The notes under the pieces were generated by a model. The model made no database searches and was not told the origin of the DNA. It saw only the letters and a program-made list of their open reading frames with translations. 64,000 bases of DNA. It comes from Acinetobacter kookii (lineage in GTDB: Bacteria; Pseudomonadota; Gammaproteobacteria; Pseudomonadales; Moraxellaceae). The stretch lies in NCBI RefSeq assembly GCF_900096895.1, contig NZ_FMYO01000002.1:1-64000 (forward strand), given 5' to 3'. The stretch's first letter is position 1, and every line of letters starts with the position of its first letter. This document shows, piece by piece, positions 1 through 64,000 of this stretch. The translations under genes were made by a program, and so were the position numbers.

Positions 1-83
1 CGTTTATTGCGAATTATTCAGGTCAATTTATTTGAAAGGAAACTTTTAAGGTCACTCTTTGTGCCTGATAAAAAATGGCGAAA

Positions 84-115
84 ACAAGAAGAACCTCAAT
101 TGAGGTTCTTCTTGT
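84..115 (-). terminator. 32-bp perfect palindrome, probable terminator
   Basis: Two exact 16-base arms meet without a spacer. Read on the minus strand the hairpin is followed by a T-rich stretch (83 down to 71), so it most likely ends transcription of the lipoprotein gene that stops at 219. No T tract follows on the plus strand. Confidence 0.6.
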
Positions 116-218
116 GATATTTGTGGGACAGCAGTGCCCAAATGGGTGCTTTTTTTTTTGCATTATTGATCTCTGCTATATGCAATCAATCAGCTGTCTT
201 TTCAAACCTGAAAGCCCT

Positions 219-932
219 TTACCACGTAAGAGGATTCCAAATCTTAAACGGCTTGGTCAGTTGCACATCTTCCGCTGGATCATATTTTGCTGGTTTCAGT
301 TTTTGCGCTTTCTTACGTAACTTCCCGCTTTTTTGATCCAGGGCAACAAAGTTATAACTTTCTGACTTCAGCTGGGTGTAGGCAATTTCATTTAAACCGG
401 TTTTTTCCGGCACCATAATTAAAGGTCCGGAAACTTCACGACGGGTACTCAAGTTTTCTTCATCATACTTAATAAAATAAGACTGTCCCGCTTGCACGAT
501 AAAATCCAGATATTTCGGCTTTTGAAAATGCTGCACGCCCACGGGGCGGCTGGTTGATATGCGATAGGTTCCGGCAGGCAGTTCTACCCAATAATAGTGA
601 TTATTTAATAAGCTTGGGATACGCTCACTATTAATAAACAGACTGGATGCCACAATTTCCTGACGGTTCCATTTGCTGTCAGGACGGTATAGATACACTA
701 TGGCAGCCTGCTCATCTTGCGCCTGCACCGGTTGAAAGCGCTGTCCCATTTTTTGATTGACCCAACCGCCAATGCTAAACATGCCAAAACGGTATTGTTC
801 CAATAGTCCCGGTTCATGCTCAGTATCTACAGGTTTTAAGGTTGATGTCACTTGGGTGTGTTCCATAGCAGATTTGCCATGACATCCCAATAAAATAAAG
901 CTTGCACAGACTGCAATACAGACTCCACGCAT
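219..932 (-). CDS. Probable lipoprotein, DUF2846-like
   Basis: 237 aa. The first 17 residues form a lipoprotein signal with lipobox LLGC (14-17), so the mature protein should be lipidated on Cys17 and anchored to a membrane facing the periplasm. The middle part (about residues 70-155) runs VYLYRP, then an F-I-N-S-E-R strand, then WVELPAGTYRIS and a closing YFIKYD, a beta-rich pattern I recall from DUF2846-type lipoproteins of unknown function. An AGGG ribosome-binding site lies about 8 bases before the ATG. It is a single gene downstream of, and apparently independent from, clpX (terminator and inverted repeat between). Function is not known; the lipoprotein call is firm and the family call tentative. 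Confidence 0.75.
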   Translation of the reverse strand: MRGVCIAVCASFILLGCHGKSAMEHTQVTSTLKPVDTEHEPGLLEQYRFGMFSIGGWVNQKMGQRFQPVQAQDEQAAIVYLYRPDSKWNRQEIVASSLFINSERIPSLLNNHYYWVELPAGTYRISTSRPVGVQHFQKPKYLDFIVQAGQSYFIKYDEENLSTRREVSGPLIMVPEKTGLNEIAYTQLKSESYNFVALDQKSGKLRKKAQKLKPAKYDPAEDVQLTKPFKIWNPLTW

Positions 933-1012
933 GATTTTCCCTCACCGCGTATTTTTTATTTTTGTACGAAATTAAATTAAGCACTTCATTGTTCGCTATG
1001 TATTGATTTTAT

Positions 1013-1030
1013 TTAGGCGTCCACGCCTAA
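1013..1030. repeat. Inverted repeat TTAGGCGT-CC-ACGCCTAA
   Basis: Perfect 8-bp arms around a 2-base centre, about 80 bp upstream of the lipoprotein start at 932 and between it and the clpX terminator. The tiny loop suits a protein-binding operator better than an RNA hairpin. No regulator is identified. Confidence 0.35.
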
Positions 1031-1069
1031 TCACCGAGATTAGCATTGCGTTTTATTTTTGAAAATAAA

Positions 1070-1102
1070 AAACGTGCGAAAACACAAGTTTTCCGCACGT
1101 TT
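1070..1102 (-). terminator. clpX terminator
   Basis: AACGTGCG pairs with CGCACGTT around an A/T-rich inner part. On the minus strand the stem is followed by TTTTTTATTTTC. It lies 16 bases past the clpX stop. Confidence 0.8.
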
Positions 1103-1117
1103 CTGACGAATAGCAAA

Positions 1118-2428
1118 TTAAGCAGATTTAGAATTGACTACTTTTAAATCTACTTTAGAGGCATTTTCAGTCTCTGACTTGGGCTGACGTTCTGCTTTTA
1201 GCACGGGTTTTGCTTCACCAGAAATCACTGCATCATTCACAATCACAGTCCCTATATCGGTACGGCTTGGTAAATCATACATGGTTTCAAGTAATGCATT
1301 TTCCAGAATTGAACGCAGACCACGTGCACCCGTATTACGCTCCAGGGCTTTCTTCGCTACCGCACGCAGTGCTGAATCTTCAAATACCAGATCCACATTT
1401 TCCATATCAAACAAATATTGATATTGACGGGTTAAGGCATTTTTCGGTTCAGTCAGAATCTGCATCAAGGCTTCCTCATCCAGTTCATCCAAAGTTGCAA
1501 TGACCGGCAAACGACCAATAAACTCAGGAATCAAACCAAATTTCACCAAGTCTGTTGCTTCAACCTGACGGAACAAATCAGACAACTTCTTGGTTTCATC
1601 CTTGTTCTTCACTTCTGCAGTGAAACCGATCCCACCTTTTTCCTGACGCTGTTGCACGATTTTCTCTAAACCTGAGAAAGCACCACCACAGATAAACAGG
1701 ATATTTGAGGTATCAATTTGAATGAACTCTTGCTGCGGATGCTTACGGCCACCTTGGGGTGGAATTGAAGCAACCGTACCTTCAATCATTTTCAGTAAAG
1801 CTTGCTGAACACCTTCACCGGATACATCACGGGTAATCGACGGGTTTTCAGATTTGCGGGTAATCTTGTCGATCTCGTCGATATAGATAATACCCTTTTG
1901 CGCTTTTTCTACATCATAATCGGCTTTTTGCAACAGCTTCTGTACGATGTTTTCAACATCTTCACCAACATAACCTGCTTCGGTCAACGTGGTGGCATCT
2001 GCCATGGCGAATGGCACATCCAGCAAACGCGCTAAAGTCTGTGCAAGCAAGGTTTTACCCGAACCTGTTGGTCCAACCAGTAAAATATTACTTTTCGCCA
2101 GTTCAACCGCATCATCATGCTTATGACCGCTATGAGTCACTTTTAGACGCTTGTAATGGTTATAGACTGCAACTGAAAGCGTTTTCTTCGCCACATCCTG
2201 ACCAATCACATATTGATCAAGTGCAGCGCGAATTTCGTGTGGCTTAGGCAAAGGCTTACTTGCCCAATCACCAGATTCAACCTGCTGGCTGGTTTGGACT
2301 AAATCCAGGCATACGTCCACACACTCATTACAGATGTAAGCGTCCTCACCTGCAATCAGTTTCCCGACTTCAGACTGCGTTTTACCGCAAAATGAACAAT
2401 GCTTTTGTCCTTGAGGATGATCGGACAT
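1118..2428 (-). CDS. clpX: ATP-dependent Clp protease ATP-binding subunit ClpX
   Basis: AAA+ unfoldase that recognises, unfolds and threads substrates into ClpP. The N-terminal zinc-binding domain has Cys11, Cys14, Cys33 and Cys36. Walker A is GPTGSGKT, Walker B is IIYIDEID, the pore/substrate loop has GGRKH, and the ClpP-docking loop is IGF (in GGIGFTAE). The ATG at 2428 is chosen over an upstream in-frame GTG at 2434 because that GTG overlaps the GGAG ribosome-binding site; GGAG sits 5 bases before the ATG. This gives 436 aa, normal for ClpX. It lies 27 bases downstream of clpP in the usual tig-clpP-clpX order. Confidence 0.98.
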
Positions 2429-2455
2429 ATTCACTCCAATATAAAAATCTGAAAA

Positions 2456-3061
2456 TTATGGACGTTTGCTTAACACTTCATCCACGAGACCGTACTCTTT
2501 AGCAGCCTGCGCTGTCATAAAGTTGTCACGGTCAGTATCTCTGGCAACAGTTTCATAGTCTTGACCACTATGCTCTGCCATTAAACGGTTTAAACGTTCT
2601 TTAATGAATAGAATTTCACGTGCGTGAATTTCAATATCCGATGCTTGACCACGGAAACCACCAAGTGGCTGGTGAATCATCACACGGGCATTTTCCAGGC
2701 AATAACGTTTACCTTTAGCTCCTGCATTGAGCAGGAAAGCTCCCATAGAGGCTGCCTGTCCCATACAATACGTCACGACATCAGGTTTAATGAATTGCAT
2801 GGTATCGTAAATCGCCATACCTGCAGTCACTGAACCTCCTGGTGAATTAATATAGAGGTGTATATCTTTATCTGGGTTCTCTGCTTCTAAAAACAACATT
2901 TGAGCAACAATTAAATTTGCCATATTGTCTTCGACTTCACCGGTTAAAAAGATGACGCGTTCACGCAAAAGACGTGAGAAAATATCGAAAGAACGCTCAC
3001 CACGAGAAGACTGTTCAACCACCACTGGCACTAAAGCGTTATCAATTGTTGGAACATACAT
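2456..3061 (-). CDS. clpP: ATP-dependent Clp protease proteolytic subunit ClpP
   Basis: Serine protease forming the 14-mer proteolytic chamber used by ClpX. The catalytic triad is Ser105 (GQAASMG), His130 (MIHQPLGG) and Asp179 (DRDNF). At 201 aa it is the usual single-domain form with a short N-terminal propeptide-like segment. It is followed by clpX on the same strand and preceded by tig with about 190 bp between, enough for its own promoter. Nothing unusual. Confidence 0.98.
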
Positions 3062-3214
3062 ACGTTATTTATTCCTAAATTTTTTGTTACTCAACTCATA
3101 GTCACAATATGAGGGATAATTGCTGAAAATGCAAAATATTCCCAATTAAATAACAGATATTTTTTATATAAGCATTGTGAATTCAGGACAGGTTTACGAT
3201 AAGCCTGTACATAA

Positions 3215-3239
3215 AAAAAGGCGCATGATGCGCCTTTTT
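3215..3239 (-). terminator. tig terminator
   Basis: Perfect 11-bp stem AAAAAGGCGCA / TGCGCCTTTTT with a TGA loop, directly after the tig stop. It implies that clpP-clpX are transcribed at least partly from their own promoter in 3062-3214. Confidence 0.85.
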
Positions 3240-3252
3240 CAGTCAGCTAAGC

Positions 3253-4584
3253 TTAACCTTGTTGACGAGCTTGCTGCTCTTTCAATAAGTCTTCATAGCT
3301 TACTTTTTTGTCAGTCACTTTAGCAGAAGCCAAGATGTGATCAACAACCTGATCTTCTAATACAACAGCTTCGATTTGAGCACGTTGCTGTTTGTCATTT
3401 TTGAAGTATTCAATCACTTCAGTTGGGTCTTCGTAAGAAGAAGCCATATCTTCGATGTAAGCGTCAACGCGAGCAGGATCTACTTCAATTTTAGCGTCCG
3501 CTAAAACCTTGCTCACCAACACGCCAAGTTTTACAGATTTTTCAGCTTGTTCTTTGAACAGGTCATCTGGAAGCATGCTGCTGTCAAATGCTTTCGCACC
3601 TTGAGCACCAAACTGTTGAGTGAACTGTTGAATCATTTGCTGACGTTGACGATCAATTTCTTGAGACAACATGGCAGCAGGAACTTCAACTTCATTTGCA
3701 GCTACAAGGGCATCAAAAGTCGCGCCTTTTACCTGGTTACGAAGACCGTTTTTCACTTCACGTTCCATGTTTTTACGAACGTCAGCTTTTAATTTTTCAA
3801 CGCCTTCTTCTTCAGTTAAACCGAAGATTTTCAAGAATTCAGCATCAACTTCTGGAAGTTTTTGTTTTTCAACAAGCTTCACAGTGATTTTGAATTGAGC
3901 TGCTTTACCCGCAAGGTTTTCAGCCTGGTAGTCTTCAGGGAAAGTAACATCAATCACTTTCTCTTCGCCTTTCTTCATACCAACGATACCGTCTTCGAAG
4001 CCAGGGATCATACGACCAGAACCTAAAACAAGTTTAAAGTCAGTTGCAGAACCGCCTTCAAATTTTTCGCCATCTACTGAACCTTCAAAGTCGAAAGTCA
4101 CTTGCATGTCTTTTTTAGCCATGCCTTTGGTTTCAGTCCAGCTTGCACGTTGCTTTTGAAGGTTTTCGATCATTTGATCAACGTCTTTGTCGCTTACTTC
4201 AGTTGCTTTACGTTCAACTTCCAAGCCGTCAAATTTAACGTCAACTTCTGGATAAACTTCTACAGTTGCTTCATAAACAAGAGCGTCTTCCTTGTTTTCA
4301 ACTTTTTCAATGTTTGGCATGCCAACAGCATTGATTTTCTCTTGCTGGATCGCTTCAAACACTGTGTCACGAATTACATCGTTCACAACTTCTTGATAAA
4401 TGCTTGCGCCATATTCGCGACGTACTACATTTAAAGGTACTTTACCTGGACGGAAGCCGTTGATCTTCACAGTTTTAGCAGTGCGTTTTAAACGAGCTTC
4501 AAATTGCTCGTTCACACGGCTCGTCGGTACAGATACATTTAAACGACGGGCAACGCCCGAAACCGCTTCAGAAGTTACTTGCAT
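3253..4584 (-). CDS. tig: Trigger factor
   Basis: Ribosome-bound chaperone and peptidyl-prolyl isomerase acting on nascent chains. The N-terminal ribosome-binding domain carries the GFRPGKVP signature (about residues 43-50), followed by an FKBP-like PPIase domain (about 150-235, with FEGGSATDF and [13 protein letters not shown]) and a long helical C-terminal domain. The longer frame open to 4659 lacks support; MQVTSEAV at 4584 matches the family start and gives 443 aa. First gene of the tig-clpP-clpX group, divergent from the receptor gene at 4870. Confidence 0.97.
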
Positions 4585-4778
4585 GGCTTCCTCGATATAG
4601 AAATAGTAATTGCAATTTTGAAAGTGCCACATTATATGACAACATTGAAAGATATACAAAGCAGTATGAATTAACCACTATTTTTGTCTTGTTCTGCGAT
4701 TAAATTTAAATTGAATGTAATGTAAAAAATCTCCTCTCTTTATTCCCACTTTAATATTTTTGTATATTTTTTATTGCA

Positions 4779-4797
4779 AATGATAAGTCTTATCATT
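4779..4797. promoter_or_regulatory. Fur box (perfect 9-1-9 palindrome)
   Basis: AATGATAAG-T-CTTATCATT is a perfect inverted repeat close to the Fur consensus of 6-bp GATAAT-type units. It lies 73 bp before the receptor ATG at 4870 and within the tig/receptor divergent region, so iron repression of the receptor is expected. An effect on tig is possible but undemonstrated. Confidence 0.8.
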
Positions 4798-4869
4798 ACC
4801 ATTAATGCGTTTTATTCTGTCTTGTTTATTTTCAGTTAGTTATCTCGTCCATCTTTGGAATTCTATTGT

Positions 4870-7056
4870 ATGAGTCAGTTCAATCTCCGCCCGCTTGGCC
4901 TTGCCATTCTAGCAATTACCTCTCCTTCCATTTTTGCCAATACTGAAACACAATCTGCTCCCCATCAGCTTTCCACTCTTGTGGTATCCGCTACAGGCTA
5001 CGAACAAAAATTAAAAGATGCGCCTGCATCCATTACAGTCATCACAGCAGAAGACTTGAAAAATAAAAGAATTACTTCGATTGCAGATGCTTTAGTAGAT
5101 GTGGAAGGTGTCGATATTAGCCCGACCGCGGGTAAAACTGGCGGGCTAAACATTCGTATTCGTGGAATGGACTCAGAATACACCTTGGTATTAGTCGATG
5201 GTCGTAGACAAAATAGTACTGGCGATATTTCACCGAATGGATTTGGTGAATCTAACAATAGTTTTATTCCGCCTGTTTCCGCAATCGAGAGAATTGAAGT
5301 GATTCGTGGCCCTGCATCTACGCTTTATGGTTCAGATGCAATTGGGGGTGTGGTGAATATCATCACTAAAAAGGTTTCACCTGAATGGACAGGCGCTGTA
5401 ACACTTGAAGGGACCCTTAACCCGAACTCCTCTGACTTTGGCAACCAGCGTGCTGTAGATGCCTATGTCACTGGTCCCTTGATTCAGAATTTACTGGGTA
5501 TTCAGCTCCGTGGCCGTAAGGCTGAACGCGATCAATCGCACATAACCACAGATGCCAATTCCGATACCGAATTAACTCAAGGCAATAACCCGACAAAGTC
5601 TGATCTGGAAACTATTGGCGTTCGTCTGACTCTAACCCCTAACGATGATCATGATATCTCAGCAGAATATGAACAGACCGAACAATGGTATGACAACAGT
5701 AATGGCCAGCTCGGTACTCTAGGTGCCAATGGCGGTTATAACTCTGCGCAAGAATATAACCGTGAAAAAATCATTCTTGCCCATAGCTGGAAAACCAGTG
5801 TGGGGACTTTGGATTCAAGTATCAGCAATACACAGACAGAAACGGTTGGCCGCTTAATCCCTTCGCGTGCACAAGGTCTATCACAAGCCGTGACCCCACG
5901 GCTGCTAGAAAGTGAAGACACCATTTTTGATAGCAAATTTACCACGCAACATTTTAGTGGACACAATATTACCCTCGGTGGTCAATGGTGGGATGCCAGC
6001 ATTAAAGATGGTTTACGTGTCAATAAAGAAGTGTCATTTGATCAACTGGGTTTATTTGCAGAAGACACCTGGTCATTTACAGACAGCCTGGCTTTAACTC
6101 TCGGTCTACGTTTTGATGATCACAGCACATTTGGCGACTTTTGGACGCCACGCGCTTATTTGGTCTGGAATGCAAATGATAACTGGACCTTTAAGGGAGG
6201 CTATTCAGAAGGTTATAAGGCTCCACGTTTGGAACGTCTCACCACGGGTATTTATAATGTTAGCGGTCAAGGGCGTACCCCGGTTTTTGGTAATCCGGAT
6301 TTAAAACCTGAAACCAGTAATAACTTTGAAATCGGCACGTATTTTAATAACAATTCTAATTTTGATGCCAATATCACGGCCTTTTACAGCCAGATTGAAG
6401 ACAAAATCGTTACCGGCAATGTTGAACAAAGATGTAATACCAATACCAATAAAACTGTTTGTGAAGAGTTTATGGCATCCATTGGTACACCTTGGGTCAT
6501 GGATTACTATCAGAGCCGAGGACAAAAACTTCCCGATTCGTGGAATGTTACCCGTCCTACCAATGCAGAAAAAGCGGAAGTCTATGGAATTGAAACCGGC
6601 TTCAACTGGGAATTTGCACCGGCATGGAAATTCGGTGTGAATTACACTTGGACAGAAACTGAAATTAAAGACAGTACTTTAGGTAATCCTCCGCTTAACG
6701 ATACGCCAGAACATATCGTAAATGCCTCATTAAAATGGCAAGCCGATGACAATATTCAGTTATGGGCACGTGGCGAATACCGTAGCGAACGGACACGTTT
6801 CACTTCAACTTATGAGAACTTAACTGCTGCAAATCAAAAAGTTTATGATGCTTTAGGTGAGTTTAAAAGTTATGCATTGCTGCATGTTGGTTCCAACTTT
6901 AGGGTAAACGACAATTGGGACCTGGGCGTTGCTTTATATAACGTATTTGATAAAGACTTTAATGAGCATGAACTGATTGATGGCAGTTATTACAACCATT
7001 ACAGCAATACCCAAGAAGGTCGTCGTGTTCAGTTAAGTACGACGTTTAAATTCTAA
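4870..7056 (+). CDS. TonB-dependent siderophore receptor, FepA/PirA/CirA-like
   Basis: 728-aa outer membrane beta-barrel receptor importing ferric siderophores, probably catecholates, with energy from TonB-ExbB-ExbD. A signal peptide ends near residue 23 (SIFA), a TonB box lies in STLVVSAT (35-42), the plug has DAPASITVITAEDL and the IERIEVIRGPASTLYGSDAIGGVVNIITKK signature, and the barrel ends in a terminal Phe (TTFKF). An in-frame TTG at 4855 is open, but the ATG at 4870 leaves a canonical signal peptide and has a weak GGA about 10 bases upstream. A Fur box precedes it and a strong terminator follows, so it is monocistronic. Resemblance is to the FepA/CirA branch rather than the Fiu/PiuA branch of its two neighbours. 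The ligand cannot be read from the sequence. Confidence 0.93.
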   Translation: MSQFNLRPLGLAILAITSPSIFANTETQSAPHQLSTLVVSATGYEQKLKDAPASITVITAEDLKNKRITSIADALVDVEGVDISPTAGKTGGLNIRIRGMDSEYTLVLVDGRRQNSTGDISPNGFGESNNSFIPPVSAIERIEVIRGPASTLYGSDAIGGVVNIITKKVSPEWTGAVTLEGTLNPNSSDFGNQRAVDAYVTGPLIQNLLGIQLRGRKAERDQSHITTDANSDTELTQGNNPTKSDLETIGVRLTLTPNDDHDISAEYEQTEQWYDNSNGQLGTLGANGGYNSAQEYNREKIILAHSWKTSVGTLDSSISNTQTETVGRLIPSRAQGLSQAVTPRLLESEDTIFDSKFTTQHFSGHNITLGGQWWDASIKDGLRVNKEVSFDQLGLFAEDTWSFTDSLALTLGLRFDDHSTFGDFWTPRAYLVWNANDNWTFKGGYSEGYKAPRLERLTTGIYNVSGQGRTPVFGNPDLKPETSNNFEIGTYFNNNSNFDANITAFYSQIEDKIVTGNVEQRCNTNTNKTVCEEFMASIGTPWVMDYYQSRGQKLPDSWNVTRPTNAEKAEVYGIETGFNWEFAPAWKFGVNYTWTETEIKDSTLGNPPLNDTPEHIVNASLKWQADDNIQLWARGEYRSERTRFTSTYENLTAANQKVYDALGEFKSYALLHVGSNFRVNDNWDLGVALYNVFDKDFNEHELIDGSYYNHYSNTQEGRRVQLSTTFKF

Positions 7057-7073
7057 TATTCAAAATCCCCATT

Positions 7074-7099
7074 AAAAACCCTGCATAAGCAGGGTTTTT
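7074..7099 (+). terminator. Terminator after the FepA-like receptor
   Basis: Perfect 11-bp stem AAAAACCCTGC / GCAGGGTTTTT with loop ATAA, 17 bases past the stop. Confidence 0.88.
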
Positions 7100-7218
7100 C
7101 TATATTAAAATAAATCAAATACTTAATTACAAATAGTTACATTATTTCATTCAATATCCCGTTTTAGTTTATCTTAAGAATCGTCAATTCCAATTCAACT
7201 TCATAGTGATAAAAAATA

Positions 7219-7235
7219 AGAATCATTATTATTCT
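7219..7235. promoter_or_regulatory. Probable Fur box
   Basis: AGAATCATTATTATTCT is an imperfect inverted repeat made of Fur-like A/T units, embedded in a longer stretch with further partial units (7211-7240). It lies about 35-50 bp before the ATG at 7269. Weaker than the sites at 4779 and 10566. Confidence 0.55.
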
Positions 7236-7268
7236 CATACGTTTTCACAGTACCTTTTTGAGTTCGAC

Positions 7269-9548
7269 ATGGCCTTCATTAAAACACGCAAAAAAATCGT
7301 ATCTTCTGCGATTGTTTCCTCACTTTCAGTGATGGCAGCGAATGCATTTGCACAAGATCAAGTTGCTCAACTTGAAACTATTCATGCTCAGGCGGAAGCA
7401 GAAACAGCTCAAGGTCTAAAAGTAGATCAATCTGCCAACTCCAAGTTTGTTGCTCCTTTGCTGGATACACCTAAATCAGTTTCTGTCATTTCCAAGCAGC
7501 TGATTGAAGATACTCAAGTGACAACTTTGAGCGATGCTTTGCGTACAGTGCCCGGGATTACTTTAGGGGCGGGTGAAGGGGGCAACCCGAATGGCGACCG
7601 TCCATTTATTCGCGGTTATAACTCAGAAAGTTCCATGTATGTCGATGGTGTGCGTAACGCCACTTCACAAAACCGTGAAATGTTTGCTGTCGAACAGGTT
7701 GAAGTGACCAAAGGTTCAGCCTCTGCAATGGGCGGTGCAGGTACAACTGGCGGTAGCGTTAACATGATTTCTAAAGTTGCGAAAAAAGGCGACTCATTAG
7801 AAGGTTCTGTTGGCGCAGGGACAGACAGTTACCAGCGTATTACTTTAGATGGCAACAAAGATTTTGGTAACGGTATTGCTGCCCGTGTAGCAGTAATGGG
7901 CCACCATAATGAAAAAGCCGGTCAAGCCGATGGCACTGAATACAAACGTGCCGGTATTGCTCCAAGTATTACGTTTGGCTTGGATACGCCTACCCGTGCG
8001 ACCTTAAGCTATTACTACCTAAAAACAGACGATACTCCTGATTCAGGCGTACCCTACAACAATCCTACTGGATATTCGCAATATTCAGGAAAGCCAATTG
8101 ATGTCAAGCAAGGCGTTTATTACGGCTGGGAAGACCGTGATTTCCAGAAACAGGAAAATCAGGTGGGTACAATCAAGTTAGAACATGACCTGACTGACAA
8201 TTTGACCATTACAAATACCGCGGTTTATAACAGCTCTAAAAATAATTATCTGTGGACCAACCCGGATGATTCTCAAGGAAACATTTATAAGAATGGGAAT
8301 GTATGGGCACGTGTAAACTCACGTATTGCGGATACCGATACATTTACCAACCAGTTAGCGTTAACCGGAAAATTTAATACCGGTGCTCTTAAGCATAGCT
8401 TTAACTTAGGTGCAGAGTATTCGGATCAAGAAACAGATCGTACCCAATATATTCTTAATGGTGTTAATACGACGGGTAGTGTTGATGCGGTAGGTAATCC
8501 ACTTAATAGCTGTTCTGCTGCCGCTATTACTTCAGGCTGGTGTACTTCTGTTCAAAATCCTAACCGTGGCCCGTGGACTGGATCAATCAGCACAGAGGGT
8601 GCCGACCAATATAATATTCAAACAAAATCCACTTCTGCTTATTTCCTGGACAGCATTGAATTCAATCCACAATGGATTTTAGATTTGGGCGTACGTTGGG
8701 ATAAATTTAATACTGAACAAACCATGACCGCGGGTAGCAAAAATACCCTTTTCTCACCAGGCACTATACGCAAAGCAGAGAATGATAAAGATTTCTTCAA
8801 CTATCAAGCCGGTATTACTTACAAACCTGTAGAAAATGGCTCTATTTATGCCAGCTATGCAACCTCAGCAAATCCGGTCGGTGTCGATGGTGGTGATGGC
8901 TCCGAAGCACTGAGTAACCAAAGCAGTTCTGTAAGCCAGGTACAAGCGGATTTCATCAACAACCTCAAACCTGAGGAAGTCCGCACGATGGAACTGGGTA
9001 CAAAGTGGGATTTATTTAACGATAAATTAAACTTAACAGCGGCTATTTTCCGTACTGAAAAAACCAATACACGAGCTGTTGATACTGATGGTTTTACACG
9101 GAACATTGGTGAAACTCGCGTAGATGGTCTTGAGCTTGGTGCAAATGGGAACATCACGGATAAATGGGCAGTTTCTGCAGGTTATACCTATTTAGATAGT
9201 GAATTGGTTGATGACGGTGCGGGTACAAACGATGGCAAGCAAGTTCAAAACGTTGCAAAAAATTCAGCCACCCTGTGGACCACTTACCAGGTACTTCCAC
9301 AGTTAACGCTGGGTGCGGGTGCAACGGCAATGGATAAAGTCTATGCGAATGCAGCCAATACCAAATACGTTCCAGGTTATGTGCGTTACGATGCCATGGC
9401 ACGTTATAACGTCAATGAAAATATTGACCTGCAATTGAATGTCAATAACCTGTCTGACGAACGCTATTTCACTAAAGCGTATGCATCTCACTATGCCACT
9501 GAAGCTGAAGGGCGTAGCGCAGTATTGTCGCTCAACTTTAAATACTAA
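7269..9548 (+). CDS. piuA: TonB-dependent catecholate siderophore receptor, PiuA/Fiu-like
   Basis: 759 aa. The signal peptide begins MAFIKTRKK and ends in ANAFA (about residue 28); the plug opens with LLDTPKSVSVISKQL and carries the FIRGYN and YVDGVRN segments typical of Fiu/PiuA/FhuE-type receptors; the barrel ends in LNFKY. Receptors of this branch take up ferric catecholates and siderophore-antibiotic conjugates. A GTG at 7206 is in frame, but its 21 extra codons run through the Fur box, so the ATG at 7269 is chosen. piuC follows after 109 bp and a terminator. The symbol rests on resemblance plus the piuC neighbour; the third receptor at 10710 is a second member of the same branch. Confidence 0.88.
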   Translation: MAFIKTRKKIVSSAIVSSLSVMAANAFAQDQVAQLETIHAQAEAETAQGLKVDQSANSKFVAPLLDTPKSVSVISKQLIEDTQVTTLSDALRTVPGITLGAGEGGNPNGDRPFIRGYNSESSMYVDGVRNATSQNREMFAVEQVEVTKGSASAMGGAGTTGGSVNMISKVAKKGDSLEGSVGAGTDSYQRITLDGNKDFGNGIAARVAVMGHHNEKAGQADGTEYKRAGIAPSITFGLDTPTRATLSYYYLKTDDTPDSGVPYNNPTGYSQYSGKPIDVKQGVYYGWEDRDFQKQENQVGTIKLEHDLTDNLTITNTAVYNSSKNNYLWTNPDDSQGNIYKNGNVWARVNSRIADTDTFTNQLALTGKFNTGALKHSFNLGAEYSDQETDRTQYILNGVNTTGSVDAVGNPLNSCSAAAITSGWCTSVQNPNRGPWTGSISTEGADQYNIQTKSTSAYFLDSIEFNPQWILDLGVRWDKFNTEQTMTAGSKNTLFSPGTIRKAENDKDFFNYQAGITYKPVENGSIYASYATSANPVGVDGGDGSEALSNQSSSVSQVQADFINNLKPEEVRTMELGTKWDLFNDKLNLTAAIFRTEKTNTRAVDTDGFTRNIGETRVDGLELGANGNITDKWAVSAGYTYLDSELVDDGAGTNDGKQVQNVAKNSATLWTTYQVLPQLTLGAGATAMDKVYANAANTKYVPGYVRYDAMARYNVNENIDLQLNVNNLSDERYFTKAYASHYATEAEGRSAVLSLNFKY

Positions 9549-9592
9549 AATTGAGCTTTAAAATCCCATAATTTATTTATGGGAATTTATTG

Positions 9593-9620
9593 AAAATAGC
9601 CTCATCATGAGGCTATTTTT
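9593..9620 (+). terminator. Terminator between piuA and piuC
   Basis: Perfect 12-bp stem AAAATAGCCTCA / TGAGGCTATTTT with loop TCA and a T run. A smaller hairpin (CCCATAA/TTATGGG, about 9565-9583) precedes it. Expression of piuC must come from read-through or from a promoter in the remaining 40 bp. Confidence 0.8.
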
Positions 9621-9657
9621 ATAGCTACAAAATTTATTCATCCAAAGGTGTATTGCC

Positions 9658-10341
9658 GTGATCCATCATATTCCGCATGTCCTGAGTAAAGAACAAGTTC
9701 AATATTTCCGTGATGAAATGGCAAAAATTGAATGGGTCAATGGTAAAGTCACTGCCGGCACGCTTTCAGCAACGGTCAAGCAAAACCAGCAATTGCCTGA
9801 AGATCATCCGCTAACGCATCACTTAAGTACCATCATTTTAGAATCATTGGGTCAGCATCCCTTGTTTTTATCTGCGGCCATTCCCCTCGACATTATTCCT
9901 CCCCTGTTTAACCGTTATGAAAACAATGAAGCCTTTGGTTTTCATGTCGACAATTCCATCCGTCGTATCCGTGGCAGCAATGAGCGCTTACGAACGGATT
10001 TGTCCTGCACGGTTTTTTTGAGTGAACCGGAAGAATATGAAGGTGGCGACCTGGTGGTAGAAGACACCTATGGCTATCATGAAGTTAAACTGCCCGCGGG
10101 CGATATGATTCTCTACCCTTCCACCAGTGTGCATGAAGTCACGCCGGTAACCTCCGGCTGCCGTCTCGCTTCGTTCTTTTGGGTACAAAGCATGATCCGT
10201 GATGATGCTGAACGCCACATGCTGTTTAATCTGGATCAGTCCATTCAGAACTTGCGTATGCAGTTGGGTGACAAGCACGAAGAAGTGATCAAGCTGACCC
10301 AGCTTTATCATAATTTAATGCGTAAATGGGCGGAACTCTAA
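9658..10341 (+). CDS. piuC: PKHD-type Fe(II)/2-oxoglutarate-dependent dioxygenase PiuC (YbiX-like)
   Basis: 227 aa. The double-stranded beta-helix has iron ligands His96-x-Asp98 (FHVDNS) and His159 (SVHEV), and Arg169 for 2-oxoglutarate; these numbers equal those I recall for E. coli YbiX. The start is GTG at 9658 with AAAGG 8 bases upstream, giving the family N terminus MIHHIPHVLS. PiuC/YbiX proteins are habitually encoded beside Fiu/PiuA receptors, but their substrate is not settled; a role in processing the imported siderophore or in adapting iron use is inference. Confidence 0.9.
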   Translation: MIHHIPHVLSKEQVQYFRDEMAKIEWVNGKVTAGTLSATVKQNQQLPEDHPLTHHLSTIILESLGQHPLFLSAAIPLDIIPPLFNRYENNEAFGFHVDNSIRRIRGSNERLRTDLSCTVFLSEPEEYEGGDLVVEDTYGYHEVKLPAGDMILYPSTSVHEVTPVTSGCRLASFFWVQSMIRDDAERHMLFNLDQSIQNLRMQLGDKHEEVIKLTQLYHNLMRKWAEL

Positions 10342-10484
10342 GTTTAAAATCATGAAAAGCCCATGATTCAAGTGCTGCATGAATGCGAGGATAATTTTAA
10401 TTTTCCTGAAACTGAGCAGCAGAGTTAAGCATTTCATTGTCAGTGAGCATAAAAATCACAGCCCAATCATTATTCTTTTTCAGT

Positions 10485-10520
10485 AGTGCAATGGATTCAG
10501 TACATCGATTGCACTTTTTT
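10485..10520 (+). terminator. piuC terminator
   Basis: AGTGCAAT / ATTGCACT stem with a 15-base loop followed by TTTTTT, about 145 bp after the piuC stop. Confidence 0.7.
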
Positions 10521-10565
10521 AAACAGTATTTCAAATAAAAGCGGATAATCTCATATAAATTTATT

Positions 10566-10596
10566 GCAAATAATAATAATTATCATTAATATTTGC
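10566..10596. promoter_or_regulatory. Fur box within a 31-bp inverted repeat
   Basis: The segment begins GCAAATAATAA and ends TTAATATTTGC; 13 of 15 base pairs around the centre at 10581 are symmetric. The core ATAATAATTATCATTA fits overlapping Fur units. It lies 113 bp before the receptor start. Confidence 0.75.
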
Positions 10597-10709
10597 ACCA
10601 TTGTTACATTCCATAACAATACGTTCACTTTTAGTTCCAGATTACTGACCACAAAAGTTGCAAAACAGTATTGGAATTCTGTCTTATACGAAACTAGGGA
10701 TGACTGACC

Positions 10710-12959
10710 ATGGCACACATCAAAAGCCGCAAACACCACAGAAACGCTCAACTGGTTGCATTAGCGGCCTCGTTCCCGCTCATGACTCATGCAGCGGCGA
10801 ATAATGGCGTAACCCAGCTCCCAACCATTACCTTGGAATCTAAAGCAGAAAATAAATATAAAGCCGATAGCGTCAGCTCCCCAAAATATACCCAGCCACT
10901 GGTCGATACCCCGCAAACCATTTCAGTGATTAAAAAAGAACTATTAAAAGAACAAGGTGCAACGTCTTTGGTTGAAGCCTTAAGAAACACCCCGGGAATT
11001 ACCCTGCAACTGGGTGAAAATGGCAATACCAGTGCCGGTGATGCCTTCCAAATGCGCGGCTTTTCGACTCAAACTTCTACCTATGTCGATGGTATCCGCG
11101 ATTTGGGTGCGGTCACCCGCGATGTCTTTAACGTGGAACAGATTGAAGTGGTCAAAGGCCCGTCTGGTGCGGAAGCCGGCCGTGGCGCGGCATCCGGGTA
11201 TATCAACCTGGCCAGCAAACTGCCTCAAACTGAAAATAGCCGTGAAGTTTCTGCCACTTACAATACTGCAGAACATGCCCGCCTGACTGCCGACATTAAT
11301 CAGGTGATCAACGATAGCGTGGCGGTTCGCTTAAATGCCATGGGACAGGACGGCGGCGTTGAAGGTCGCGATTTTATTGAAAATAACGGTTGGGCCATTG
11401 CACCCTCGATTGCCTTTGGACTGGATAGCGATACCCGTTTGTATCTCTATTCACAGCATATCCGTCAACGTAACATTCCGGATGGCGGTATCCCGACCAT
11501 TGGTATGAAGGGTTTCTACAACGCCGATTCTGCTTTAGCTTCAGCGCCTAAAGTCAACCGTGAAAATTATTATGGCCAGGCCAATGACCATGAAGATGTC
11601 GATGCAGACATGTACACGGCAAAAATTGAAAGTGATCTGGCTGAAAACGTCAAGCTGACCAACATCACCCGTTTGGGTAAAACCAGCATGAACCGTGTTT
11701 TAACCGGGATCAACACCGGTTCAGCGGGCTTAAGAACCAATGGTTCAACTGATCCGAAAGACTGGGAAGTTAACCGTTCACGTCAGGGTGTCGATCAGGA
11801 AAACAAGATTCTGGCTAACCAAACGACTTTAAACCTGAATTTAAAAACCGGTGCGATTGAGCATGATGTGGTTGCAGGTCTGGAATTCTTAAAAGAACAG
11901 CAACACAACAAAACCATGGCCACACAAATGCCGGGGCAAGCGACGGTAGCAACCTCTTGGGCCAATCTTTATGATCCAGATCGCAATGAAGCAATGCCAG
12001 CACTGATGTATAACGGTGGCTATACCCATGGTGAAACCGATACAGCTGCCGCCTATTTATTCGACACGCTTAAATTTGGTGAGCGCTTCCAGCTGAATGG
12101 CGGAGTACGGGTCGACTATTATGATACCGAATATGATGCTTTGACCTTGCCATCGGGTAGCAGCAGCTTGGTTCCTGCAAGTTTTGGTGCGAATGACACC
12201 TTGGTCAGCTGGAAACTGGGCGGCCTATTTAAACCTACCGCTAAAAGTAGCGTATATGCTTCTTATGCCAAATCCCTGACCCCTCCGGGAAGTGCCAACT
12301 TTAGTCTTTCAGCAGAAGGAATTAACAGTGCGGCTGCAAAACCGCAAGAAACCCATCACTATGAAATTGGCACCAAGTGGGATCTGCTGAATGATCAGCT
12401 GGCACTTAATGCTGCTGCCTATTACACTGAAAATGAAAACCAGTTTACCCAGGATGCGATTACTCAAGAATCCATTCAGCAAGGTAAAACGAGCGTAAAA
12501 GGGGTTGAACTGAGTGCTGTGGGTAAAATTACCGAAGCATGGAATGTGTCTGCCGGCGTTGCGCACATGAAAACAGAACAAGAAGATCAGCTGAGCGTGA
12601 ATGCAACCACTGGCGCAATTACCCGAACCAACAATGTGCGCTGGTCACCTGAATGGACAGCAAGCTTATGGTCGACCTATGATGTTGCCGGCTTTAAACT
12701 GGGTTTAGGCGCACGTTATGTGGATGAGCAAAAGCGTGTGATTACCGATAGCACGGCAGCGGCGAATATGCCAAACATTCCGGGCTATGTGGTGTTTGAT
12801 GCCATGGCGGGCTATAACTTCAATAAAAATGCCTCGGTCAACTTGAATGTCTATAACCTGGCAGACAAGGAATACATCAGCACCTTGAACAATGGTGGTG
12901 GCCGTGTGATATTAGGACAACCGCGTTCAGCAGCCTTAACCTTTAACTACAAGTTTTAA
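10710..12959 (+). CDS. TonB-dependent catecholate receptor, second Fiu/PiuA-type paralogue
   Basis: 749 aa. The signal peptide has a basic start (MAHIKSRKHHR) and ends near residue 28 (MTHA); the TonB box is LPTITL (about 36-41); the plug has PLVDTPQTISVIKKEL, FQMRGFST, YVDGIRD and QIEVVKGPSGAEAGRG; the barrel ends LTFNYKF. Its closest match in this window is the PiuA-like receptor at 7269. GC content looks slightly higher than that of the upstream receptors. It is the first gene of a second receptor-dioxygenase cassette that also includes a flavoenzyme. The ligand is unknown. Confidence 0.9.
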   Translation: MAHIKSRKHHRNAQLVALAASFPLMTHAAANNGVTQLPTITLESKAENKYKADSVSSPKYTQPLVDTPQTISVIKKELLKEQGATSLVEALRNTPGITLQLGENGNTSAGDAFQMRGFSTQTSTYVDGIRDLGAVTRDVFNVEQIEVVKGPSGAEAGRGAASGYINLASKLPQTENSREVSATYNTAEHARLTADINQVINDSVAVRLNAMGQDGGVEGRDFIENNGWAIAPSIAFGLDSDTRLYLYSQHIRQRNIPDGGIPTIGMKGFYNADSALASAPKVNRENYYGQANDHEDVDADMYTAKIESDLAENVKLTNITRLGKTSMNRVLTGINTGSAGLRTNGSTDPKDWEVNRSRQGVDQENKILANQTTLNLNLKTGAIEHDVVAGLEFLKEQQHNKTMATQMPGQATVATSWANLYDPDRNEAMPALMYNGGYTHGETDTAAAYLFDTLKFGERFQLNGGVRVDYYDTEYDALTLPSGSSSLVPASFGANDTLVSWKLGGLFKPTAKSSVYASYAKSLTPPGSANFSLSAEGINSAAAKPQETHHYEIGTKWDLLNDQLALNAAAYYTENENQFTQDAITQESIQQGKTSVKGVELSAVGKITEAWNVSAGVAHMKTEQEDQLSVNATTGAITRTNNVRWSPEWTASLWSTYDVAGFKLGLGARYVDEQKRVITDSTAAANMPNIPGYVVFDAMAGYNFNKNASVNLNVYNLADKEYISTLNNGGGRVILGQPRSAALTFNYKF

Positions 12960-12991
12960 GTCATTCGCCAAGTCTTAGCAGATTGAGTATA

Positions 12992-13030
12992 AATGTAGTG
13001 TATTAGAGCTCTAATGCACTACATTATTCT
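12992..13030 (+). terminator. Large hairpin after the third receptor
   Basis: Near-perfect 34-base palindrome: AATGTAGTG and ATTAGAG arms with one T-G wobble, followed by ATTCTTTT. Probably an attenuating terminator between receptor and dioxygenase, as in the first cassette. Confidence 0.65.
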
Positions 13031-13068
13031 TTTGGATTCAAGTTATTTAAGGGATGCAGATCAAGCTG

Positions 13069-13752
13069 ATGATGTTACATATTCCTGAAATTCTGAGCAA
13101 ACAGCAGGTTGCCGATTTACGCCAACAATTAGATAGCAGTCAGGCCTGGGTTCAGGGTCAGCACAGTGCCGGCTTTCAGGCACAGAAAATAAAAAATAAT
13201 TTGCAGATTGATCCCAACAGCATTGCTTATCAATCCTTTTCGGCCAAAATTCTCCAGGCCTTGCAACACAACATCCTACTCAAATCGGCAGCATTGCCCA
13301 AGCATATTCTTCCGCCTTTATTTAACTGTTATCAAGATCAGGGGCATTATGGCAATCATGTCGACAATGCCGTGCAATATTCCAGCAGCATCGGACAAGC
13401 TATTCGGACTGACGTTTCCATCACCGTGTTTTTATCTGAACCGGATGAATATGCAGGCGGTGAACTGATTGTGGAAGATAATTATGGCAGCCATGAAGTC
13501 AAGCTTGATGCTGGGGATGCCATACTCTACCCGGCCACCAGCTTACATCGGGTGGAAGCAGTGACTCAAGGCAAGCGAATTGCGGCTTGTACCTGGATAC
13601 AAAGCATGGTCAAAGATGACTGGCAGCGCAGCATGCTGTTTAACCTCGACATGAACATTATTAAATTACGCCAGCAGATTGGCGATAACGAAGAAATTCT
13701 GGGTTTAACCAGTCACTACCATAATTTATTACGCCAATGGGGCGATCTATGA
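13069..13752 (+). CDS. Second PiuC/YbiX-type PKHD dioxygenase
   Basis: 227 aa, the same length as the PiuC at 9658 and clearly related (HIPEILSKQQV, NHVDNAV, YPATSLHRVEAVT). The iron ligands are His97-x-Asp99 and the His of SLHRV, with the Arg of GKRIAA as the 2-oxoglutarate contact. Three in-frame ATGs compete: 13054 overlaps its own AAGGGA ribosome-binding site, whereas 13069 restores the family start MM-HIP. The stop overlaps the next gene by ATGA, so translation of the two is probably coupled. It presumably acts on whatever the receptor at 10710 brings in; that is inference. Confidence 0.88.
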   Translation: MMLHIPEILSKQQVADLRQQLDSSQAWVQGQHSAGFQAQKIKNNLQIDPNSIAYQSFSAKILQALQHNILLKSAALPKHILPPLFNCYQDQGHYGNHVDNAVQYSSSIGQAIRTDVSITVFLSEPDEYAGGELIVEDNYGSHEVKLDAGDAILYPATSLHRVEAVTQGKRIAACTWIQSMVKDDWQRSMLFNLDMNIIKLRQQIGDNEEILGLTSHYHNLLRQWGDL

Positions 13753-14855
13753 AAACCGTTGCGCCCGTCGCTCCCCTCTCCCAGATTCCGGCCTATTTAC
13801 AGACCGTCGCCGATTATGAAATTGAAGCACAGAAGCATCTTTCCGACATGGTGTGGCAATACTTGCAAGGCGGCGCCATGGATGAAGTCAGCGTTCGGGA
13901 TAATCTGGATCAGTTTCAACAGATTCACTTATTGCCCCAAATGCTCAAAGACCTGACTCAAGGCCATACCCGCTGTAAAATTTTAGGGCAGGAATATCCG
14001 CATCCGATTTTTCTGGCCCCGATTGGGCACCAGCAACAGTTCCATCCTGAAGCTGAAGCAGCAACTGCACTGGCAGCAGAAGTGCTTGGCAGCAATATAG
14101 TGCTCAGTACCTTCAGCAATACCGACATGCGCCAGCTGAAACAGGACAATCCGTACAAATGGTTTCAGCTGTACTGGCAAGGCGACCGGGAAAAATCGCT
14201 GGCTTTGGTGAAGCTGGCCGAACAGCAAAATTTTAAGGCGCTGGTGATTACCGTGGATTCTCCGCACACCGGCATCCGTGACCGCGAACGCCGGGTATTT
14301 TTCCATTTGCCTGAGGACATGCAGCATCCGCATACCCCGGCACATATTCCCTTGCCTGAACTGCATGAGGGAGACCATCCCGTGTTTAATGGCTTAATGA
14401 AGATTGCACCGACCTGGGAGGATATTGCCTGGATGGTTCAGCACACTTCATTACCGGTCATTTTAAAAGGCATCGTCAATCCGCAGGATGCCCGGCTGGC
14501 CATTCAGCACGGCGTACAAGGCCTGATTGTGTCGAATCATGGCGGTCGTGTTTTAGATAGCTGCATTCCTCCACTCACCGCCTTGCAACTGATTAAAAAA
14601 GCGGTACCTGCCGATTTTCCACTGCTCTATGATGGCGGGATTCGCCGTGGTTCAGATGTGTTTAAAGCGATTGCGCTGGGCGCTTCGGCGGTTTTCATCG
14701 GGCGGCCTTATATTTATGGGCTGGCAACTGCAGGTGCATTGGGCGTGGCGCACGTGATTAAAATACTGAAGGAAGAATTTGAGATTACCATGGCATTAAT
14801 GGGAACAGCCACGCTAAACGACATTAACAGTGATTTTATTTTCCAGAAAAGATAA
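13749..14855 (+). CDS. FMN-dependent alpha-hydroxy-acid oxidase/dehydrogenase
   Basis: 368-aa TIM-barrel flavoprotein of the glycolate oxidase / lactate oxidase / LldD family, which oxidises alpha-hydroxy acids to alpha-keto acids. Visible signatures: YLQGGAMDE (38-46), QLYWQ (140-144), ITVDSPHTGIRDRE (167-180), FMN-binding Lys240 (VILKGI), catalytic His264 and Arg267 (SNHGGR), then YDGGIRRGSDVFKAIALGA and FIGRPYIYGLA. The start at 13749 overlaps the dioxygenase stop (ATGA). L-lactate, glycolate, mandelate and similar acids are all possible substrates. Its place at the end of an iron-receptor cassette, rather than with lactate genes, is unusual. Confidence 0.88.
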   Translation: MKTVAPVAPLSQIPAYLQTVADYEIEAQKHLSDMVWQYLQGGAMDEVSVRDNLDQFQQIHLLPQMLKDLTQGHTRCKILGQEYPHPIFLAPIGHQQQFHPEAEAATALAAEVLGSNIVLSTFSNTDMRQLKQDNPYKWFQLYWQGDREKSLALVKLAEQQNFKALVITVDSPHTGIRDRERRVFFHLPEDMQHPHTPAHIPLPELHEGDHPVFNGLMKIAPTWEDIAWMVQHTSLPVILKGIVNPQDARLAIQHGVQGLIVSNHGGRVLDSCIPPLTALQLIKKAVPADFPLLYDGGIRRGSDVFKAIALGASAVFIGRPYIYGLATAGALGVAHVIKILKEEFEITMALMGTATLNDINSDFIFQKR

Positions 14856-15121
14856 AATTATTGAAAAATATTTTCTTAACTTTGATTCTGCATGCAAAAA
14901 TAGAAAAATATTTCCGGAATAAATGGATTAATATTAAGTTATAGATTTACACAGTCTGTGGCAAAACTAACCTATAAGAAAGCATTGGTTTTATTACAAC
15001 TTTCGACTAATGTTTTCCAGTGTCAGACTTGTAAATTGCTAAAATAGACACAATCTATATCAGTAGCAGGTTGCCGTTATCCACGACTTTAAGCAATCGG
15101 TGCTACACAAGGAGTTACCTC

Positions 15122-16819
15122 ATGATGTTGGCTGATCCAAGTAAAAAATATCGTCGCATGTACCAGCGTGTCGACTTGCCAGACCGTCAATGGCCAAATA
15201 ACGAAATTACCAAAGCGCCAATGTGGATGAGCACCGACCTTCGTGACGGTAACCAGGCCATTTTTGAACCGATGGATATGGATCAAAAGTTCAAGATGTT
15301 CCAGATGTTGGTCAAAATCGGTTTCAAACACATTGAAATCGGCTTCCCTTCTGCATCGCAAATTGACTTCGACTTCACCCGCAAATTGATTGAAGAAAAT
15401 CATATTCCGGATGACGTTTACATCGAAGTGTTGGTGCAGGCACGTGATCATTTGATTCAGCGTACTTTCGAATCCTTGGTCGGTGCAGAACGTGCCATCG
15501 TGCATATTTACAACTCAAATTCTCCAACTTTCCGTCAAAAAGTCTTGAATGTGGATGTGGAAGGTGCTCGCCAGTTGGCGATCAATGCTGCGCAAAAAGT
15601 GAAAGAATACGCTGCGCAATATCCTGAAACTGAATGGGTATTCCAGTACAGCCCGGAATGTTTTTCTGCGACTGAATTGGAAGTGGCAAAAGCAGCCTGT
15701 GATGCCGTGACTGAAATCTGGGAAGCTTCACCTGAAAACAAAGTGATTTTAAACTTGCCTGCCACCGTAGAGGTATCTACACCGAATGTGTATGCCGACC
15801 AGGTGGAATGGATGCACCGCAATATTGAACGTCGTGATGGCGTGATTATTTCCGTGCACTGTCACAATGACCGTGGCTGTGGTATCGCTGCGTCTGAATT
15901 GGCGATTATGGCCGGTGCTGACCGCGTTGAAGGCTGTGTGTTTGGCAATGGTGAACGTACCGGTAACGTCGACGTTGCTGCGATTGCCTTGAACATGTAC
16001 ACCCAGGGTGTGGCACCAAACTTGGATTTCTCCAACATCAACGAAATTATTGCCACTGTTGAAGAATGTACCGGTTTGCCAGTGCACCCTCGTCATCCAT
16101 ATGCAGGCGACTTGGTGTTCACCGCATTCTCTGGCTCGCATCAGGATGCGATCAAGAAAGGGTTTGAATTCCAGAAAAACGAAGAAATCTGGGATATGCC
16201 TTACTTGCCAATTGACCCGAAAGACTTGGGCCGTGACTATGACGCCGTGATCCGTGTCAATTCACAGTCTGGTAAAGGCGGTATTTCTTACTTGTTAGAA
16301 TCCAATTACAACGTGGTGTTGCCACGCCGCTTACAGATTGAATTCTCGCAAGTGGTTCAACAGGTAACGGATGAACAGGCCAAAGAAGTTTCTGCACAAG
16401 ACATCTGGACCTTGTTCAAAGACACTTATGTAGCAGCGAAAGATGCTCATTACTCTGCCAAAAACTACAAATTGTCAGATGAAAATGGCAATCAGGTCAT
16501 TGAGTTGGATATTGAAGTAAACGGCGAAGTTCAGCACTTGCGTGGTGAAGGTAACGGTCCGATCTCAGCCATCTTGAATGCATTACAGTTGCCAATTGAC
16601 GTGTTGAACTATGAAGAACGCAGTATCGGTTCTGGTGCAAGTGCCAAAGCATTGGCCTTGGTTGAACTTCAGGTCAAAGGTACCGGTAAATCTGCATTCG
16701 GTGCCGGCGTGCATGACAACATCGTGACTTCATCTATCGAAGCGATTATTGCCTGCACCAACCGCTTGATTGACCAGGGTGTATTGAGTACCGATCAGGT
16801 CATTGCTGCTGCCGTATAA
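15122..16819 (+). CDS. leuA: 2-isopropylmalate synthase
   Basis: Condenses acetyl-CoA with 2-ketoisovalerate in the first committed step of leucine synthesis. 565 aa, the long (type 2) LeuA form. The HMGL-like TIM barrel has DLRDGNQA near the N terminus and the metal-binding VHCHNDRG; the C-terminal leucine-sensing domain is present. An in-frame TTG at 15071 is rejected because AAGGAGT lies 6 bases before the ATG at 15122. The 266 bp upstream are AT-rich and show no leucine-codon leader peptide that I can recognise. A terminator follows. Confidence 0.95.
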
Positions 16820-16843
16820 GCTTTATCAAATAAAAAACTTTAG

Positions 16844-16872
16844 AAAGGATACCCTCAAGTGGTATCCTTTTG
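16844..16872 (+). terminator. leuA terminator
   Basis: AAAGGATACC / GGTATCCTTT, 10-bp stem with loop CTCAAGT and TTTTG tail. It lies inside the frame open upstream of metX and so argues for the downstream GTG start of metX. Confidence 0.82.
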
Positions 16873-16907
16873 TTATTCATTCTAAAGATTTAAGGCGAAA
16901 ATTTCCT

Positions 16908-18068
16908 GTGTCTTTTCCAGCTGACTCAGTGGGCTTAGTTACCCCGCAAAAGTTTATTTTTGAAGAGCCGTTAGAGCTCGAATGTGACCGAATTCTTCCA
17001 CGTTTTGAGCTCATGGTCGAAACTTATGGCGAACTCAATACTGACAAATCCAATGCCATCCTGATTTGTCATGCCTTGTCTGGCCATCACCATGCGGCAG
17101 GTTATCATCATGAAGATGACAAAAAACCGGGTTGGTGGGACGCATGTATTGGACCAGGCAAAGCCATTGATACCTCTAAATTCTTTGTCGTCGCCCTGAA
17201 TAATATTGGCGGTTGCAGCGGTTCAACCGGCCCGATCTCGCCGAACCCGGAAAATGACAACCGTCCTTATGGCCCTGATTTTCCTCTCGTCACCGTGCGT
17301 GACTGGGTCAAAACCCAGGCCCTGCTCTCTGACCGTTTGGGCATTGATGTCTGGTATGCCATTATTGGCGGTTCTCTGGGCGGCATGCAGGCTTTGCAAT
17401 GGTCGGTGGATTATCCGGACCGTTTAAAAAAATGCGTGATCATTGCCAGCGCGCCAAAACTGTCGGCCCAGAATATTGCCTTTAACGAAGTGGCGCGTCA
17501 GTCCATTTTGTCCGATCCGGACTTCCATAATGGCCGTTATCTGGAAAATGACAGCTATCCGAAACGCGGGCTGATTCTGGCACGTATGGTCGGTCATATT
17601 ACCTATCTGTCTGAAGAAGCCATGAAACAGAAATTTGGCCGTGACTTGAAGTCGGGCAAATTTATGTACGGTTTTGACGTTGAATTCCAGGTCGAAAGTT
17701 ATTTGCGTTATCAGGGCGAGCAGTTCAGCCGTAACTTTGATGCCAATACTTACCTGATTATGACCAAGGCGCTGGACTACTTTGACCCGTCCCGCGAGTA
17801 CGAGCAGTCCTTGAAAAAAGCCATGGCCAATACCAAGTGCAAATTCCTTGTGGTTTCATTTACCACTGACTGGCGTTTTACTCCGCAGCGTTCACAAGAA
17901 ATTGTCGATGCCCTGATCAGCAACCATAAACCTGTCAGCTATCTCGATATTGATGCAGAACAGGGTCATGATTCGTTCCTGTTCCCGATTCCGCTTTACG
18001 TTAAATCATTACGTGCATTTTTAGGTGGTGCAGAACACCTTGAAGCCACACCTAAGGAGACTGTGTAA
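16908..18068 (+). CDS. metX: Homoserine O-acyltransferase MetX
   Basis: Alpha/beta-hydrolase fold enzyme that activates homoserine for methionine synthesis. Nucleophile Ser156 lies in GGSLGGMQ; the Asp of TTDWRF and the His of EQGHDSF complete the triad. The frame is open from 16803, but this would start inside leuA and cross its terminator; the GTG at 16908 gives the familiar N terminus (M/V)[15 protein letters not shown] and 386 aa. MetX enzymes beside metW in gammaproteobacteria often use succinyl-CoA rather than acetyl-CoA, so the acyl donor is left open. The stop overlaps the metW start (TAATG). Confidence 0.94.
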
Positions 18069-18661
18069 TGCGTATTGATCATCAACTGGCAGAAAAATGG
18101 ATTAAACCCGATTCCAGCGTGCTGGATTTAGGCTGTGGCGATGGCGAACTGCTGGCACATATGAGCAAAAAGCACAATATTCGTGCATATGGCTTAGAAA
18201 TTGATCAGGAAAAGATTGCAATTGCGGTAAGTCGGGGGTTAAATATTATCCAACAAGACTTGAACCTCGGTTTAAGCCGCTTTGCAGACCAGTCCTTTGA
18301 CTATGTGGTGATGGCACAGGCCTTGCAAGCTGTAGATGCACCAGACGTATTATTGCGTGATATGGTGCGTGTAGGGAAACAGGCCATTATCACCTTTCCT
18401 AACTTTGCGCACTGGAAGACCCGTTCTTTCTTGGCATTAAAAGGAAGGATGCCGGTTTCGGAAGCTTTACCGTATATGTGGTATAACACGCCAAATATTC
18501 ATTTATGTACTTTCCGTGATTTTGAAGCACTTTGTGCGGAAAATGATATCCGGATTATTAATCGACTCGCCGTCAATGGGGATCAGCAAGGTAGTTTACT
18601 CAGTAAACATATCCCGAATCTGTTTGGTGAAGTCGCTATTTATCGAGTGAGCGCACTATGA
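18068..18661 (+). CDS. metW: Methionine biosynthesis protein MetW
   Basis: 197-aa class I SAM-methyltransferase-like protein, with motif I VLDLGCGDGELL (about residues 18-29) and ALQAVDAPDVLLRDMVRVGK. MetW is consistently encoded after MetX in proteobacteria and is thought to support its activity. It overlaps metX by one base and the next gene by ATGA, so the three are one transcription unit with coupled translation. Confidence 0.94.
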   Translation: MRIDHQLAEKWIKPDSSVLDLGCGDGELLAHMSKKHNIRAYGLEIDQEKIAIAVSRGLNIIQQDLNLGLSRFADQSFDYVVMAQALQAVDAPDVLLRDMVRVGKQAIITFPNFAHWKTRSFLALKGRMPVSEALPYMWYNTPNIHLCTFRDFEALCAENDIRIINRLAVNGDQQGSLLSKHIPNLFGEVAIYRVSAL

Positions 18662-19245
18662 AAAAAATATTATTAAGCACACTATTTGTTGGACTGTTTA
18701 GCATTCAAGCTCATGCAGAATATGTTGCCCCTACAGCTTCGGTTTCAAGCCAGGCTGCGCAATATTCAGTCATGGATATCAATAGCCTGACCAAAGCTGC
18801 CAAAGCCGGTCAACCCGCTGCACAATTTTATCTGGCCACCAAATATCAGCAAGGCAGAGAAGTTCAAAAGGATGAGCAGCAAGCTTTTTCCTGGTACAAA
18901 GCTGCTGCCGATCAAGGTCTGACTGCTGCCCAATTAAATGTCGGTCGCATGCTGGCTGATGGTATGGGCACCAAAAAAGATGAAGCTTTGGCACGTAAAT
19001 ATTTTGAAAAAGCAGCAAGCCGTGGCGATAACCGCGCCAGCTTTAATCTGGCCATGATGGAAGAGCAAAAGAAAAACTATGTTGGCGCATATCAGTGGTA
19101 TGAATTGTCTACCCGTGACGGCATGCTCGACAATAAAGTGATTTCACTGTCTGAAGGCAAGAAAACTGCTTTGGCTGCCAACTTGAGCCAGGAACAGATT
19201 CGTCAGGCACGTGACCGTGCAGACCAATGGATTCAGGCACAATAA
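18658..19245 (+). CDS. Periplasmic Sel1-repeat (TPR-like) protein
   Basis: 195 aa. Signal peptide MKKILLSTLFVGLFSIQAHA, then Sel1-like repeats of about 36 residues: AGQPAAQFYLATKYQQGREV..DEQQAFSWYKAAADQG, LTAAQLNVGRMLADGMGT..DEALARKYFEKAASRG and a third at DNRASFNLAMMEEQ. Such proteins act as scaffolds for periplasmic or envelope partners; the partner is unknown. It overlaps metW by ATGA although no methionine role is apparent. A terminator follows. Confidence 0.88.
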   Translation: MKKILLSTLFVGLFSIQAHAEYVAPTASVSSQAAQYSVMDINSLTKAAKAGQPAAQFYLATKYQQGREVQKDEQQAFSWYKAAADQGLTAAQLNVGRMLADGMGTKKDEALARKYFEKAASRGDNRASFNLAMMEEQKKNYVGAYQWYELSTRDGMLDNKVISLSEGKKTALAANLSQEQIRQARDRADQWIQAQ

Positions 19246-19261
19246 TTCTGCCTGATTCTAT

Positions 19262-19285
19262 AAAGCACCTTCGGGTGCTTTTTTA
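19262..19285 (+). terminator. Terminator of metX-metW-sel1
   Basis: AAAGCACC-TTCG-GGTGCTTT, a stable UUCG tetraloop hairpin followed by a T run. Confidence 0.9.
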
Positions 19286-19352
19286 TTGGCTGATTCTTCG
19301 TCCCTATTTCAGGTAAAATTGAACTTATTTTAAAGATTAGAGTTTTTATCGA

Positions 19353-19979
19353 ATGTCTGCACAAGATTGGTTATCTCAAGGCACACTTGTTCTTGCCAGC
19401 AACAACAAAGGGAAAATTGCCGAATTTGAAAAAATGTTTGCCGAGTTAAATCTGCCTGTAGAAGTAATTCCTCAAGGCAAACTGAATATTGAAGATGCGA
19501 TTGAAGATGGTTTGAGCTTTGTGGAAAATGCCATTATTAAAGCGCGTCATGCATCCAAAATTTCAGGCAAACCGGCCATAGCCGATGACTCTGGTATTTG
19601 CGTTCCGGTACTGGGCGGTGCGCCGGGTATTTATTCTGCACGCTTTGCCGGCGAACATGGCAATGATGCAGCCAACAATGAAAAGCTCTTAAGCCGACTG
19701 AAACCGCTTCGTAAAGAAGGTGAAAGTATTGAGGGCATGTTTGTTTGTGTACTTGCACTGGTTCAGCATGCTGAAGATCCGCTGCCTCAAATTTTCCAGG
19801 GCATCTGGACAGGTGAAGTACTGGAAGCTCCTCGCGGCGAAAATGGTTTTGGTTATGACCCGCTATTCTGGTTGCCTGAACTGGGTATTTCCAGTGCCGA
19901 GATGAGCAAGGAAGATAAAAATAAAATCAGCCATCGCGGTCAGGCGATGGAGCTGTTTAAGGCAAGCCTGGAGAAGTAA
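19353..19979 (+). CDS. rdgB: XTP/dITP diphosphatase (RdgB/HAM1)
   Basis: Removes non-canonical purine nucleotides (dITP, XTP) by pyrophosphohydrolysis. 208 aa. The N-terminal LASNNKGK substrate loop, the AIADDSGI metal site, GAPGIYSARFAG and the GFGYDPLF segment are present. It stands alone between two terminator-like regions. Nothing unusual. Confidence 0.95.
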   Translation: MSAQDWLSQGTLVLASNNKGKIAEFEKMFAELNLPVEVIPQGKLNIEDAIEDGLSFVENAIIKARHASKISGKPAIADDSGICVPVLGGAPGIYSARFAGEHGNDAANNEKLLSRLKPLRKEGESIEGMFVCVLALVQHAEDPLPQIFQGIWTGEVLEAPRGENGFGYDPLFWLPELGISSAEMSKEDKNKISHRGQAMELFKASLEK

Positions 19980-19995
19980 TTTCATTATTTATTCT

Positions 19996-20086
19996 CCCTC
20001 CTAAAAGGAGGGATGAGAAGCTCAGCTTCGCAAGGGAGGTTAATCTTTCAAAACCCTCTCTCTAACTCTCTCCCAAAGGGAGAGAG
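19996..20086. repeat. Paired intergenic hairpins (REP-like)
   Basis: Two purine/pyrimidine-skewed hairpins: CCCTCCT-aaa-AGGAGGG (19996-20012) and CTCTCTCCC-aaa-GGGAGAGAG (20066-20086), with a further AAGGGAGG between. They sit between the convergent rdgB and permease genes and may end both transcripts. A similar hairpin lies at 40911-40933, which suggests a dispersed family of intergenic palindromes. Confidence 0.6.
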
Positions 20087-20096
20087 AACTCTTCAT

Positions 20097-20978
20097 TTAT
20101 AGTGCCGGCACTAATACATGCAGCAGTACCCCATAAATCCCGATCAATATCGCACTGGCTACAGTACCCGATGCAATATATTTTGCTGAATAGCCCGTCC
20201 CCTGATAATGCGTTTCCAGCGCCACAATATTCGCTGCTGGCGGCAATAGAAAGAACATCAACATTACGGCATAGGTCAGCATTTGATGCGGAATAGGCAA
20301 AAACAGATAAGCAGCTGCACACAATAAAACCGCCAATAACATCCTGCTACTGATGAACAGCAAACTACCTTTCAAATCACGCCAGCCAATCCTGACCTTG
20401 CTCAGCCACATTCCCAAAACACACATACCGGCAAAGGTCACCAAGACTTTATTGGCTTGGTAAATCAGCTGTATTAGGGGATGAGATTCATAGCTGCTGA
20501 AGTCCCAGAATGACAAAACAGCAGCCGTGGTCAAGGCAATGACAGGGGGTGACAGTATGACATTTTTAATAATAAATCCCGTATCCTGCCAGGTTTCACT
20601 CACCGCCATCACCGCACAGATATTGCCAAACAAAGAACCGCCGATATATAAGGCGACAATGGTACTGCTGGCTTCCGGTCCAAAAACGGCTAAAGCAAAA
20701 GGAAGGCCTAACCATGCACCATTCAAGTAACTGAAACACAGGGCTCGTAATTTGTCTTTTTGAAAATAATAAAAACCACTGAAGAAAACAATCGAACTGA
20801 ACAGGCTGAAACCAATCAGCCACAGACTGCCTTCTTTATAAAACACCATATTGTAAATGATCAGCAGCGGTATAAAGAGACGGGCCAGCAAAGCTGCCAA
20901 TAATGGCCGTATCGGCTTTAAAACATGCACTCCCCAATATCCGGCAAGAAAAGAAACAAGAGGAAGGATCAGTGCCAT
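20097..20978 (-). CDS. AEC-family permease
   Basis: 293-aa integral membrane protein with about ten hydrophobic segments arranged as two five-helix halves, and family features such as RLFIPLLIIYNMVFYKEG, LNGAWLGLPFALAVFG and PPAANIVALE. The auxin efflux carrier family contains bacterial transporters of malonate, malate and other small organic acids; the substrate here is not evident. It is convergent with rdgB and divergent from tatA, with no operon partner. Confidence 0.82.
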   Translation of the reverse strand: MALILPLVSFLAGYWGVHVLKPIRPLLAALLARLFIPLLIIYNMVFYKEGSLWLIGFSLFSSIVFFSGFYYFQKDKLRALCFSYLNGAWLGLPFALAVFGPEASSTIVALYIGGSLFGNICAVMAVSETWQDTGFIIKNVILSPPVIALTTAAVLSFWDFSSYESHPLIQLIYQANKVLVTFAGMCVLGMWLSKVRIGWRDLKGSLLFISSRMLLAVLLCAAAYLFLPIPHQMLTYAVMLMFFLLPPAANIVALETHYQGTGYSAKYIASGTVASAILIGIYGVLLHVLVPAL

Positions 20979-21168
20979 GAGGGTGCAAACTTGGTTTTTT
21001 ACTTAAGAAACCCATCCTAGCACAGCTGATATTCAAACATGATCTTGCAGGGTTTATTTTTCATATTCATCTTGCCATGAATCTTTGTCTTAAAACCGAA
21101 ACAGAAACGTCACGGCAATGTCATACAGACCTGTTGAGATAGTTCTCAATAAAAATGAGGATATTTTC

Positions 21169-21402
21169 ATGGCAGGATTATCAATTTGGCACGTTGTCAT
21201 TTTTGCAATTGTAGTGATTTTATTGTTTGGCACATCCAAACTGAAAAATCTGGGTAAAGATGTCGGCGGTGCAGTCAAAGATTTTAAAAAGTCGATTAAA
21301 GAAGATGAAGTCACGACTTCTGCATTAAATGAACCGCGCACCCTTGAACATCAAGGCAATCCTGCAGATGTCAATTCCACAGCAAAAACACATTCAGGCT
21401 AA
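21169..21402 (+). CDS. tatA: Sec-independent translocase subunit TatA
   Basis: 77 aa: one transmembrane helix ([16 protein letters not shown]), the FG hinge ([14 protein letters not shown]) and an amphipathic helix, followed by a polar tail. TatA forms the size-variable pore for folded, twin-arginine-bearing proteins. The start at 21169 has TGAGGA 8 bases upstream; the frame open to 21118 is not needed. tatB follows after 6 bp. Confidence 0.95.
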
Positions 21403-21408
21403 AACGTT

Positions 21409-21876
21409 ATGCTCAATATCGGTATGACTGAACTGCTGGCTTTTGGCATCATCAGTTTGTTGGTGCTCGGACCGGATAAGCTGCCGGAAGCTGCACGTTT
21501 TGCTGGAAAATGGTTTGCTAAAATCAAACGTATGATCAGTAACGTACAAAATGATATTGATCGAGAGCTGCGTTTGTCTGAACTACGGGAACAGATGCAA
21601 CAGGAAATGCAGCGTATTCAAGAGCTGGAACAAAAGATGCAAGCTCAAATGCATGAACTACAACAACAATCACAACCTGCAGCAGAAGAACAAGCACAAA
21701 ATGCAGTGCCACATAATAAAAATGCTCCCACTTTTTATATTTTTATTCAATCACAACAGCCCTGTAGTATTTATCTAAAAACACCGGGTTGTGCCAAGCA
21801 GACAATGATCCAAGCAGCACCCTTAAACAGCATGCCTGCAAGTGCACAGTTCAATCCGTTAAAGGTGGCCGTATGA
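21409..21876 (+). CDS. tatB: Sec-independent translocase subunit TatB
   Basis: 155 aa. The N-terminal helix (MTELLAFGIISLLVLGPDKLPEAAR) with the GP hinge typical of TatB is followed by an amphipathic, very Gln/Glu/Met-rich coiled region (about 50-105). TatB and TatC together form the receptor for Tat signal peptides. It overlaps tatC by ATGA. Confidence 0.94.
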   Translation: MLNIGMTELLAFGIISLLVLGPDKLPEAARFAGKWFAKIKRMISNVQNDIDRELRLSELREQMQQEMQRIQELEQKMQAQMHELQQQSQPAAEEQAQNAVPHNKNAPTFYIFIQSQQPCSIYLKTPGCAKQTMIQAAPLNSMPASAQFNPLKVAV

Positions 21877-22652
21877 GTACTCCCCTAGAGCACCAGTTAC
21901 CCGCTCCCCTGGCAACGCAACAGCAATCAGCGCTTGAAGAAATGCCGATTACCCAGCATTTAATGGTACTGCGTAAACATCTGTTTAAAATGATTGCCTT
22001 GCTGATTGGCTTATTTTTTTGTTTATTGCCTTTGGCCAATAAAACCTACCAGGTTTTGTCGGAGCCGTTACGCGCACAGTTGCCTAGCACCTCGACCATG
22101 ATTGCCACCGATGTCACGGCAACGTTTATGGCTCCCTTTAAGCTGAACTTTTTTGTGGCCTTGTTACTGGCCATGCCTTATATCCTTTATCAACTGTGGG
22201 CCTTTGTAAAACCTGCCTTATATGAAAAAGAAAAGAATCTGGCTTTACCCTTACTGATTGGCAGTATCTGTCTATTTTATATCGGAATCAGCTTTGCCTA
22301 TTTTGTTGCCCTGCCTTCTATTTTGCATTTTTTTATCAGTGTTTCACCCGAAACCGTTGCCCCGATGACAGATATTAATAGCTATCTGGCCTTTTGTTTA
22401 AAGCTGTTCCTGGTATTCGGATTTACTTTTGAAATTCCGGTGATTACCTTGCTTTTAATCTTAATCGGGCTGGTCAGTACCGAACAATTGGTGGAAAAAC
22501 GTCGCTTTATTGTGGTGGGCTGCTTCTTTGTGGCGATGTTTGTTACCCCGCCGGATGCCCTGTCGATGATTATGCTGGCCGTTCCAATGTGGCTGTTGTT
22601 TGAAATAGGTTTATGGCTGGGTAAGCTGCTGGAAAAACGGCGTACCGTTTAA
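21873..22652 (+). CDS. tatC: Sec-independent translocase subunit TatC
   Basis: Six-helix membrane protein that recognises the twin-arginine motif. 259 aa from the ATG at 21873, which overlaps the tatB stop; the frame is open from 21789, but that start lies deep inside tatB. Family features: MPITQHLMVLRKHLF near the N terminus, PYILYQLWAFVKPALYEKEK, FGFTFEIPV and VTPPDALSMIMLAVPM. The N-terminal 25 residues before MPITQHL are a polar extension. Confidence 0.95.
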   Translation: MSTPLEHQLPAPLATQQQSALEEMPITQHLMVLRKHLFKMIALLIGLFFCLLPLANKTYQVLSEPLRAQLPSTSTMIATDVTATFMAPFKLNFFVALLLAMPYILYQLWAFVKPALYEKEKNLALPLLIGSICLFYIGISFAYFVALPSILHFFISVSPETVAPMTDINSYLAFCLKLFLVFGFTFEIPVITLLLILIGLVSTEQLVEKRRFIVVGCFFVAMFVTPPDALSMIMLAVPMWLLFEIGLWLGKLLEKRRTV

Positions 22653-22671
22653 ATTCAACCGCGATGTTGTT

Positions 22672-22695
22672 AGCAGACAGAGGTCTGCTTTTTTC
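22672..22695 (+). terminator. tatABC terminator
   Basis: AGCAGAC-agag-GTCTGCT followed by TTTTTT. It separates tatABC from the phosphatase gene, which therefore has its own promoter. Confidence 0.87.
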
Positions 22696-22723
22696 ATAAA
22701 AACGACTTATTTTCTTCACCAGA

Positions 22724-22763
22724 CTGTCATTCAAACGTCAGGACGCTGTCATATTTTTCACCT
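22724..22763 (+). promoter_or_regulatory. Pho-box-like direct repeats
   Basis: CTGTCAT occurs at 22724-22730 and 22746-22752, with a degenerate unit ACGTCAG at 22735-22741 and TTCACCT at 22757-22763. All units are spaced exactly 11 bp, the layout of PhoB-binding pho boxes (7-bp units, 4-bp spacers). The array ends 45 bp before the start of the PhoX-type phosphatase, so phosphate-starvation control is likely. Confidence 0.75.
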
Positions 22764-22808
22764 AAGTTTAAAACAACTTTACAACAACCATACATTTGGA
22801 AAATTATC

Positions 22809-25016
22809 ATGACAGACTTTACGCCATATCATGAAGATCAAGAATTAGACAATAACACTTCTGAAAATATCCATTTTCGTGACATTTTAGAGCAGGCGAT
22901 TACACGCCGCAGCCTCATCAGCAAAACTGCGAGCGGCGCAGTTGCCTTGACTTTGGCTTCAACTTTGACCGCTTGTGGCAGCGATAATGATAATGATACT
23001 GTTAGTGTAAGTAACCCAGGCACAACAACTCCTCCTGTTGATCCAACCAAATTACCGCAGAAATTGAGCTTTACTCCAGTCGCGAAAAACCTGAATGATA
23101 TCGTGACGGTACCAGAAGGTTATGAAGCGAAAGTACTGTATGCAATGGGTGATTCCATCAATCAATCCTATGCTGCATGGGATGACAGCCAAGTTCCTTC
23201 AGGTCCAAGCTTCCAGTTCCGTTCTGGTGACTGTCATGATGGTATGAGCTATTTTGGTCTAAATACTACAACAGGCCGTTATGATGACACTAAATCTGAT
23301 CATGGCTTATTAGTTTTAAACCATGAGTACATTAACCAGACTTTCTTACACCCGACAGGTCCGACCAATAAGGGAACGGGTCCTCGTCCTGAAGATGAAG
23401 TCATCCGTGAAGTCAATGCGCATGGCGTATCGATTATTCATCTGAAAAAAGACAGCAAAACCCAAGCCGTTGAAATTTTGAAAAATTCAATTTTCAACCG
23501 TCGCATCACCGCTTCTACCCCTATGACTTTTACCGGCGTTGCTGCAGGTTCAACTTTACTTTCAACCCGCTTCTCTCCATCTGGTTTAAAAACCCGTGGT
23601 ACTCAAAATAACTGCGGTAATGGCTATACACCTTGGGGCACCTACCTGACCGCTGAAGAAAACTTCATCGGTTATTTTGTGCGTAATGCAACAGATGATA
23701 CGTTGCGCAGCGCCAATGAAATTGTGGCATTAAACCGTTACGGTTTAAAACAAGGTGCTAAATCGCGTTATCAGTGGGAAACTGCAACAGGCAGCCTGGA
23801 ACAGCAGGACATGTATGATCGCTGGAATGCATCAGTAATTGTTGGTAAATCTGCGAGTGAAGATTATCGTAATATCCCGAATACTTTTGGCTGGATTGTA
23901 GAAATTGATCCATTCGATAGCCGTCAGGACCCTGTAAAACGTACCTCGCTGGGCCGTTTTGCACACGAAGACTGCCGTACCAGCCGCGCCATTGAAGGTC
24001 AGAACCTGGCATTTTATATGGGTGATGACTCACGTGGTGAATACATCTATAAATTCGTTTCTGATGCGAAATGGGATGCAAAAGATGTCAACGGTGGCTA
24101 TGCAGCCGGCGATAAATACATGAATAGCGGGAAACTGTATGTTGCCAAATTCAATAGCGATGGTACAGGTCAGTGGATTGAGCTATCGATGAGCAACCCG
24201 GCAATTTCTGCTTACACGACTTATAAATTTGCAGACCAGGCAGATGTCGTAACACATGCCCGTATCGCTGCAGATGCTGTTGGCGCAACCAAAATGGACC
24301 GTCCTGAATGGGTTGCGGTCAATCCGAACAATGGTGAAGTGTATGTCACTCTCACCAATAACAGTAACCGCGGTACCAACTATGTAACCGATGCCGCTAA
24401 CCCACGTAACTATACAGATCCTGAAGGCGGCAAAGGTAACGTGAATGGTCACATTATCCGTTTCCGTGAAGATGCCGATAATACAACAGCCACCACATTC
24501 AAATGGGATATTTACCTGTTTGGTGCTGAAGCAAAAATGCTTGAAAATGTTAACCTGTCTGGCCTAACTGACAATAATGACTTTTCTAGCCCGGATGGCA
24601 TGTGGTTTGACCCGCGCGGCGTACTCTGGATTCAAACCGACGACGGTGCCTACACTGACGTGACGAACTGCATGATGCTGGCTGCATTGCCGGGTACGAT
24701 GGGTGATGGTGGCAAAGCAACTGCACTTTCAGGTGCGGGTACGCAAGATACCTTTATGGGTGCCAAAGTGACCGATGAAAATTTACGTCGCTTCCTGACT
24801 GGTCCGAAAGAGTGTGAAATCACTGGCGTAACCATGACACCGGATTACAAAGCCATCTTCATTAACGTTCAGCATCCAGGTGAAGATTCAACTGCTTATA
24901 ATAATGCAACCAGCCACTGGCCTGCGACACAAACAGATCCAAGCAATACCACTGCACGTCCGCGTTCAGCAACGGTCGTGATTACCCGTAAAGATGGCGG
25001 AGTGATTGCTGGATAA
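22809..25016 (+). CDS. phoX: PhoX-type alkaline phosphatase (DUF839), Tat-exported
   Basis: 735 aa. The N-terminal region has the twin-arginine motif TRRSLISK (about residues 35-42), a hydrophobic stretch, then LTAC, so export by Tat is expected and lipidation of that Cys is possible. The body has PhoX/DUF839 features: VPEGYEAKVLYAMGD, LVLNHEY, TPWGTYLTAEEN, GWIVEIDPFD, FSSPDGMWFDPRGVLWIQTDD and a late FINVQHPGEDS. Members are calcium/iron-dependent phosphomonoesterases that scavenge phosphate. The gene lies directly downstream of tatABC and behind a Pho-box array. The symbol is by family, not proven activity. Confidence 0.87.
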   Translation: MTDFTPYHEDQELDNNTSENIHFRDILEQAITRRSLISKTASGAVALTLASTLTACGSDNDNDTVSVSNPGTTTPPVDPTKLPQKLSFTPVAKNLNDIVTVPEGYEAKVLYAMGDSINQSYAAWDDSQVPSGPSFQFRSGDCHDGMSYFGLNTTTGRYDDTKSDHGLLVLNHEYINQTFLHPTGPTNKGTGPRPEDEVIREVNAHGVSIIHLKKDSKTQAVEILKNSIFNRRITASTPMTFTGVAAGSTLLSTRFSPSGLKTRGTQNNCGNGYTPWGTYLTAEENFIGYFVRNATDDTLRSANEIVALNRYGLKQGAKSRYQWETATGSLEQQDMYDRWNASVIVGKSASEDYRNIPNTFGWIVEIDPFDSRQDPVKRTSLGRFAHEDCRTSRAIEGQNLAFYMGDDSRGEYIYKFVSDAKWDAKDVNGGYAAGDKYMNSGKLYVAKFNSDGTGQWIELSMSNPAISAYTTYKFADQADVVTHARIAADAVGATKMDRPEWVAVNPNNGEVYVTLTNNSNRGTNYVTDAANPRNYTDPEGGKGNVNGHIIRFREDADNTTATTFKWDIYLFGAEAKMLENVNLSGLTDNNDFSSPDGMWFDPRGVLWIQTDDGAYTDVTNCMMLAALPGTMGDGGKATALSGAGTQDTFMGAKVTDENLRRFLTGPKECEITGVTMTPDYKAIFINVQHPGEDSTAYNNATSHWPATQTDPSNTTARPRSATVVITRKDGGVIAG

Positions 25017-25031
25017 GTTGCCAACATTCTT

Positions 25032-25060
25032 AAAATGCCGACCTCGTGTCGGCATTTTTT
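25032..25060. terminator. Bidirectional terminator, phoX / NRDE gene
   Basis: AAAATGCCGAC / GTCGGCATTTT, 11-bp stem with loop CTCGT and T runs on both sides. The stop of the convergent NRDE gene (25059) touches its edge. Confidence 0.85.
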
Positions 25061-25841
25061 ATTTACTCAAAGGTAAATCTATCTGGATAATATTGCCCTG
25101 GGTTTCCCCTTGCTGGGATTTTTCCTGCCACAGCCAGACATCGTTTTTCAGCCTTAAAAAATTGGAACAACGCGTGCCATACACCGGGCTTTGAATAAAG
25201 GTCGAAGAGAGTAATTCTTCCATCTCCAGACTGATGCCGGTTTGTGGCAGCAGTTCAGGAATAATTTTCCGTTCATCTTCCAGAATGTCCCATACCGCAA
25301 ATTCCAGATCGGTTTTAGGGGTATCCTTATGCTGCAGCATCGGTAAAAATTCCTGGGTAAAGCGTTTACGCAGATGACGGGTCTTTTCCCAATGTTCGGT
25401 CATTAAACCATTTGACACCACATACACGCCTTGGGCTAAAACCTGCGGTGCTTCGCCACGGTTACTCATATAAACCGCCTGATTTGAATCCCCTAAAAAC
25501 AAGTTAAAGCCGGCATAATCACACTGGCGTTTTTCCAATGCTTGCGCAAAGCGGATCGGCGTTAAATCGGATTCCAGAAAAGCCTGTATCAGATGACCGC
25601 GTGAAGTCGGATACTGTGTTTTATCACTGGCATCCCTGAAATTGGTCAACACTGCCCAGCGACCTGAGGCGGTAATCCCCATCCAGGTCCCGCCGGACTG
25701 CAAGTCTTTTCCGGCAATAATCGGACTGTTTTCCCAGCAATGCAATGCTGCACTCGGCCGCTGATAAAACTCATCCCGATTGGAAATCAGGCATAGCGGT
25801 GTATCATCCAGGACTTGCCAAGCTAAAGCTATAATACACAT
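25059..25841 (-). CDS. NRDE-family protein (TANGO2-like)
   Basis: 260 aa beginning MCII; the second residue Cys is the conserved N-terminal nucleophile position of this Ntn-type family. The defining SNRDEFYQRP motif is at about residues 19-28, followed by AGKDLQSGGTWMGI and WAVLTNFRD. Bacterial and eukaryotic relatives (TANGO2) have been linked to membrane-lipid or haem handling, but a biochemical role is not established. It is a single gene, divergent from lgt. Confidence 0.85.
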   Translation of the reverse strand: MCIIALAWQVLDDTPLCLISNRDEFYQRPSAALHCWENSPIIAGKDLQSGGTWMGITASGRWAVLTNFRDASDKTQYPTSRGHLIQAFLESDLTPIRFAQALEKRQCDYAGFNLFLGDSNQAVYMSNRGEAPQVLAQGVYVVSNGLMTEHWEKTRHLRKRFTQEFLPMLQHKDTPKTDLEFAVWDILEDERKIIPELLPQTGISLEMEELLSSTFIQSPVYGTRCSNFLRLKNDVWLWQEKSQQGETQGNIIQIDLPLSK

Positions 25842-25934
25842 AATTCATGCTCTTTATCTTTACACATTGAATGTACAACATTTTTCCTAGGTTTCAGCTA
25901 AAATCTGTGCAAAACAGAATCACAAGGAACAGGA

Positions 25935-26747
25935 ATGCTGACCTACCCGAATATAGACCCGGTTGCGGTATCGCTGGGACCATTACAAGTCCACTGGTAT
26001 GGACTGATGTATTTACTGGCATTTTTATTTGCCTGGGGACTGGCAACCTATCGGACCAAACAGCGTGATGGCTGGACGCCAGACATGGTCTCTGACCTGA
26101 TTTTCTATGGTGCCTTAGGGGTCGTGGTGGGTGGCCGTGTAGGCTATGTGTTCTTTTATGGCTTTGAACAGTTCCTGGCCAATCCGCTGTGGCTGTTTCA
26201 GGTCTGGACTGGCGGCATGAGCTTCCATGGCGGATTCCTGGGTGTCATGCTTGCCATGCTGTTCTGGTGCAAGAAATACCAGAAAACCTGGTTTCAGACG
26301 CTGGACTTTATTGCCCCTTGTGTCCCGACTGGCCTGATGTTCGGTCGTATTGGCAACTTTATCGGCGGTGAGCTTTATGGCCGTCCGGTCTCTGATCCAA
26401 ACTTTGCACTGGGGATGATCTTCCCTACCGATCCATTGCAGTTGGTCCGCCATCCCTCACAGCTTTATCAGGCGTTGGGCGAAGGTTTAATCCTGTTTAT
26501 TGTATTGTGGTGGTTCAGCTCCAAGCCGCGTCCACGTATGGCGGTTTCTGCCCTGTTCCTGATCGGTTATGGTATTGCACGTTTTGTGGTGGAATTCTTC
26601 CGCGAACCCGACAATGGCCAGCTGTTTATTGGCTGGATGAGTAAAGGCCAGTTCCTGACTGTCCCGATGATTTTGATTGGCCTGTGGATGATGTGGTATG
26701 CCTATCAAAAGAAAATCTATGACTGGGGTCCAAATAAAAATAGTTAA
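25935..26747 (+). CDS. lgt: Prolipoprotein diacylglyceryl transferase
   Basis: First enzyme of lipoprotein maturation: transfers diacylglyceryl from phosphatidylglycerol to the lipobox Cys in the inner membrane. 270 aa with seven predicted membrane segments, the GGMSFHGGFLG periplasmic segment, the Lgt signature GRIGNFIGGELYGR (about 140-153) and RHPSQLYQALGEG. ACAAGGA precedes the ATG. It serves the several lipoproteins in this window. Terminator follows. Confidence 0.97.
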   Translation: MLTYPNIDPVAVSLGPLQVHWYGLMYLLAFLFAWGLATYRTKQRDGWTPDMVSDLIFYGALGVVVGGRVGYVFFYGFEQFLANPLWLFQVWTGGMSFHGGFLGVMLAMLFWCKKYQKTWFQTLDFIAPCVPTGLMFGRIGNFIGGELYGRPVSDPNFALGMIFPTDPLQLVRHPSQLYQALGEGLILFIVLWWFSSKPRPRMAVSALFLIGYGIARFVVEFFREPDNGQLFIGWMSKGQFLTVPMILIGLWMMWYAYQKKIYDWGPNKNS

Positions 26748-26752
26748 TTTCT

Positions 26753-26777
26753 AGCGAGGCAAAAGCCTCGCTTTTTT
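26753..26777 (+). terminator. lgt terminator
   Basis: AGCGAGGC-AAAA-GCCTCGCT followed by a T run. Confidence 0.88.
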
Positions 26778-26829
26778 ATGGCTGTTTTTGCTAAAGTGCC
26801 ATTAGCTCTTACTTATCTATCAGAAAAAT

Positions 26830-27216
26830 ATGCTCGAATTCTGGTTTAATCCTAAAGTTTCCATCCTTCATAAACTGCTGATCTTTGTGGGGATTGCCAT
26901 CGCCACAGGCGTGCTGTACTGGATGGAACCTCTCAAACCGGATGCCATCCTGATGTTCATGGGTACAGGGATTATTTTCCTGATTTGCCGTTACTGCAAA
27001 ATTCATTTTGCTGCCAAAAACCCGACCGGCCTGTTCTATCGACTCTTGGTCTGGATTCCAATTGCCCTGCTGCTGGCCCTGATTTTCATGCATATGCAAA
27101 ATGGTGAAATTCTCATTCCAGGTGCCCAAGGCACTGGTTTTATGGCTTTGGCCATCTGCCTGTTTTCACCCTTGTCTTTACTGAATAAAAATGATTCTTT
27201 GGATGAGCAAAAATAA
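26830..27216 (+). CDS. Small membrane protein, unknown function (tandem copy 1)
   Basis: 128 aa with about four hydrophobic segments (roughly 14-33, 38-55, 73-92, 100-118). It begins MLEFWFNPKVS, like the next gene (MLEFWYSDQCS), and both carry a K-I-x-x-A-A-(K/D)-N-P motif near residue 60 before the third segment. These shared marks point to a tandem duplication. Its stop overlaps the next start (TAATG). I recognise no family. Confidence 0.7.
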   Translation: MLEFWFNPKVSILHKLLIFVGIAIATGVLYWMEPLKPDAILMFMGTGIIFLICRYCKIHFAAKNPTGLFYRLLVWIPIALLLALIFMHMQNGEILIPGAQGTGFMALAICLFSPLSLLNKNDSLDEQK

Positions 27217-27581
27217 TGCTGGAATTCTGGTATTCAGACCAATGTAGCCGCCAGCTGAAACTGATGGTCTGTATTGCGACCTGTGTAATCGTTTATCTCT
27301 GTTCCACCGTACAGCAGCTTTCGCCGATGTTGACAGGAATAAGCGTGGGCATTGGTATGGGAATTCATGTTTTAAGAGCATTAAGTTTAAAAATTGCCGC
27401 AGATAATCCTTATAAGAAAGGTTTTGCAATTCTTGTATTCATCATGCCACTGATGGCCATAATTACCTTGCTTTCTGTGTTGCCCACACAACATAAACTG
27501 ATGCTCGCCATTCAGGCGATTGGCTTTGCTGCCATTGGCCTCTTTATATTATCGACCTTTCCTAAGCGCAGGTTTGATTAA
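27216..27581 (+). CDS. Small membrane protein, unknown function (tandem copy 2)
   Basis: 121 aa, four hydrophobic segments and a basic end (PKRRFD). It starts on the last base of the previous stop codon, so the two are translationally coupled. The N terminus MLEFW and KIAADNP near residue 61 match the sibling; the rest has diverged. Two coupled, paralogous four-helix proteins might form a hetero-oligomer; that is inference. It is convergent with rplT. Confidence 0.7.
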   Translation: MLEFWYSDQCSRQLKLMVCIATCVIVYLCSTVQQLSPMLTGISVGIGMGIHVLRALSLKIAADNPYKKGFAILVFIMPLMAIITLLSVLPTQHKLMLAIQAIGFAAIGLFILSTFPKRRFD

Positions 27582-27664
27582 ATTGAAATAAATTTGTTTC
27601 GAATGTATTGCAGACAGTTAAATCACCCGAAATCCATATCGCATGTATTTTAAAGCCGAAAATA

Positions 27665-27692
27665 AAAAAGACCGCTAAAAAGCGGTCTTTTT
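27665..27692 (-). terminator. rpmI-rplT terminator
   Basis: AAAAAGACCGCT-AAAA-AGCGGTCTTTTT, a 12-bp perfect stem with poly-T on both strands. Confidence 0.9.
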
Positions 27693-27709
27693 CAATCATC
27701 AAGCGATGA

Positions 27710-28069
27710 TTAAGCAGCTAATGCATCTTTAGCTTTAGAAGCCAAAGCAGCAAATGCAACTGCGTCATGCATAGCGATGTCAGCAAGTACGCGACGGTCG
27801 ATAATCACTTGAGCTTTTTTCAAGCCAGCGATCATACGGCTGTACGACAAACCATTTTGACGAGCACCGGCATTGATACGTGCAATCCACAAAGCGCGGA
27901 ATTGACGTTTCTTTTGACGACGGTCACGGTAAGCGTATTGACCAGCTTTGATTACTGCCTGGAACGCTACGCGATAAACACGTGAACGCGCGCCATAGTA
28001 ACCTTTAGCACGAGCAAGAATTTTTTTGTGACGGCGATGAGCCTGTACACCACGTTTTACACGAGCCAT
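27710..28069 (-). CDS. rplT: 50S ribosomal protein L20
   Basis: 119 aa, highly basic, with the family start [31 protein letters not shown]20 binds 23S rRNA early in 50S assembly and in enterobacteria represses its own operon. It lies 11 bp after rpmI. infC and thrS, its usual upstream partners, are about 5.5 kb away on the same strand. Confidence 0.98.
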
Positions 28070-28080
28070 TTATAATCTCC

Positions 28081-28275
28081 TTAGATGTATGGGCACATAG
28101 CACGAACTGAAGCAACGTCACTCACGTGAACCATTACACAGCCGCGCAACTGACGGATACGTTTAGAAGACTTTTTGGTCAAAATGTGGCGTTTGAACGC
28201 TTGTTTACGCTTGAAACCGTTAGCAGTCGCTTTGAAACGTTTAGCTGCACCACGGCGAGTTTTTAACTTAGCCAT
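28081..28275 (-). CDS. rpmI: 50S ribosomal protein L35
   Basis: 64 aa beginning [15 protein letters not shown], the family start; the frame is open to 28320 but those residues are not L35-like. It co-transcribes with rplT. The 236 bp up to the divergent MFS gene at 28512 must hold its promoter, since infC is not adjacent. Confidence 0.96.
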
Positions 28276-28511
28276 AACAACCTCTTTAAACACCTGTTCG
28301 GCACGTCTGCACCATTGCAAAAACGACCTGCAGGTAAGGGAGCGAACATTCTAAAGCATCTTTGTTCAAAACAAAAGCAGATATACCGAAAATAGTATGC
28401 CAATCATCTGTTTCACTTAGTCTTATTTTCACTATCAAAAGCGGGATGTTTTTATTAATAAATCCACTATTCGGCATTATAATTATCACACCATAAGAAT
28501 ACTGGACTGCT

Positions 28512-29771
28512 ATGAACCCTGCACAGGATGCTTTTGCCGCCCTGCGTTATCGTGACTTTTCCATTGTCACGATTAACCAGTTCTGCCTGACGCTCGCCAT
28601 TTTAATTCAAGAAATTATTGTCGCGTATTCGCTGTATCAGATTACCAAAGACCCTTTGACGCTGGGTTTGATTGGCCTGGCCGAAGCCATTCCCTTTATT
28701 GCCTTGTCCTTGTGGGGTGGCTATTTCGCCGACCGCTTTAACAAACAGACCATCATGAAAATCTGTCTGTTCTTTGCCGTGCCCTTGCCTGTGGTTTTAT
28801 GGTGGCTATTTCATGCTTATGGCTTGGCTCAAATTAGCGTAAATGCCCTGTCTTGGGGAATTTATGCGGTGATCTTTGCGTTGGGAACCATCCGTGGCTT
28901 CTATAATCCTTCTGCCACTTCACTCAAGCCTTTTCTAATCCCGCGTGAGCTTTATGCGAATGGCGCGACCTGGACCACCATTGGCTGGCAAAGCGGCGTG
29001 ATTATTGGTCCCATGCTTGGTGGTTTTATGCTGGCTTTTTTAGGCCGTGAAAACAGTTTATGGACCGTAGCCGGGTTATTGGCCATCTGTTTTATCCTGA
29101 TTAACCTACTACAAAAACGCAGTTTTCCCAAAATTGAAACGGATAATTTAATCGAAAGTTTGGGAGATGGTTTCCGCTTTATCTGGAAAACCAAAATCGT
29201 GCTTTGGGCCATTTCGCTGGATCTGGTTTCGGTGCTGTTTGGCGGGGTCATTGCCTTACTGCCGATCTTTGCCGAAGATATTTTAAAAGTCGGGCCTGAA
29301 GGTTTGGGTTACTTGCGTGCAGCACCTTCGATTGGTGCACTCATCACCATGATTGCCTTAACCAGATTTCCACCGACCCAAAATGCATGGCGGAATATGT
29401 TACTCGCGGTTGCCGGGTTTGGCATGTTTACCCTGCTGTTCGCCTTCTCGAATAACCTGTGGCTGTCTTTATTTGCTTTAGCCATGACCGGTGCCTGTGA
29501 CAGTATTTCAGTGGTCATCCGCCAGACCATTCTGCAAATTTATCCGCCAGAAAATATGCGTGGCCGTGTCGCTGCGGTGAATGGCATGTTTGTTTCATCT
29601 AGCAATGAACTGGGCGCTTTTGAATCTGGTTTAGCCGCGAAATATATGGGCACCATTATGGCAACCGTCTTTGGGGGCTGTATGACCATGGTTGTAGTGG
29701 CGCTGAGCTGGGCAAAAACCCGCGATTTATTTGGCGTCGACATTACCAAAGTGCATGATCATGAACATTAA
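28512..29771 (+). CDS. MFS transporter, EntS/MFS_3-like
   Basis: 419 aa with about twelve hydrophobic segments and MFS motifs after helix 2 (GGYFADRFNKQTIM). The overall pattern (N-terminal ALRYRDFSIVTINQF; RGFYNPSATSLKPFLIPRELYANGATW; PPENMRGRVAAVNGMFV) matches the MFS_3 group that includes the enterobactin exporter EntS and several drug exporters. The substrate is unknown. No iron box is seen upstream. A 10-bp hairpin follows it. Confidence 0.85.
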   Translation: MNPAQDAFAALRYRDFSIVTINQFCLTLAILIQEIIVAYSLYQITKDPLTLGLIGLAEAIPFIALSLWGGYFADRFNKQTIMKICLFFAVPLPVVLWWLFHAYGLAQISVNALSWGIYAVIFALGTIRGFYNPSATSLKPFLIPRELYANGATWTTIGWQSGVIIGPMLGGFMLAFLGRENSLWTVAGLLAICFILINLLQKRSFPKIETDNLIESLGDGFRFIWKTKIVLWAISLDLVSVLFGGVIALLPIFAEDILKVGPEGLGYLRAAPSIGALITMIALTRFPPTQNAWRNMLLAVAGFGMFTLLFAFSNNLWLSLFALAMTGACDSISVVIRQTILQIYPPENMRGRVAAVNGMFVSSSNELGAFESGLAAKYMGTIMATVFGGCMTMVVVALSWAKTRDLFGVDITKVHDHEH

Positions 29772-29789
29772 TTGAATTTTTAGACTTGC

Positions 29790-29815
29790 CAGTATTTCCA
29801 ATTCAGGAAATACTG
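29790..29815. repeat. Hairpin between MFS and TonB_C genes
   Basis: CAGTATTTCC-aattca-GGAAATACTG, a perfect 10-bp stem without a downstream T run. It may act as a weak terminator, an RNA-stabilising hairpin or an operator for the gene at 29875. Confidence 0.45.
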
Positions 29816-29874
29816 CGTACTCAAAATACCCGGCTACCGCTGCAATATCTGGTTTGACTAAGAAATAAATATTT

Positions 29875-30615
29875 ATGAAACAAATACTGTGTTTTTCTCT
29901 ACTCATGTGCTTACCCTTCAGTACTGTTTACAGTGCTGAATCCAAAGCAACCAAACAGCTTGCCGTTCAGAAAAGTGCAGCCCTTCCCGCACATTTGACC
30001 ACACGCATTCAGTGGACCAAATTTCCGCGTCCAAACTATAAAAATGAAGATTTAAAAGACCAGAACCGTAGCGCCATTATCCGTATTTATGCCGATGAAA
30101 CTGGCAATATCAGCAATGCCAGCGTACAGGAAAGTACCGGCTTAGCCCATCTGGATAACCTGTTGGTTCAAGCCGTGCGTGAAGCACGTGTCAAACCCCA
30201 TATGGAAAACGATACGGCGACACCGCTTATTGGCTATCAAACCTTTAGCTTAAAGTTAGACCAGGAGGATGTTGAAACCTGTCCCTATCAGTTTGAATCG
30301 AAAAATTGGCAGGCTCAACAGCAGAACAGAAAAACAGCTTTTTCATACCGCGCCCAGCCTCAGCTAGACCTCGATTCGGAATTACTCAATGGTCACAATC
30401 GTAGCGTTAAATTCAATTTTAAGGTGAATAAACACGGTGATGTGAAAAAAGTCAAAGTTACTCAGGGTTCGGGGATTTATGCTTTAGATCAAAAAGTTGT
30501 TCAAGCCGTATCCAATAGCCAAGTTAATGTAAAACGCACGGCCAGCACGTTATGGATGTATAAAAAATCCAGTTTTAAAGATGAAATTAAGTTCGACTTA
30601 AATCACTGTGAATAA
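29875..30615 (+). CDS. Periplasmic protein with two TonB C-terminal-like domains
   Basis: 246 aa. A signal peptide (to about residue 20, VYS-A) replaces the usual TonB membrane anchor and proline-rich linker. Two TonB_C-like units are visible: RSAIIRIYADETGNISNASVQESTG..LDNLLVQAVREARVKP (about 62-105) and RSVKFNFKVNKHGDVKKVKVTQGSG..LDQKVVQAVSNSQVNV (about 178-220). Both have the strand-GxI-strand-SG-LD-A(V)-AR pattern. Without an anchor it is unlikely to transduce energy; it may bind TonB partners or be an unrelated periplasmic adaptor. Confidence 0.75.
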   Translation: MKQILCFSLLMCLPFSTVYSAESKATKQLAVQKSAALPAHLTTRIQWTKFPRPNYKNEDLKDQNRSAIIRIYADETGNISNASVQESTGLAHLDNLLVQAVREARVKPHMENDTATPLIGYQTFSLKLDQEDVETCPYQFESKNWQAQQQNRKTAFSYRAQPQLDLDSELLNGHNRSVKFNFKVNKHGDVKKVKVTQGSGIYALDQKVVQAVSNSQVNVKRTASTLWMYKKSSFKDEIKFDLNHCE

Positions 30616-30622
30616 GCAAAAT

Positions 30623-30652
30623 AAAAACGGGATGCGCAAGCATCCCGTTTTT
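30623..30652. terminator. Bidirectional terminator
   Basis: AAAAACGGGATGC-GCAA-GCATCCCGTTTTT, a 13-bp perfect stem between convergent genes; the stop of the minus-strand YqaA gene (30653) abuts it. Confidence 0.9.
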
Positions 30653-31078
30653 TTAAAACAGCCTAAAAACCAAATAGATAAACAAGTAACGCCCTATTTT
30701 AGCTATCGAAACCATCAACAGGAATCGGGCAAAATTTTCTTTTAGCAGACCGGCAATCAGGGTAATCGGATCGCCAATTATGGGCACCCAACTCAGCAAT
30801 AATGACCAATAACCATATTTGTGATATTTCGCCTGTGCTTTCATCATTTGCTGCTGTGAAACAGGAAACCATTTTTTGTCTTTGTAGTGTTCAATCTTAA
30901 AACCGAGCCACCAGTTCACGCAGGATCCCAAAATATTTCCCAAACTTGCAACAAACAGTAGCCACGGAACTGAATGGCTACCCTCCGCCAAAAAAGCCAA
31001 TAAAACCGCTTCGGACTGTAGGGGCAATAAGGTTGCCGCACCAAAGGCCGAAATAAACAGCAACAGGTAAGCCGGCAT
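30653..31078 (-). CDS. YqaA family inner membrane protein (VTT/DedA-related)
   Basis: 141 aa, about four hydrophobic segments. Family features: LPLQSEAVLLAFLAEG, ASLGNILGSCVNWWLG, and PIIGDPITLIAGLLKENFARFL, which carries the G-D-P-x-T motif of the SNARE-associated/VTT superfamily. DedA relatives act as lipid flippases or affect membrane potential; no role is shown for YqaA. It follows a small membrane protein gene by 15 bp. Confidence 0.85.
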   Translation of the reverse strand: MPAYLLLFISAFGAATLLPLQSEAVLLAFLAEGSHSVPWLLFVASLGNILGSCVNWWLGFKIEHYKDKKWFPVSQQQMMKAQAKYHKYGYWSLLLSWVPIIGDPITLIAGLLKENFARFLLMVSIAKIGRYLFIYLVFRLF

Positions 31079-31093
31079 CAGGCTGCGACCGGT

Positions 31094-31378
31094 TTAAAGC
31101 CCGAGTTTCTTCTTGGTTGAGGTATATTCATAAACTGTCCAAAGCAAAGCCAGAATCAGAACCAGATAACGGCTATAGCTATAGCGCTGTGTCAAAGGCT
31201 GGATGGCTGCGTATAAAGCATTCTGGTCCTGGGTATTTAAAGTCGCCATAAAATTCTGGATGTGCACGGCTTCGGCAATAAAAAGGATTAGACAGGCCGC
31301 TATACCAAAAATAATGCTCCAATAGATTTTGGTATTGTGTTCCAGAATACGCGTTGAATTTAAAAAGAATGCTTTCAT
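31094..31378 (-). CDS. Small membrane protein, unknown
   Basis: 94 aa from the ATG at 31378; an upstream in-frame TTG (31393) is less likely because GGA, a weak ribosome-binding site, falls between them. Two hydrophobic segments (about 19-39 and 72-89) flank a polar periplasm- or cytoplasm-facing loop (MATLNTQDQNALYAAIQPLTQRYSYSR is split over it). No family recognised. Probably in one transcript with yqaA downstream; a terminator lies just upstream of it. Confidence 0.65.
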   Translation of the reverse strand: MKAFFLNSTRILEHNTKIYWSIIFGIAACLILFIAEAVHIQNFMATLNTQDQNALYAAIQPLTQRYSYSRYLVLILALLWTVYEYTSTKKKLGL

Positions 31379-31397
31379 AAGGTGCTGATCCAATAAA

Positions 31398-31418
31398 AAA
31401 CCACCGCATGGGTGGTTT
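31398..31418 (-). terminator. Terminator of the GST / HEPN-like pair
   Basis: AAACCACC-GCATG-GGTGGTTT followed on the minus strand by TTTTTATTGG, 26 bases past the stop at 31444. Confidence 0.8.
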
Positions 31419-31443
31419 ATTTAACAGTTGAGACTACTATAAC

Positions 31444-32310
31444 TTACTTCTGCGCAATTATGAAACGAGGAGGATTTTGTTGGTAATAACGAGTAAATTT
31501 AATTACTTCCCCGATAAAACTTCTTGCTCTTAAAGCAAAATCAACTATATCTAAAAACTCTTTATCTATTGCGGAATATCTAGATTTAGCAAAATCAGGA
31601 AAACCAATAATATATTTTGTTAAAGAATCTTTTTGTTTTTCATCAGCACAAGGTAAAAGTTGGATGAGCTTTTTTAGATCATGACCCGCTATATCTTTAT
31701 TACTGAGTATTTTTTCCTCTATACCATTGTGTAGCAAAACTGCCTTAATTGTTAATTCAGCCAACAAATGTATATTTTGAAATATCGTATTATTTTCAAA
31801 ATTATTTATAAGACCATATGTCACAAGCTCAAGATGATTTCTTGCCTCATTCCATAATACACCTTCTAATTTACTTGCTTTTTTCCCCTGCAATGAAATC
31901 AATCCGAATCGAACAAAGTGATCAATACTTAAAATTATTTCTTTATAAATTTCATGATCTCGAAAATAAAAAGTCTCAAATTCAGAGATATCTTTAAAAT
32001 TCAATAATTTTTCAGGATCTATCACAGGAAATCCATCAAATGCATATAATTCAAATTTTTTAACTCGATCTAAACTAGTAATAAAACCAGTAATTTGAGG
32101 TTTCCATCCTAAAATGCCCTGCGGAAATTTTTCTCTATAGTATGCTTGCAAAGCTAAGTGATGCGGATCACCTAATGAATCATCACATTTCCGCTTATAT
32201 AATTTCGGATAGATTACTGTTGCAAATCTATCCGCTCTATTATGGAAAGCTACTTTCTGTTTGATTAATTTCTTTTCAATTTCAAAAAGATCATTTATAT
32301 CAATTTTCAT
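31444..32310 (-). CDS. Unknown protein with HEPN-like C-terminal region, AT-rich
   Basis: 288 aa. Around residues 183-220 the sequence LLAELTIKAVLLHNGIEEK..AGHDLKKLIQLL fits the helix pair and HDLxxL segment of HEPN-domain proteins (often RNases, frequently in toxin-antitoxin or defence contexts). The N-terminal two thirds are not recognised and hold no membrane segment. A canonical R-x4-6-H motif is not clear, so nuclease activity is uncertain. Base composition is visibly more AT-rich than all neighbours and codon choice differs, a sign of transfer; yet its ATG overlaps the GST stop (ATGA), so translation is coupled to a native-looking gene. Confidence 0.72.
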   Translation of the reverse strand: MKIDINDLFEIEKKLIKQKVAFHNRADRFATVIYPKLYKRKCDDSLGDPHHLALQAYYREKFPQGILGWKPQITGFITSLDRVKKFELYAFDGFPVIDPEKLLNFKDISEFETFYFRDHEIYKEIILSIDHFVRFGLISLQGKKASKLEGVLWNEARNHLELVTYGLINNFENNTIFQNIHLLAELTIKAVLLHNGIEEKILSNKDIAGHDLKKLIQLLPCADEKQKDSLTKYIIGFPDFAKSRYSAIDKEFLDIVDFALRARSFIGEVIKFTRYYQQNPPRFIIAQK

Positions 32311-32927
32311 GTAATTTGAATCGACAATGCTTTCTGAATGGCTGGACGTGCAGTCAGTCGATCTACATATTCTTTTACATAAGGATAATCTTCAAGCTGA
32401 ATTTGCTGCCATTCATGGCGTAATATCCACGGTAAAATCGCCATATCGGCAATCGAATACTCGCCCGCCACATACTTCTGCCCGATCAGCTGCTTGTTCA
32501 GTACCCCGTACAGACGCTTGGTCTCGGCTACATAACGGTCTATGGCATAAGGAATTTTTTCCGGCGCAAAACGGCCAAAATGATGGTTCTGTCCCAGCAT
32601 CGGTCCCAAACCACCCATTTGCCACATCAACCATTGTTCAACTTCAACGCGCTGTTGCTCATCGACAGGATAATACAACCCGGTTTTACGGCCCAAATAC
32701 TGCAAAATTGCTCCGGACTCAAATACTGAAATGGCTTCACCACGCGGTCCATCCTGATCCACAATCGCGGGAATTTTATTGTTGGGAGAAATACGCAAAA
32801 AGTCAGGTTGAAACTGATCATTTTCTAAAATATTGACTGGAAAAATTTGATATTCCAAACCCATTTCTTCTAATGCTATTGTAATTTTATGACCATTGGG
32901 CGTTCCCCAATAATAGAGATCAATCAT
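32307..32927 (-). CDS. Glutathione S-transferase family protein, YfcG-like
   Basis: 206 aa. The N-terminal thioredoxin-like domain starts MIDLYYWGTPNGHKITIALEEMGLEY, with the TPNGHK motif of the nu-class YfcG disulfide-bond reductases, and has NNKIPAIVDQDG (cis-Pro) and FESGAILQYLG (glutathione gamma-Glu contact). The C-terminal helical domain includes YSIADMAILPW. A disulfide reductase or peroxide-related role with glutathione is likely. AAGG precedes the ATG. It is coupled to the HEPN-like gene downstream. Confidence 0.9.
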   Translation of the reverse strand: MIDLYYWGTPNGHKITIALEEMGLEYQIFPVNILENDQFQPDFLRISPNNKIPAIVDQDGPRGEAISVFESGAILQYLGRKTGLYYPVDEQQRVEVEQWLMWQMGGLGPMLGQNHHFGRFAPEKIPYAIDRYVAETKRLYGVLNKQLIGQKYVAGEYSIADMAILPWILRHEWQQIQLEDYPYVKEYVDRLTARPAIQKALSIQIT

Positions 32928-33171
32928 GTTTGCTACCTTTTGCCTTTTTCGTTTTACATGACGTTATTGAACTGCGTACTTAGTTATAGCATGTTTTTTA
33001 TGGAAAAATCTTAAATCCTTAGCAACGCTTAGAAGTAAAATTACCAATCTCAACACTTATTCTGATTTAGCCTGACCAGATTTCTGCATCCTTTAAAAAA
33101 TGAATTTCAGTGATTGAAAATATGCCAAACAGTCTTATATAAAAATAAGGCAATGATCTTTTCAGAGATTG

Positions 33172-33195
33172 CTTGAAATACTGTGAATGCAATAG
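33172..33195 (+). promoter_or_regulatory. Candidate sigma-32 promoter of hsp20
   Basis: CTTGAAA (33172-33178) equals the -35 element of RpoH-dependent promoters. The -10 side is only loosely matched (CAATAG, 33190-33195, 11-base spacing). The position 75 bp before a small heat shock gene supports it. Confidence 0.45.
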
Positions 33196-33196
33196 C

Positions 33197-33246
33197 AAAC
33201 AGGATTTTTTCCTGTTTGTAAAAACTTCGTGATCCTCAGGAGGTTC
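33197..33246 (+). promoter_or_regulatory. Structured hsp20 5' leader, possible RNA thermometer
   Basis: Two hairpins: AAACAGGA/TCCTGTTT with a T5 loop (33197-33217), then GA-t-CCT-[CAGG]-AGG-t-TC (33231-33246), whose right arm is part of the ribosome-binding site AGGAGG (33238-33243), 8 bases before the ATG. A short, mismatch-containing helix masking the ribosome-binding site is the general design of ROSE/fourU thermometers of small heat shock genes. Confidence 0.45.
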
Positions 33247-33251
33247 TATCA

Positions 33252-33743
33252 ATGAGCAGTTTCAGCCTTAGTCCGCTATTCCGCCGAAGTATTGGCTTTG
33301 ATCGCTTCAATGACCTGTTCGATTATGCAATGCAAAGCGATACTCCAAATTATCCACACTATAATATTGAAAAAACAGGCGATAATAATTACCGTATTGT
33401 TGTTGCCACTGCCGGATTTAATCAGGACCAGCTCGAGATTAATCTGGAAAACCAGTTATTGACCATTACCGGCAAAGCCGTGGACGAGTCTTCAGACAGC
33501 ACGGTCGAGTTTCTGCATAAAGGGATTTCCAGCCGTTCATTTAAACTGTCGCTACGCCTGGATGAACATATAGAGGTCCAACAAGCCGATTATGAAAATG
33601 GTTTACTGAAAATCGATTTGCAACGCAGTGTTCCCGAAGAAGCCATGCCGCGCCAGATTCCAATCGGCAGCAAAACCACGCAGCAGCTCGCTTCACCTCA
33701 ACAGGAAAACGGCGAAACAAGTCCTCAAGAAACAGGTCAATGA
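33252..33743 (+). CDS. Hsp20/IbpA-type small heat shock protein
   Basis: 163 aa. An N-terminal FDRFNDLFDYAMQ segment typical of IbpA/HspA proteins is followed by an alpha-crystallin domain (about 35-125: YPHYNIEKTGDNNYRIVVATAGF, ITGKAV, FKLSLRLDEHIEVQQADYENGLLKIDLQRSVP) and a Gln/Pro-rich tail holding the I-P-I motif (RQIPIGS). It acts as an ATP-independent holdase for unfolding proteins. Expected to be heat-inducible from the leader described upstream. Confidence 0.93.
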   Translation: MSSFSLSPLFRRSIGFDRFNDLFDYAMQSDTPNYPHYNIEKTGDNNYRIVVATAGFNQDQLEINLENQLLTITGKAVDESSDSTVEFLHKGISSRSFKLSLRLDEHIEVQQADYENGLLKIDLQRSVPEEAMPRQIPIGSKTTQQLASPQQENGETSPQETGQ

Positions 33744-33794
33744 CGGCTCTTTTGAATACTGTTAAAAAGCCAATTCAAAAGTCATAGCCATAAA

Positions 33795-33818
33795 AAAGCC
33801 CTGCTTTTGCAGGGCTTT
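33795..33818. terminator. Bidirectional terminator, hsp20 / infC
   Basis: AAAGCCCTGC-TTTT-GCAGGGCTTT, 10-bp perfect stem; on the minus strand it is followed by a T run and ends thrS-infC. Confidence 0.88.
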
Positions 33819-33834
33819 CTTCGTCAAGAGAGGC

Positions 33835-34386
33835 TTACTTTTTCTTTTTAGGACCAAGCAGCATACCCATTTGACGACCTTCCATTTTTGGCGCTTGTTC
33901 AACTACACCGACTTCAGCCACATCTGCTTCAACTTTTTGCAATTGAGCCAGACCAAGCTGCTGGTGAGCCATTTCACGACCACGGAAACGTAAAGTGATT
34001 TTTACCTTGTTGCCTTCTTCAAGGAACTTGATAATGGCACGTAATTTTACGTTGTAATCACCAACATCAGTCGCAGGGCGGAGCTTGATTTCTTTCACCT
34101 GTACTTGATGCTGTTTTTTCTTCGCTTCTTTCTGCTTTTGCTTCAGATCAAACAAATGCTTGTTGAAGTCCATGATTTTGCACACAGGTGGCTCAGCATT
34201 TGCAACAATCTCAACCAGGTCAAGATCGGCAGCTTCAGCTGCACGTAAAGCATCATTTAAGCTTACGATGCCTTTTTGCTCGCCATTTTCGTCTACAAGA
34301 CGGACTTCTTTCGCACGAATTTCATCATTCAAAGCAGGACGGTTTGATTTGTTACCGCCCTGTTGATTACGGTCAGGCTGTTTAAT
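33835..34386 (-). CDS. infC: Translation initiation factor IF-3 (AUU start)
   Basis: 183 aa. Binds the 30S subunit, keeps subunits apart and proofreads start codons. Two domains are visible: N-terminal [22 protein letters not shown] and C-terminal [44 protein letters not shown]. An internal TTG at 34332 is a possible start, but the frame extends upstream to ATT at 34386 ([14 protein letters not shown]), with GGAG 8 bases before it inside the thrS stop region. An AUU start is the hallmark of infC and allows autoregulation by IF-3. It follows thrS by 5 bp. Confidence 0.95.
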
Positions 34387-34391
34387 CGCTT

Positions 34392-36314
34392 TTACTCCAC
34401 AATGTACCGGCCGCGTTCGGCAACGGCTGCTTTCACTAGGTCAACGAAGGCATCGATTGACATAGTACCCAAATTTTTTCCTGAGCGGGTACGCACATTT
34501 ACTGTACCTTCCTCTACTTCACGGTCCCCAAGTACCAGCAAGTAAGGAATACGCTCTAAAGTACGTTCACGAATCTTAAAGCCGATTTTCTCATTTCTCA
34601 AGTCGGAAATGGCACGAATTCCGTTTTCTTTAAGTTTAGCGACGACTGACTCACATGCTTCCGCTTGAGAATCGGTAATGTTCATTACACATGCTTGTGT
34701 AGGCGCCAACCAAGGTGGCATAAAGCCTGCATAGTGTTCAATCAGTATACCAATAAAACGTTCGAAACTGCCAAGAATTGCACGATGTAACATAACAGGC
34801 TGATCACGGTCGTTATCTTCTGTTACGTAAGATGCTTCCAGACGCTCCGGCAAGTTGAAGTCACACTGAATGGTACCGCACTGCCATACACGGCCCAGAC
34901 AGTCTTTCAATGAGAATTCAATCTTCGGACCGTAGAATGCGCCCTCACCCGGTTGCAGTTCCCATTCAAGACCAGCAGCATTCAAAGCATCTGCCAGAGA
35001 TTTTTCCGCCATGTCCCAAAGTGCATCATCACCGACACGTTTTTCCGGACGTGTAGAGAGTTTCATTTGAACATCTTCAAAACCGAAGTCTTTATAAACG
35101 TCTAAAGTCAGTTTAATAAAGTCTGCAACTTCAGTTCCAATCTGTTCTTTGGTACAGAAAATGTGCGCATCATCCTGGGTAAAGCCACGCACACGCATAA
35201 TACCGTGTAATGAACCTGATGGCTCGTTACGGTGACATGAACCAAACTCAGCCAGACGGATTGGCAGGTCACGGTAAGATTTCAGCCCCTGGTTGAACAC
35301 CTGTACGTGACATGGGCAGTTCATTGGTTTTACCGCATAATTACGGTTCTCTGAATGCGTGGTGAACATGTTGTCTGCATAGTTTGCAGCATGTCCTGAT
35401 TTTTCCCAAAGCGTGAAATCGACCACTTGTGGGGTACGGATTTCAAGATAACCATTCTCTTGCTGAACTTTACGCATGTACTGCTCAAGTACCTGATAAA
35501 TGGTCCAGCCGTTTGGATGCCAGAACACCATACCCGGTGCTTCTTCCTGCATATGGAACAAGTCCAGGGCTTTACCGATTTTACGGTGATCGCGCTTTTC
35601 AGCTTCTTCAATACGCTTGATGTAAGCTGCAAGCTGTTTCTTGTCCGCCCAGGCTGTACCATAGATCCGTTGTAGCTGTTCGTTCTTCGCATCACCACGC
35701 CAGTAAGCACCCGAGATTTTAGTGAGTTTGAACGATTTTAAGAATTTGGTATTCGGTACGTGCGGACCACGGCACATATCCAGATAGTCCTGATGGTAGT
35801 ACAAGCCCATTTGTGTTTCTTCAGGCATGTCTTCAATCAAGCGGAGTTTGTATTCTTCGCCACGTGCAGTGAATTCTTTGATGACTTCATCACGCGGTGT
35901 CATTTTTTTGATGACATCATAGTCTTGGTCGATGAGCTTTTTCATGCGCTCTTCGATTGCCGCCAAGTCGTCTAGAGTAAATGGACGCGGCATCCAGATG
36001 TCATAGTAGAAACCCTCTTCAATGACCGGACCAATCACCATTTTTGCTTCTGGGAACAATTGCTTAACCGCATGGCCAACCAGGTGTGCACAAGAGTGAC
36101 GAATGATGTGTACACCATCTTCATCTTTAGGCGTGATAATTTGTAAGGTTGCATCTTCGGTGATGAGATCAGACGCATCAACCAAGCGATCGTTTACACG
36201 ACCAGCAACTGTATTTTTTGCAAGACCCGGACCAATGCTCAGTGCAACGTCCATCACAGATACGGCTTGATCAAACTGTTTTTGATCGCCATTTGGCAAA
36301 GTGATAATTGGCAT
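34392..36314 (-). CDS. thrS: Threonyl-tRNA synthetase
   Basis: 640-aa class II synthetase. The order is: N-terminal TGS domain (1-60), SAD editing domain with [16 protein letters not shown] and the later CxxxH-type site ([11 protein letters not shown]), catalytic core with motif 2 ([30 protein letters not shown]), zinc ligands including Cys in [10 protein letters not shown], motif 3 ([21 protein letters not shown]), and the anticodon-binding C-terminal domain. The AAGGA ribosome-binding site lies 6 bases before the ATG. A hairpin in the leader resembles a tRNA-Thr anticodon arm. Confidence 0.98.
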
Positions 36315-36330
36315 AAAAAATCCTTAAGGA

Positions 36331-36359
36331 GTGATGCCCCGTACCATAGGGCATGTCAC
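36331..36359 (-). promoter_or_regulatory. thrS leader operator: tRNA-Thr anticodon-arm mimic
   Basis: Read on the minus strand, 29 bases fold as GTGA..CAC outer pairs, a 2-base bulge (CA), then TGCCC/GGGCA and a closing U-G pair around the 7-base loop A-U-G-G-U-A-C. Numbered like an anticodon loop, this places U at 33, GGU at 34-36 and A at 37, i.e. the anticodon of tRNA-Thr(GGU). The hairpin ends 17 bases before the ATG, just upstream of the ribosome-binding site, the position used by the ThrRS autorepression operator in E. coli. Confidence 0.65.
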
Positions 36360-36400
36360 CGCGAGATTATGATCGAGGGAGAACCTCAAAAGATAAAAAC

Positions 36401-36446
36401 GGTGGATAAATAAAAATCGCCTAGAATTTTACACGTCTTATCCACA
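36401..36446. other. Two DnaA-box-like sites in the thrS upstream region
   Basis: TTATCCACA (36438-36446, plus strand) equals the strong DnaA box and TTATCCACC (36401-36409, minus strand) differs by one base. They are in opposite orientation, 28 bases apart. The region lacks other origin features such as AT-rich 13-mers or a dnaA/gyrB context, so a regulatory or chance occurrence is more likely than an origin. Confidence 0.3.
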
Positions 36447-36548
36447 GGATTAAACCTTTTCACCTATAAAATTCGCAATTTGGCACATTTTGAATTTATT
36501 TGCCAATGCCTTAGCTCTCGCTCAATGCAGCAATTTCCACTTCTTTTT

Positions 36549-37703
36549 TTATTCTCTAAAGCTATCCCATGCTTCGAACTTGCCCTGTGCATAGGCATAT
36601 AGCTGGGCAAATTGCGGAATTACCGCTTCGCTCTGGGTGGGTCTTAAAAACACATAATCATCCCGATCGATCTCACAGGATTTCGGCACCAGCAGCATTT
36701 CCTGATTGCTACTGCGTCCATATAAACCATGCAGCTTGCTTTTTTCAGGATAAAGATAATCGGCCTGCCAGTAACCGCCATACACAAACAGAGCCTTATA
36801 TTTATGCGGAAAATGGTTCAGGACTTCCAGACCCGGCAATTGGCTATAGCGCAAAACTTTTAACACGGGTGTGGCTATCCATAATGCGCATTGCAGTTCA
36901 GCCAGACTGGCCAGCTCGAAATCGCCAGGCTTGAGCAGCAGCGAGCCAAAAGCCAGATCATTACAGACACTCTGCTGACAATGCTGCATAAACGTGGGAC
37001 TGCCGCCACCGTTAAAACATAAATCTTCATGCCATAAATTGGGGAATTGCTGCCGAATAATGTCGATGTACTGTTGATAACTTTGCTGCGATTGTTGATA
37101 ACTCTTTTCCGCAGACTTTAAAAATCTGGGCAATTTGGCGACATGCGCGTCATAACCCATTAAACCGGTGAATTTAAGATGGGCCGAATGTTGCTGGATC
37201 AGCTTGAGCAAGGCCCGAAATTGCTGCGGGTTTTGTACCCCACCCCGATGCAGTCCCACATCAATCTCAATATTCACATTCAGGCAGATGTTAAACCATT
37301 GTGCCAGCTGCAAATATTGCTGCAAGCGCCCCAGATCATCAATCAGCCACTGAATATCTGGCTGCCGATCACCTGCCGCCTGATAAAACTGCTCTACAGC
37401 GTGTATCGGCATCGGTTTGCCCAGCAGAATATCAGCCTGGGGGAATGGTGCATGAATACTGAAAATGTGTGGAAGATGAAACAGCATAAAGCGCCGGGTG
37501 TTCAGTTTTTCACTGGCCAGTTTAAGCAGTGACAGGCTGGCTAGGGATTTCACCACTAAACGCGGTTTTAATTGTGCAGACAAGTGTGGCTGCACAATAT
37601 CCAGATTATGCTGATACGCCGCCAGATCCAGAATCAGTTGTGGCGTACCTGTGCCCTGCTGTTGTAAATCCTGCGTCAGTTGCTGAAAGTAGTCGAATTG
37701 CAT
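36549..37703 (-). CDS. PLP-dependent enzyme, alanine racemase N-terminal / DSD1-like
   Basis: 384 aa from the ATG at 37703 (AGGAG 6 bases upstream; the preceding GTG is too close). The TIM-barrel part has PRLVVKSLASLSLLKLA with the PLP-Lys (about residue 52), VNIEIDVGLHRGG and FNGGGSPTF; the C-terminal beta-domain contains HFPHKYKALFVYGGYW and DRDDYVFLRPTQSEAV, where an H-x-D-x-C-type zinc site of D-threonine aldolase / D-serine dehydratase relatives is not clearly kept (the residues read RPTQSE). The substrate is unknown, probably a D-amino acid. It lies 16 bp after the sugar-lactone oxidase gene. Confidence 0.78.
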   Translation of the reverse strand: MQFDYFQQLTQDLQQQGTGTPQLILDLAAYQHNLDIVQPHLSAQLKPRLVVKSLASLSLLKLASEKLNTRRFMLFHLPHIFSIHAPFPQADILLGKPMPIHAVEQFYQAAGDRQPDIQWLIDDLGRLQQYLQLAQWFNICLNVNIEIDVGLHRGGVQNPQQFRALLKLIQQHSAHLKFTGLMGYDAHVAKLPRFLKSAEKSYQQSQQSYQQYIDIIRQQFPNLWHEDLCFNGGGSPTFMQHCQQSVCNDLAFGSLLLKPGDFELASLAELQCALWIATPVLKVLRYSQLPGLEVLNHFPHKYKALFVYGGYWQADYLYPEKSKLHGLYGRSSNQEMLLVPKSCEIDRDDYVFLRPTQSEAVIPQFAQLYAYAQGKFEAWDSFRE

Positions 37704-37719
37704 CACCCTCTCCTCGTTT

Positions 37720-39000
37720 TCAGAGCAGAAATAATTGCTTTAAATAGGGATTCAGCCATTTTTGCTGAGGGTCCAATTGCTGGCGCAATGCCATAAAATC
37801 ATCCCATTTCGGGTAAAGATCGCGCAGCGAGGCTGCGGTCATGGAGTGCAATTTCCCCCAATGCGGCCGGCCCTGGTATTTCTGCAAAATAGGCTCGACC
37901 AAATCAAATATCGCGTGATAATCCTGCTTGTAAAACTGGTGGATGGAAATGGAAACCGAATCGCGCTGATAAAAAGGACTTAACCAGATATTATCACCTT
38001 TGACATAACGGAACTCGATGGGAAAAAACATCGCGACCTGATGCTTCCTTAAAGTCGCTAAAACTTCCTCCAGACATTGCAAACCGAGTTCGACAGGAAC
38101 CTGATATTCCATTTCATTGAATCTGGTATGGCGCGGTGTGGGAAAAATCTGGCTGGACCAATCCACATGACGAGTCGGTTTGACAAAGACCCTCAGCAGT
38201 TTTTGCAGATAGGGATTAGATGCCGGAATCACCCGGGTCAATTCAGAACACAGCGTTAATAAGGCATCTTCCGAAGGCCATGAATCCTGTCGGGGTTGAA
38301 TGGCTTCATCCGTCTCATCCAGGGTTTTGAGCATCACCTGATCCGAATGAATGAAGGCCCAAAATTCAATATGCCGGTGCTGATTTTTCCATTGATCGAT
38401 ATGGGTAAATACGTCCTGAATTGGACATAAGCGAATCTGCTCTTTTAATTTATAACGGGGCCGATTTTGCAGGGTAATTTTGGTCAGCACTCCCAGGCTG
38501 CCCAGGGCGACACGTCCGGCTTGAAAGATGGCGGTATTTTGCTGATCATCACATTGCAGCAACTCGCCCTCTGCAGTCAACAATTCAAAGCCTTTCACAA
38601 AGGCAGATAGACAGGGCAAATTTATGCCGGTGCCATGCGTGCCGGTAGAAATCGCACCGGCCAGACTTTGCTGGTCAATATCCCCCTGATTCATCAGTGC
38701 CTGATTGATAGGAGCAAGATATTCGCCTAAATCCTCCAGGCGTGTACCCGCTTGAACGGTGCATTGGCTCTTATCTTCATCAAAGGCTACCACACCCTTT
38801 AGCTGATCGAGATTAAGCAGAATTTTATCCGTCTTGACCAAAGCACTAAACGAATGTCCTGCCCCCACAACACGAATATGGGCATAGGACTTCACTATTT
38901 TTCGTAATTCATTCACATGCCGAGGTTGCAAAATTTCTGGATGTGCCTGTTGGCTTCCAGACCAGTTCTGCCATCGGTTATCCGCCTGTTGTATTTTCAT
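37720..39000 (-). CDS. FAD-linked oxidase, D-arabinono-1,4-lactone oxidase family
   Basis: 426 aa. The N-terminal FAD-binding PCMH domain has RVVGAGHSFSALVKTD, where the His of GHS is the usual covalent FAD site, and AGAISTGTHGTG; the C-terminal ALO domain ends with the HWGKLH motif and a YPKWDDFMALRQQLDPQQKWLNPYL tail. Relatives oxidise aldonolactones or alditols (arabinonolactone, gulonolactone, xylitol). AGGGA precedes the ATG. It forms a two-gene unit with the PLP enzyme downstream; the pathway linking the two is not recognised. Confidence 0.86.
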   Translation of the reverse strand: MKIQQADNRWQNWSGSQQAHPEILQPRHVNELRKIVKSYAHIRVVGAGHSFSALVKTDKILLNLDQLKGVVAFDEDKSQCTVQAGTRLEDLGEYLAPINQALMNQGDIDQQSLAGAISTGTHGTGINLPCLSAFVKGFELLTAEGELLQCDDQQNTAIFQAGRVALGSLGVLTKITLQNRPRYKLKEQIRLCPIQDVFTHIDQWKNQHRHIEFWAFIHSDQVMLKTLDETDEAIQPRQDSWPSEDALLTLCSELTRVIPASNPYLQKLLRVFVKPTRHVDWSSQIFPTPRHTRFNEMEYQVPVELGLQCLEEVLATLRKHQVAMFFPIEFRYVKGDNIWLSPFYQRDSVSISIHQFYKQDYHAIFDLVEPILQKYQGRPHWGKLHSMTAASLRDLYPKWDDFMALRQQLDPQQKWLNPYLKQLFLL

Positions 39001-39235
39001 TATTATTCCCTGGCTGATGTTATTTTAATTGCCCGTTTAGAGTAAAATACCTAAAAAAGCAAATATGGGAACCCATGCGTTCAAAAAAAATCCATGCTAT
39101 AAAATAATATTTTAATTTTCAATATGTTAAAAATTATCAAATAGCACTCGACTAAAGCATAAATGCAAGATTTCCAAGAAGTGCATATCTTTTTCAAAAG
39201 GATATCAAAATAAATATATATAACGGAGTTTTAAC

Positions 39236-40876
39236 ATGGTTAGCGCATACGATGAATTACCGCGTACCCCCGCAAATTTTGTAGCGTTGTCCCCTTTACG
39301 CTATCTGGATCGGGCTGCTTATATTTACCCGAACCAAAATGCGATTATTCACGGTAAGCGCCGTATTACCTGGCGTGAAAAATATAATCGTTGCCGTCAG
39401 TTTGCGCACCAACTCCAAAAACTCGGGATCGGTAAAAATGATACCGTTTCGGTACTGCTGCCCAATGTCCCTGCAATGGTTGAAGCACATTTTGCCGTGC
39501 CGATGGCCGGTGCCGTACTGAATACCTTAAATACCCGTCTGGATGCCAAAACAGTTGCCTTCATGCTGGAACACGCCGAAAGCAAGGTGCTGCTGGTTGA
39601 CCCTGAATTCAGCAAGCTTGCCACAGAAGCCTTGGCGCTGATCCCGCAAGAAATTTATGTTATTGATGTAGCCGATGAAGAATATGAGGGTGAAGATACC
39701 CGTATTGGCCAGATCGAATATGAAGACTGGATTGCGCAAGGCGATGCCAATTTTGAATGGCATTTGCCAGCGGATGAATGGGATGCCATCAGCTTAAGCT
39801 ACACCTCGGGCACCACGGGCAACCCGAAAGGCGTGGTGTACCATCACCGTGGTGCTTACATTAATGCCGCCAGTAATATCATTGCCTGCGGCATGATGCC
39901 TCGCGCGACCTATTTATGGACGTTGCCATTGTTCCACTGTAATGGCTGGTGCTTTGCCTGGACCATGGCGGCCAATGGCGGTACCAACGTCTGCCTGCGC
40001 AAAGTCGATGCTGAACTGATTTTTAAACTGATTGCCGAACATAAAGTCGATTATTTCTGTGGCGCACCGATTGTTTTGTCAATGCTGATCAACACCCCGG
40101 AAGAGAAAAAGACCCAGATTAATCACCGTGTCGAAGTAATGGTTGCCGGTGCTGCGCCGCCGGCTGCGATTATTGAAGGCATGCGTAATATTGGCATTAA
40201 TGTCACTCACGTCTATGGTTTAACTGAAACTTACGGCCCTTCTGCACTCTGTGCCTCACAAGCGGGCTGGAGCGAACTGTCGATTCAGGAACAGGCACAA
40301 CTGCACTCCCGTCAGGGCGTTCCATACCCATTACAAGACGGTATGAAAGTGCTTGATCCGGACACCATGCAGGAAGTTCCGCATGATGGTAAAACCATGG
40401 GCGAAATTATGTTCCGCGGTAATATCGTCATGAAAGGCTATTTAAAGAATCCGGAAGCAACGGCCGAGGCCTTCGCTGGTGGCTGGTTCCACACTGGCGA
40501 CTTGGCGGTTTGCCAGCCGGATGGCTATGCCAAGATTACCGACCGCTCTAAAGATGTGATTATTTCCGGTGGTGAAAATATTTCCTCTCTCGAAGTGGAG
40601 GAAGTACTGTACCAGCACCCTGCGGTCCTGACGGCAGCAGTCGTAGCGAAACCGGATCCGCGCTGGCAGGAAGTTCCATGTGCCTTTGTGGAGCTCAAAC
40701 AAGGCAAAACGGCAACAGCTGAAGAACTGATTGAGTTCTGCAAACAACACTTAGCACGCTTTAAAGTACCGAAAGATGTGGTGATTACCGAGATTCCAAA
40801 GACATCTACCGGCAAACTGCAAAAATTCATCTTGCGTGACTGGGCCAAAGAACGTGCTACAGGTGAGTTTCAGTAA
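39236..40876 (+). CDS. Acyl-CoA synthetase (AMP-forming), medium/long-chain type
   Basis: 546-aa ANL-superfamily adenylating enzyme. P-loop-like motif SLSYTSGTTGNPKGVVYHHRGAY (about 182-204), A5 HVYGLTETYGP, A7 GGWFHTGDLA, A8 DRSKDVIISGGENISSLEVEE, and the C-terminal catalytic Lys in PKTSTGKLQKF. It activates a carboxylic acid to acyl-CoA via acyl-AMP; the sequence style resembles AlkK/FadD-like fatty acyl-CoA ligases. GGAG lies 8 bases before the ATG. It is a single gene, divergent from the oxidase. Confidence 0.9.
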   Translation: MVSAYDELPRTPANFVALSPLRYLDRAAYIYPNQNAIIHGKRRITWREKYNRCRQFAHQLQKLGIGKNDTVSVLLPNVPAMVEAHFAVPMAGAVLNTLNTRLDAKTVAFMLEHAESKVLLVDPEFSKLATEALALIPQEIYVIDVADEEYEGEDTRIGQIEYEDWIAQGDANFEWHLPADEWDAISLSYTSGTTGNPKGVVYHHRGAYINAASNIIACGMMPRATYLWTLPLFHCNGWCFAWTMAANGGTNVCLRKVDAELIFKLIAEHKVDYFCGAPIVLSMLINTPEEKKTQINHRVEVMVAGAAPPAAIIEGMRNIGINVTHVYGLTETYGPSALCASQAGWSELSIQEQAQLHSRQGVPYPLQDGMKVLDPDTMQEVPHDGKTMGEIMFRGNIVMKGYLKNPEATAEAFAGGWFHTGDLAVCQPDGYAKITDRSKDVIISGGENISSLEVEEVLYQHPAVLTAAVVAKPDPRWQEVPCAFVELKQGKTATAEELIEFCKQHLARFKVPKDVVITEIPKTSTGKLQKFILRDWAKERATGEFQ

Positions 40877-40910
40877 TTTCTTTTTAACATCACAATAACC
40901 TCCATCCCGA

Positions 40911-40933
40911 CCTTCCTCCTACAAGGAGGAAGG
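40911..40933. repeat. Intergenic hairpin, REP-like
   Basis: CCTTCCTCCT-aca-AGGAGGAAGG, 10-bp perfect stem without a T run, in the gap between convergent genes. Composition resembles the hairpins at 19996-20086. Confidence 0.55.
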
Positions 40934-40973
40934 AGAATGCGGAACCTTAGAAAAAGAAAACTATTGAGGCATA

Positions 40974-41001
40974 AAAAAGCGACTCCATCGGGTCGCTTTT
41001 T
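40974..41001. terminator. Bidirectional terminator, acyl-CoA ligase / darP
   Basis: AAAAAGCGAC / GTCGCTTTTT, 10-bp stem with an 8-base loop and poly-T on both strands. Confidence 0.87.
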
Positions 41002-41022
41002 TATTATCAGCAAAGCTCCAGA

Positions 41023-41556
41023 TCAATTATCTGAAATCAAAGCCACTTGCTGAATATAGTTAAACAGTTTTAACTTGGATGCTGCCAGCTCTTCTTCGGT
41101 TGCCTGATTTTTGATATCACGATGGATACGCAAAATATGCTGGCGAATCGCATGATGCTCGGCGGCATTGTGCGCTTTTATGAACTCTTTAATCACCGGA
41201 TCACCTTGCGCGATCATACGATCGACCCAACGTTGCAACTGTGCGGTTTTTTTCGCACCCTGCTGCGGGGTAAGGTAAGACAAAATCATGGTTTCATCTT
41301 CATTACGCAATAATTTTCCTACACGCTGAAACTGACGGCGACGCGCTTCATGTGAAGTAATGCTTTGCACATCCAGTAAAGCATCAATCAGACGTTCTTC
41401 CACCGGAAGGTTTTTAATTTGTTTGATACTCAACTGAGCCAGTTGCTCACCCAAAGCAGCCATGCGCTGAACTGCTTTTTTCTGTTCGGTTTTACTCGCA
41501 CGTCCTTCTAAACTTTCAAAGTCATCTTCAGTAAAACGGTTCGGTCGACGTGCCAC
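41023..41556 (-). CDS. darP: Ribosome biogenesis factor DarP (YjgA, DUF615)
   Basis: 177 aa, mainly helical, basic N terminus MARRPNRFTEDDFESLEGRASKTEQKKAVQ. It promotes late 50S subunit maturation. The family signatures LPVEERLIDALLDVQSITSHEARRRQFQRVGKLLR and RIHRDIKNQ are seen. It starts 2 bp after the HPr-like gene, the end of a rapZ-HPr-darP unit. Confidence 0.93.
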   Translation of the reverse strand: MARRPNRFTEDDFESLEGRASKTEQKKAVQRMAALGEQLAQLSIKQIKNLPVEERLIDALLDVQSITSHEARRRQFQRVGKLLRNEDETMILSYLTPQQGAKKTAQLQRWVDRMIAQGDPVIKEFIKAHNAAEHHAIRQHILRIHRDIKNQATEEELAASKLKLFNYIQQVALISDN

Positions 41557-41558
41557 GA

Positions 41559-41828
41559 TTAATCTGCCTCGTAAAATTTTGCTGCAAATAATGCCTGAAT
41601 TTCAGATAAAGCCTGTTCTTCATCTGCACCTTCAAGCACTAAGCGTAAAGTTGTGCCCTTGCCTGCACCGAGCATCAGCAAGGACATAATATTTTTTGCA
41701 TCTACCAATTTGTTGCCTTTACCAATTTGAATCGATGAACGAAATTTGGTGGTAACTTCGATTAGCTTTCCAGACGCACGCGCATGTAAACCTAGTTTAT
41801 TAATTACGTCAACAGTTGTGTCAATCAT
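41559..41828 (-). CDS. HPr-family phosphocarrier (NPr-like)
   Basis: 89 aa from the ATG at 41828, which overlaps the rapZ stop (ATGA); the frame is open further upstream inside rapZ. The phosphorylatable His15 sits in [12 protein letters not shown], and a Ser-region [14 protein letters not shown] follows. Its place behind rapZ matches the nitrogen-PTS protein NPr (ptsO) of the rpoN gene neighbourhood in other proteobacteria, rather than the sugar PTS; no EI or EIIA gene is in the window. Confidence 0.9.
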
Positions 41829-42676
41829 GACCAGTGCTTCATTTCTCTGTGGAGGACTTGAATAGACCATTTTTCCTCAAGGGCTTTTTTGAGTCTATCT
41901 ACGATATATACGGAACGATGCTGCCCGCCGGTACAGCCAATGGATACCGTCATATAGTGACGATGCCCTTCTGCAAAGGCAGGCAACCACTTATCTAAAA
42001 AATGATAAATGTCTTGGAACATTTCATTGGTTTGTTCACTTTGCAGCAAAAACTGTTGCACAGGCAAATCTAAACCTGAATATTTGCGCAATTCCAGATC
42101 CCAATGTGGATTAGGCAAATGACGTACGTCAAATACATAATCGGCATCAAGTGGAATACCGTGCTTATAACCAAATGATTGTAAAATTAAAATGAGGTTA
42201 TCTGATTGTCCAAGTTTAGACAACAAGGTGTGTTTCAGATCATGGACGCTTTTATCGGTGGTATCAATATGCACCGTTGAACGCAATTGTATGGGAAGCA
42301 ATAAAGTTTTTTCTTCCTGTATACATTCAATCAGGCTTTTAAAACGACCGGCTAAAGGATGTGGACGGCGCGATGCACTAAAACGGGAAATCAGTTCCTG
42401 GTCCTGGGTGGTCAAATAAATGATATCCACCGAACCATGCTTCTGCAGTTGTTCAAAAACATGGTCGAACTCTTGCAGGTCTGCACGGGTGCTGCGCACA
42501 TCTACGCCCAGTGCCAGCTGTTCCAGGTTATTGTCACGATCCAGCTTTTCTACAATTTCCGGCAGCAATGCCAGCGGCAAATTATCAATACAGTAATAGC
42601 CCAAATCTTCAAGCACCTGTAAAGCAGATGATTTTCCTGATCCGGATTGTCCTGTAACGATTAAAATACGCTTCAT
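41825..42676 (-). CDS. rapZ: RNase adapter protein / nucleotide-binding protein RapZ
   Basis: 283 aa. Walker [11 protein letters not shown] (about residues 8-17), [18 protein letters not shown] and C-terminal [23 protein letters not shown] are family hallmarks. In E. coli RapZ binds the small RNAs GlmY/GlmZ and directs RNase E, setting GlcN6P synthase levels; whether a GlmZ-type circuit exists here is unknown. Coupled to the HPr-like gene. Confidence 0.95.
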
Positions 42677-42702
42677 GGCAAGGCTGTCCTTAATAGTGAA
42701 GT

Positions 42703-43548
42703 CTATGCAGTATGCTTAACCTGCAAGTTGTCAATCAGTCGGGTTTTGCCCAATTTGGCTGCCACAAACAGCACCACATCCTGATCAAAAGCTTCTATTT
42801 TTTGTAATTCTGGAGTACGCGCTTCCACATAATCCACAATAAAACCAGCTTGTGTCAACTTTTGCTTCATATTTTCTAACACTTCAGCAAGACTGACACC
42901 ACTGTGCAATTGCTGTTCGGCAGCAGTTAAACTTTGATAAATGGTCGGCGCAATGGCACGGTGTTCTGCACTCAAATAACCATTACGCGAACTGAGCGCC
43001 AAACCATCTTTGGCACGGGTAATCGGTACACCAATCACTTCCAGCGGAATGTTCAGGTCACGAACAAACTGACGAATCACTGCCAGTTGCTGATAGTCCT
43101 TTTCACCAAAGAAGGCATAGTTGGGCTGAACAATATTGAACAGTTTAGTGACCACCACCGCCACGCCATCAAAATGACCCGGACGCTGCAACCCGCATAA
43201 GTCATTGGTAATATCAGACACGCTAATATTGGTTAAACGTGGCTTATTGCCATACATCTGCTCAACGCTCGGCGCAAAAATAATGTCACAGCCGACATCT
43301 GCCAGCAAATGGCTATCCTGCTCCAGAGTCCGTGGATAGCTGTCAAAATCTTCGTTGGGTCCAAACTGGATCGGATTGACAAAGATACTGACCACGACAA
43401 CATCACAGATTTTTTTGGCTTCACGCACCAGGTTTAAATGCCCTTCGTGCAAATTGCCCATGGTCGGGACAAAACCGATAATTTTTCGTGCCGATCGAGC
43501 TGGACTCAGTGAAGCGCTTAATCCCTGAATGGTGGTTTCTGTTTTCAT
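42703..43548 (-). CDS. panC: Pantothenate synthetase
   Basis: 281 aa. Joins pantoate and beta-alanine with ATP in coenzyme A synthesis. The HIGH-like region is [20 protein letters not shown], with [31 protein letters not shown] and the KMSKS-like region around SSRNGYLS. It begins 2 bp after panB. Confidence 0.97.
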
Positions 43549-43550
43549 GT

Positions 43551-44360
43551 TTACAGCTCGACTTGAAAAGTTTGTTCTTTAGCAGGAAAAGATTGATCTT
43601 GTACCGCTGCATGGTAAGCCTTAAAAGCATCCAGAATTGCAGTTTCCCCGGCCTGTTCTTTCATAAAATTACGGACAAATTTGGCCACATGACCACCGGT
43701 CAGTCCAAGCATATCTTGAACAACCAGCACCTGGCCGTCCGTGTCTGCCCCCGCGCCAATACCAATCACAGGCGTATGCGGGAACAACTCACTAATTTCC
43801 TTACCCACCTGCGCCGGAACACATTCCAGTAGCAGTACCGCAGCACCAGCGTCCACCACAGCCTTACAATCGGCAATCAGCTGATCGGCGGCTTCACGGG
43901 TACGCGCCTGAACCTTATAGCCGCCAAACACATGCACGGATTGTGGAGTCAGGCCCAAATGCACACACACAGGAATACCATTGCGGGTCAAGACCTGAAC
44001 GGTTTCCGCCAGCCATGCGCCCCCTTCTATTTTCACCATGTGCGCACCAGCTTGCATCACTTGTTTGGCACTGATTAATGCATCATTCAGCGTGGCATAG
44101 CTCATAAATGGCAAATCAGTCAGAATAAAGGCATGCTGGTTGCCGCGTCGAACGGCTGCCGTGTGATAAGCCATATCCTGTACTGTCACAGGTAAGGTAG
44201 AATCACAACCCTGAATGGTCATTCCTAAAGAATCACCCACCAGAATTGTATCAATTTCAGCAACTTCCATTGCTTTCGCCATACTCGCATCGTAACAAGT
44301 CAGGCAGGAGAATTTGCGGCCTTGCGCTTTAAATTTTCTTAAGTCACTTAGACTAATCAT
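43551..44360 (-). CDS. panB: 3-methyl-2-oxobutanoate hydroxymethyltransferase
   Basis: 269 aa. Adds a hydroxymethyl group from methylenetetrahydrofolate to ketoisovalerate to form ketopantoate. Signatures: [46 protein letters not shown] and [27 protein letters not shown] precedes the ATG. First gene of panB-panC, 47 bp after folK; both ends of the pathway share folate and CoA metabolism. Confidence 0.97.
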
Positions 44361-44407
44361 CTGGATCTTCCTCTTATGACGACTTTCTCAAGCGGTCATG
44401 CAAAAAA

Positions 44408-44896
44408 TTAAATATTTGCCCAATTTCCATCATCCAATACGCTAAGCGTTGGATGTTGCAATATCGGTAAATCTTTTAATAATTGTCCTTTGATTTGTAA
44501 ATTTGCCTCTAAATCGAGTAATGGCATCAGCACAAAATCCCGCTCCATGACACCAATATGTGGCACGGTCAAACGCTCATTCTGAATCTGTTCTTCGCCA
44601 TACATCAGGAGATCCAGGTCCAAAGTCCGTTCGCCCCAACGGCGCAGTCGAACCCGACCTGATTCCTGTTCAAAACGCTGCAATTCATCCAGCAATGCAA
44701 GGGGTTCCAGGTCTGTAACCAGCTGTACAGCTGCATTTAAGTAGTTGGGCTGGTCTTGCGGCCCCATTGGAGGGCTTTGGTACAACCGGGAGGTTTTCAC
44801 GGCTCCCAGCGTTGCCAGCTTCTGTACGGCTTCTGCCAGAATTTGACGTGAATCCCCCAGGTTACTGCCTAAGCCGATATAGGTTACTGTCATCAT
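44408..44896 (-). CDS. folK: 2-amino-4-hydroxy-6-hydroxymethyldihydropteridine pyrophosphokinase
   Basis: 162 aa. Transfers pyrophosphate from ATP to the pterin in folate synthesis. YIGLGSNLGD at the N terminus, the PMGPQDQPNYLNA pterin loop and the signature RWGERTLDLDLLMYG are visible. The ATG at 44896 overlaps the pcnB stop; a second ATG follows immediately. Confidence 0.96.
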   Translation of the reverse strand: MMTVTYIGLGSNLGDSRQILAEAVQKLATLGAVKTSRLYQSPPMGPQDQPNYLNAAVQLVTDLEPLALLDELQRFEQESGRVRLRRWGERTLDLDLLMYGEEQIQNERLTVPHIGVMERDFVLMPLLDLEANLQIKGQLLKDLPILQHPTLSVLDDGNWANI

Positions 44897-46353
44897 TGTG
44901 TCGGTCCAAAAATCACCTGGCTTAAATCACGCTTGACCCGTTTGCGTTTTAAAATTGGATGGTCATAACCAATTTCCGAGCCGCCTGAGGCAACATTTTG
45001 AACGGGTTTTTCAGATTTTGCCCGACTCTTGCGTTCACGACGACTACGCGGTTCAGGCTCGTTCACCAAAGGCTCAATTTCAGTAACTGCCGCAACCGGT
45101 TTCGTTTCTACCACATCTTCTGTAGTTGCCTTGCGGCGGCTTTTTGCACGCTGGCGGTTATATTGACTGATGGCGCGTTCTTTTTCATCCGTAGACATCT
45201 GTTGATACGCATCCCACCATAGGCCCATACCCTGAGTGGTATCGTCACCCGATTTCTCACGCAGTAACAGAAAGTCAAATCCGGCACGGAAACGCGCATG
45301 TGTTGATAAAGCCTGAATTTGCTGCGGCTTCGGATTAAGCAAACGCGTTTGCATTTCCCACACTTCACGAATAAAGGTTTCTGCAAAACGTGGAATGATG
45401 GTCCGGGTGGCCTGGCGTTTTAAAACATCCAAACCGGCTTGTGCTCTTGCCTCTGCCGGAACGATCCCTTTACCCAAATAAAAGTCACAACGCTCTAAAA
45501 AAGGTTTCCACAACAATACCGCATAGAAGAATGCAGGATTGATGGTCTTGCCAATTTGAATACGCTGATCGGTATTGATCGCAGCACGTTCAATAAAGGT
45601 GGAGATATCCGGGCTGATGTCTGCAAACAGCTGACGCCAAATACCGAAATCTATCAACATGGGCAGCACCCGGTTCAAATGCCCCATGGTGAATAATTTT
45701 TGTGATTCATCATATAAGCGGTGCGGAGAGATATCACGCAACAGCTGGGTCATTTCAGGGGTAAAAATCTCTAAAATTTCAGGGGCAATATTAAAATTTA
45801 ATTTTGCAGCAAAACGCAAAGTACGCAGCATCCGTACCGGATCTTCTTCGAAACGTAAGGTTGGGTCACCCAACAAGCGCAAGGTTTTATTTTTTATATC
45901 ATCAATGGCATGACAGAAATCCAGCACAATCCCTTTACGCGGCTGGTAATACATCGCATTAATGGAAAAGTCACGGCGGGCAAAATCCTGTTCAATGGTG
46001 CCCCAGTTATTGTCACGTAAAATCATGCCTGAAGCAGAAGTGACGGCTTTTTTAGGCGGTGCACGGAAAGTGGCGACTTCGATCAGCTCGCGGCCGGCAT
46101 AGACATGAGCAAGCTCAAAACGTCGTCCGATAATACGGCAACGTCGTCCGAAAACTTCTTTTACCTGAGCGGGGGTTGCATTGGTGACCGCATCAAAATC
46201 TTTAGGATTCAGACCTAAGATCAAGTCACGGACACCTCCACCGACGATATAAGCTTCATAGCCAGCCTTGGTTAAAGCATCGATAACATCTAATATGGAA
46301 GAAGGTAATTGAGCGGTTGATAAACCACATTTTGACGCGCGCAAAGTTTGCAA
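44893..46353 (-). CDS. pcnB: Poly(A) polymerase I (TTG start)
   Basis: 486 aa. Adds poly(A) tails that mark RNAs for decay. Nucleotidyltransferase core: VGGGVRDLILGLNPKDFDAVTNATP with the catalytic Asp pair, RRDFSINAM and FEEDPVRMLRTLRFAAKL. The C-terminal tail (about 400-486) is strongly basic (RQRAKSRRKATTED, RSRRERKSRAKS) and ends in FGP-type residues. No ATG precedes the conserved domain; TTG at 46353 with AGGAG 10 bases upstream is the best start. Some relatives are tRNA nucleotidyltransferases, but the long basic tail and the folK neighbour favour pcnB. Confidence 0.93.
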   Translation of the reverse strand: MQTLRASKCGLSTAQLPSSILDVIDALTKAGYEAYIVGGGVRDLILGLNPKDFDAVTNATPAQVKEVFGRRCRIIGRRFELAHVYAGRELIEVATFRAPPKKAVTSASGMILRDNNWGTIEQDFARRDFSINAMYYQPRKGIVLDFCHAIDDIKNKTLRLLGDPTLRFEEDPVRMLRTLRFAAKLNFNIAPEILEIFTPEMTQLLRDISPHRLYDESQKLFTMGHLNRVLPMLIDFGIWRQLFADISPDISTFIERAAINTDQRIQIGKTINPAFFYAVLLWKPFLERCDFYLGKGIVPAEARAQAGLDVLKRQATRTIIPRFAETFIREVWEMQTRLLNPKPQQIQALSTHARFRAGFDFLLLREKSGDDTTQGMGLWWDAYQQMSTDEKERAISQYNRQRAKSRRKATTEDVVETKPVAAVTEIEPLVNEPEPRSRRERKSRAKSEKPVQNVASGGSEIGYDHPILKRKRVKRDLSQVIFGPTQ

Positions 46354-46489
46354 AAGACGCTGTCTCCTACGTCTGAACGTAAAATATCTAAGATGACGCT
46401 AATCATATCTCTAACACAATCAAAGGGCAATTTGATTATCTCGATGCTCAATACTTTGTTCAATATTCTAAGCGGCTATTGCCATTCTT

Positions 46490-46900
46490 CTACAAGCCTA
46501 AACGGTCTTTATTCTTGCTAAATAGCGCAGGTCCAATGCCTTTGACCTGTTGCAATTCTTCAATATTTTTAAATTTTCCATTTTTTTGCCGATAGGCAAT
46601 AATTGCTTCAGCTTTCTTTTGGCCAACCCCGGACAGTGCTTGTAGCTGTTCAGCATTGGCCTGATTCAGATTGATTTTGCTGGTCGCTGAAGTCGCGGAG
46701 TTTAAAGCAGGTCTGGACAAATAATAATCCCGGGTTGAGACGCGCGGTATTTTTAACCGTGCATCCTGAGCCTCTTGTTCAGCCTTCCATTTTAAATATT
46801 CCTGGTCGAACTGTTGAGCATAGCTACTGGATACACTCAACAAAGACAGCAAACCAAAAAGATAAAAAAATCCCTTCAGGGTAGATATTATTTTTTTCAT
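46490..46900 (-). CDS. ComEA-like helix-hairpin-helix DNA-binding protein
   Basis: 136 aa. An N-terminal hydrophobic signal (to about 28, SYA-Q) is followed by a linker and a tandem HhH domain: KINLNQANAEQLQALSGVGQKKAEAIIAYRQKNGKFKNIEELQQVKGIGPALF. Secreted HhH proteins of this size act as the periplasmic DNA receptor in natural transformation, a trait of Acinetobacter; that this copy is the competence gene is inference. Confidence 0.85.
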   Translation of the reverse strand: MKKIISTLKGFFYLFGLLSLLSVSSSYAQQFDQEYLKWKAEQEAQDARLKIPRVSTRDYYLSRPALNSATSATSKINLNQANAEQLQALSGVGQKKAEAIIAYRQKNGKFKNIEELQQVKGIGPALFSKNKDRLGL

Positions 46901-46913
46901 ATTGAGAGGCCTA

Positions 46914-47675
46914 TTATTTTAATTGTTGTTTTGCTTGCTCCCAAAGCAGATCCATTTCTTCTAATGACAGGGCTTCAATATTCTTATGTTGTTGCTGAGC
47001 CTGATCTTCTATGAAAGCAAAACGTGTTCTAAATTTATGAATGGTACTTAACAGTGCCATTTCGCTCGAAAGCCCTAGTTTACGTCCAACATTGATCAGT
47101 GAAAACAAACAATCGCCAAATTCGTCGAATATTTCGTCGGAATTGTGATTTTGCATGGCCTGCTGTAATTCGCCCAATTCCTCGTTCAGTTTCTCATAAG
47201 CATCTGACACTTCAGGAAAGTCAAAGCCGATTTGGGCAGCTTTTTTTTGAATTTCATGTGCTTGCTGGATGGCAGGTCCATGCTTGATTTCATCTAAACG
47301 TGATTGTGCCTTGTCCTGCTTTTCCTGCTGTTTAATTTGCTTCCAGAGTATGGCTACATCTTCCGCGCTCAATTGTGAATATTGCTCGGCCTGAAAGACA
47401 TGAGGATGACGGCGAATCAGTTTTTCAGTAATGGCATTGACCACATCATTGAAATCGAAAGCACCCTGTTCGCTGTACATTTGCGCCTGAAACACCACTT
47501 GCAGTAGTAAATCGCCCAGTTCATCGCGCACTTCATTTGCATGTCCCGCCCTGACCGCAGCTTCAACTTCATAGGCTTCTTCTATGGCATATAGGGTTAA
47601 GCTTTGTGGGGTTTGCTGCTGATCCCATGGACATTTTTCACGTAACTCTCGCATCACTGCCAATAATTTATCCAT
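46914..47675 (-). CDS. mazG: Nucleoside triphosphate pyrophosphohydrolase MazG
   Basis: 253 aa, two MazG all-alpha NTPase domains. First domain: MRELREKCPWDQQQTPQSL with EEAYEVEAAV..RDELGDLLLQVVFQAQM (E-E-x-x-E ... E-x-x-D). Second: YEKLNEELGELQQA..IFDEFGDCLFSLINVGRKLG. It clears aberrant dNTPs and in E. coli lowers ppGpp. GGGAG precedes the ATG; 13 bp separate it from the ComEA-like gene. Confidence 0.95.
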   Translation of the reverse strand: MDKLLAVMRELREKCPWDQQQTPQSLTLYAIEEAYEVEAAVRAGHANEVRDELGDLLLQVVFQAQMYSEQGAFDFNDVVNAITEKLIRRHPHVFQAEQYSQLSAEDVAILWKQIKQQEKQDKAQSRLDEIKHGPAIQQAHEIQKKAAQIGFDFPEVSDAYEKLNEELGELQQAMQNHNSDEIFDEFGDCLFSLINVGRKLGLSSEMALLSTIHKFRTRFAFIEDQAQQQHKNIEALSLEEMDLLWEQAKQQLK

Positions 47676-47795
47676 GTTTTCATTACTCCCATCCTTTCAG
47701 ATTAAACAACTATCTCCACACTCCATTTCTGTTATGCTGAAGATAAATTCATTAAAAATGAAGCACAACAATACAAAACGAAAAGGAAAATTCAG

Positions 47796-48569
47796 ATGCA
47801 CAGTATCTTCATTAGTGGTGCAGCACAAGGCATTGGGGCTGCTATTGCGACACTGTTTTATCAACACGGTTATAAAGTCGGCATTTATGATATCAATATT
47901 GATCAGGCTCAAGCGCTGGCTCAACAGTTAGGCACACGGGCTAAGGCCGGTTTACTCGATGTTTCTGATTATAGCCAATGGCAGCACACTTTAAGCGAAT
48001 TTAAGGCCTGGTCTGGTGAAATTAATGTCTTAGTCAACAATGCAGGCATTCTCTACTCAGGTGCTTTTGAACAGACCGATATTACCGCACATCATCGAAC
48101 CATCGATATCAATGTCAAAGGTGTGTTGAATGGTTGTCATGCCGCCTTGCCCTATTTACAAAAAGCCTCCTTTGCCCGTGTGATTAACCTGTCTTCTGCC
48201 TCTGCCATTTATGGGCAGCCAGATTTGGTGACATATTCAGCCAGTAAATTTGCTGTACGTGGCATTACTGAAGGATTAGATATTGAGTGGCAAAAATATG
48301 GCATTCGGGTATTAGATGTGATGCCGCTCTTTGTACAAACGGCCATGGTTAAAGATATGGATGCCGGCAGCATTAAAAATATGGGGGTACACTTAAGCGC
48401 TGAAGATGTAGCAAATCAGATCTATCGACAAGTTCAGGTAAAAGACAGCATATTTACCCCGACTCACCAACCTGTAGGCTTCAAATCTAAAATCCTGTTC
48501 AGCCTGTCTAAAGTGAGTCCTCAGTTTGTAAATCGGATGAGTAATATGTTTTTGGCGAAAAGGGAATAA
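47796..48569 (+). CDS. Short-chain dehydrogenase/reductase (SDR)
   Basis: 257 aa. Rossmann fold with the NAD(P) motif ISGAAQGIGAAIA (about 4-16), NNAG at about 86-89, catalytic Ser in NLSSASAIYG and Y-S-A-S-K (Tyr about 150, Lys 154). The C-terminal end has PVGFKSKILFSLSKVSPQFVNRM, typical of classical SDRs acting on hydrophobic substrates. AAAGGA precedes the ATG. It is a single gene; the substrate is unknown. Confidence 0.9.
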   Translation: MHSIFISGAAQGIGAAIATLFYQHGYKVGIYDINIDQAQALAQQLGTRAKAGLLDVSDYSQWQHTLSEFKAWSGEINVLVNNAGILYSGAFEQTDITAHHRTIDINVKGVLNGCHAALPYLQKASFARVINLSSASAIYGQPDLVTYSASKFAVRGITEGLDIEWQKYGIRVLDVMPLFVQTAMVKDMDAGSIKNMGVHLSAEDVANQIYRQVQVKDSIFTPTHQPVGFKSKILFSLSKVSPQFVNRMSNMFLAKRE

Positions 48570-48583
48570 ATAAAATCAATATT

Positions 48584-48613
48584 AAAAGAGCTTAATGTAC
48601 AGGCTCTTTTTTT
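48584..48613 (+). terminator. SDR terminator
   Basis: AAAAGAGC / GCTCTTTT with an 11-base loop and a T run. Confidence 0.78.
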
Positions 48614-48937
48614 AAAAAAATGTTTAATTTGAGTGCAGGGATTTATAATATCAAGCCGAGCAAAAAAATAAACAATAAAAGAATTCTGTCGTTTAGCGCA
48701 TATGTTTGTGGCTAAAAAAAAGTATGACAAAACTTTCTGAAAAATAGGATGTGCGTTCTTATATATGCTTTAAAAAACCTAAAATTGCAAAAAATTGATC
48801 AGAAGAAGAAAGCCCTACTCCCCATAACAATTGGTAAAACTTTACTTAAAAAACAACTATGGGCAATAGCACTATTTTGACTAAAATTATTTCTATACTC
48901 CCCCTTCATATGAATTTAATAAGATAAGGCGATAATA
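48614..48937. other. AT-rich intergenic region
   Basis: About 320 bp with no supported gene. TATACT at 48894-48899 could be a -10 element for the lipoprotein gene, though no well-spaced -35 is seen. AAGG lies 8 bases before the ATG at 48938. Short minus-strand frames here look spurious. Confidence 0.5.
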
Positions 48938-49366
48938 ATGAAAAATTTTCTTCTTATTTCAATCAGCAGCTTAAGTTTAATGGCATGTTCGACTATGCCA
49001 TTTTCATCCGATAAACATACGTCTCAGAATAATTCAATCAATGCAGTACCGAATGGCAATGCCACCAAAGAGGTTTCGATTGATGGCAGTTATACCGGTG
49101 AAATTGTTGGAGATTACCAGAATTCCAAATTTTCCCAGTTAAAAATTGGCATGTCTAAAGGTCAGGTAGAAAGTTTAGTTGGTGCTTCAACTGATCAAAG
49201 AAGCTATCAGACTGCCAAAGCCTGGATACCCGTTGCAGGCGCTTTTTCTAAAGATCAGTTCCGTATTGAGACCTATTACAAGGAGGCTGGACGTTTAATT
49301 TATGCCTATAATGGAACGAAATTATATCGAATCGAAGTGGATCGTAGCGAAGATGGCCTTCAGTAA
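48938..49366 (+). CDS. Lipoprotein with BamE/OmlA-like fold signature
   Basis: 142 aa. Lipoprotein signal with lipobox LMAC (Cys about 17), a polar Ser/Asn-rich linker, then LKIGMSKGQVESLVGAS (about 68-84), the helix pattern seen in SmpA/OmlA/BamE-like domains, and a beta-rich end (FRIETYYKEAGRLIYAYNGTKLYRIEVD). It may be an envelope-assembly accessory protein, but it is not the standard BamE by length or context. A terminator-like hairpin follows. Confidence 0.8.
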   Translation: MKNFLLISISSLSLMACSTMPFSSDKHTSQNNSINAVPNGNATKEVSIDGSYTGEIVGDYQNSKFSQLKIGMSKGQVESLVGASTDQRSYQTAKAWIPVAGAFSKDQFRIETYYKEAGRLIYAYNGTKLYRIEVDRSEDGLQ

Positions 49367-49419
49367 TTCCTGTATCTTTTTATGAATGCTCTGCTCTAGC
49401 TGCGTTGAGCATATTCCTT

Positions 49420-49452
49420 AAAAAACGGGTGATATTACCCACTCGTTTTTTT
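49420..49452 (+). terminator. Bulged terminator after the lipoprotein gene
   Basis: AAAAACG-GGT..ACC-(cact)-CGTTTTTTT: stem with a 4-base bulge and a long T run. Confidence 0.6.
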
Positions 49453-49541
49453 AATTTTTTTGATCTGCCATTTATCCCGATTCAATTTTCCACTTTAAAT
49501 CTGTTACCGCCTTATCGTAATAAGGATAAGAAAAACATATG

Positions 49542-50189
49542 TTAAGGTGACAAAAAGATTTTGATTTCAGGAAAAGTAAAACCCTTACAGGAAGCTTCTG
49601 ATCGCCAGGCAACCGTGAGCATGACATGGCCCAAATGAAAGTTCTGATAGGCAAATGTTCCAATTAAAGGATGACTGCATAATCCGCCGTCATGCACTGG
49701 ATGAACCTGGGTATTTAACTCGTTTAGATTTAAGCGTACGCCCAGTCCGGCAGCTTTCAATACGGCTTCCTTGGTAGTCCAGACTTTAAACCAATAGCCT
49801 GAATCCTGTTGCAAGTCATTCCAGTGCTTTAATTCATAAGCATGAAAGGCATGATTCGCCAATGCTTCAAACCTGACCTTGCGATCCAGATCTTCAATAT
49901 CCACCCCGATATCGGGCATGTTTCTACTGGTCGCCAAAGCATAATTTTTTTGGCTATGACTGTGATTAAAATAAAATTCAGGAAAATTGACCAGGTACGG
50001 CTTACCATGCTCAGTGGTTGCCAACTGCTCATGCTGAATGCTGACCTGTAATTGTTCGGAAAGTAATTGATTGCGGAAATGATGGATTTGCTGTTTTTGC
50101 AGCTGAATTTTGCGCTTGCGATCGAGTGCATGATCCAGATCAACAATCTGCTCCAGTGCATTTACCTCCACCCGTATCACTCTGCTCAC
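49542..50189 (-). CDS. 4'-phosphopantetheinyl transferase, Sfp type
   Basis: 215 aa. Transfers phosphopantetheine from CoA to carrier proteins. Signatures: FYFNHSHSQ (substrate-binding His), IGVDIEDLDRKV (Mg-binding Asp/Glu about 98-100) and WTTKEAVLKAAGLGVR (about 139-154). The start is GTG at 50189 with AGGTGA upstream. Sfp-type enzymes serve siderophore or polyketide synthases and fatty-acid synthesis; no synthetase gene is in the window. The tail after residue 200 is variable. Confidence 0.88.
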   Translation of the reverse strand: MSRVIRVEVNALEQIVDLDHALDRKRKIQLQKQQIHHFRNQLLSEQLQVSIQHEQLATTEHGKPYLVNFPEFYFNHSHSQKNYALATSRNMPDIGVDIEDLDRKVRFEALANHAFHAYELKHWNDLQQDSGYWFKVWTTKEAVLKAAGLGVRLNLNELNTQVHPVHDGGLCSHPLIGTFAYQNFHLGHVMLTVAWRSEASCKGFTFPEIKIFLSP

Positions 50190-50230
50190 TTCAGATCACC
50201 TTTCAAAAATAGATGCCTATCTTAAAATAA

Positions 50231-50258
50231 AAAAGCCCAAAGATCACTTTGGGCTTTT
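50231..50258 (-). terminator. der terminator
   Basis: AAAAGCCCAAAG-ATCA-CTTTGGGCTTTT, 12-bp perfect stem, A/T-rich on both sides. Confidence 0.88.
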
Positions 50259-50279
50259 CATACCATTTAAACCAGGTGC

Positions 50280-51692
50280 TTAACCACGTTTAAATTTCTT
50301 CTCGGCTTTCTTGAACTTCTGAACATAGCGACGCTTACGGGCTGCAGTACGTTCATCAATCTGAGATTTACGTCCTTCAAACGGGTTTTCTGAGGTTTTA
50401 AACTCAATTTTTACTGGTGTACCTTCAAGTTTGTACACTTTACGGAACACGTTTTCCAAATAACGACGATAGTCCGCAGGGGTTTTATCCACCTTGTTAC
50501 CATGAATGACAATCGTTGGCGGGTTTTGTCCCCCAATATGTGCATAACGCATTTTGATTGCACGACCTTGGACTTTCGGTGGATGATGTGCATCGGTTGC
50601 ATCATTCAAAATTTGCGTGATTTTTGCCGGTGATACTTTCAAGTGGGAAGAATCATATGCACGGTGAATCGATGGATATAAATCACCTACACCCGTACCA
50701 TGCAGTGCAGAAATCAAGTGAATTTTCGCCCAAGGAATAAAGTCAAAGCGGCGTTCCACGTCGAGCTTGCATTGCTTACGGTCATACTCGGACATGTTGT
50801 CCCATTTGTTGATCGCAATCACCATCGCACGACCGGCTTCAATCGCATAACCGATTAAATGCAAATCCTGCTCGACAATCCCTTCACGCGCATCGACCAC
50901 AATCACAACCACGTGTGCATCTTTCATGGCCTGTAAAGTTTTCACGATCGAGAATTTCTCGATCATTTCATCCACTTTACCTTTACGGCGTACACCGGCT
51001 GTGTCAATCAGGGTATACTTGCGGCCATCACGTTCGAACGGAATATAAATCGAGTCGCGCGTTGTACCGGGCTGGTCAAATGCCACCACACGTTCTTCAC
51101 CCAGAAGACGGTTGACCAGTGTCGATTTACCCACGTTTGGACGACCAATAATTGCCAGACGCAAGCCTGTATCACGGTCATGTTCATCCAGGTTTTCATC
51201 TTCAGGTACATCTTGCAGCACTTCTTCAAGCATCTGCTGTACGCCGCGACCATGGCTGGCAGCAACTTGTAGCGGTTCGCCCATCCCCAGTTTGTAGAAT
51301 TCAACCAGTGCAGCTTCGGCATGTACGCCATCTACTTTATTGGCAACCAGGAATACTTTTTTGCCCAAGGTACGCAAGTCACGTGCAATCTGCTCATCAG
51401 ATGCAAGCAGTCCGGCACGTGCGTCGACCACAAAGATGATCATGTCGGCTTCGTGAATGGCTGTTTTGGACTGTTCAGCCATATACGAGTCGATTCCACC
51501 TTCAGTTTCACCAATACCACCAGTATCGACAACGATGAATGATTTATTTTGATAAGTCGCGTCACCATATTTGCGGTCACGGGTCAGACCGGCAAAGTCA
51601 GCAACAAGCGCATCACGGCTCTTGGTGATCTGGTTAAACAACGTTGATTTTCCGACGTTCGGACGACCAATGAGCGCAATTACGGGTTTCAT
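50280..51692 (-). CDS. der: Ribosome biogenesis GTPase Der (EngA)
   Basis: 470 aa with two consecutive GTPase domains: [12 protein letters not shown] (G1) .. NKVDG in the first half and [12 protein letters not shown] .. [10 protein letters not shown] .. NKWDN in the second, then a KH-like domain ([27 protein letters not shown]) and a basic tail. Needed for 50S subunit assembly. It lies downstream of bamB with a terminator between, so it has its own promoter. Confidence 0.97.
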
Positions 51693-51780
51693 AGATTAAC
51701 CTTTATTCAAGATCAGCCAGTAGGTCTGGTCTGAACAATCAGAAACAATGGAAGAAATAAGTAGCCAAAAATAAATAAAA

Positions 51781-51810
51781 CACGGGGCATTGAATGCTCA
51801 ATCCCCCGTG
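51781..51810 (-). terminator. Terminator of the hisS-yfgM-bamB region
   Basis: CACGGGG-c-ATTGA / TCAAT-c-CCCCGTG around ATGC: 12 pairs with one C-C mismatch, followed on the minus strand by a TTTTATTTATTT stretch. Confidence 0.82.
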
Positions 51811-51854
51811 TAAAAAAATACGGTTAGCTTAGTTTAACATAAGGCTGAAAAAAA

Positions 51855-53006
51855 TTAACGGTTCTGCCAGATGCTTAAGGCACCCTTACGGGTCGCTACA
51901 TAAAGTTGGTTATCAATCACACGCAGGGTACGCACTTCCCCACTGGTTTTTGAACGACCAATCAGCTGGCCTGTTGCCGGATCAATGAGATGCAATACGC
52001 CGTCCAAATCACCTACCACCAGGTCTTGACCCAAGATCACCGGATTGCTGAGCTGACGATTCAGCAAGCTGTCATTTTGCCATAATTGCTCACCGGTAGT
52101 CAGCGCATAAGCTGTGATTTTTCCATCGGCCTGAGCCACATAAACGGTGTTCTTGAAAACTTCAGGACGCTGGATACTGCTGGCATCTTCGCTCCACACC
52201 ACTTGTTGGCTCGCCAGATCCATCACCGTTACCTGTCCCTGGTAGCTGGTTGTTACCAGGAATTGTCCAGCCACAACAGGATCGCCATCCAGATCATTCA
52301 GGCGCTGAATATCCGAACGTCCCTCGCTGACAGCTACACGACGCTGCATACGCGGCACACCACTGATAATATCCAGTGCATAAATATAGGCGTTTGATGA
52401 AGCAATCAAAACGGTACGCGGGTCAAGCGCAACCGGTGTAGCAATACCACGCAGGCTGAACTGTACATTCGGCAGATTATAGGTCCAGACTTGCTGACCT
52501 GTCGCCAGATCATGCGCATAGACCGTATCATCATTGGTAATGGTAATCACACGACCTGACTGAATGAGTGACGCAGATAAAATGGCACCCGACAACTGTG
52601 CAGTCCATTTTTGCTCACCTGTGGCCTGATCCAGAGCAAACAACTGGCCTTTTTTATTGCCGACAACCACAATGCCTTCACCGGCTTCTATGCCCGAGCT
52701 CAAGCCCTGCTTGGAAACTTTTTGCTGCCATAAGCGCTGTTTACCCTGATAGGCAGCCACTTCACCATTTGGATCGACAGCAAAAACCGCGCCGTTATCG
52801 GCATCTAAACGCAGGCGTAACGGGTCTGCTTTACTGGTCGAAGAAACGCTCTGAGAAAATACGGGAACAAGAGTCTTTGCTTGCACCAATTTAGGCAATG
52901 GATTCGGTTTAACCTCTTCCACCTTAGTTTTATTGGTCGAACAACCAGCAAGTGCAAATGTTAAAATTGTTAGTGCAAACGGTATTTTGTATTTTCTATC
53001 CATCAC
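51855..53006 (-). CDS. bamB: Outer membrane assembly lipoprotein BamB
   Basis: 383 aa. Lipoprotein signal with lipobox LAGC (Cys about 22), then an eight-bladed beta-propeller of PQQ-like repeats (examples: GQLFALDQATGEQKWTAQL, DTVYAHDLATGQQVWTYNL, GVLHLIDPATGQLIG). Scaffold component of the BAM complex at the periplasmic face of the outer membrane. Its ATG overlaps the yfgM stop. Order yfgM-bamB-der as in many gammaproteobacteria. Confidence 0.96.
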   Translation of the reverse strand: MMDRKYKIPFALTILTFALAGCSTNKTKVEEVKPNPLPKLVQAKTLVPVFSQSVSSTSKADPLRLRLDADNGAVFAVDPNGEVAAYQGKQRLWQQKVSKQGLSSGIEAGEGIVVVGNKKGQLFALDQATGEQKWTAQLSGAILSASLIQSGRVITITNDDTVYAHDLATGQQVWTYNLPNVQFSLRGIATPVALDPRTVLIASSNAYIYALDIISGVPRMQRRVAVSEGRSDIQRLNDLDGDPVVAGQFLVTTSYQGQVTVMDLASQQVVWSEDASSIQRPEVFKNTVYVAQADGKITAYALTTGEQLWQNDSLLNRQLSNPVILGQDLVVGDLDGVLHLIDPATGQLIGRSKTSGEVRTLRVIDNQLYVATRKGALSIWQNR

Positions 53007-53704
53007 GACTCATCCACTTGTGTTTCTAAAATTGGGCGTTCAACATCAGGATCATCAACTAAAACGCCGACACTTTCGAGTTTAATTTGTAAAATTTGAC
53101 GTTCTTGCTTACGTTCAAGCAACGCATCCCATGCGCTCATATACGATTTTTTAGCATTTTCGATATCATTTTTAGCCACATAGACATCACCACGCGCTTC
53201 ATCGGCAGTCGCCTTAAACGCAGGATCGGTCACCGCAGCCAATGTTTTAATGGCATCATCATATTTCTTTTGTGCCAGCTGGGCATAAGCCAAACGCAGC
53301 TTAACCACTTGCACTAAACCGGCATCATCCAGTTTGGAATTTTCAACTTTTTTCAAGGCACGTTCTGCATGTGCATAATCGGCTTTGTCATAAGCCAGCT
53401 TGGCCATTAATAATTGGGTTTGAATGGCCTGTACAGAATCTGGTGCTTCTTTAACAATTTTATCCGCAGTTGCAGACAAGGCATTAAATGCATTGGCATC
53501 GCCTGCTGCACCTTTTGCATCGTCCATTAACTGCTGAACCTTGGCTGTTTCCATTTGAGACTCAGCCAGATTTTTCTTCTGCCAATATTCCCAGCCGAAA
53601 AAGGCAATCAACGCAATTAAAATTCCGCTAATCATGGCAGAACCATATTTTTTAGCGAAAGATTTTAAGTTATCAAGTTGTTCTTCATCACTCAATGCGT
53701 TCAT
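53003..53704 (-). CDS. yfgM: YfgM family membrane-anchored TPR protein
   Basis: 233 aa. Short cytoplasmic N terminus, one membrane helix (about 20-41, AMISGILIALIAFFGWEYW) and a periplasmic TPR-like domain (AKLAYDKADYAHAERALKKVEN, LRLAYAQLAQKKYDDAIKTLAAV, ARGDVYVAKNDIENAKKSYMSAW). YfgM associates with the Sec translocon and periplasmic chaperones. AAGGA precedes the ATG; hisS ends 29 bp upstream. Confidence 0.92.
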   Translation of the reverse strand: MNALSDEEQLDNLKSFAKKYGSAMISGILIALIAFFGWEYWQKKNLAESQMETAKVQQLMDDAKGAAGDANAFNALSATADKIVKEAPDSVQAIQTQLLMAKLAYDKADYAHAERALKKVENSKLDDAGLVQVVKLRLAYAQLAQKKYDDAIKTLAAVTDPAFKATADEARGDVYVAKNDIENAKKSYMSAWDALLERKQERQILQIKLESVGVLVDDPDVERPILETQVDES

Positions 53705-53733
53705 GGGATTACCTTTTCCTTATGTTATTCGGC

Positions 53734-55029
53734 TTATTTTGAAGAAAATTTTTCAATGATAAATGGCACAAAGTCAGCCACTGCAATTTCGGTCTGTTCT
53801 GCTGTTGCCAGTTCCTTGACCAGAATGTGCTGCGCTTCCACCTCACGCTGACCAAAGATTAAAGCATAAACTGCCCCGGCCTGATCGGCTTTTTTCATCT
53901 GGCTCTTCATTGAACCCTGTGAACCGGTTTTCAAACGGATGCTGCTATTGGCTGCTTCCAGCTGGTCACGGATCTGTTCGGCAAGAACCAAGGCTTGACC
54001 TTGAGTTACAGGGTCTGAAACCAGGAACATTTCACAGTCACGGACGGGGGTATTATCTTCTACCTGTTCAAGTAGCAGCAACAACCGCTCCATACCCATG
54101 GCAAAACCAACCGCAGGTACCGATTGATCAGCCTTGCCTTTCAATTGACCCACCAGACCATCATAACGGCCACCGGCACATACGGTGCCTTGTGAACCCA
54201 AATGTGTCGTGGTCCATTCAAAAACAGTTTTGTTGTAGTAGTCCAGACCACGTACCAGTTTTTGGTTAATGACAAAACTTACGCCTGCATCCGTCAAATA
54301 TTGCTGTAATTGTTGAAAATGCGCCAGGGTTTCTTCACCCATAAAGTCATGCAGTTTAGGTGCATTTTCAAGAATCGACTGAGTTTTGGCATCTTTAGAA
54401 TCCAAAATACGCAGCGGGTTTGTGGTCAAACGGCGCTGAGAATCTTCATCCAGGTCTGCCTTATGCGACTCTAAAAATTCGACCAGTGCTGCACGGTATG
54501 CCGCACGTTCATCTGACTCACCTAAAGTGTTGAGTTCAAGCTGAACCTTGTCGGCCACACCCATGCGTTTCCACAGACGTGCCGTCATCAGAATCAGCTC
54601 GGCATCCTGGTCTGGCGTTGCCACACCAAAAGTTTCCACGCCAAACTGGTGGAACTGGCGGTAACGGCCTTTTTGCGGTTTTTCATAACGGAACATTGGA
54701 CCGATATACCATACACGAGGTGTCGCGCCGCGCAGCAGGTTATGCTCCAGCATGGCACGTACACAGCCCGCAGTCCCTTCCGGACGCAGCGTCAAGGACT
54801 CAGGCGGATTACCCTTGTCCAGAAAAGTGTACATTTCTTTTTCGACGATGTCGGTTGCATCACCAATTGAACGCTTGAACAGATTGGTCTGCTCAACCAT
54901 CGGCAAGCGGATTTGCTGGTAGCCATAAGCATCCATAAGCGATGCTAAGTGTTGTTCAAGACGTCTCCACGCGGGGGTTTGCGTTGGAAGAATGTCATTA
55001 AAACCTTTGATTGCGACAATTGAACTCAT
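53734..55029 (-). CDS. hisS: Histidyl-tRNA synthetase
   Basis: 431-aa class II synthetase. Motif 1 region GFNDILP..WRRLE, motif 2 [25 protein letters not shown], the histidine-specific [15 protein letters not shown] and [11 protein letters not shown], motif 3 [16 protein letters not shown], then the anticodon-binding domain. It begins 3 bp after the ispG stop. Confidence 0.97.
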
Positions 55030-55032
55030 GAT

Positions 55033-56154
55033 CTACTCAGAAAAACCTGTGCGAATAATCTCTTTAGATTTAGCTTCTTCAAGCTCGGAAACACGTTGAC
55101 GAACCATAGACTCGATTTCATCAACCAATTGATTGGTATCGATTAAATGGCTTTTCTCGCCATTACGATACACCAGTGAACGTGGACTTGCACCTACTAC
55201 GCCAATATCGGCTTCTTTGGCTTCACCCGGACCGTTCACTTTACAGCCAATCACGGAAACATCCATGGGGGTACGAATATCTTCCAGACGTTCTTCCAGT
55301 GCCTGCATCACTTTAATCACGTTAAATTCCTGACGTGAACAGCTTGGGCAGGCAATGAAGTTAATGCCGTTGGAACGCAGACCCAGTGATTTTAAAATAT
55401 CAAAACCGATTTTCACTTCTTCTTCAGGCTCAGCTGCCAGCGAAATACGCATGGTATCGCCAATGCCTTCCATGAGCAGACCGCCAAGTGCGATTGCTGA
55501 TTTTACTGAACCGGTACGGTAAATCCCTGCTTCGGTCACACCCAGATGTAATGGATTGTCAATCTGCTGAGATAACAAACGATAAGCATCCATCGTCAGG
55601 AACACATTGGATGCCTTAACAGATACTTTAAATTCGTGGAAATTTAAACGATCCAGAATATCGATGTGACGCATGGCAGATTCAAGCAAGGCCTGACCTG
55701 TAGGTTCACCATATTTTTTCTGGATATCTTTTTCCAGCGAACCGGCATTCACCCCGATACGCATGGAAATGTCATGATGTTTCGCCGCAGCCACCACTTC
55801 ACGAATTTTCGCTTCCGAGCCAATATTGCCCGGGTTAATCCGCAAACAGTCTGCGCCCAGATCGGCAACAGCCAAAGCAATTTTATAGTCGAAGTGAATA
55901 TCGGCAACCAAAGGTACATTGACCTGTTTGCGAATTTCACCAAATGCGGCAGCCGCTTCCATTGACGGTACGGAAACACGCATGATATCGGCACCGGCAT
56001 CTACACAACGCTGAATCTGTGCAACCGTTGCAGCCACATCACAGGTTTCAGTATTGGTCATGCTCTGGATGCTGATCGGGGCATCCCCACCTACATACAC
56101 AGAACCGACACGAATTTTACGAGTGGGACGGCGCTTAATCGGATTTTCAATCAT
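55033..56154 (-). CDS. ispG: 4-hydroxy-3-methylbut-2-en-1-yl diphosphate synthase (IspG/GcpE)
   Basis: 373 aa. Penultimate enzyme of the MEP isoprenoid pathway. TIM barrel with [19 protein letters not shown] and RINPGNIG; the [4Fe-4S] ligands lie in CPSCSRQEF and the later [13 protein letters not shown]. Normal length for the proteobacterial single-TIM-barrel form. Between rodZ and hisS as usual. Confidence 0.97.
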
Positions 56155-56178
56155 TGATATCGCTCTATTCTTTACGCA

Positions 56179-56970
56179 TTAACGTGACAAACGGAAATCT
56201 GCTTTTCCGTTGACGGTATAAGGTGACAAGGCAATTTTTTCGTTATTCAAAGTCAGGGTAACGGCTGAAGCATCATCCAGACGAATCTGGAAAGGCGTTT
56301 CACCATTCAATTTCAATGTCGATGCCTGACGGCCTGTTGCCAGTACTTTACCAGTTGAATCGACAATATGCACAGAAGTTGGACGACTAAACTCAAGCTC
56401 TAGCTGATCACCCGAAACCACAGTCGAGTTATCCAGATTCAACACTTGTACGTCGGATTCGGCAGGTACAACTTCCTGGCTCTCCGCGTCTTTGCTGGAT
56501 GACCAGTTTTGTATCGCCATAACCGCAACAGCAAGAGCAACCAGTGCCAGCAAAGCAAGTAAAAGGCGTTTCAACCATTTCTTGTTACGGTCACTCTTGG
56601 AACCTGGGAGCTTACCCATGATTTTAATCGGTGAGTTGTTTAAGGCATGATTGGGTAACAATCCAGTATCATTTTGATAAATATCATCAAAACGTTGAAT
56701 AATAGAACTTGCATCCACCTTCAGGTACTTCGCATAGGTACGATAGTAGCCCTTAATAAAGGTGGCTTCTGGCAAAGCCTTATAATCATCTTGTTCTAAA
56801 GCGGTCAAAGTCTTTACAGGGATATTTAAATCTTTGACAACTTCACTTAATTCACGCTTTTGTGCAATTCGAACTTGACGTAAGTACTCGCCTGGACGCT
56901 GAACATTTCCTAATGCAGTGGGTACTACGCTTGAACCATTCGATTGCGGTGAATTAGGATTTACTTCCAT
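56179..56970 (-). CDS. rodZ: Cytoskeleton protein RodZ
   Basis: 263 aa. A cytoplasmic helix-turn-helix domain (about 26-95: PGEYLRQVRIAQKRELSEVVKDLNIPVKTLTALEQDDYKALPEATFIKGYYRTYAKYL), a basic juxtamembrane part, one membrane helix (about 134-153) and a periplasmic DUF4115 beta-domain (about 175-260). It links MreB to the wall-synthesis machinery for rod shape. Its ATG lies within the last codons of pilF (10-base overlap). Confidence 0.94.
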   Translation of the reverse strand: MEVNPNSPQSNGSSVVPTALGNVQRPGEYLRQVRIAQKRELSEVVKDLNIPVKTLTALEQDDYKALPEATFIKGYYRTYAKYLKVDASSIIQRFDDIYQNDTGLLPNHALNNSPIKIMGKLPGSKSDRNKKWLKRLLLALLALVALAVAVMAIQNWSSSKDAESQEVVPAESDVQVLNLDNSTVVSGDQLELEFSRPTSVHIVDSTGKVLATGRQASTLKLNGETPFQIRLDDASAVTLTLNNEKIALSPYTVNGKADFRLSR

Positions 56971-57767
56971 ACGGCCTCAGTACTGTGCTGTAATTGCAGA
57001 TAACGTTGGTATTCCGGACTCTCGGGAAAAAGCGCACGCAACTGATTGACAAGCACCTGCGTTCCCATTGGGTCACTATTTGCCCGCGCAATTCGGATAC
57101 CAATCCAAAGCGCACGCGCACCTTGATTCTTTTGACCGACACTGCGTACAAACTGTTCATACAATTGTGTTGCGGCAGCGGTCTGCTGTTTCAGATAAAA
57201 AATTTCAGACAACTCTAACATTGAAATATAAGAGTCACGATTTACTTGCAGGGCCTGTTTGAATGTTTTTTCAGCATTCACCACATCACCGAGTTTTAAA
57301 TAAATCCGTCCTGCATTTTCCAATGCTCTGTAGCGTTGATCATAGCCCAATGTAGTTCCTGCCACATTGAGTTGTTCAAGCGCGTCATTATAACGCTCAA
57401 TTTGATACAAATAAGTACCGTAGTTGTTACGCGCCTGTGCATTTTTAGGATCAGCAGAAATTGCCCGCTTAAAATAGCTTTCTGCTTTATCCATGCTGAC
57501 TTTACTGCCCTCTTGTTGCAGTAAAACGCCCATCATCATATTCGCGGTTGAATCACGTGAATCTACTTCAAGCGCTTGATCCAAGGTTCGTTTTGCAGAA
57601 TCCAGATCACCCGATTTAATATATTCTGCCGCCAATTGAGTGCGAATTTTCACTGCCTTTTCCGGGTCTTTCTTCCCGATTGTTGCTGGTGCCTGACACC
57701 CTGCAACAAAAATAGCGGACATACAAATTGTTGTAATAAAAGCTAATTTATATGTGGGCTTTCTCAA
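56961..57767 (-). CDS. pilF: Type IV pilus biogenesis lipoprotein PilF/PilW (TTG start)
   Basis: 268 aa. The signal peptide carries lipobox VAGC (LRKPTYKLAFITTICMSAIFVAGC region), followed by at least six TPR motifs (e.g. AAEYIKSGDLDSAKRTLDQALEVD, AQARNNYGTYLYQIERYNDALEQL, GRIYLKLGDVVNAEKTFKQALQVN). PilF is the pilotin for secretin PilQ assembly in the outer membrane. The frame is open far upstream into rlmN; the TTG at 57767, with GGGG 8 bases before it and just after the rlmN stop, gives the right signal peptide and length. Confidence 0.9.
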   Translation of the reverse strand: MRKPTYKLAFITTICMSAIFVAGCQAPATIGKKDPEKAVKIRTQLAAEYIKSGDLDSAKRTLDQALEVDSRDSTANMMMGVLLQQEGSKVSMDKAESYFKRAISADPKNAQARNNYGTYLYQIERYNDALEQLNVAGTTLGYDQRYRALENAGRIYLKLGDVVNAEKTFKQALQVNRDSYISMLELSEIFYLKQQTAAATQLYEQFVRSVGQKNQGARALWIGIRIARANSDPMGTQVLVNQLRALFPESPEYQRYLQLQHSTEAVWK

Positions 57768-57783
57768 TTGACATCCCCTTTTA

Positions 57784-59019
57784 TTATCCCTGAGTGCGCA
57801 GAATCTCATTTTGCTGCGCCACTTTCTTTTTCCACTGTTCCGCACGACGGGTACGGTCAGCAACTTGTCCAACCAACTGTCCACACGCGGCATCAATATC
57901 ATCGCCACGTGTCTGACGAATCGTACACACAAAACCGGCATCAGACAAAGTTTTTTGGAAAGAAATAATCCGGTTACGGCTTGAACGCCCATAAGGTGCA
58001 TGCGGGAACGGATTAAACGGAATCAAATTAATTTTGCTCGGTAAATTTTTAAGCAGTTTCAGCATTTGTTGAGCATGTTCTGGTTGGTCATTCACGCCAT
58101 CCAGCATGACATATTCAATGGTCACATGTTTACGCGAACTTTCATTACCATCTTTGGCAATATAACGCTGACAGGCAGCAATCAGCTGTTCTAATGGATA
58201 TTTTTTATTGATCGGCACCAGCTCGTTACGCAGTTCATCGTTCGGTGCATGAAGTGAAATCGCCAAAGCCACATCAATATCTTGCGCCAACTGGTCGATT
58301 TTCGGCACTACACCTGAAGTCGATAAAGTCACACGGCGTTTTGACATGCCATAGGCAAAGTCATCCAGCATAATGCGCATTGAGTTTAATACGGCATCAT
58401 AGTTCAGGAGGGGTTCGCCCATGCCCATCATCACCACATTGGTCACTGAACGCTCACGCTCTGCCACAGGTACTTCTTCCATATAAGAGAAGTTTGCCAT
58501 CCACAGCTGACCAATAATTTCGGCTTGAGTCAGGTCACGCTGAAAACCCTGCTTACCTGTTGAGCAAAATGAACAGTCCAGTGCACAACCTACCTGTGAA
58601 GAAATACACAAGGTTTTACGTGAACCGGTTTTATCTTCTGCAGGAATCAGGACGGTTTCCACCAGAGAACCTTCGCCATCGCCGACACGGAACACCCACT
58701 TACGGGTGCCATCTTTGGAATAGTTTTTATGCACCACTTCCGGCGCTTTAATTTCGCAGATTTTTTCCAGTTTTTCCCGCAGCTTGCCGGAAATATTGGT
58801 CATTTCGGCAAAATCTGTGACAAAAAACTGATGAATCCATTTCATCACCTGCCCGGCACGGAATTTTTTTTCTCCCATCTCTTCGAAGAATTTTTCCATT
58901 TGCGGACGTGACATGCCAAGTAAGTTCACTTTTTCCACAGAATTTTGCTGCGTCGGAGCGGATGGAGATGGTTGCTGTGCATCAGAAATTGCTGATGTAG
59001 CGACTACTTCAGTACTCAT
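57784..59019 (-). CDS. rlmN: 23S rRNA (adenine2503-C2)/tRNA (adenine37-C2) methyltransferase RlmN
   Basis: 411-aa radical SAM enzyme. The cluster motif C-A-L-D-C-S-F-C lies in [20 protein letters not shown], with [12 protein letters not shown], the ribose-binding [12 protein letters not shown] and the methyl-carrying Cys near the end ([21 protein letters not shown]). The first 30 residues are Ser/Gln-rich and lie outside the conserved domain. Start of the rlmN-pilF-rodZ-ispG-hisS-yfgM-bamB run. Confidence 0.96.
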
Positions 59020-59098
59020 GTGTATTACCTAAACCATGCCTAAAGATGAAAGGAGAAGCTCAATATCTGAGCAGAGAATTATTCAGAGAATAAAAAAA

Positions 59099-59126
59099 CC
59101 AGATAAGCAGTATACCACTTATCTGG
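59099..59126 (-). terminator. ndk terminator
   Basis: CCAGATAAG / CTTATCTGG with a 10-base loop, followed on the minus strand by TTTTTTTATTC. Confidence 0.85.
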
Positions 59127-59141
59127 CTTGAATACTGCGTA

Positions 59142-59570
59142 TTAACGAGTACGTGGAGCAATCTCAGTTTGCGCGAAGAAATAGTTAATTTCGCGGTCAG
59201 CAGATGCTACAGAGTCAGAACCGTGAGCAGCATTTTCGTCGATGCTTACAGCAAAGTCTGCACGGATTGTACCAGGAGCCGCTTCTTTAGGATTCGTTGC
59301 ACCCAAAATTTCACGGTGAGCAAGAACTGCGTTTTCGCCTTCAAGAACTGAAACAACAACTGGACCAGAAGTCATGAACGCAACTAAATCACCAAAGAAA
59401 CCACGTTCTTTGTGCTCAGCGTAGAAGCCTTCAGCTTCAGCTTGAGTCAAGTGTTTCATTTTAGTTGCAACGATTTGAAGACCAGCTTTTTCGAAACGAG
59501 CAAAGATGTCGCCGATGTGGTTTTTAGCAACTGCATCTGGTTTAACGATAGATAAAGTACGTTCAATAGC
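59142..59570 (-). CDS. ndk: Nucleoside diphosphate kinase
   Basis: 142 aa from the ATG at 59570 (family start [15 protein letters not shown]; the frame is open 48 bases further). Phosphorylates NDPs through the active-site His in NAAHGSDS (about residue 117). Conserved [13 protein letters not shown] and [16 protein letters not shown] are present. AAGGAG (59581-59586 region) precedes the ATG. Confidence 0.97.
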
Positions 59571-59684
59571 CATTGATTGGCTCCTTAAGTCAATTGTTGA
59601 CATGAAAATTTGCCGCATTATACCGAATAATGGGCTTTTTTCCGCTTTTGATATGTAAAAAAATTGCTTTTTTCGATGTAGCGC

Positions 59685-59885
59685 TTAACGCACTTCATCA
59701 ATCCAGGCCATTTGAATTCCTTCCAGCAAACCTTCAGTGGATTTGGTTGGGTCATCACTAAAGTCTGGCAATGCACACACCCAGGCATGCAAGTCGGTAA
59801 AACGAATCCATTGCGGATCCACATCTGGATGTGCTTCAGAAAGCTCAATCGCAATATCAATAGTATCTGTCCAACGCAAACCCAT
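59685..59885 (-). CDS. iscX: Fe-S cluster assembly protein IscX (YfhJ)
   Basis: 66 aa, acidic, from the ATG at 59885 with AGGA about 7 bases upstream (frame open to 59906). Family sequence MGLRWTDTIDIAIELSEAHPDVDPQWIRFTDLHAWVCALPDF. IscX binds IscS and modulates cluster assembly and is normally the last gene of the isc operon; here no other isc gene is adjacent. Confidence 0.93.
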   Translation of the reverse strand: MGLRWTDTIDIAIELSEAHPDVDPQWIRFTDLHAWVCALPDFSDDPTKSTEGLLEGIQMAWIDEVR

Positions 59886-59974
59886 GGCTATTCCTAATAT
59901 GTTCAAATCAGTGGCAGTACTTTAGCAAATTTTGGAAAAATCGCGTGAGTTTCCTGATTCATCCGCATGCATTT

Positions 59975-60526
59975 TTATAACATGATATTAAAAAAGGGTG
60001 CACTCTCAATAATGCCACTGGCAATCACGACACCAATCAATGCACCGACCAGCACGTCGCTGGGATAATGTAGCCCCAATACCATCCGTGATATCGCCAC
60101 CAGAATGGTAAAAGGAAGCATCAGAATCAATAACACGGGCTGAATATAACCCAGAACCGTACTGGCCATGACAGCATGCAGGGTATGACCAGAAGGAAAA
60201 CTAAAATGGTCGAGCGGTTGTTCGTGTAGCCGGATGACTTGATGGACTTGATAGGGTCGTGGGCGTACAGTTTTTTGTTTTAGGATTTTATAAATGACGG
60301 TACCTATCGATCCGCTAATCAACAGATATAACAACTGGACAATATAAAACACCCCTTCCAGCACCCATAAACTGGCGAGCATAATAAACCAGAACAAACC
60401 ATTGCCAAAACGGCTGATGATTTTGAAAAAGTGGGCTACCGCATGTGAATGAGAAAGATTATTCAGATACAAGCAACCTTTTAAATCCAGATCCAACATC
60501 GTTATTTTTGCTTTTTTTAAATTCAT
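59975..60526 (-). CDS. PAP2-superfamily membrane phosphatase
   Basis: 183 aa with about five hydrophobic segments. The three PAP2 motifs are visible: K-x6-R-P (KQKTVRPRP), SFPSGHTLHA and SRMVLGLHYPSDVLVG. Likely dephosphorylates a lipid phosphate such as undecaprenyl pyrophosphate or phosphatidate. AAAGGAG precedes the ATG at 60526. The glycosyltransferase gene lies 31 bp upstream, so the two are probably co-transcribed; joint action on a glycolipid is a reasonable guess. Confidence 0.88.
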   Translation of the reverse strand: MNLKKAKITMLDLDLKGCLYLNNLSHSHAVAHFFKIISRFGNGLFWFIMLASLWVLEGVFYIVQLLYLLISGSIGTVIYKILKQKTVRPRPYQVHQVIRLHEQPLDHFSFPSGHTLHAVMASTVLGYIQPVLLILMLPFTILVAISRMVLGLHYPSDVLVGALIGVVIASGIIESAPFFNIML

Positions 60527-60557
60527 GATGATGCTCCTTTAAGCTGTTGCTTAAAAT

Positions 60558-61838
60558 TCAGGATGTCATTTCTGTCCCCATCGCCACACTATAGAGTGCT
60601 TGTTCAAACTGTTGCACAGGGTATTGCCAGCCGATATGCTGCACCGCCTTTCGGGCTTCCAGCCCCATACGTTTCAATTGCTGATTGCCCGGCAACTGAT
60701 ACATTGACTGCATAAAACCGGTCTTATCTCCTAATGGACTCAACCAGCCCGTCTCGCCATTTTTGACATGCAAATGCGCACTGGCATAATTATAGGCAAT
60801 CACAGGCAAACCACTTGCCATTGCTTCCAGCACCACATTGCCAAAGGTTTCAACCTGGCTGGCAAATACAAAAACATTTGCACTTGCGTAAGCCTGAGCA
60901 AGTTTCGGGCCAGATAAATTTCCTGTAAAAATGACATCCTGTCCTTGGCATAACATTTCGAGACGACCCCGCTCCGGACCACCCCCCACAATCACCAGTT
61001 TGACATCCTGGTTATTTTTCTTCATAGAGAGATAGGCTTGAACAAGAACATCTATCTCTTTTTCAGGTGACAAGCGTCCCACATACAACATAATCTGAGT
61101 GTTCGACGTTGCCTGCCATTGTTGACGCAAACCGCTGGAATAATGTTGTGGCGAAAAATGCGTAACATCCACACCACGCCCCACTACAACCAGAGGGCAA
61201 CAAATGCCAAATTCTCTTAAAATATATTCCGTATCTTTACTGGGAATACAGGTCAGTTGTGTATTATTGTGAAACCAACGTAAATAGCGCTGAATCGGCT
61301 TAATTAAAAAGGCCAAATCGAAATAACGACTAAACTCTTGAAAAGGTGAATGGAAAGCACTTGAAACAGGGATGTCCTTTGTCTTAGCCGCCTGCAAAAC
61401 GCTTAATCCCAACGGCCCTTCTGTAACAATATGCACGACATTTGGCGCAAACTGATCCAATGCTTGAGAGACTTTTAAAAATTGTGGCCAGCCAAATTGC
61501 AGGCTTGGATATTGAGGAATAGCTTGGGCTTTAACTAAACATTCCTGATTTGGCAAAAATTGAAAACATGTCTGTTTTTGTTCCGGCCTAATCAGTAAAA
61601 TTTTATGCCCCTGTTTTTGCAAACCTTTGCAGAGTTGCAATAAAGACAGTGCCACGCCATTAATTTCTGGAGACCAGGTTTCTGTCACAATCGCAATTTT
61701 CAGCCGCGGACGAATTAAATCATTGAGTATCGCAATATCATCACAAATTTGGTCTTGCTTATTCTTTTTAAAATAAAATTGGAAATTTTCTGGAAAATTT
61801 TGTTCTTTGAGCAGGCTGGTCGCATACAAAGTTGCCAT
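60558..61838 (-). CDS. Glycosyltransferase family 4
   Basis: 426 aa, GT-B fold. The N-terminal domain begins in earnest at residue 47 (LKIAIVTETWSPEINGVALSLLQLCKGLQKQGHKILLIRPEQ); the C-terminal domain has MLYVGRLSPEKEIDVLVQAY, VIVGGGPERGRLE and the donor-site E-x7-E (FGNVVLEAMASGLPVIAYN). The pattern resembles alpha-mannosyltransferases such as MgtA/PimB-like enzymes acting on lipids. The 46-residue N-terminal extension is unusual for the family; an internal start is possible but AGGTG supports the ATG at 61838. Confidence 0.88.
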   Translation of the reverse strand: MATLYATSLLKEQNFPENFQFYFKKNKQDQICDDIAILNDLIRPRLKIAIVTETWSPEINGVALSLLQLCKGLQKQGHKILLIRPEQKQTCFQFLPNQECLVKAQAIPQYPSLQFGWPQFLKVSQALDQFAPNVVHIVTEGPLGLSVLQAAKTKDIPVSSAFHSPFQEFSRYFDLAFLIKPIQRYLRWFHNNTQLTCIPSKDTEYILREFGICCPLVVVGRGVDVTHFSPQHYSSGLRQQWQATSNTQIMLYVGRLSPEKEIDVLVQAYLSMKKNNQDVKLVIVGGGPERGRLEMLCQGQDVIFTGNLSGPKLAQAYASANVFVFASQVETFGNVVLEAMASGLPVIAYNYASAHLHVKNGETGWLSPLGDKTGFMQSMYQLPGNQQLKRMGLEARKAVQHIGWQYPVQQFEQALYSVAMGTEMTS

Positions 61839-62188
61839 ACAACACCTATATCGTTATTTTAGTTTTAGCTTAGAGGTTAATTCTTTCAGTTTGATGATTT
61901 TTAGATGACTGTTTAAATTCCCATCTCACCCCTCTATAAATTTATTAATAGATTCCTTTCATCAATCAAAAAGTGACACACTTTGCTTATTATGTATACC
62001 GTAGAATTTTAAGCATTCATACATAATTTATGCATGAAATACATCGGTTCAAAGCAGCTTTTTGAAGTACAGTGCTGAGTGTTATCGCAACCGAGGCAAA
62101 AGACTGATGTTGAGATTCCATTTAATTGCCGGAATTTACAACATGGAATTGAGCGAAAAATGATTTACAAAAGAAGCCTAATATCTTA
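61839..62188. other. Intergenic region with an 11-1-11 inverted repeat
   Basis: 350 bp without a supported gene, upstream of the glycosyltransferase. TTCATACATAA-t-TTATGCATGAA (62016-62038) pairs at 10 of 11 positions and could be an operator. No clear terminator for the gene ending at 62189 is seen. Confidence 0.45.
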
Positions 62189-63016
62189 TTAATTATCCTC
62201 AACCCGACTTAATAAACCATCTTTTACTTGATAGACCTGCCCATAACCAAAATCAATTTGTTGTTTTTCTCCCTGAATAGCAGGAAATCCAGCAATATTT
62301 TCTAATTGGGGAGAACGCTGGAATTGATGGGTTTTAGGATTATACATCCAGTAGATAAAGCGCTTATCTTCAATTTTCCGTTCATTGGAAGTATCTGAAA
62401 GCACGATGTCATAGTAGCCATCAAGATTAATATCCATATAGCCAATACTTTTGGGATAAGCAGTAAACCCTGACAAACTTTGCACGACTGTATTGGTGGT
62501 TTTATTCCAGACCTCCACTTGTTTTAAGGCTCTTCCGTAAGGCTGCTGGGCATTTTCAAGACCATAAAATTTAAATATGAACAGCGGCTTTTCTACTGCT
62601 GTAAATGCAGGCCCAAATTGAATTGGAATACTTTCATTATTCTTTGCTGTAATCAAAACTGATGACATCTGTCCTGTATTGGCATTCAAGTTTCCATTTA
62701 ACTGATATTGTTCAGATGCTGTCACCTCCCCATTTACACTAACAGACTTAAGATTCAGCTGATCGCCCTTTTGCAAGCCTTTAAAAGCAACCGTTTTTTG
62801 CTCGTTCAAATCATGAAGTTTACCGTGTGGATTCCAGATCCCTGCATATAAATCCAGAAAATAGCGTCCATCGTCTGAGCGTAGCATTCGCTGCATAGAC
62901 ACCCGAACATTTGTGAAAGGTTTAAGATGGTCCGTCCTGGTTGCAGGCACTATTTCTGCAAAACTTAAGCATGCAAAAGATAAAGTGGTAAGACATAGCA
63001 GGATTTGAGTTTTCAT
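62189..63016 (-). CDS. Secreted protein of unknown function with a Ca-binding-like loop
   Basis: 275 aa. Signal peptide MKTQILLCLTTLSFACLSFA, no lipobox at the cleavage site. The body is beta-rich. Near residues 194-202 the stretch D-I-N-L-D-G-Y-Y-D is a DxNxDGxxD loop like those of FG-GAP/VCBS repeats and of XAC2610-type proteins, followed by a single repeat-like FIYWMYNPKTHQFQRSPQL. It may bind calcium. Single gene between ilvC and the glycosyltransferase. Confidence 0.78.
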   Translation of the reverse strand: MKTQILLCLTTLSFACLSFAEIVPATRTDHLKPFTNVRVSMQRMLRSDDGRYFLDLYAGIWNPHGKLHDLNEQKTVAFKGLQKGDQLNLKSVSVNGEVTASEQYQLNGNLNANTGQMSSVLITAKNNESIPIQFGPAFTAVEKPLFIFKFYGLENAQQPYGRALKQVEVWNKTTNTVVQSLSGFTAYPKSIGYMDINLDGYYDIVLSDTSNERKIEDKRFIYWMYNPKTHQFQRSPQLENIAGFPAIQGEKQQIDFGYGQVYQVKDGLLSRVEDN

Positions 63017-63159
63017 TGCTCAGCCACACTTAACAATAGATTATGTCTACTCTATCACACTTAAAATTACATCTAATCTATCTTCAACCGCTGTGTTTTG
63101 TTGCGAATTATTAATAGACTGGTCTTCATATAAAAACTAAAAATACTTTACGCAATAAA

Positions 63160-63186
63160 AAAACCTACTCAAACTGAGTGGGTTTT
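63160..63186 (-). terminator. Second terminator downstream of ilvC
   Basis: AAAACC-t-ACTCA-aac-TGAGT-g-GGTTTT, 11 pairs plus a T-G wobble, with poly-T on the minus strand. It follows the ilvC-tail relic. Confidence 0.75.
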
Positions 63187-63213
63187 CGCATTCAAATCAA
63201 TTGATTCAAGACA

Positions 63214-63261
63214 TTAGTTTTTCTCTTTATCAACGATTTTGTTTGCTTGAATCCAAGGTAT
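63214..63261 (-). pseudogene. Detached duplicate of the ilvC 3' end
   Basis: Read on the minus strand this 48-bp segment encodes [14 protein letters not shown]-stop, identical to the last 14 residues of the ilvC product ending at 63372, while the DNA differs at several, mostly synonymous, positions. Upstream the similarity fades (SLLI instead of RAMM). No ribosome-binding site or start is evident, so it is a relic, not a gene. Confidence 0.8.
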
Positions 63262-63326
63262 GAGCAAGCTCAAAACACTGTTTTGAGTGAAGCGCAAGGA
63301 GGAAAAGCATCACTTTGTATAAAAAA

Positions 63327-63349
63327 AGCCCCTGTATAAAACAAGGGCT
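63327..63349 (-). terminator. ilvC terminator
   Basis: AGCCC-c-TGT / ACA-a-GGGCT around ATAAA, followed on the minus strand by seven Ts. Confidence 0.82.
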
Positions 63350-63371
63350 CTTTTGACTTAGAAATTAGAAC

Positions 63372-64000
<629 letters not shown>

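Follow-up and report, generated by a model that had tools for sequence, protein, structure and literature searches.

The hairpin that precedes thrS in Acinetobacter kookii is very probably the main binding site (domain 2) for threonyl-tRNA synthetase (ThrRS) within a translational operator, with both binding and repression being argued by analogy to E. coli. This operator was most likely inherited rather than re-invented, because its geometry, its place, the CACU box behind it and the ribosome-binding site (RBS) are all shared with E. coli, two bases of its loop, G35-U36, are invariant, and its stem covaries across the Gammaproteobacteria. As judged from the leaders compared here, the loop keeps what the enzyme would read, namely G35-U36, whichever threonine anticodon these bases happen to belong to.

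The thrS leader hairpin and its conservation in Acinetobacter

The window analysed in this study (the whole stretch of 64,000 nt) carries thrS on its minus strand from 36314 to 34392, and the leader of the gene ends in ...AUCUCGCGGUGAC AUGCCCU-AUGGUAC-GGGGCAU CACUCCUUAAGGAUUUUUU AUG. The middle portion, minus strand 36354-36334, is a hairpin of seven pairs, including one U-G, around the 7-nt loop AUGGUAC. In anticodon numbering, this loop reads A32 U33 G34 G35 U36 A37 C38, which puts the anticodon-like triplet GGU (36343-36345, minus strand) at positions 34-36. Sequence and fold agree on this point with the earlier note, which had described a minus-strand hairpin with a 7-base loop, U33, GGU and A37. 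The span proposed there, 36331-36359, contains the hairpin, but also includes 5 and 3 flanking bases beyond 36334-36354, and the thrS ATG, then placed 17 bases away, actually lies 16 bases from the end of that span and 19 nt downstream of the last base of the stem. The CACU box (36330-36333, minus strand) directly follows the stem on its 3' side, while the AAGGA of the RBS (36321-36325, minus strand) begins 8 bases past it. The minimum free energy (MFE) of the hairpin is -9.1 kcal/mol, and comparison with shuffled sequences yields z scores of -1.97 for the 21-mer, -1.55 for the 41-mer and -1.99 for the 141-nt leader; by itself, this folding energy is unremarkable and only mildly better than that of the shuffles. 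That the hairpin is more than a chance structure is evident from the conservation of its loop, because G35-U36 is found in 146/146 Acinetobacter leaders.

These leaders derive from a ThrRS search of 149 Acinetobacter genomes, 147 of which were matched, with 146 of these having the gene start. For each leader, the best 7+7+7 hairpin at most 75 nt from the ATG was chosen on pairing alone, with the loop ignored. G35, U36 and a purine at position 37 are present without exception (146/146 each) and U33 is present in 137 loops, being absent from the other 9/146, while base 34 is G in 55 leaders, U in 51, C in 36 and A in 4. When the loop was cut out of the leaders and the rest used for a FastTree tree, this tree required at least 21 changes at base 34 and at least 7 at base 33, counts that can be inflated by errors in a tree built from such short leaders. 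Thus, of the U-G-G-U-A loop that the earlier note expected to be fixed, G35-U36 never changes, but base 34 varies freely, and the fact that changes within the loop spare G35-U36 is what the identity rules of ThrRS predict. The same pattern bears upon the suggestion that the hairpin is purely structural, acting in the ribosome-binding region as a standby site or in mRNA stability and containing no ThrRS site. A structured leader and a hairpin only 8 nt before AAGGA would suit such a role, yet it offers no reason for the preservation of G35-U36 in 146/146 leaders while positions 32, 33, 34 and 38 vary, and we therefore regard it as quite improbable.

Both flanks of the hairpin are conserved to the same degree as its loop. 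Immediately 5' of it, the lineage-specific AUCUCGCGGUGA box (36356-36367, minus strand) occurs as AUCU[CU]GCGGUGA in 146/146 Acinetobacter leaders, and the 3' flank CAUCACUCCUUAAGGA and the CACU box after the stem are equally invariant (146/146 each). Around the RBS, the 3' flank includes UCC-UUAA-GGA (36321-36330, minus strand), a possible 3-bp mini-hairpin that is invariant in the genus. Stem covariation within Acinetobacter alone is slight, because five of the seven pairs never vary and pair 7 is mismatched in 35/146 leaders (34 C-A and one C-C); pair 5 is U-G in 127 leaders, C-G in 17 and A-U in 2. The exact hairpin of seven pairs and a 7-nt loop appears in the MFE folds of 10/17 diverse Acinetobacter leaders, with the loop drawn differently or lost in the remaining 7/17, and a real tRNA-Thr(GGU) arm, when folded alone, likewise misfolds by MFE.

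The gene downstream of this leader (34392-36314, minus strand) comprises 640 codons and encodes a full-length ThrRS with TGS, SAD, catalytic and anticodon-binding domains. Residues N575, R583, E600 and R609, which we take to be those that contact the anticodon in E. coli ThrRS, are conserved in an alignment to E. coli 1QF6. The N-terminal domains are kept as well, and these are described in a passage of PMC7373986 as being needed for repression. Some Acinetobacter possess a second ThrRS that is ~45% identical to the first. The leaders of such paralogous genes lack the operator hairpin in 3/3 cases (L258, L259 and L260), two of these leaders being alike. Directly after thrS lies infC, the frame of which extends to an AUU codon 5 bases past the thrS stop (34384-34386, minus strand); in E. 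coli, AUU is the non-AUG codon from which IF3 is started and through which it regulates itself.

Relationship of the loop to tRNA-Thr

The earlier note had taken the loop for a mimic of a single isoacceptor, tRNA-Thr(GGU), with the CCC/GGG stem as part of the likeness. In the A. kookii genome, ARAGORN read 68 of the 69 tRNA hits, the single unread hit being 87 nt long, and found one tRNA-Thr gene with GGU and two with UGU, of which tRNA-Thr(GGU) does carry a CCC/GGG arm. This part of the comparison stands, but the loops of the genus do not follow this tRNA. All four NGU triplets are found within Acinetobacter, and 8/8 other Acinetobacter genomes that have non-GGU loops share 72/72 bases of the tRNA-Thr(GGU) gene (AGU in G097, G101, G125 and G140; CGU in G003, G004 and G010; UGU in G019). 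For G140, the one AGU-loop genome in which nearly all tRNA hits were read, ARAGORN calls tRNA-Thr with GGU and UGU only and none with A34 (76/79 tRNA hits). Similarly, the CCC/GGG stem is no mark of mimicry, as other leaders make do with different stems, for instance GUGAUCC/GGAUCAC or AUGUUUG/CAAACAU. Isoacceptor mimicry was accordingly rejected: base 34 drifts, an AGU loop exists in a genome in which no matching tRNA-Thr was called among the hits read, and the loop is not a copy of a particular tRNA, because the tRNA-Thr(GGU) gene remains constant while base 34 varies.

Distribution and covariation across the Gammaproteobacteria

As a control, the thrS leader of E. coli K-12 was taken from NC_000913.3. 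Its domain 2 reads GUGAUCU-UUCGUGU-GGGUCAC, followed by CACU and UAAGGA, and has the same 7+7+7 geometry as the A. kookii hairpin, in agreement with the comparable E. coli leader with a CGU loop that the earlier note mentioned. E. coli and Acinetobacter have in common a U33-N-G-U-R loop, CACU directly after the stem and a UAAGGA RBS. They differ in the loop triplet (GGU here, CGU in E. coli) and in their stem sequences, the E. coli hairpin sits two bases further from the ATG, and both the 5' box of Acinetobacter and the UCC before its GGA are missing from the E. coli leader.

Among 81 leaders, consisting of 80 named thrS loci plus E. coli and including many close Pseudomonas relatives, the element is present in 74, and it is absent or unclear in the other seven (L005, L052, L054, L056, L068, L079 and L080). 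The kept rows have G35-U36 in 74/74 cases, CACU in 72/74, U33 in 69/74 and A37 in 64/74, while base 34 is G in 54, C in 13, U in 4 and A in 3. Covariation, which is hardly visible inside Acinetobacter, is clear at this level. In an alignment of 47 distinct gammaproteobacterial hairpins, six of the seven pairs changed on both sides, and 97.3% of cells are paired, a percentage that is the value most flattered by the preselection of rows for pairing, with 7/81 dropped. The covariation score of 0.570 compares with 0.264 +/- 0.020 in shuffles and was reached by 0/500 of them, and scores fell to 0.03-0.12 when the partner was slid by 1-3 columns. Further pair types, by contrast, are not unusually numerous, with 43/500 shuffles having as many.

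A covariance model of the element has matches in 102/369 genomes of the class, that of A. kookii included, and none in 267/369, under filter settings by which weak matches are lost. Each of the 30 best loci lies before thrS, as do 12/13 other best-in-genome sites that were read (the exception being G343), and 0/3 second sites within a genome do so. A. kookii itself has one clear match (E 3.3e-5), the hairpin of the window being itself a row of the model; its other matches, with E values of 6.2 and 8.0, look like chance. One further genome contains an orphan near-copy of its own thrS operator hairpin with some flanks kept (L318 1499-1525; G453:C18:33398-33424), and no ORF of at least 80 aa starts close behind it on that strand; this copy is possibly a remnant or a decoy RNA. 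Oceanospirillales XeTr1 (L075, ~1380-1495) has two tandem domain-2-like hairpins, each with CACU, the one closed by CUGGUAA and the other by AGAGUAG; upstream of them follows another loop, AGAGUAU.

Closer to Acinetobacter, the best hairpin carries G35-U36 in 16/20 leaders that were taken from further genera of the same family. In L345, inspection by eye shows the element although the automatic pick was another hairpin, and it was not seen in L343, L350 and L351. In two of the 16, both of genus code g281, an additional NGU hairpin further upstream was picked as the best (L340 107-127, loop CUUGUAU; L341 106-126, loop UUCGUAU), and the usual hairpin is visible further 3' in each. A second GGU-bearing arm was also observed just upstream of the usual hairpin in L315 (~1450-1520, G183).

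These distributions speak to the origin of the element. If the element had arisen independently in this genus by mimicry of tRNA-Thr(GGU), this would suit the GGU loop in the window and the CCC/GGG arm of the tRNA-Thr(GGU) that the genome encodes. However, E. coli, Pseudomonas, Marinomonas, Halomonas and others agree with it in geometry, in position, in the CACU box and in the RBS, related forms occur in further genera of the family, and the Acinetobacter leader tree calls for 21 or more switches of base 34, all of which render such an origin very improbable. Of the two histories that the earlier note had offered, it is the mechanism being older than the exact loop that agrees with a shared element of varying base 34, whereas a renewed origin is contradicted by the match to E. 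coli in position, size, 3' CACU box and RBS.

A second arm and the remaining leader

In the thrS operator of E. coli, the anticodon arm is imitated twice. We scanned for a second arm as a 5-bp hairpin with a 7-nt loop upstream of domain 2. A GU loop was found in 30/30 Pseudomonas leaders, many of which are near-identical (CUGCC-ACUGUGA-GGCAG and variants, with one CGU and one AGU), and this second mimic (e.g. L010, L016 and L029) starts 56-72 nt upstream of the first, again with a variable base 34. Among non-Pseudomonas leaders, a GU loop was present in 8/44, hardly above the next dinucleotide, TT, with 7/44, and in Acinetobacter it was present in 9/146, below TT (29) and CT (15). Since the scan also misses domain 4 of E. 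coli itself, the absence of a second arm in Acinetobacter is not proven by this result. From the -10-like element to the box, GU is entirely missing in 4/146 Acinetobacter leaders, and in 23/146, these four included, it is missing except within a CCGUU. At a place comparable to that of E. coli domain 4, the MFE fold of the A. kookii leader predicts a distal hairpin (36357-36404, minus strand), in which no NGU loop was recognised. Pair counts over the whole leader structure in 40 Acinetobacter leaders lend it modest support (7 pairs changed on both sides vs 3.1 in shuffles, with 1/500 reaching the observed number; slid, 1 to 5), and it is missing from the consensus fold of these 40 leaders.

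That consensus fold includes an extended GGUGA/UCACU stem that would join the AUCUCGCGGUGA box to the CACU box. The GG of the former is kept in 21/21 aligned Moraxellaceae rows. As a feature of all Moraxellaceae, this extended stem was rejected, given that base 16 is not G in the two Psychrobacter rows L009 and L022 nor in the rows from genus codes g277, g279, g281 and g284; at most GGU/ACU is common to the Moraxellaceae rows, one of which has GGA, and the stem has no covariation support. Possible partners for the GGU of the box are the ACU within CACU and an upstream CACCG. In genus codes g278, g282 and g286, the UCC/GGA at the RBS is kept although the loop between differs, and this mini-hairpin showed no covariation. 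A likeness of AUCACUCCUUA to the 3' end of 16S rRNA was set aside as a chance addition to the CACU box and the RBS.

Further upstream, the extended -10-like element UGUAAAAU (36426-36433, minus strand) is present in 134/146 leaders, 128 of which have it 115-125 nt before the ATG. With a start site assumed from this element, the thrS leader would be ~106 nt long; a consensus promoter scan called none. Leader control of thrS is a trait shared with Gram positive bacteria, which use T-box leaders for this gene, and in a T-box the leader RNA binds tRNA and acts on transcription. Leader hairpins ahead of an aminoacyl-tRNA synthetase gene, together with a T run near the ATG, could therefore bring to mind a transcription attenuator or a T-box-like switch. 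Even so, a terminator-like site was not found, and the window has no Rfam family at gathering score, the T-box model included, with only five chance-level matches to other families below that score in the thrS leader. Such a switch is accordingly extremely improbable. The E. coli thrS operator likewise has no match in Rfam 15.

Discussion

Based upon the E. coli system, the operation of a ThrRS operator in A. kookii can be pictured as follows. Whenever the cell contains more ThrRS than tRNA-Thr can occupy, the anticodon-binding domain of the enzyme would grip the hairpin, and the bound enzyme would exclude the 30S subunit from the adjoining RBS, causing thrS translation to drop. Abundant free tRNA-Thr would presumably draw ThrRS away again, and translation would resume. 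Only G35-U36 would need to be read in such an interaction, which would leave base 34 free to evolve. For E. coli, passages in PMC7373986, PMC11088916, PMC9976931 and PMC3858243 describe that bound ThrRS blocks the 30S subunit, that the level is set by competition with tRNA-Thr, and that a version of the operator with a methionine anticodon is placed under the control of MetRS. Comparable cases of a synthetase binding an anticodon mimic within an mRNA are known from yeast, a eukaryote (cf. PMC6542539 and PMC9956033), with AspRS being the case treated in passages of PMC9976931 and PMC7373986.

Among the PMC titles and abstract openings surveyed, none concerned the thrS operators of Acinetobacter or Pseudomonas, and passages of PMC3997798, PMC5723415 and PMC2659441 contributed nothing on the subject. 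A 2002 crystal-structure paper reportedly states in its abstract that the mechanism also applies to a subset of the Gram-negative bacteria, and for this reason the spread of the operator itself is probably not new. One could go further and propose that the operator was rebuilt in Acinetobacter and its near relatives, such that one mimic was kept and the second lost, a family-specific AUCUCGCGGUGA box came to clamp CACU, a UCC-NNAA-GGA mini-hairpin arose at the RBS, and ThrRS binding would switch RNA pairing in place of a two-armed grip. We offer this proposal tentatively, as it is rather unlikely to be correct in full.

Despite the lack of an Rfam 15 match for the E. coli operator, a small model now finds the operator in the aforementioned 102/369 genomes of the class. 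The features that we consider worthy of specialist attention are the independence of the loop from any one isoacceptor and the family-specific flanks. In this way, a textbook case from E. coli becomes a natural experiment, in which an identity rule of a synthetase can be read from evolution.
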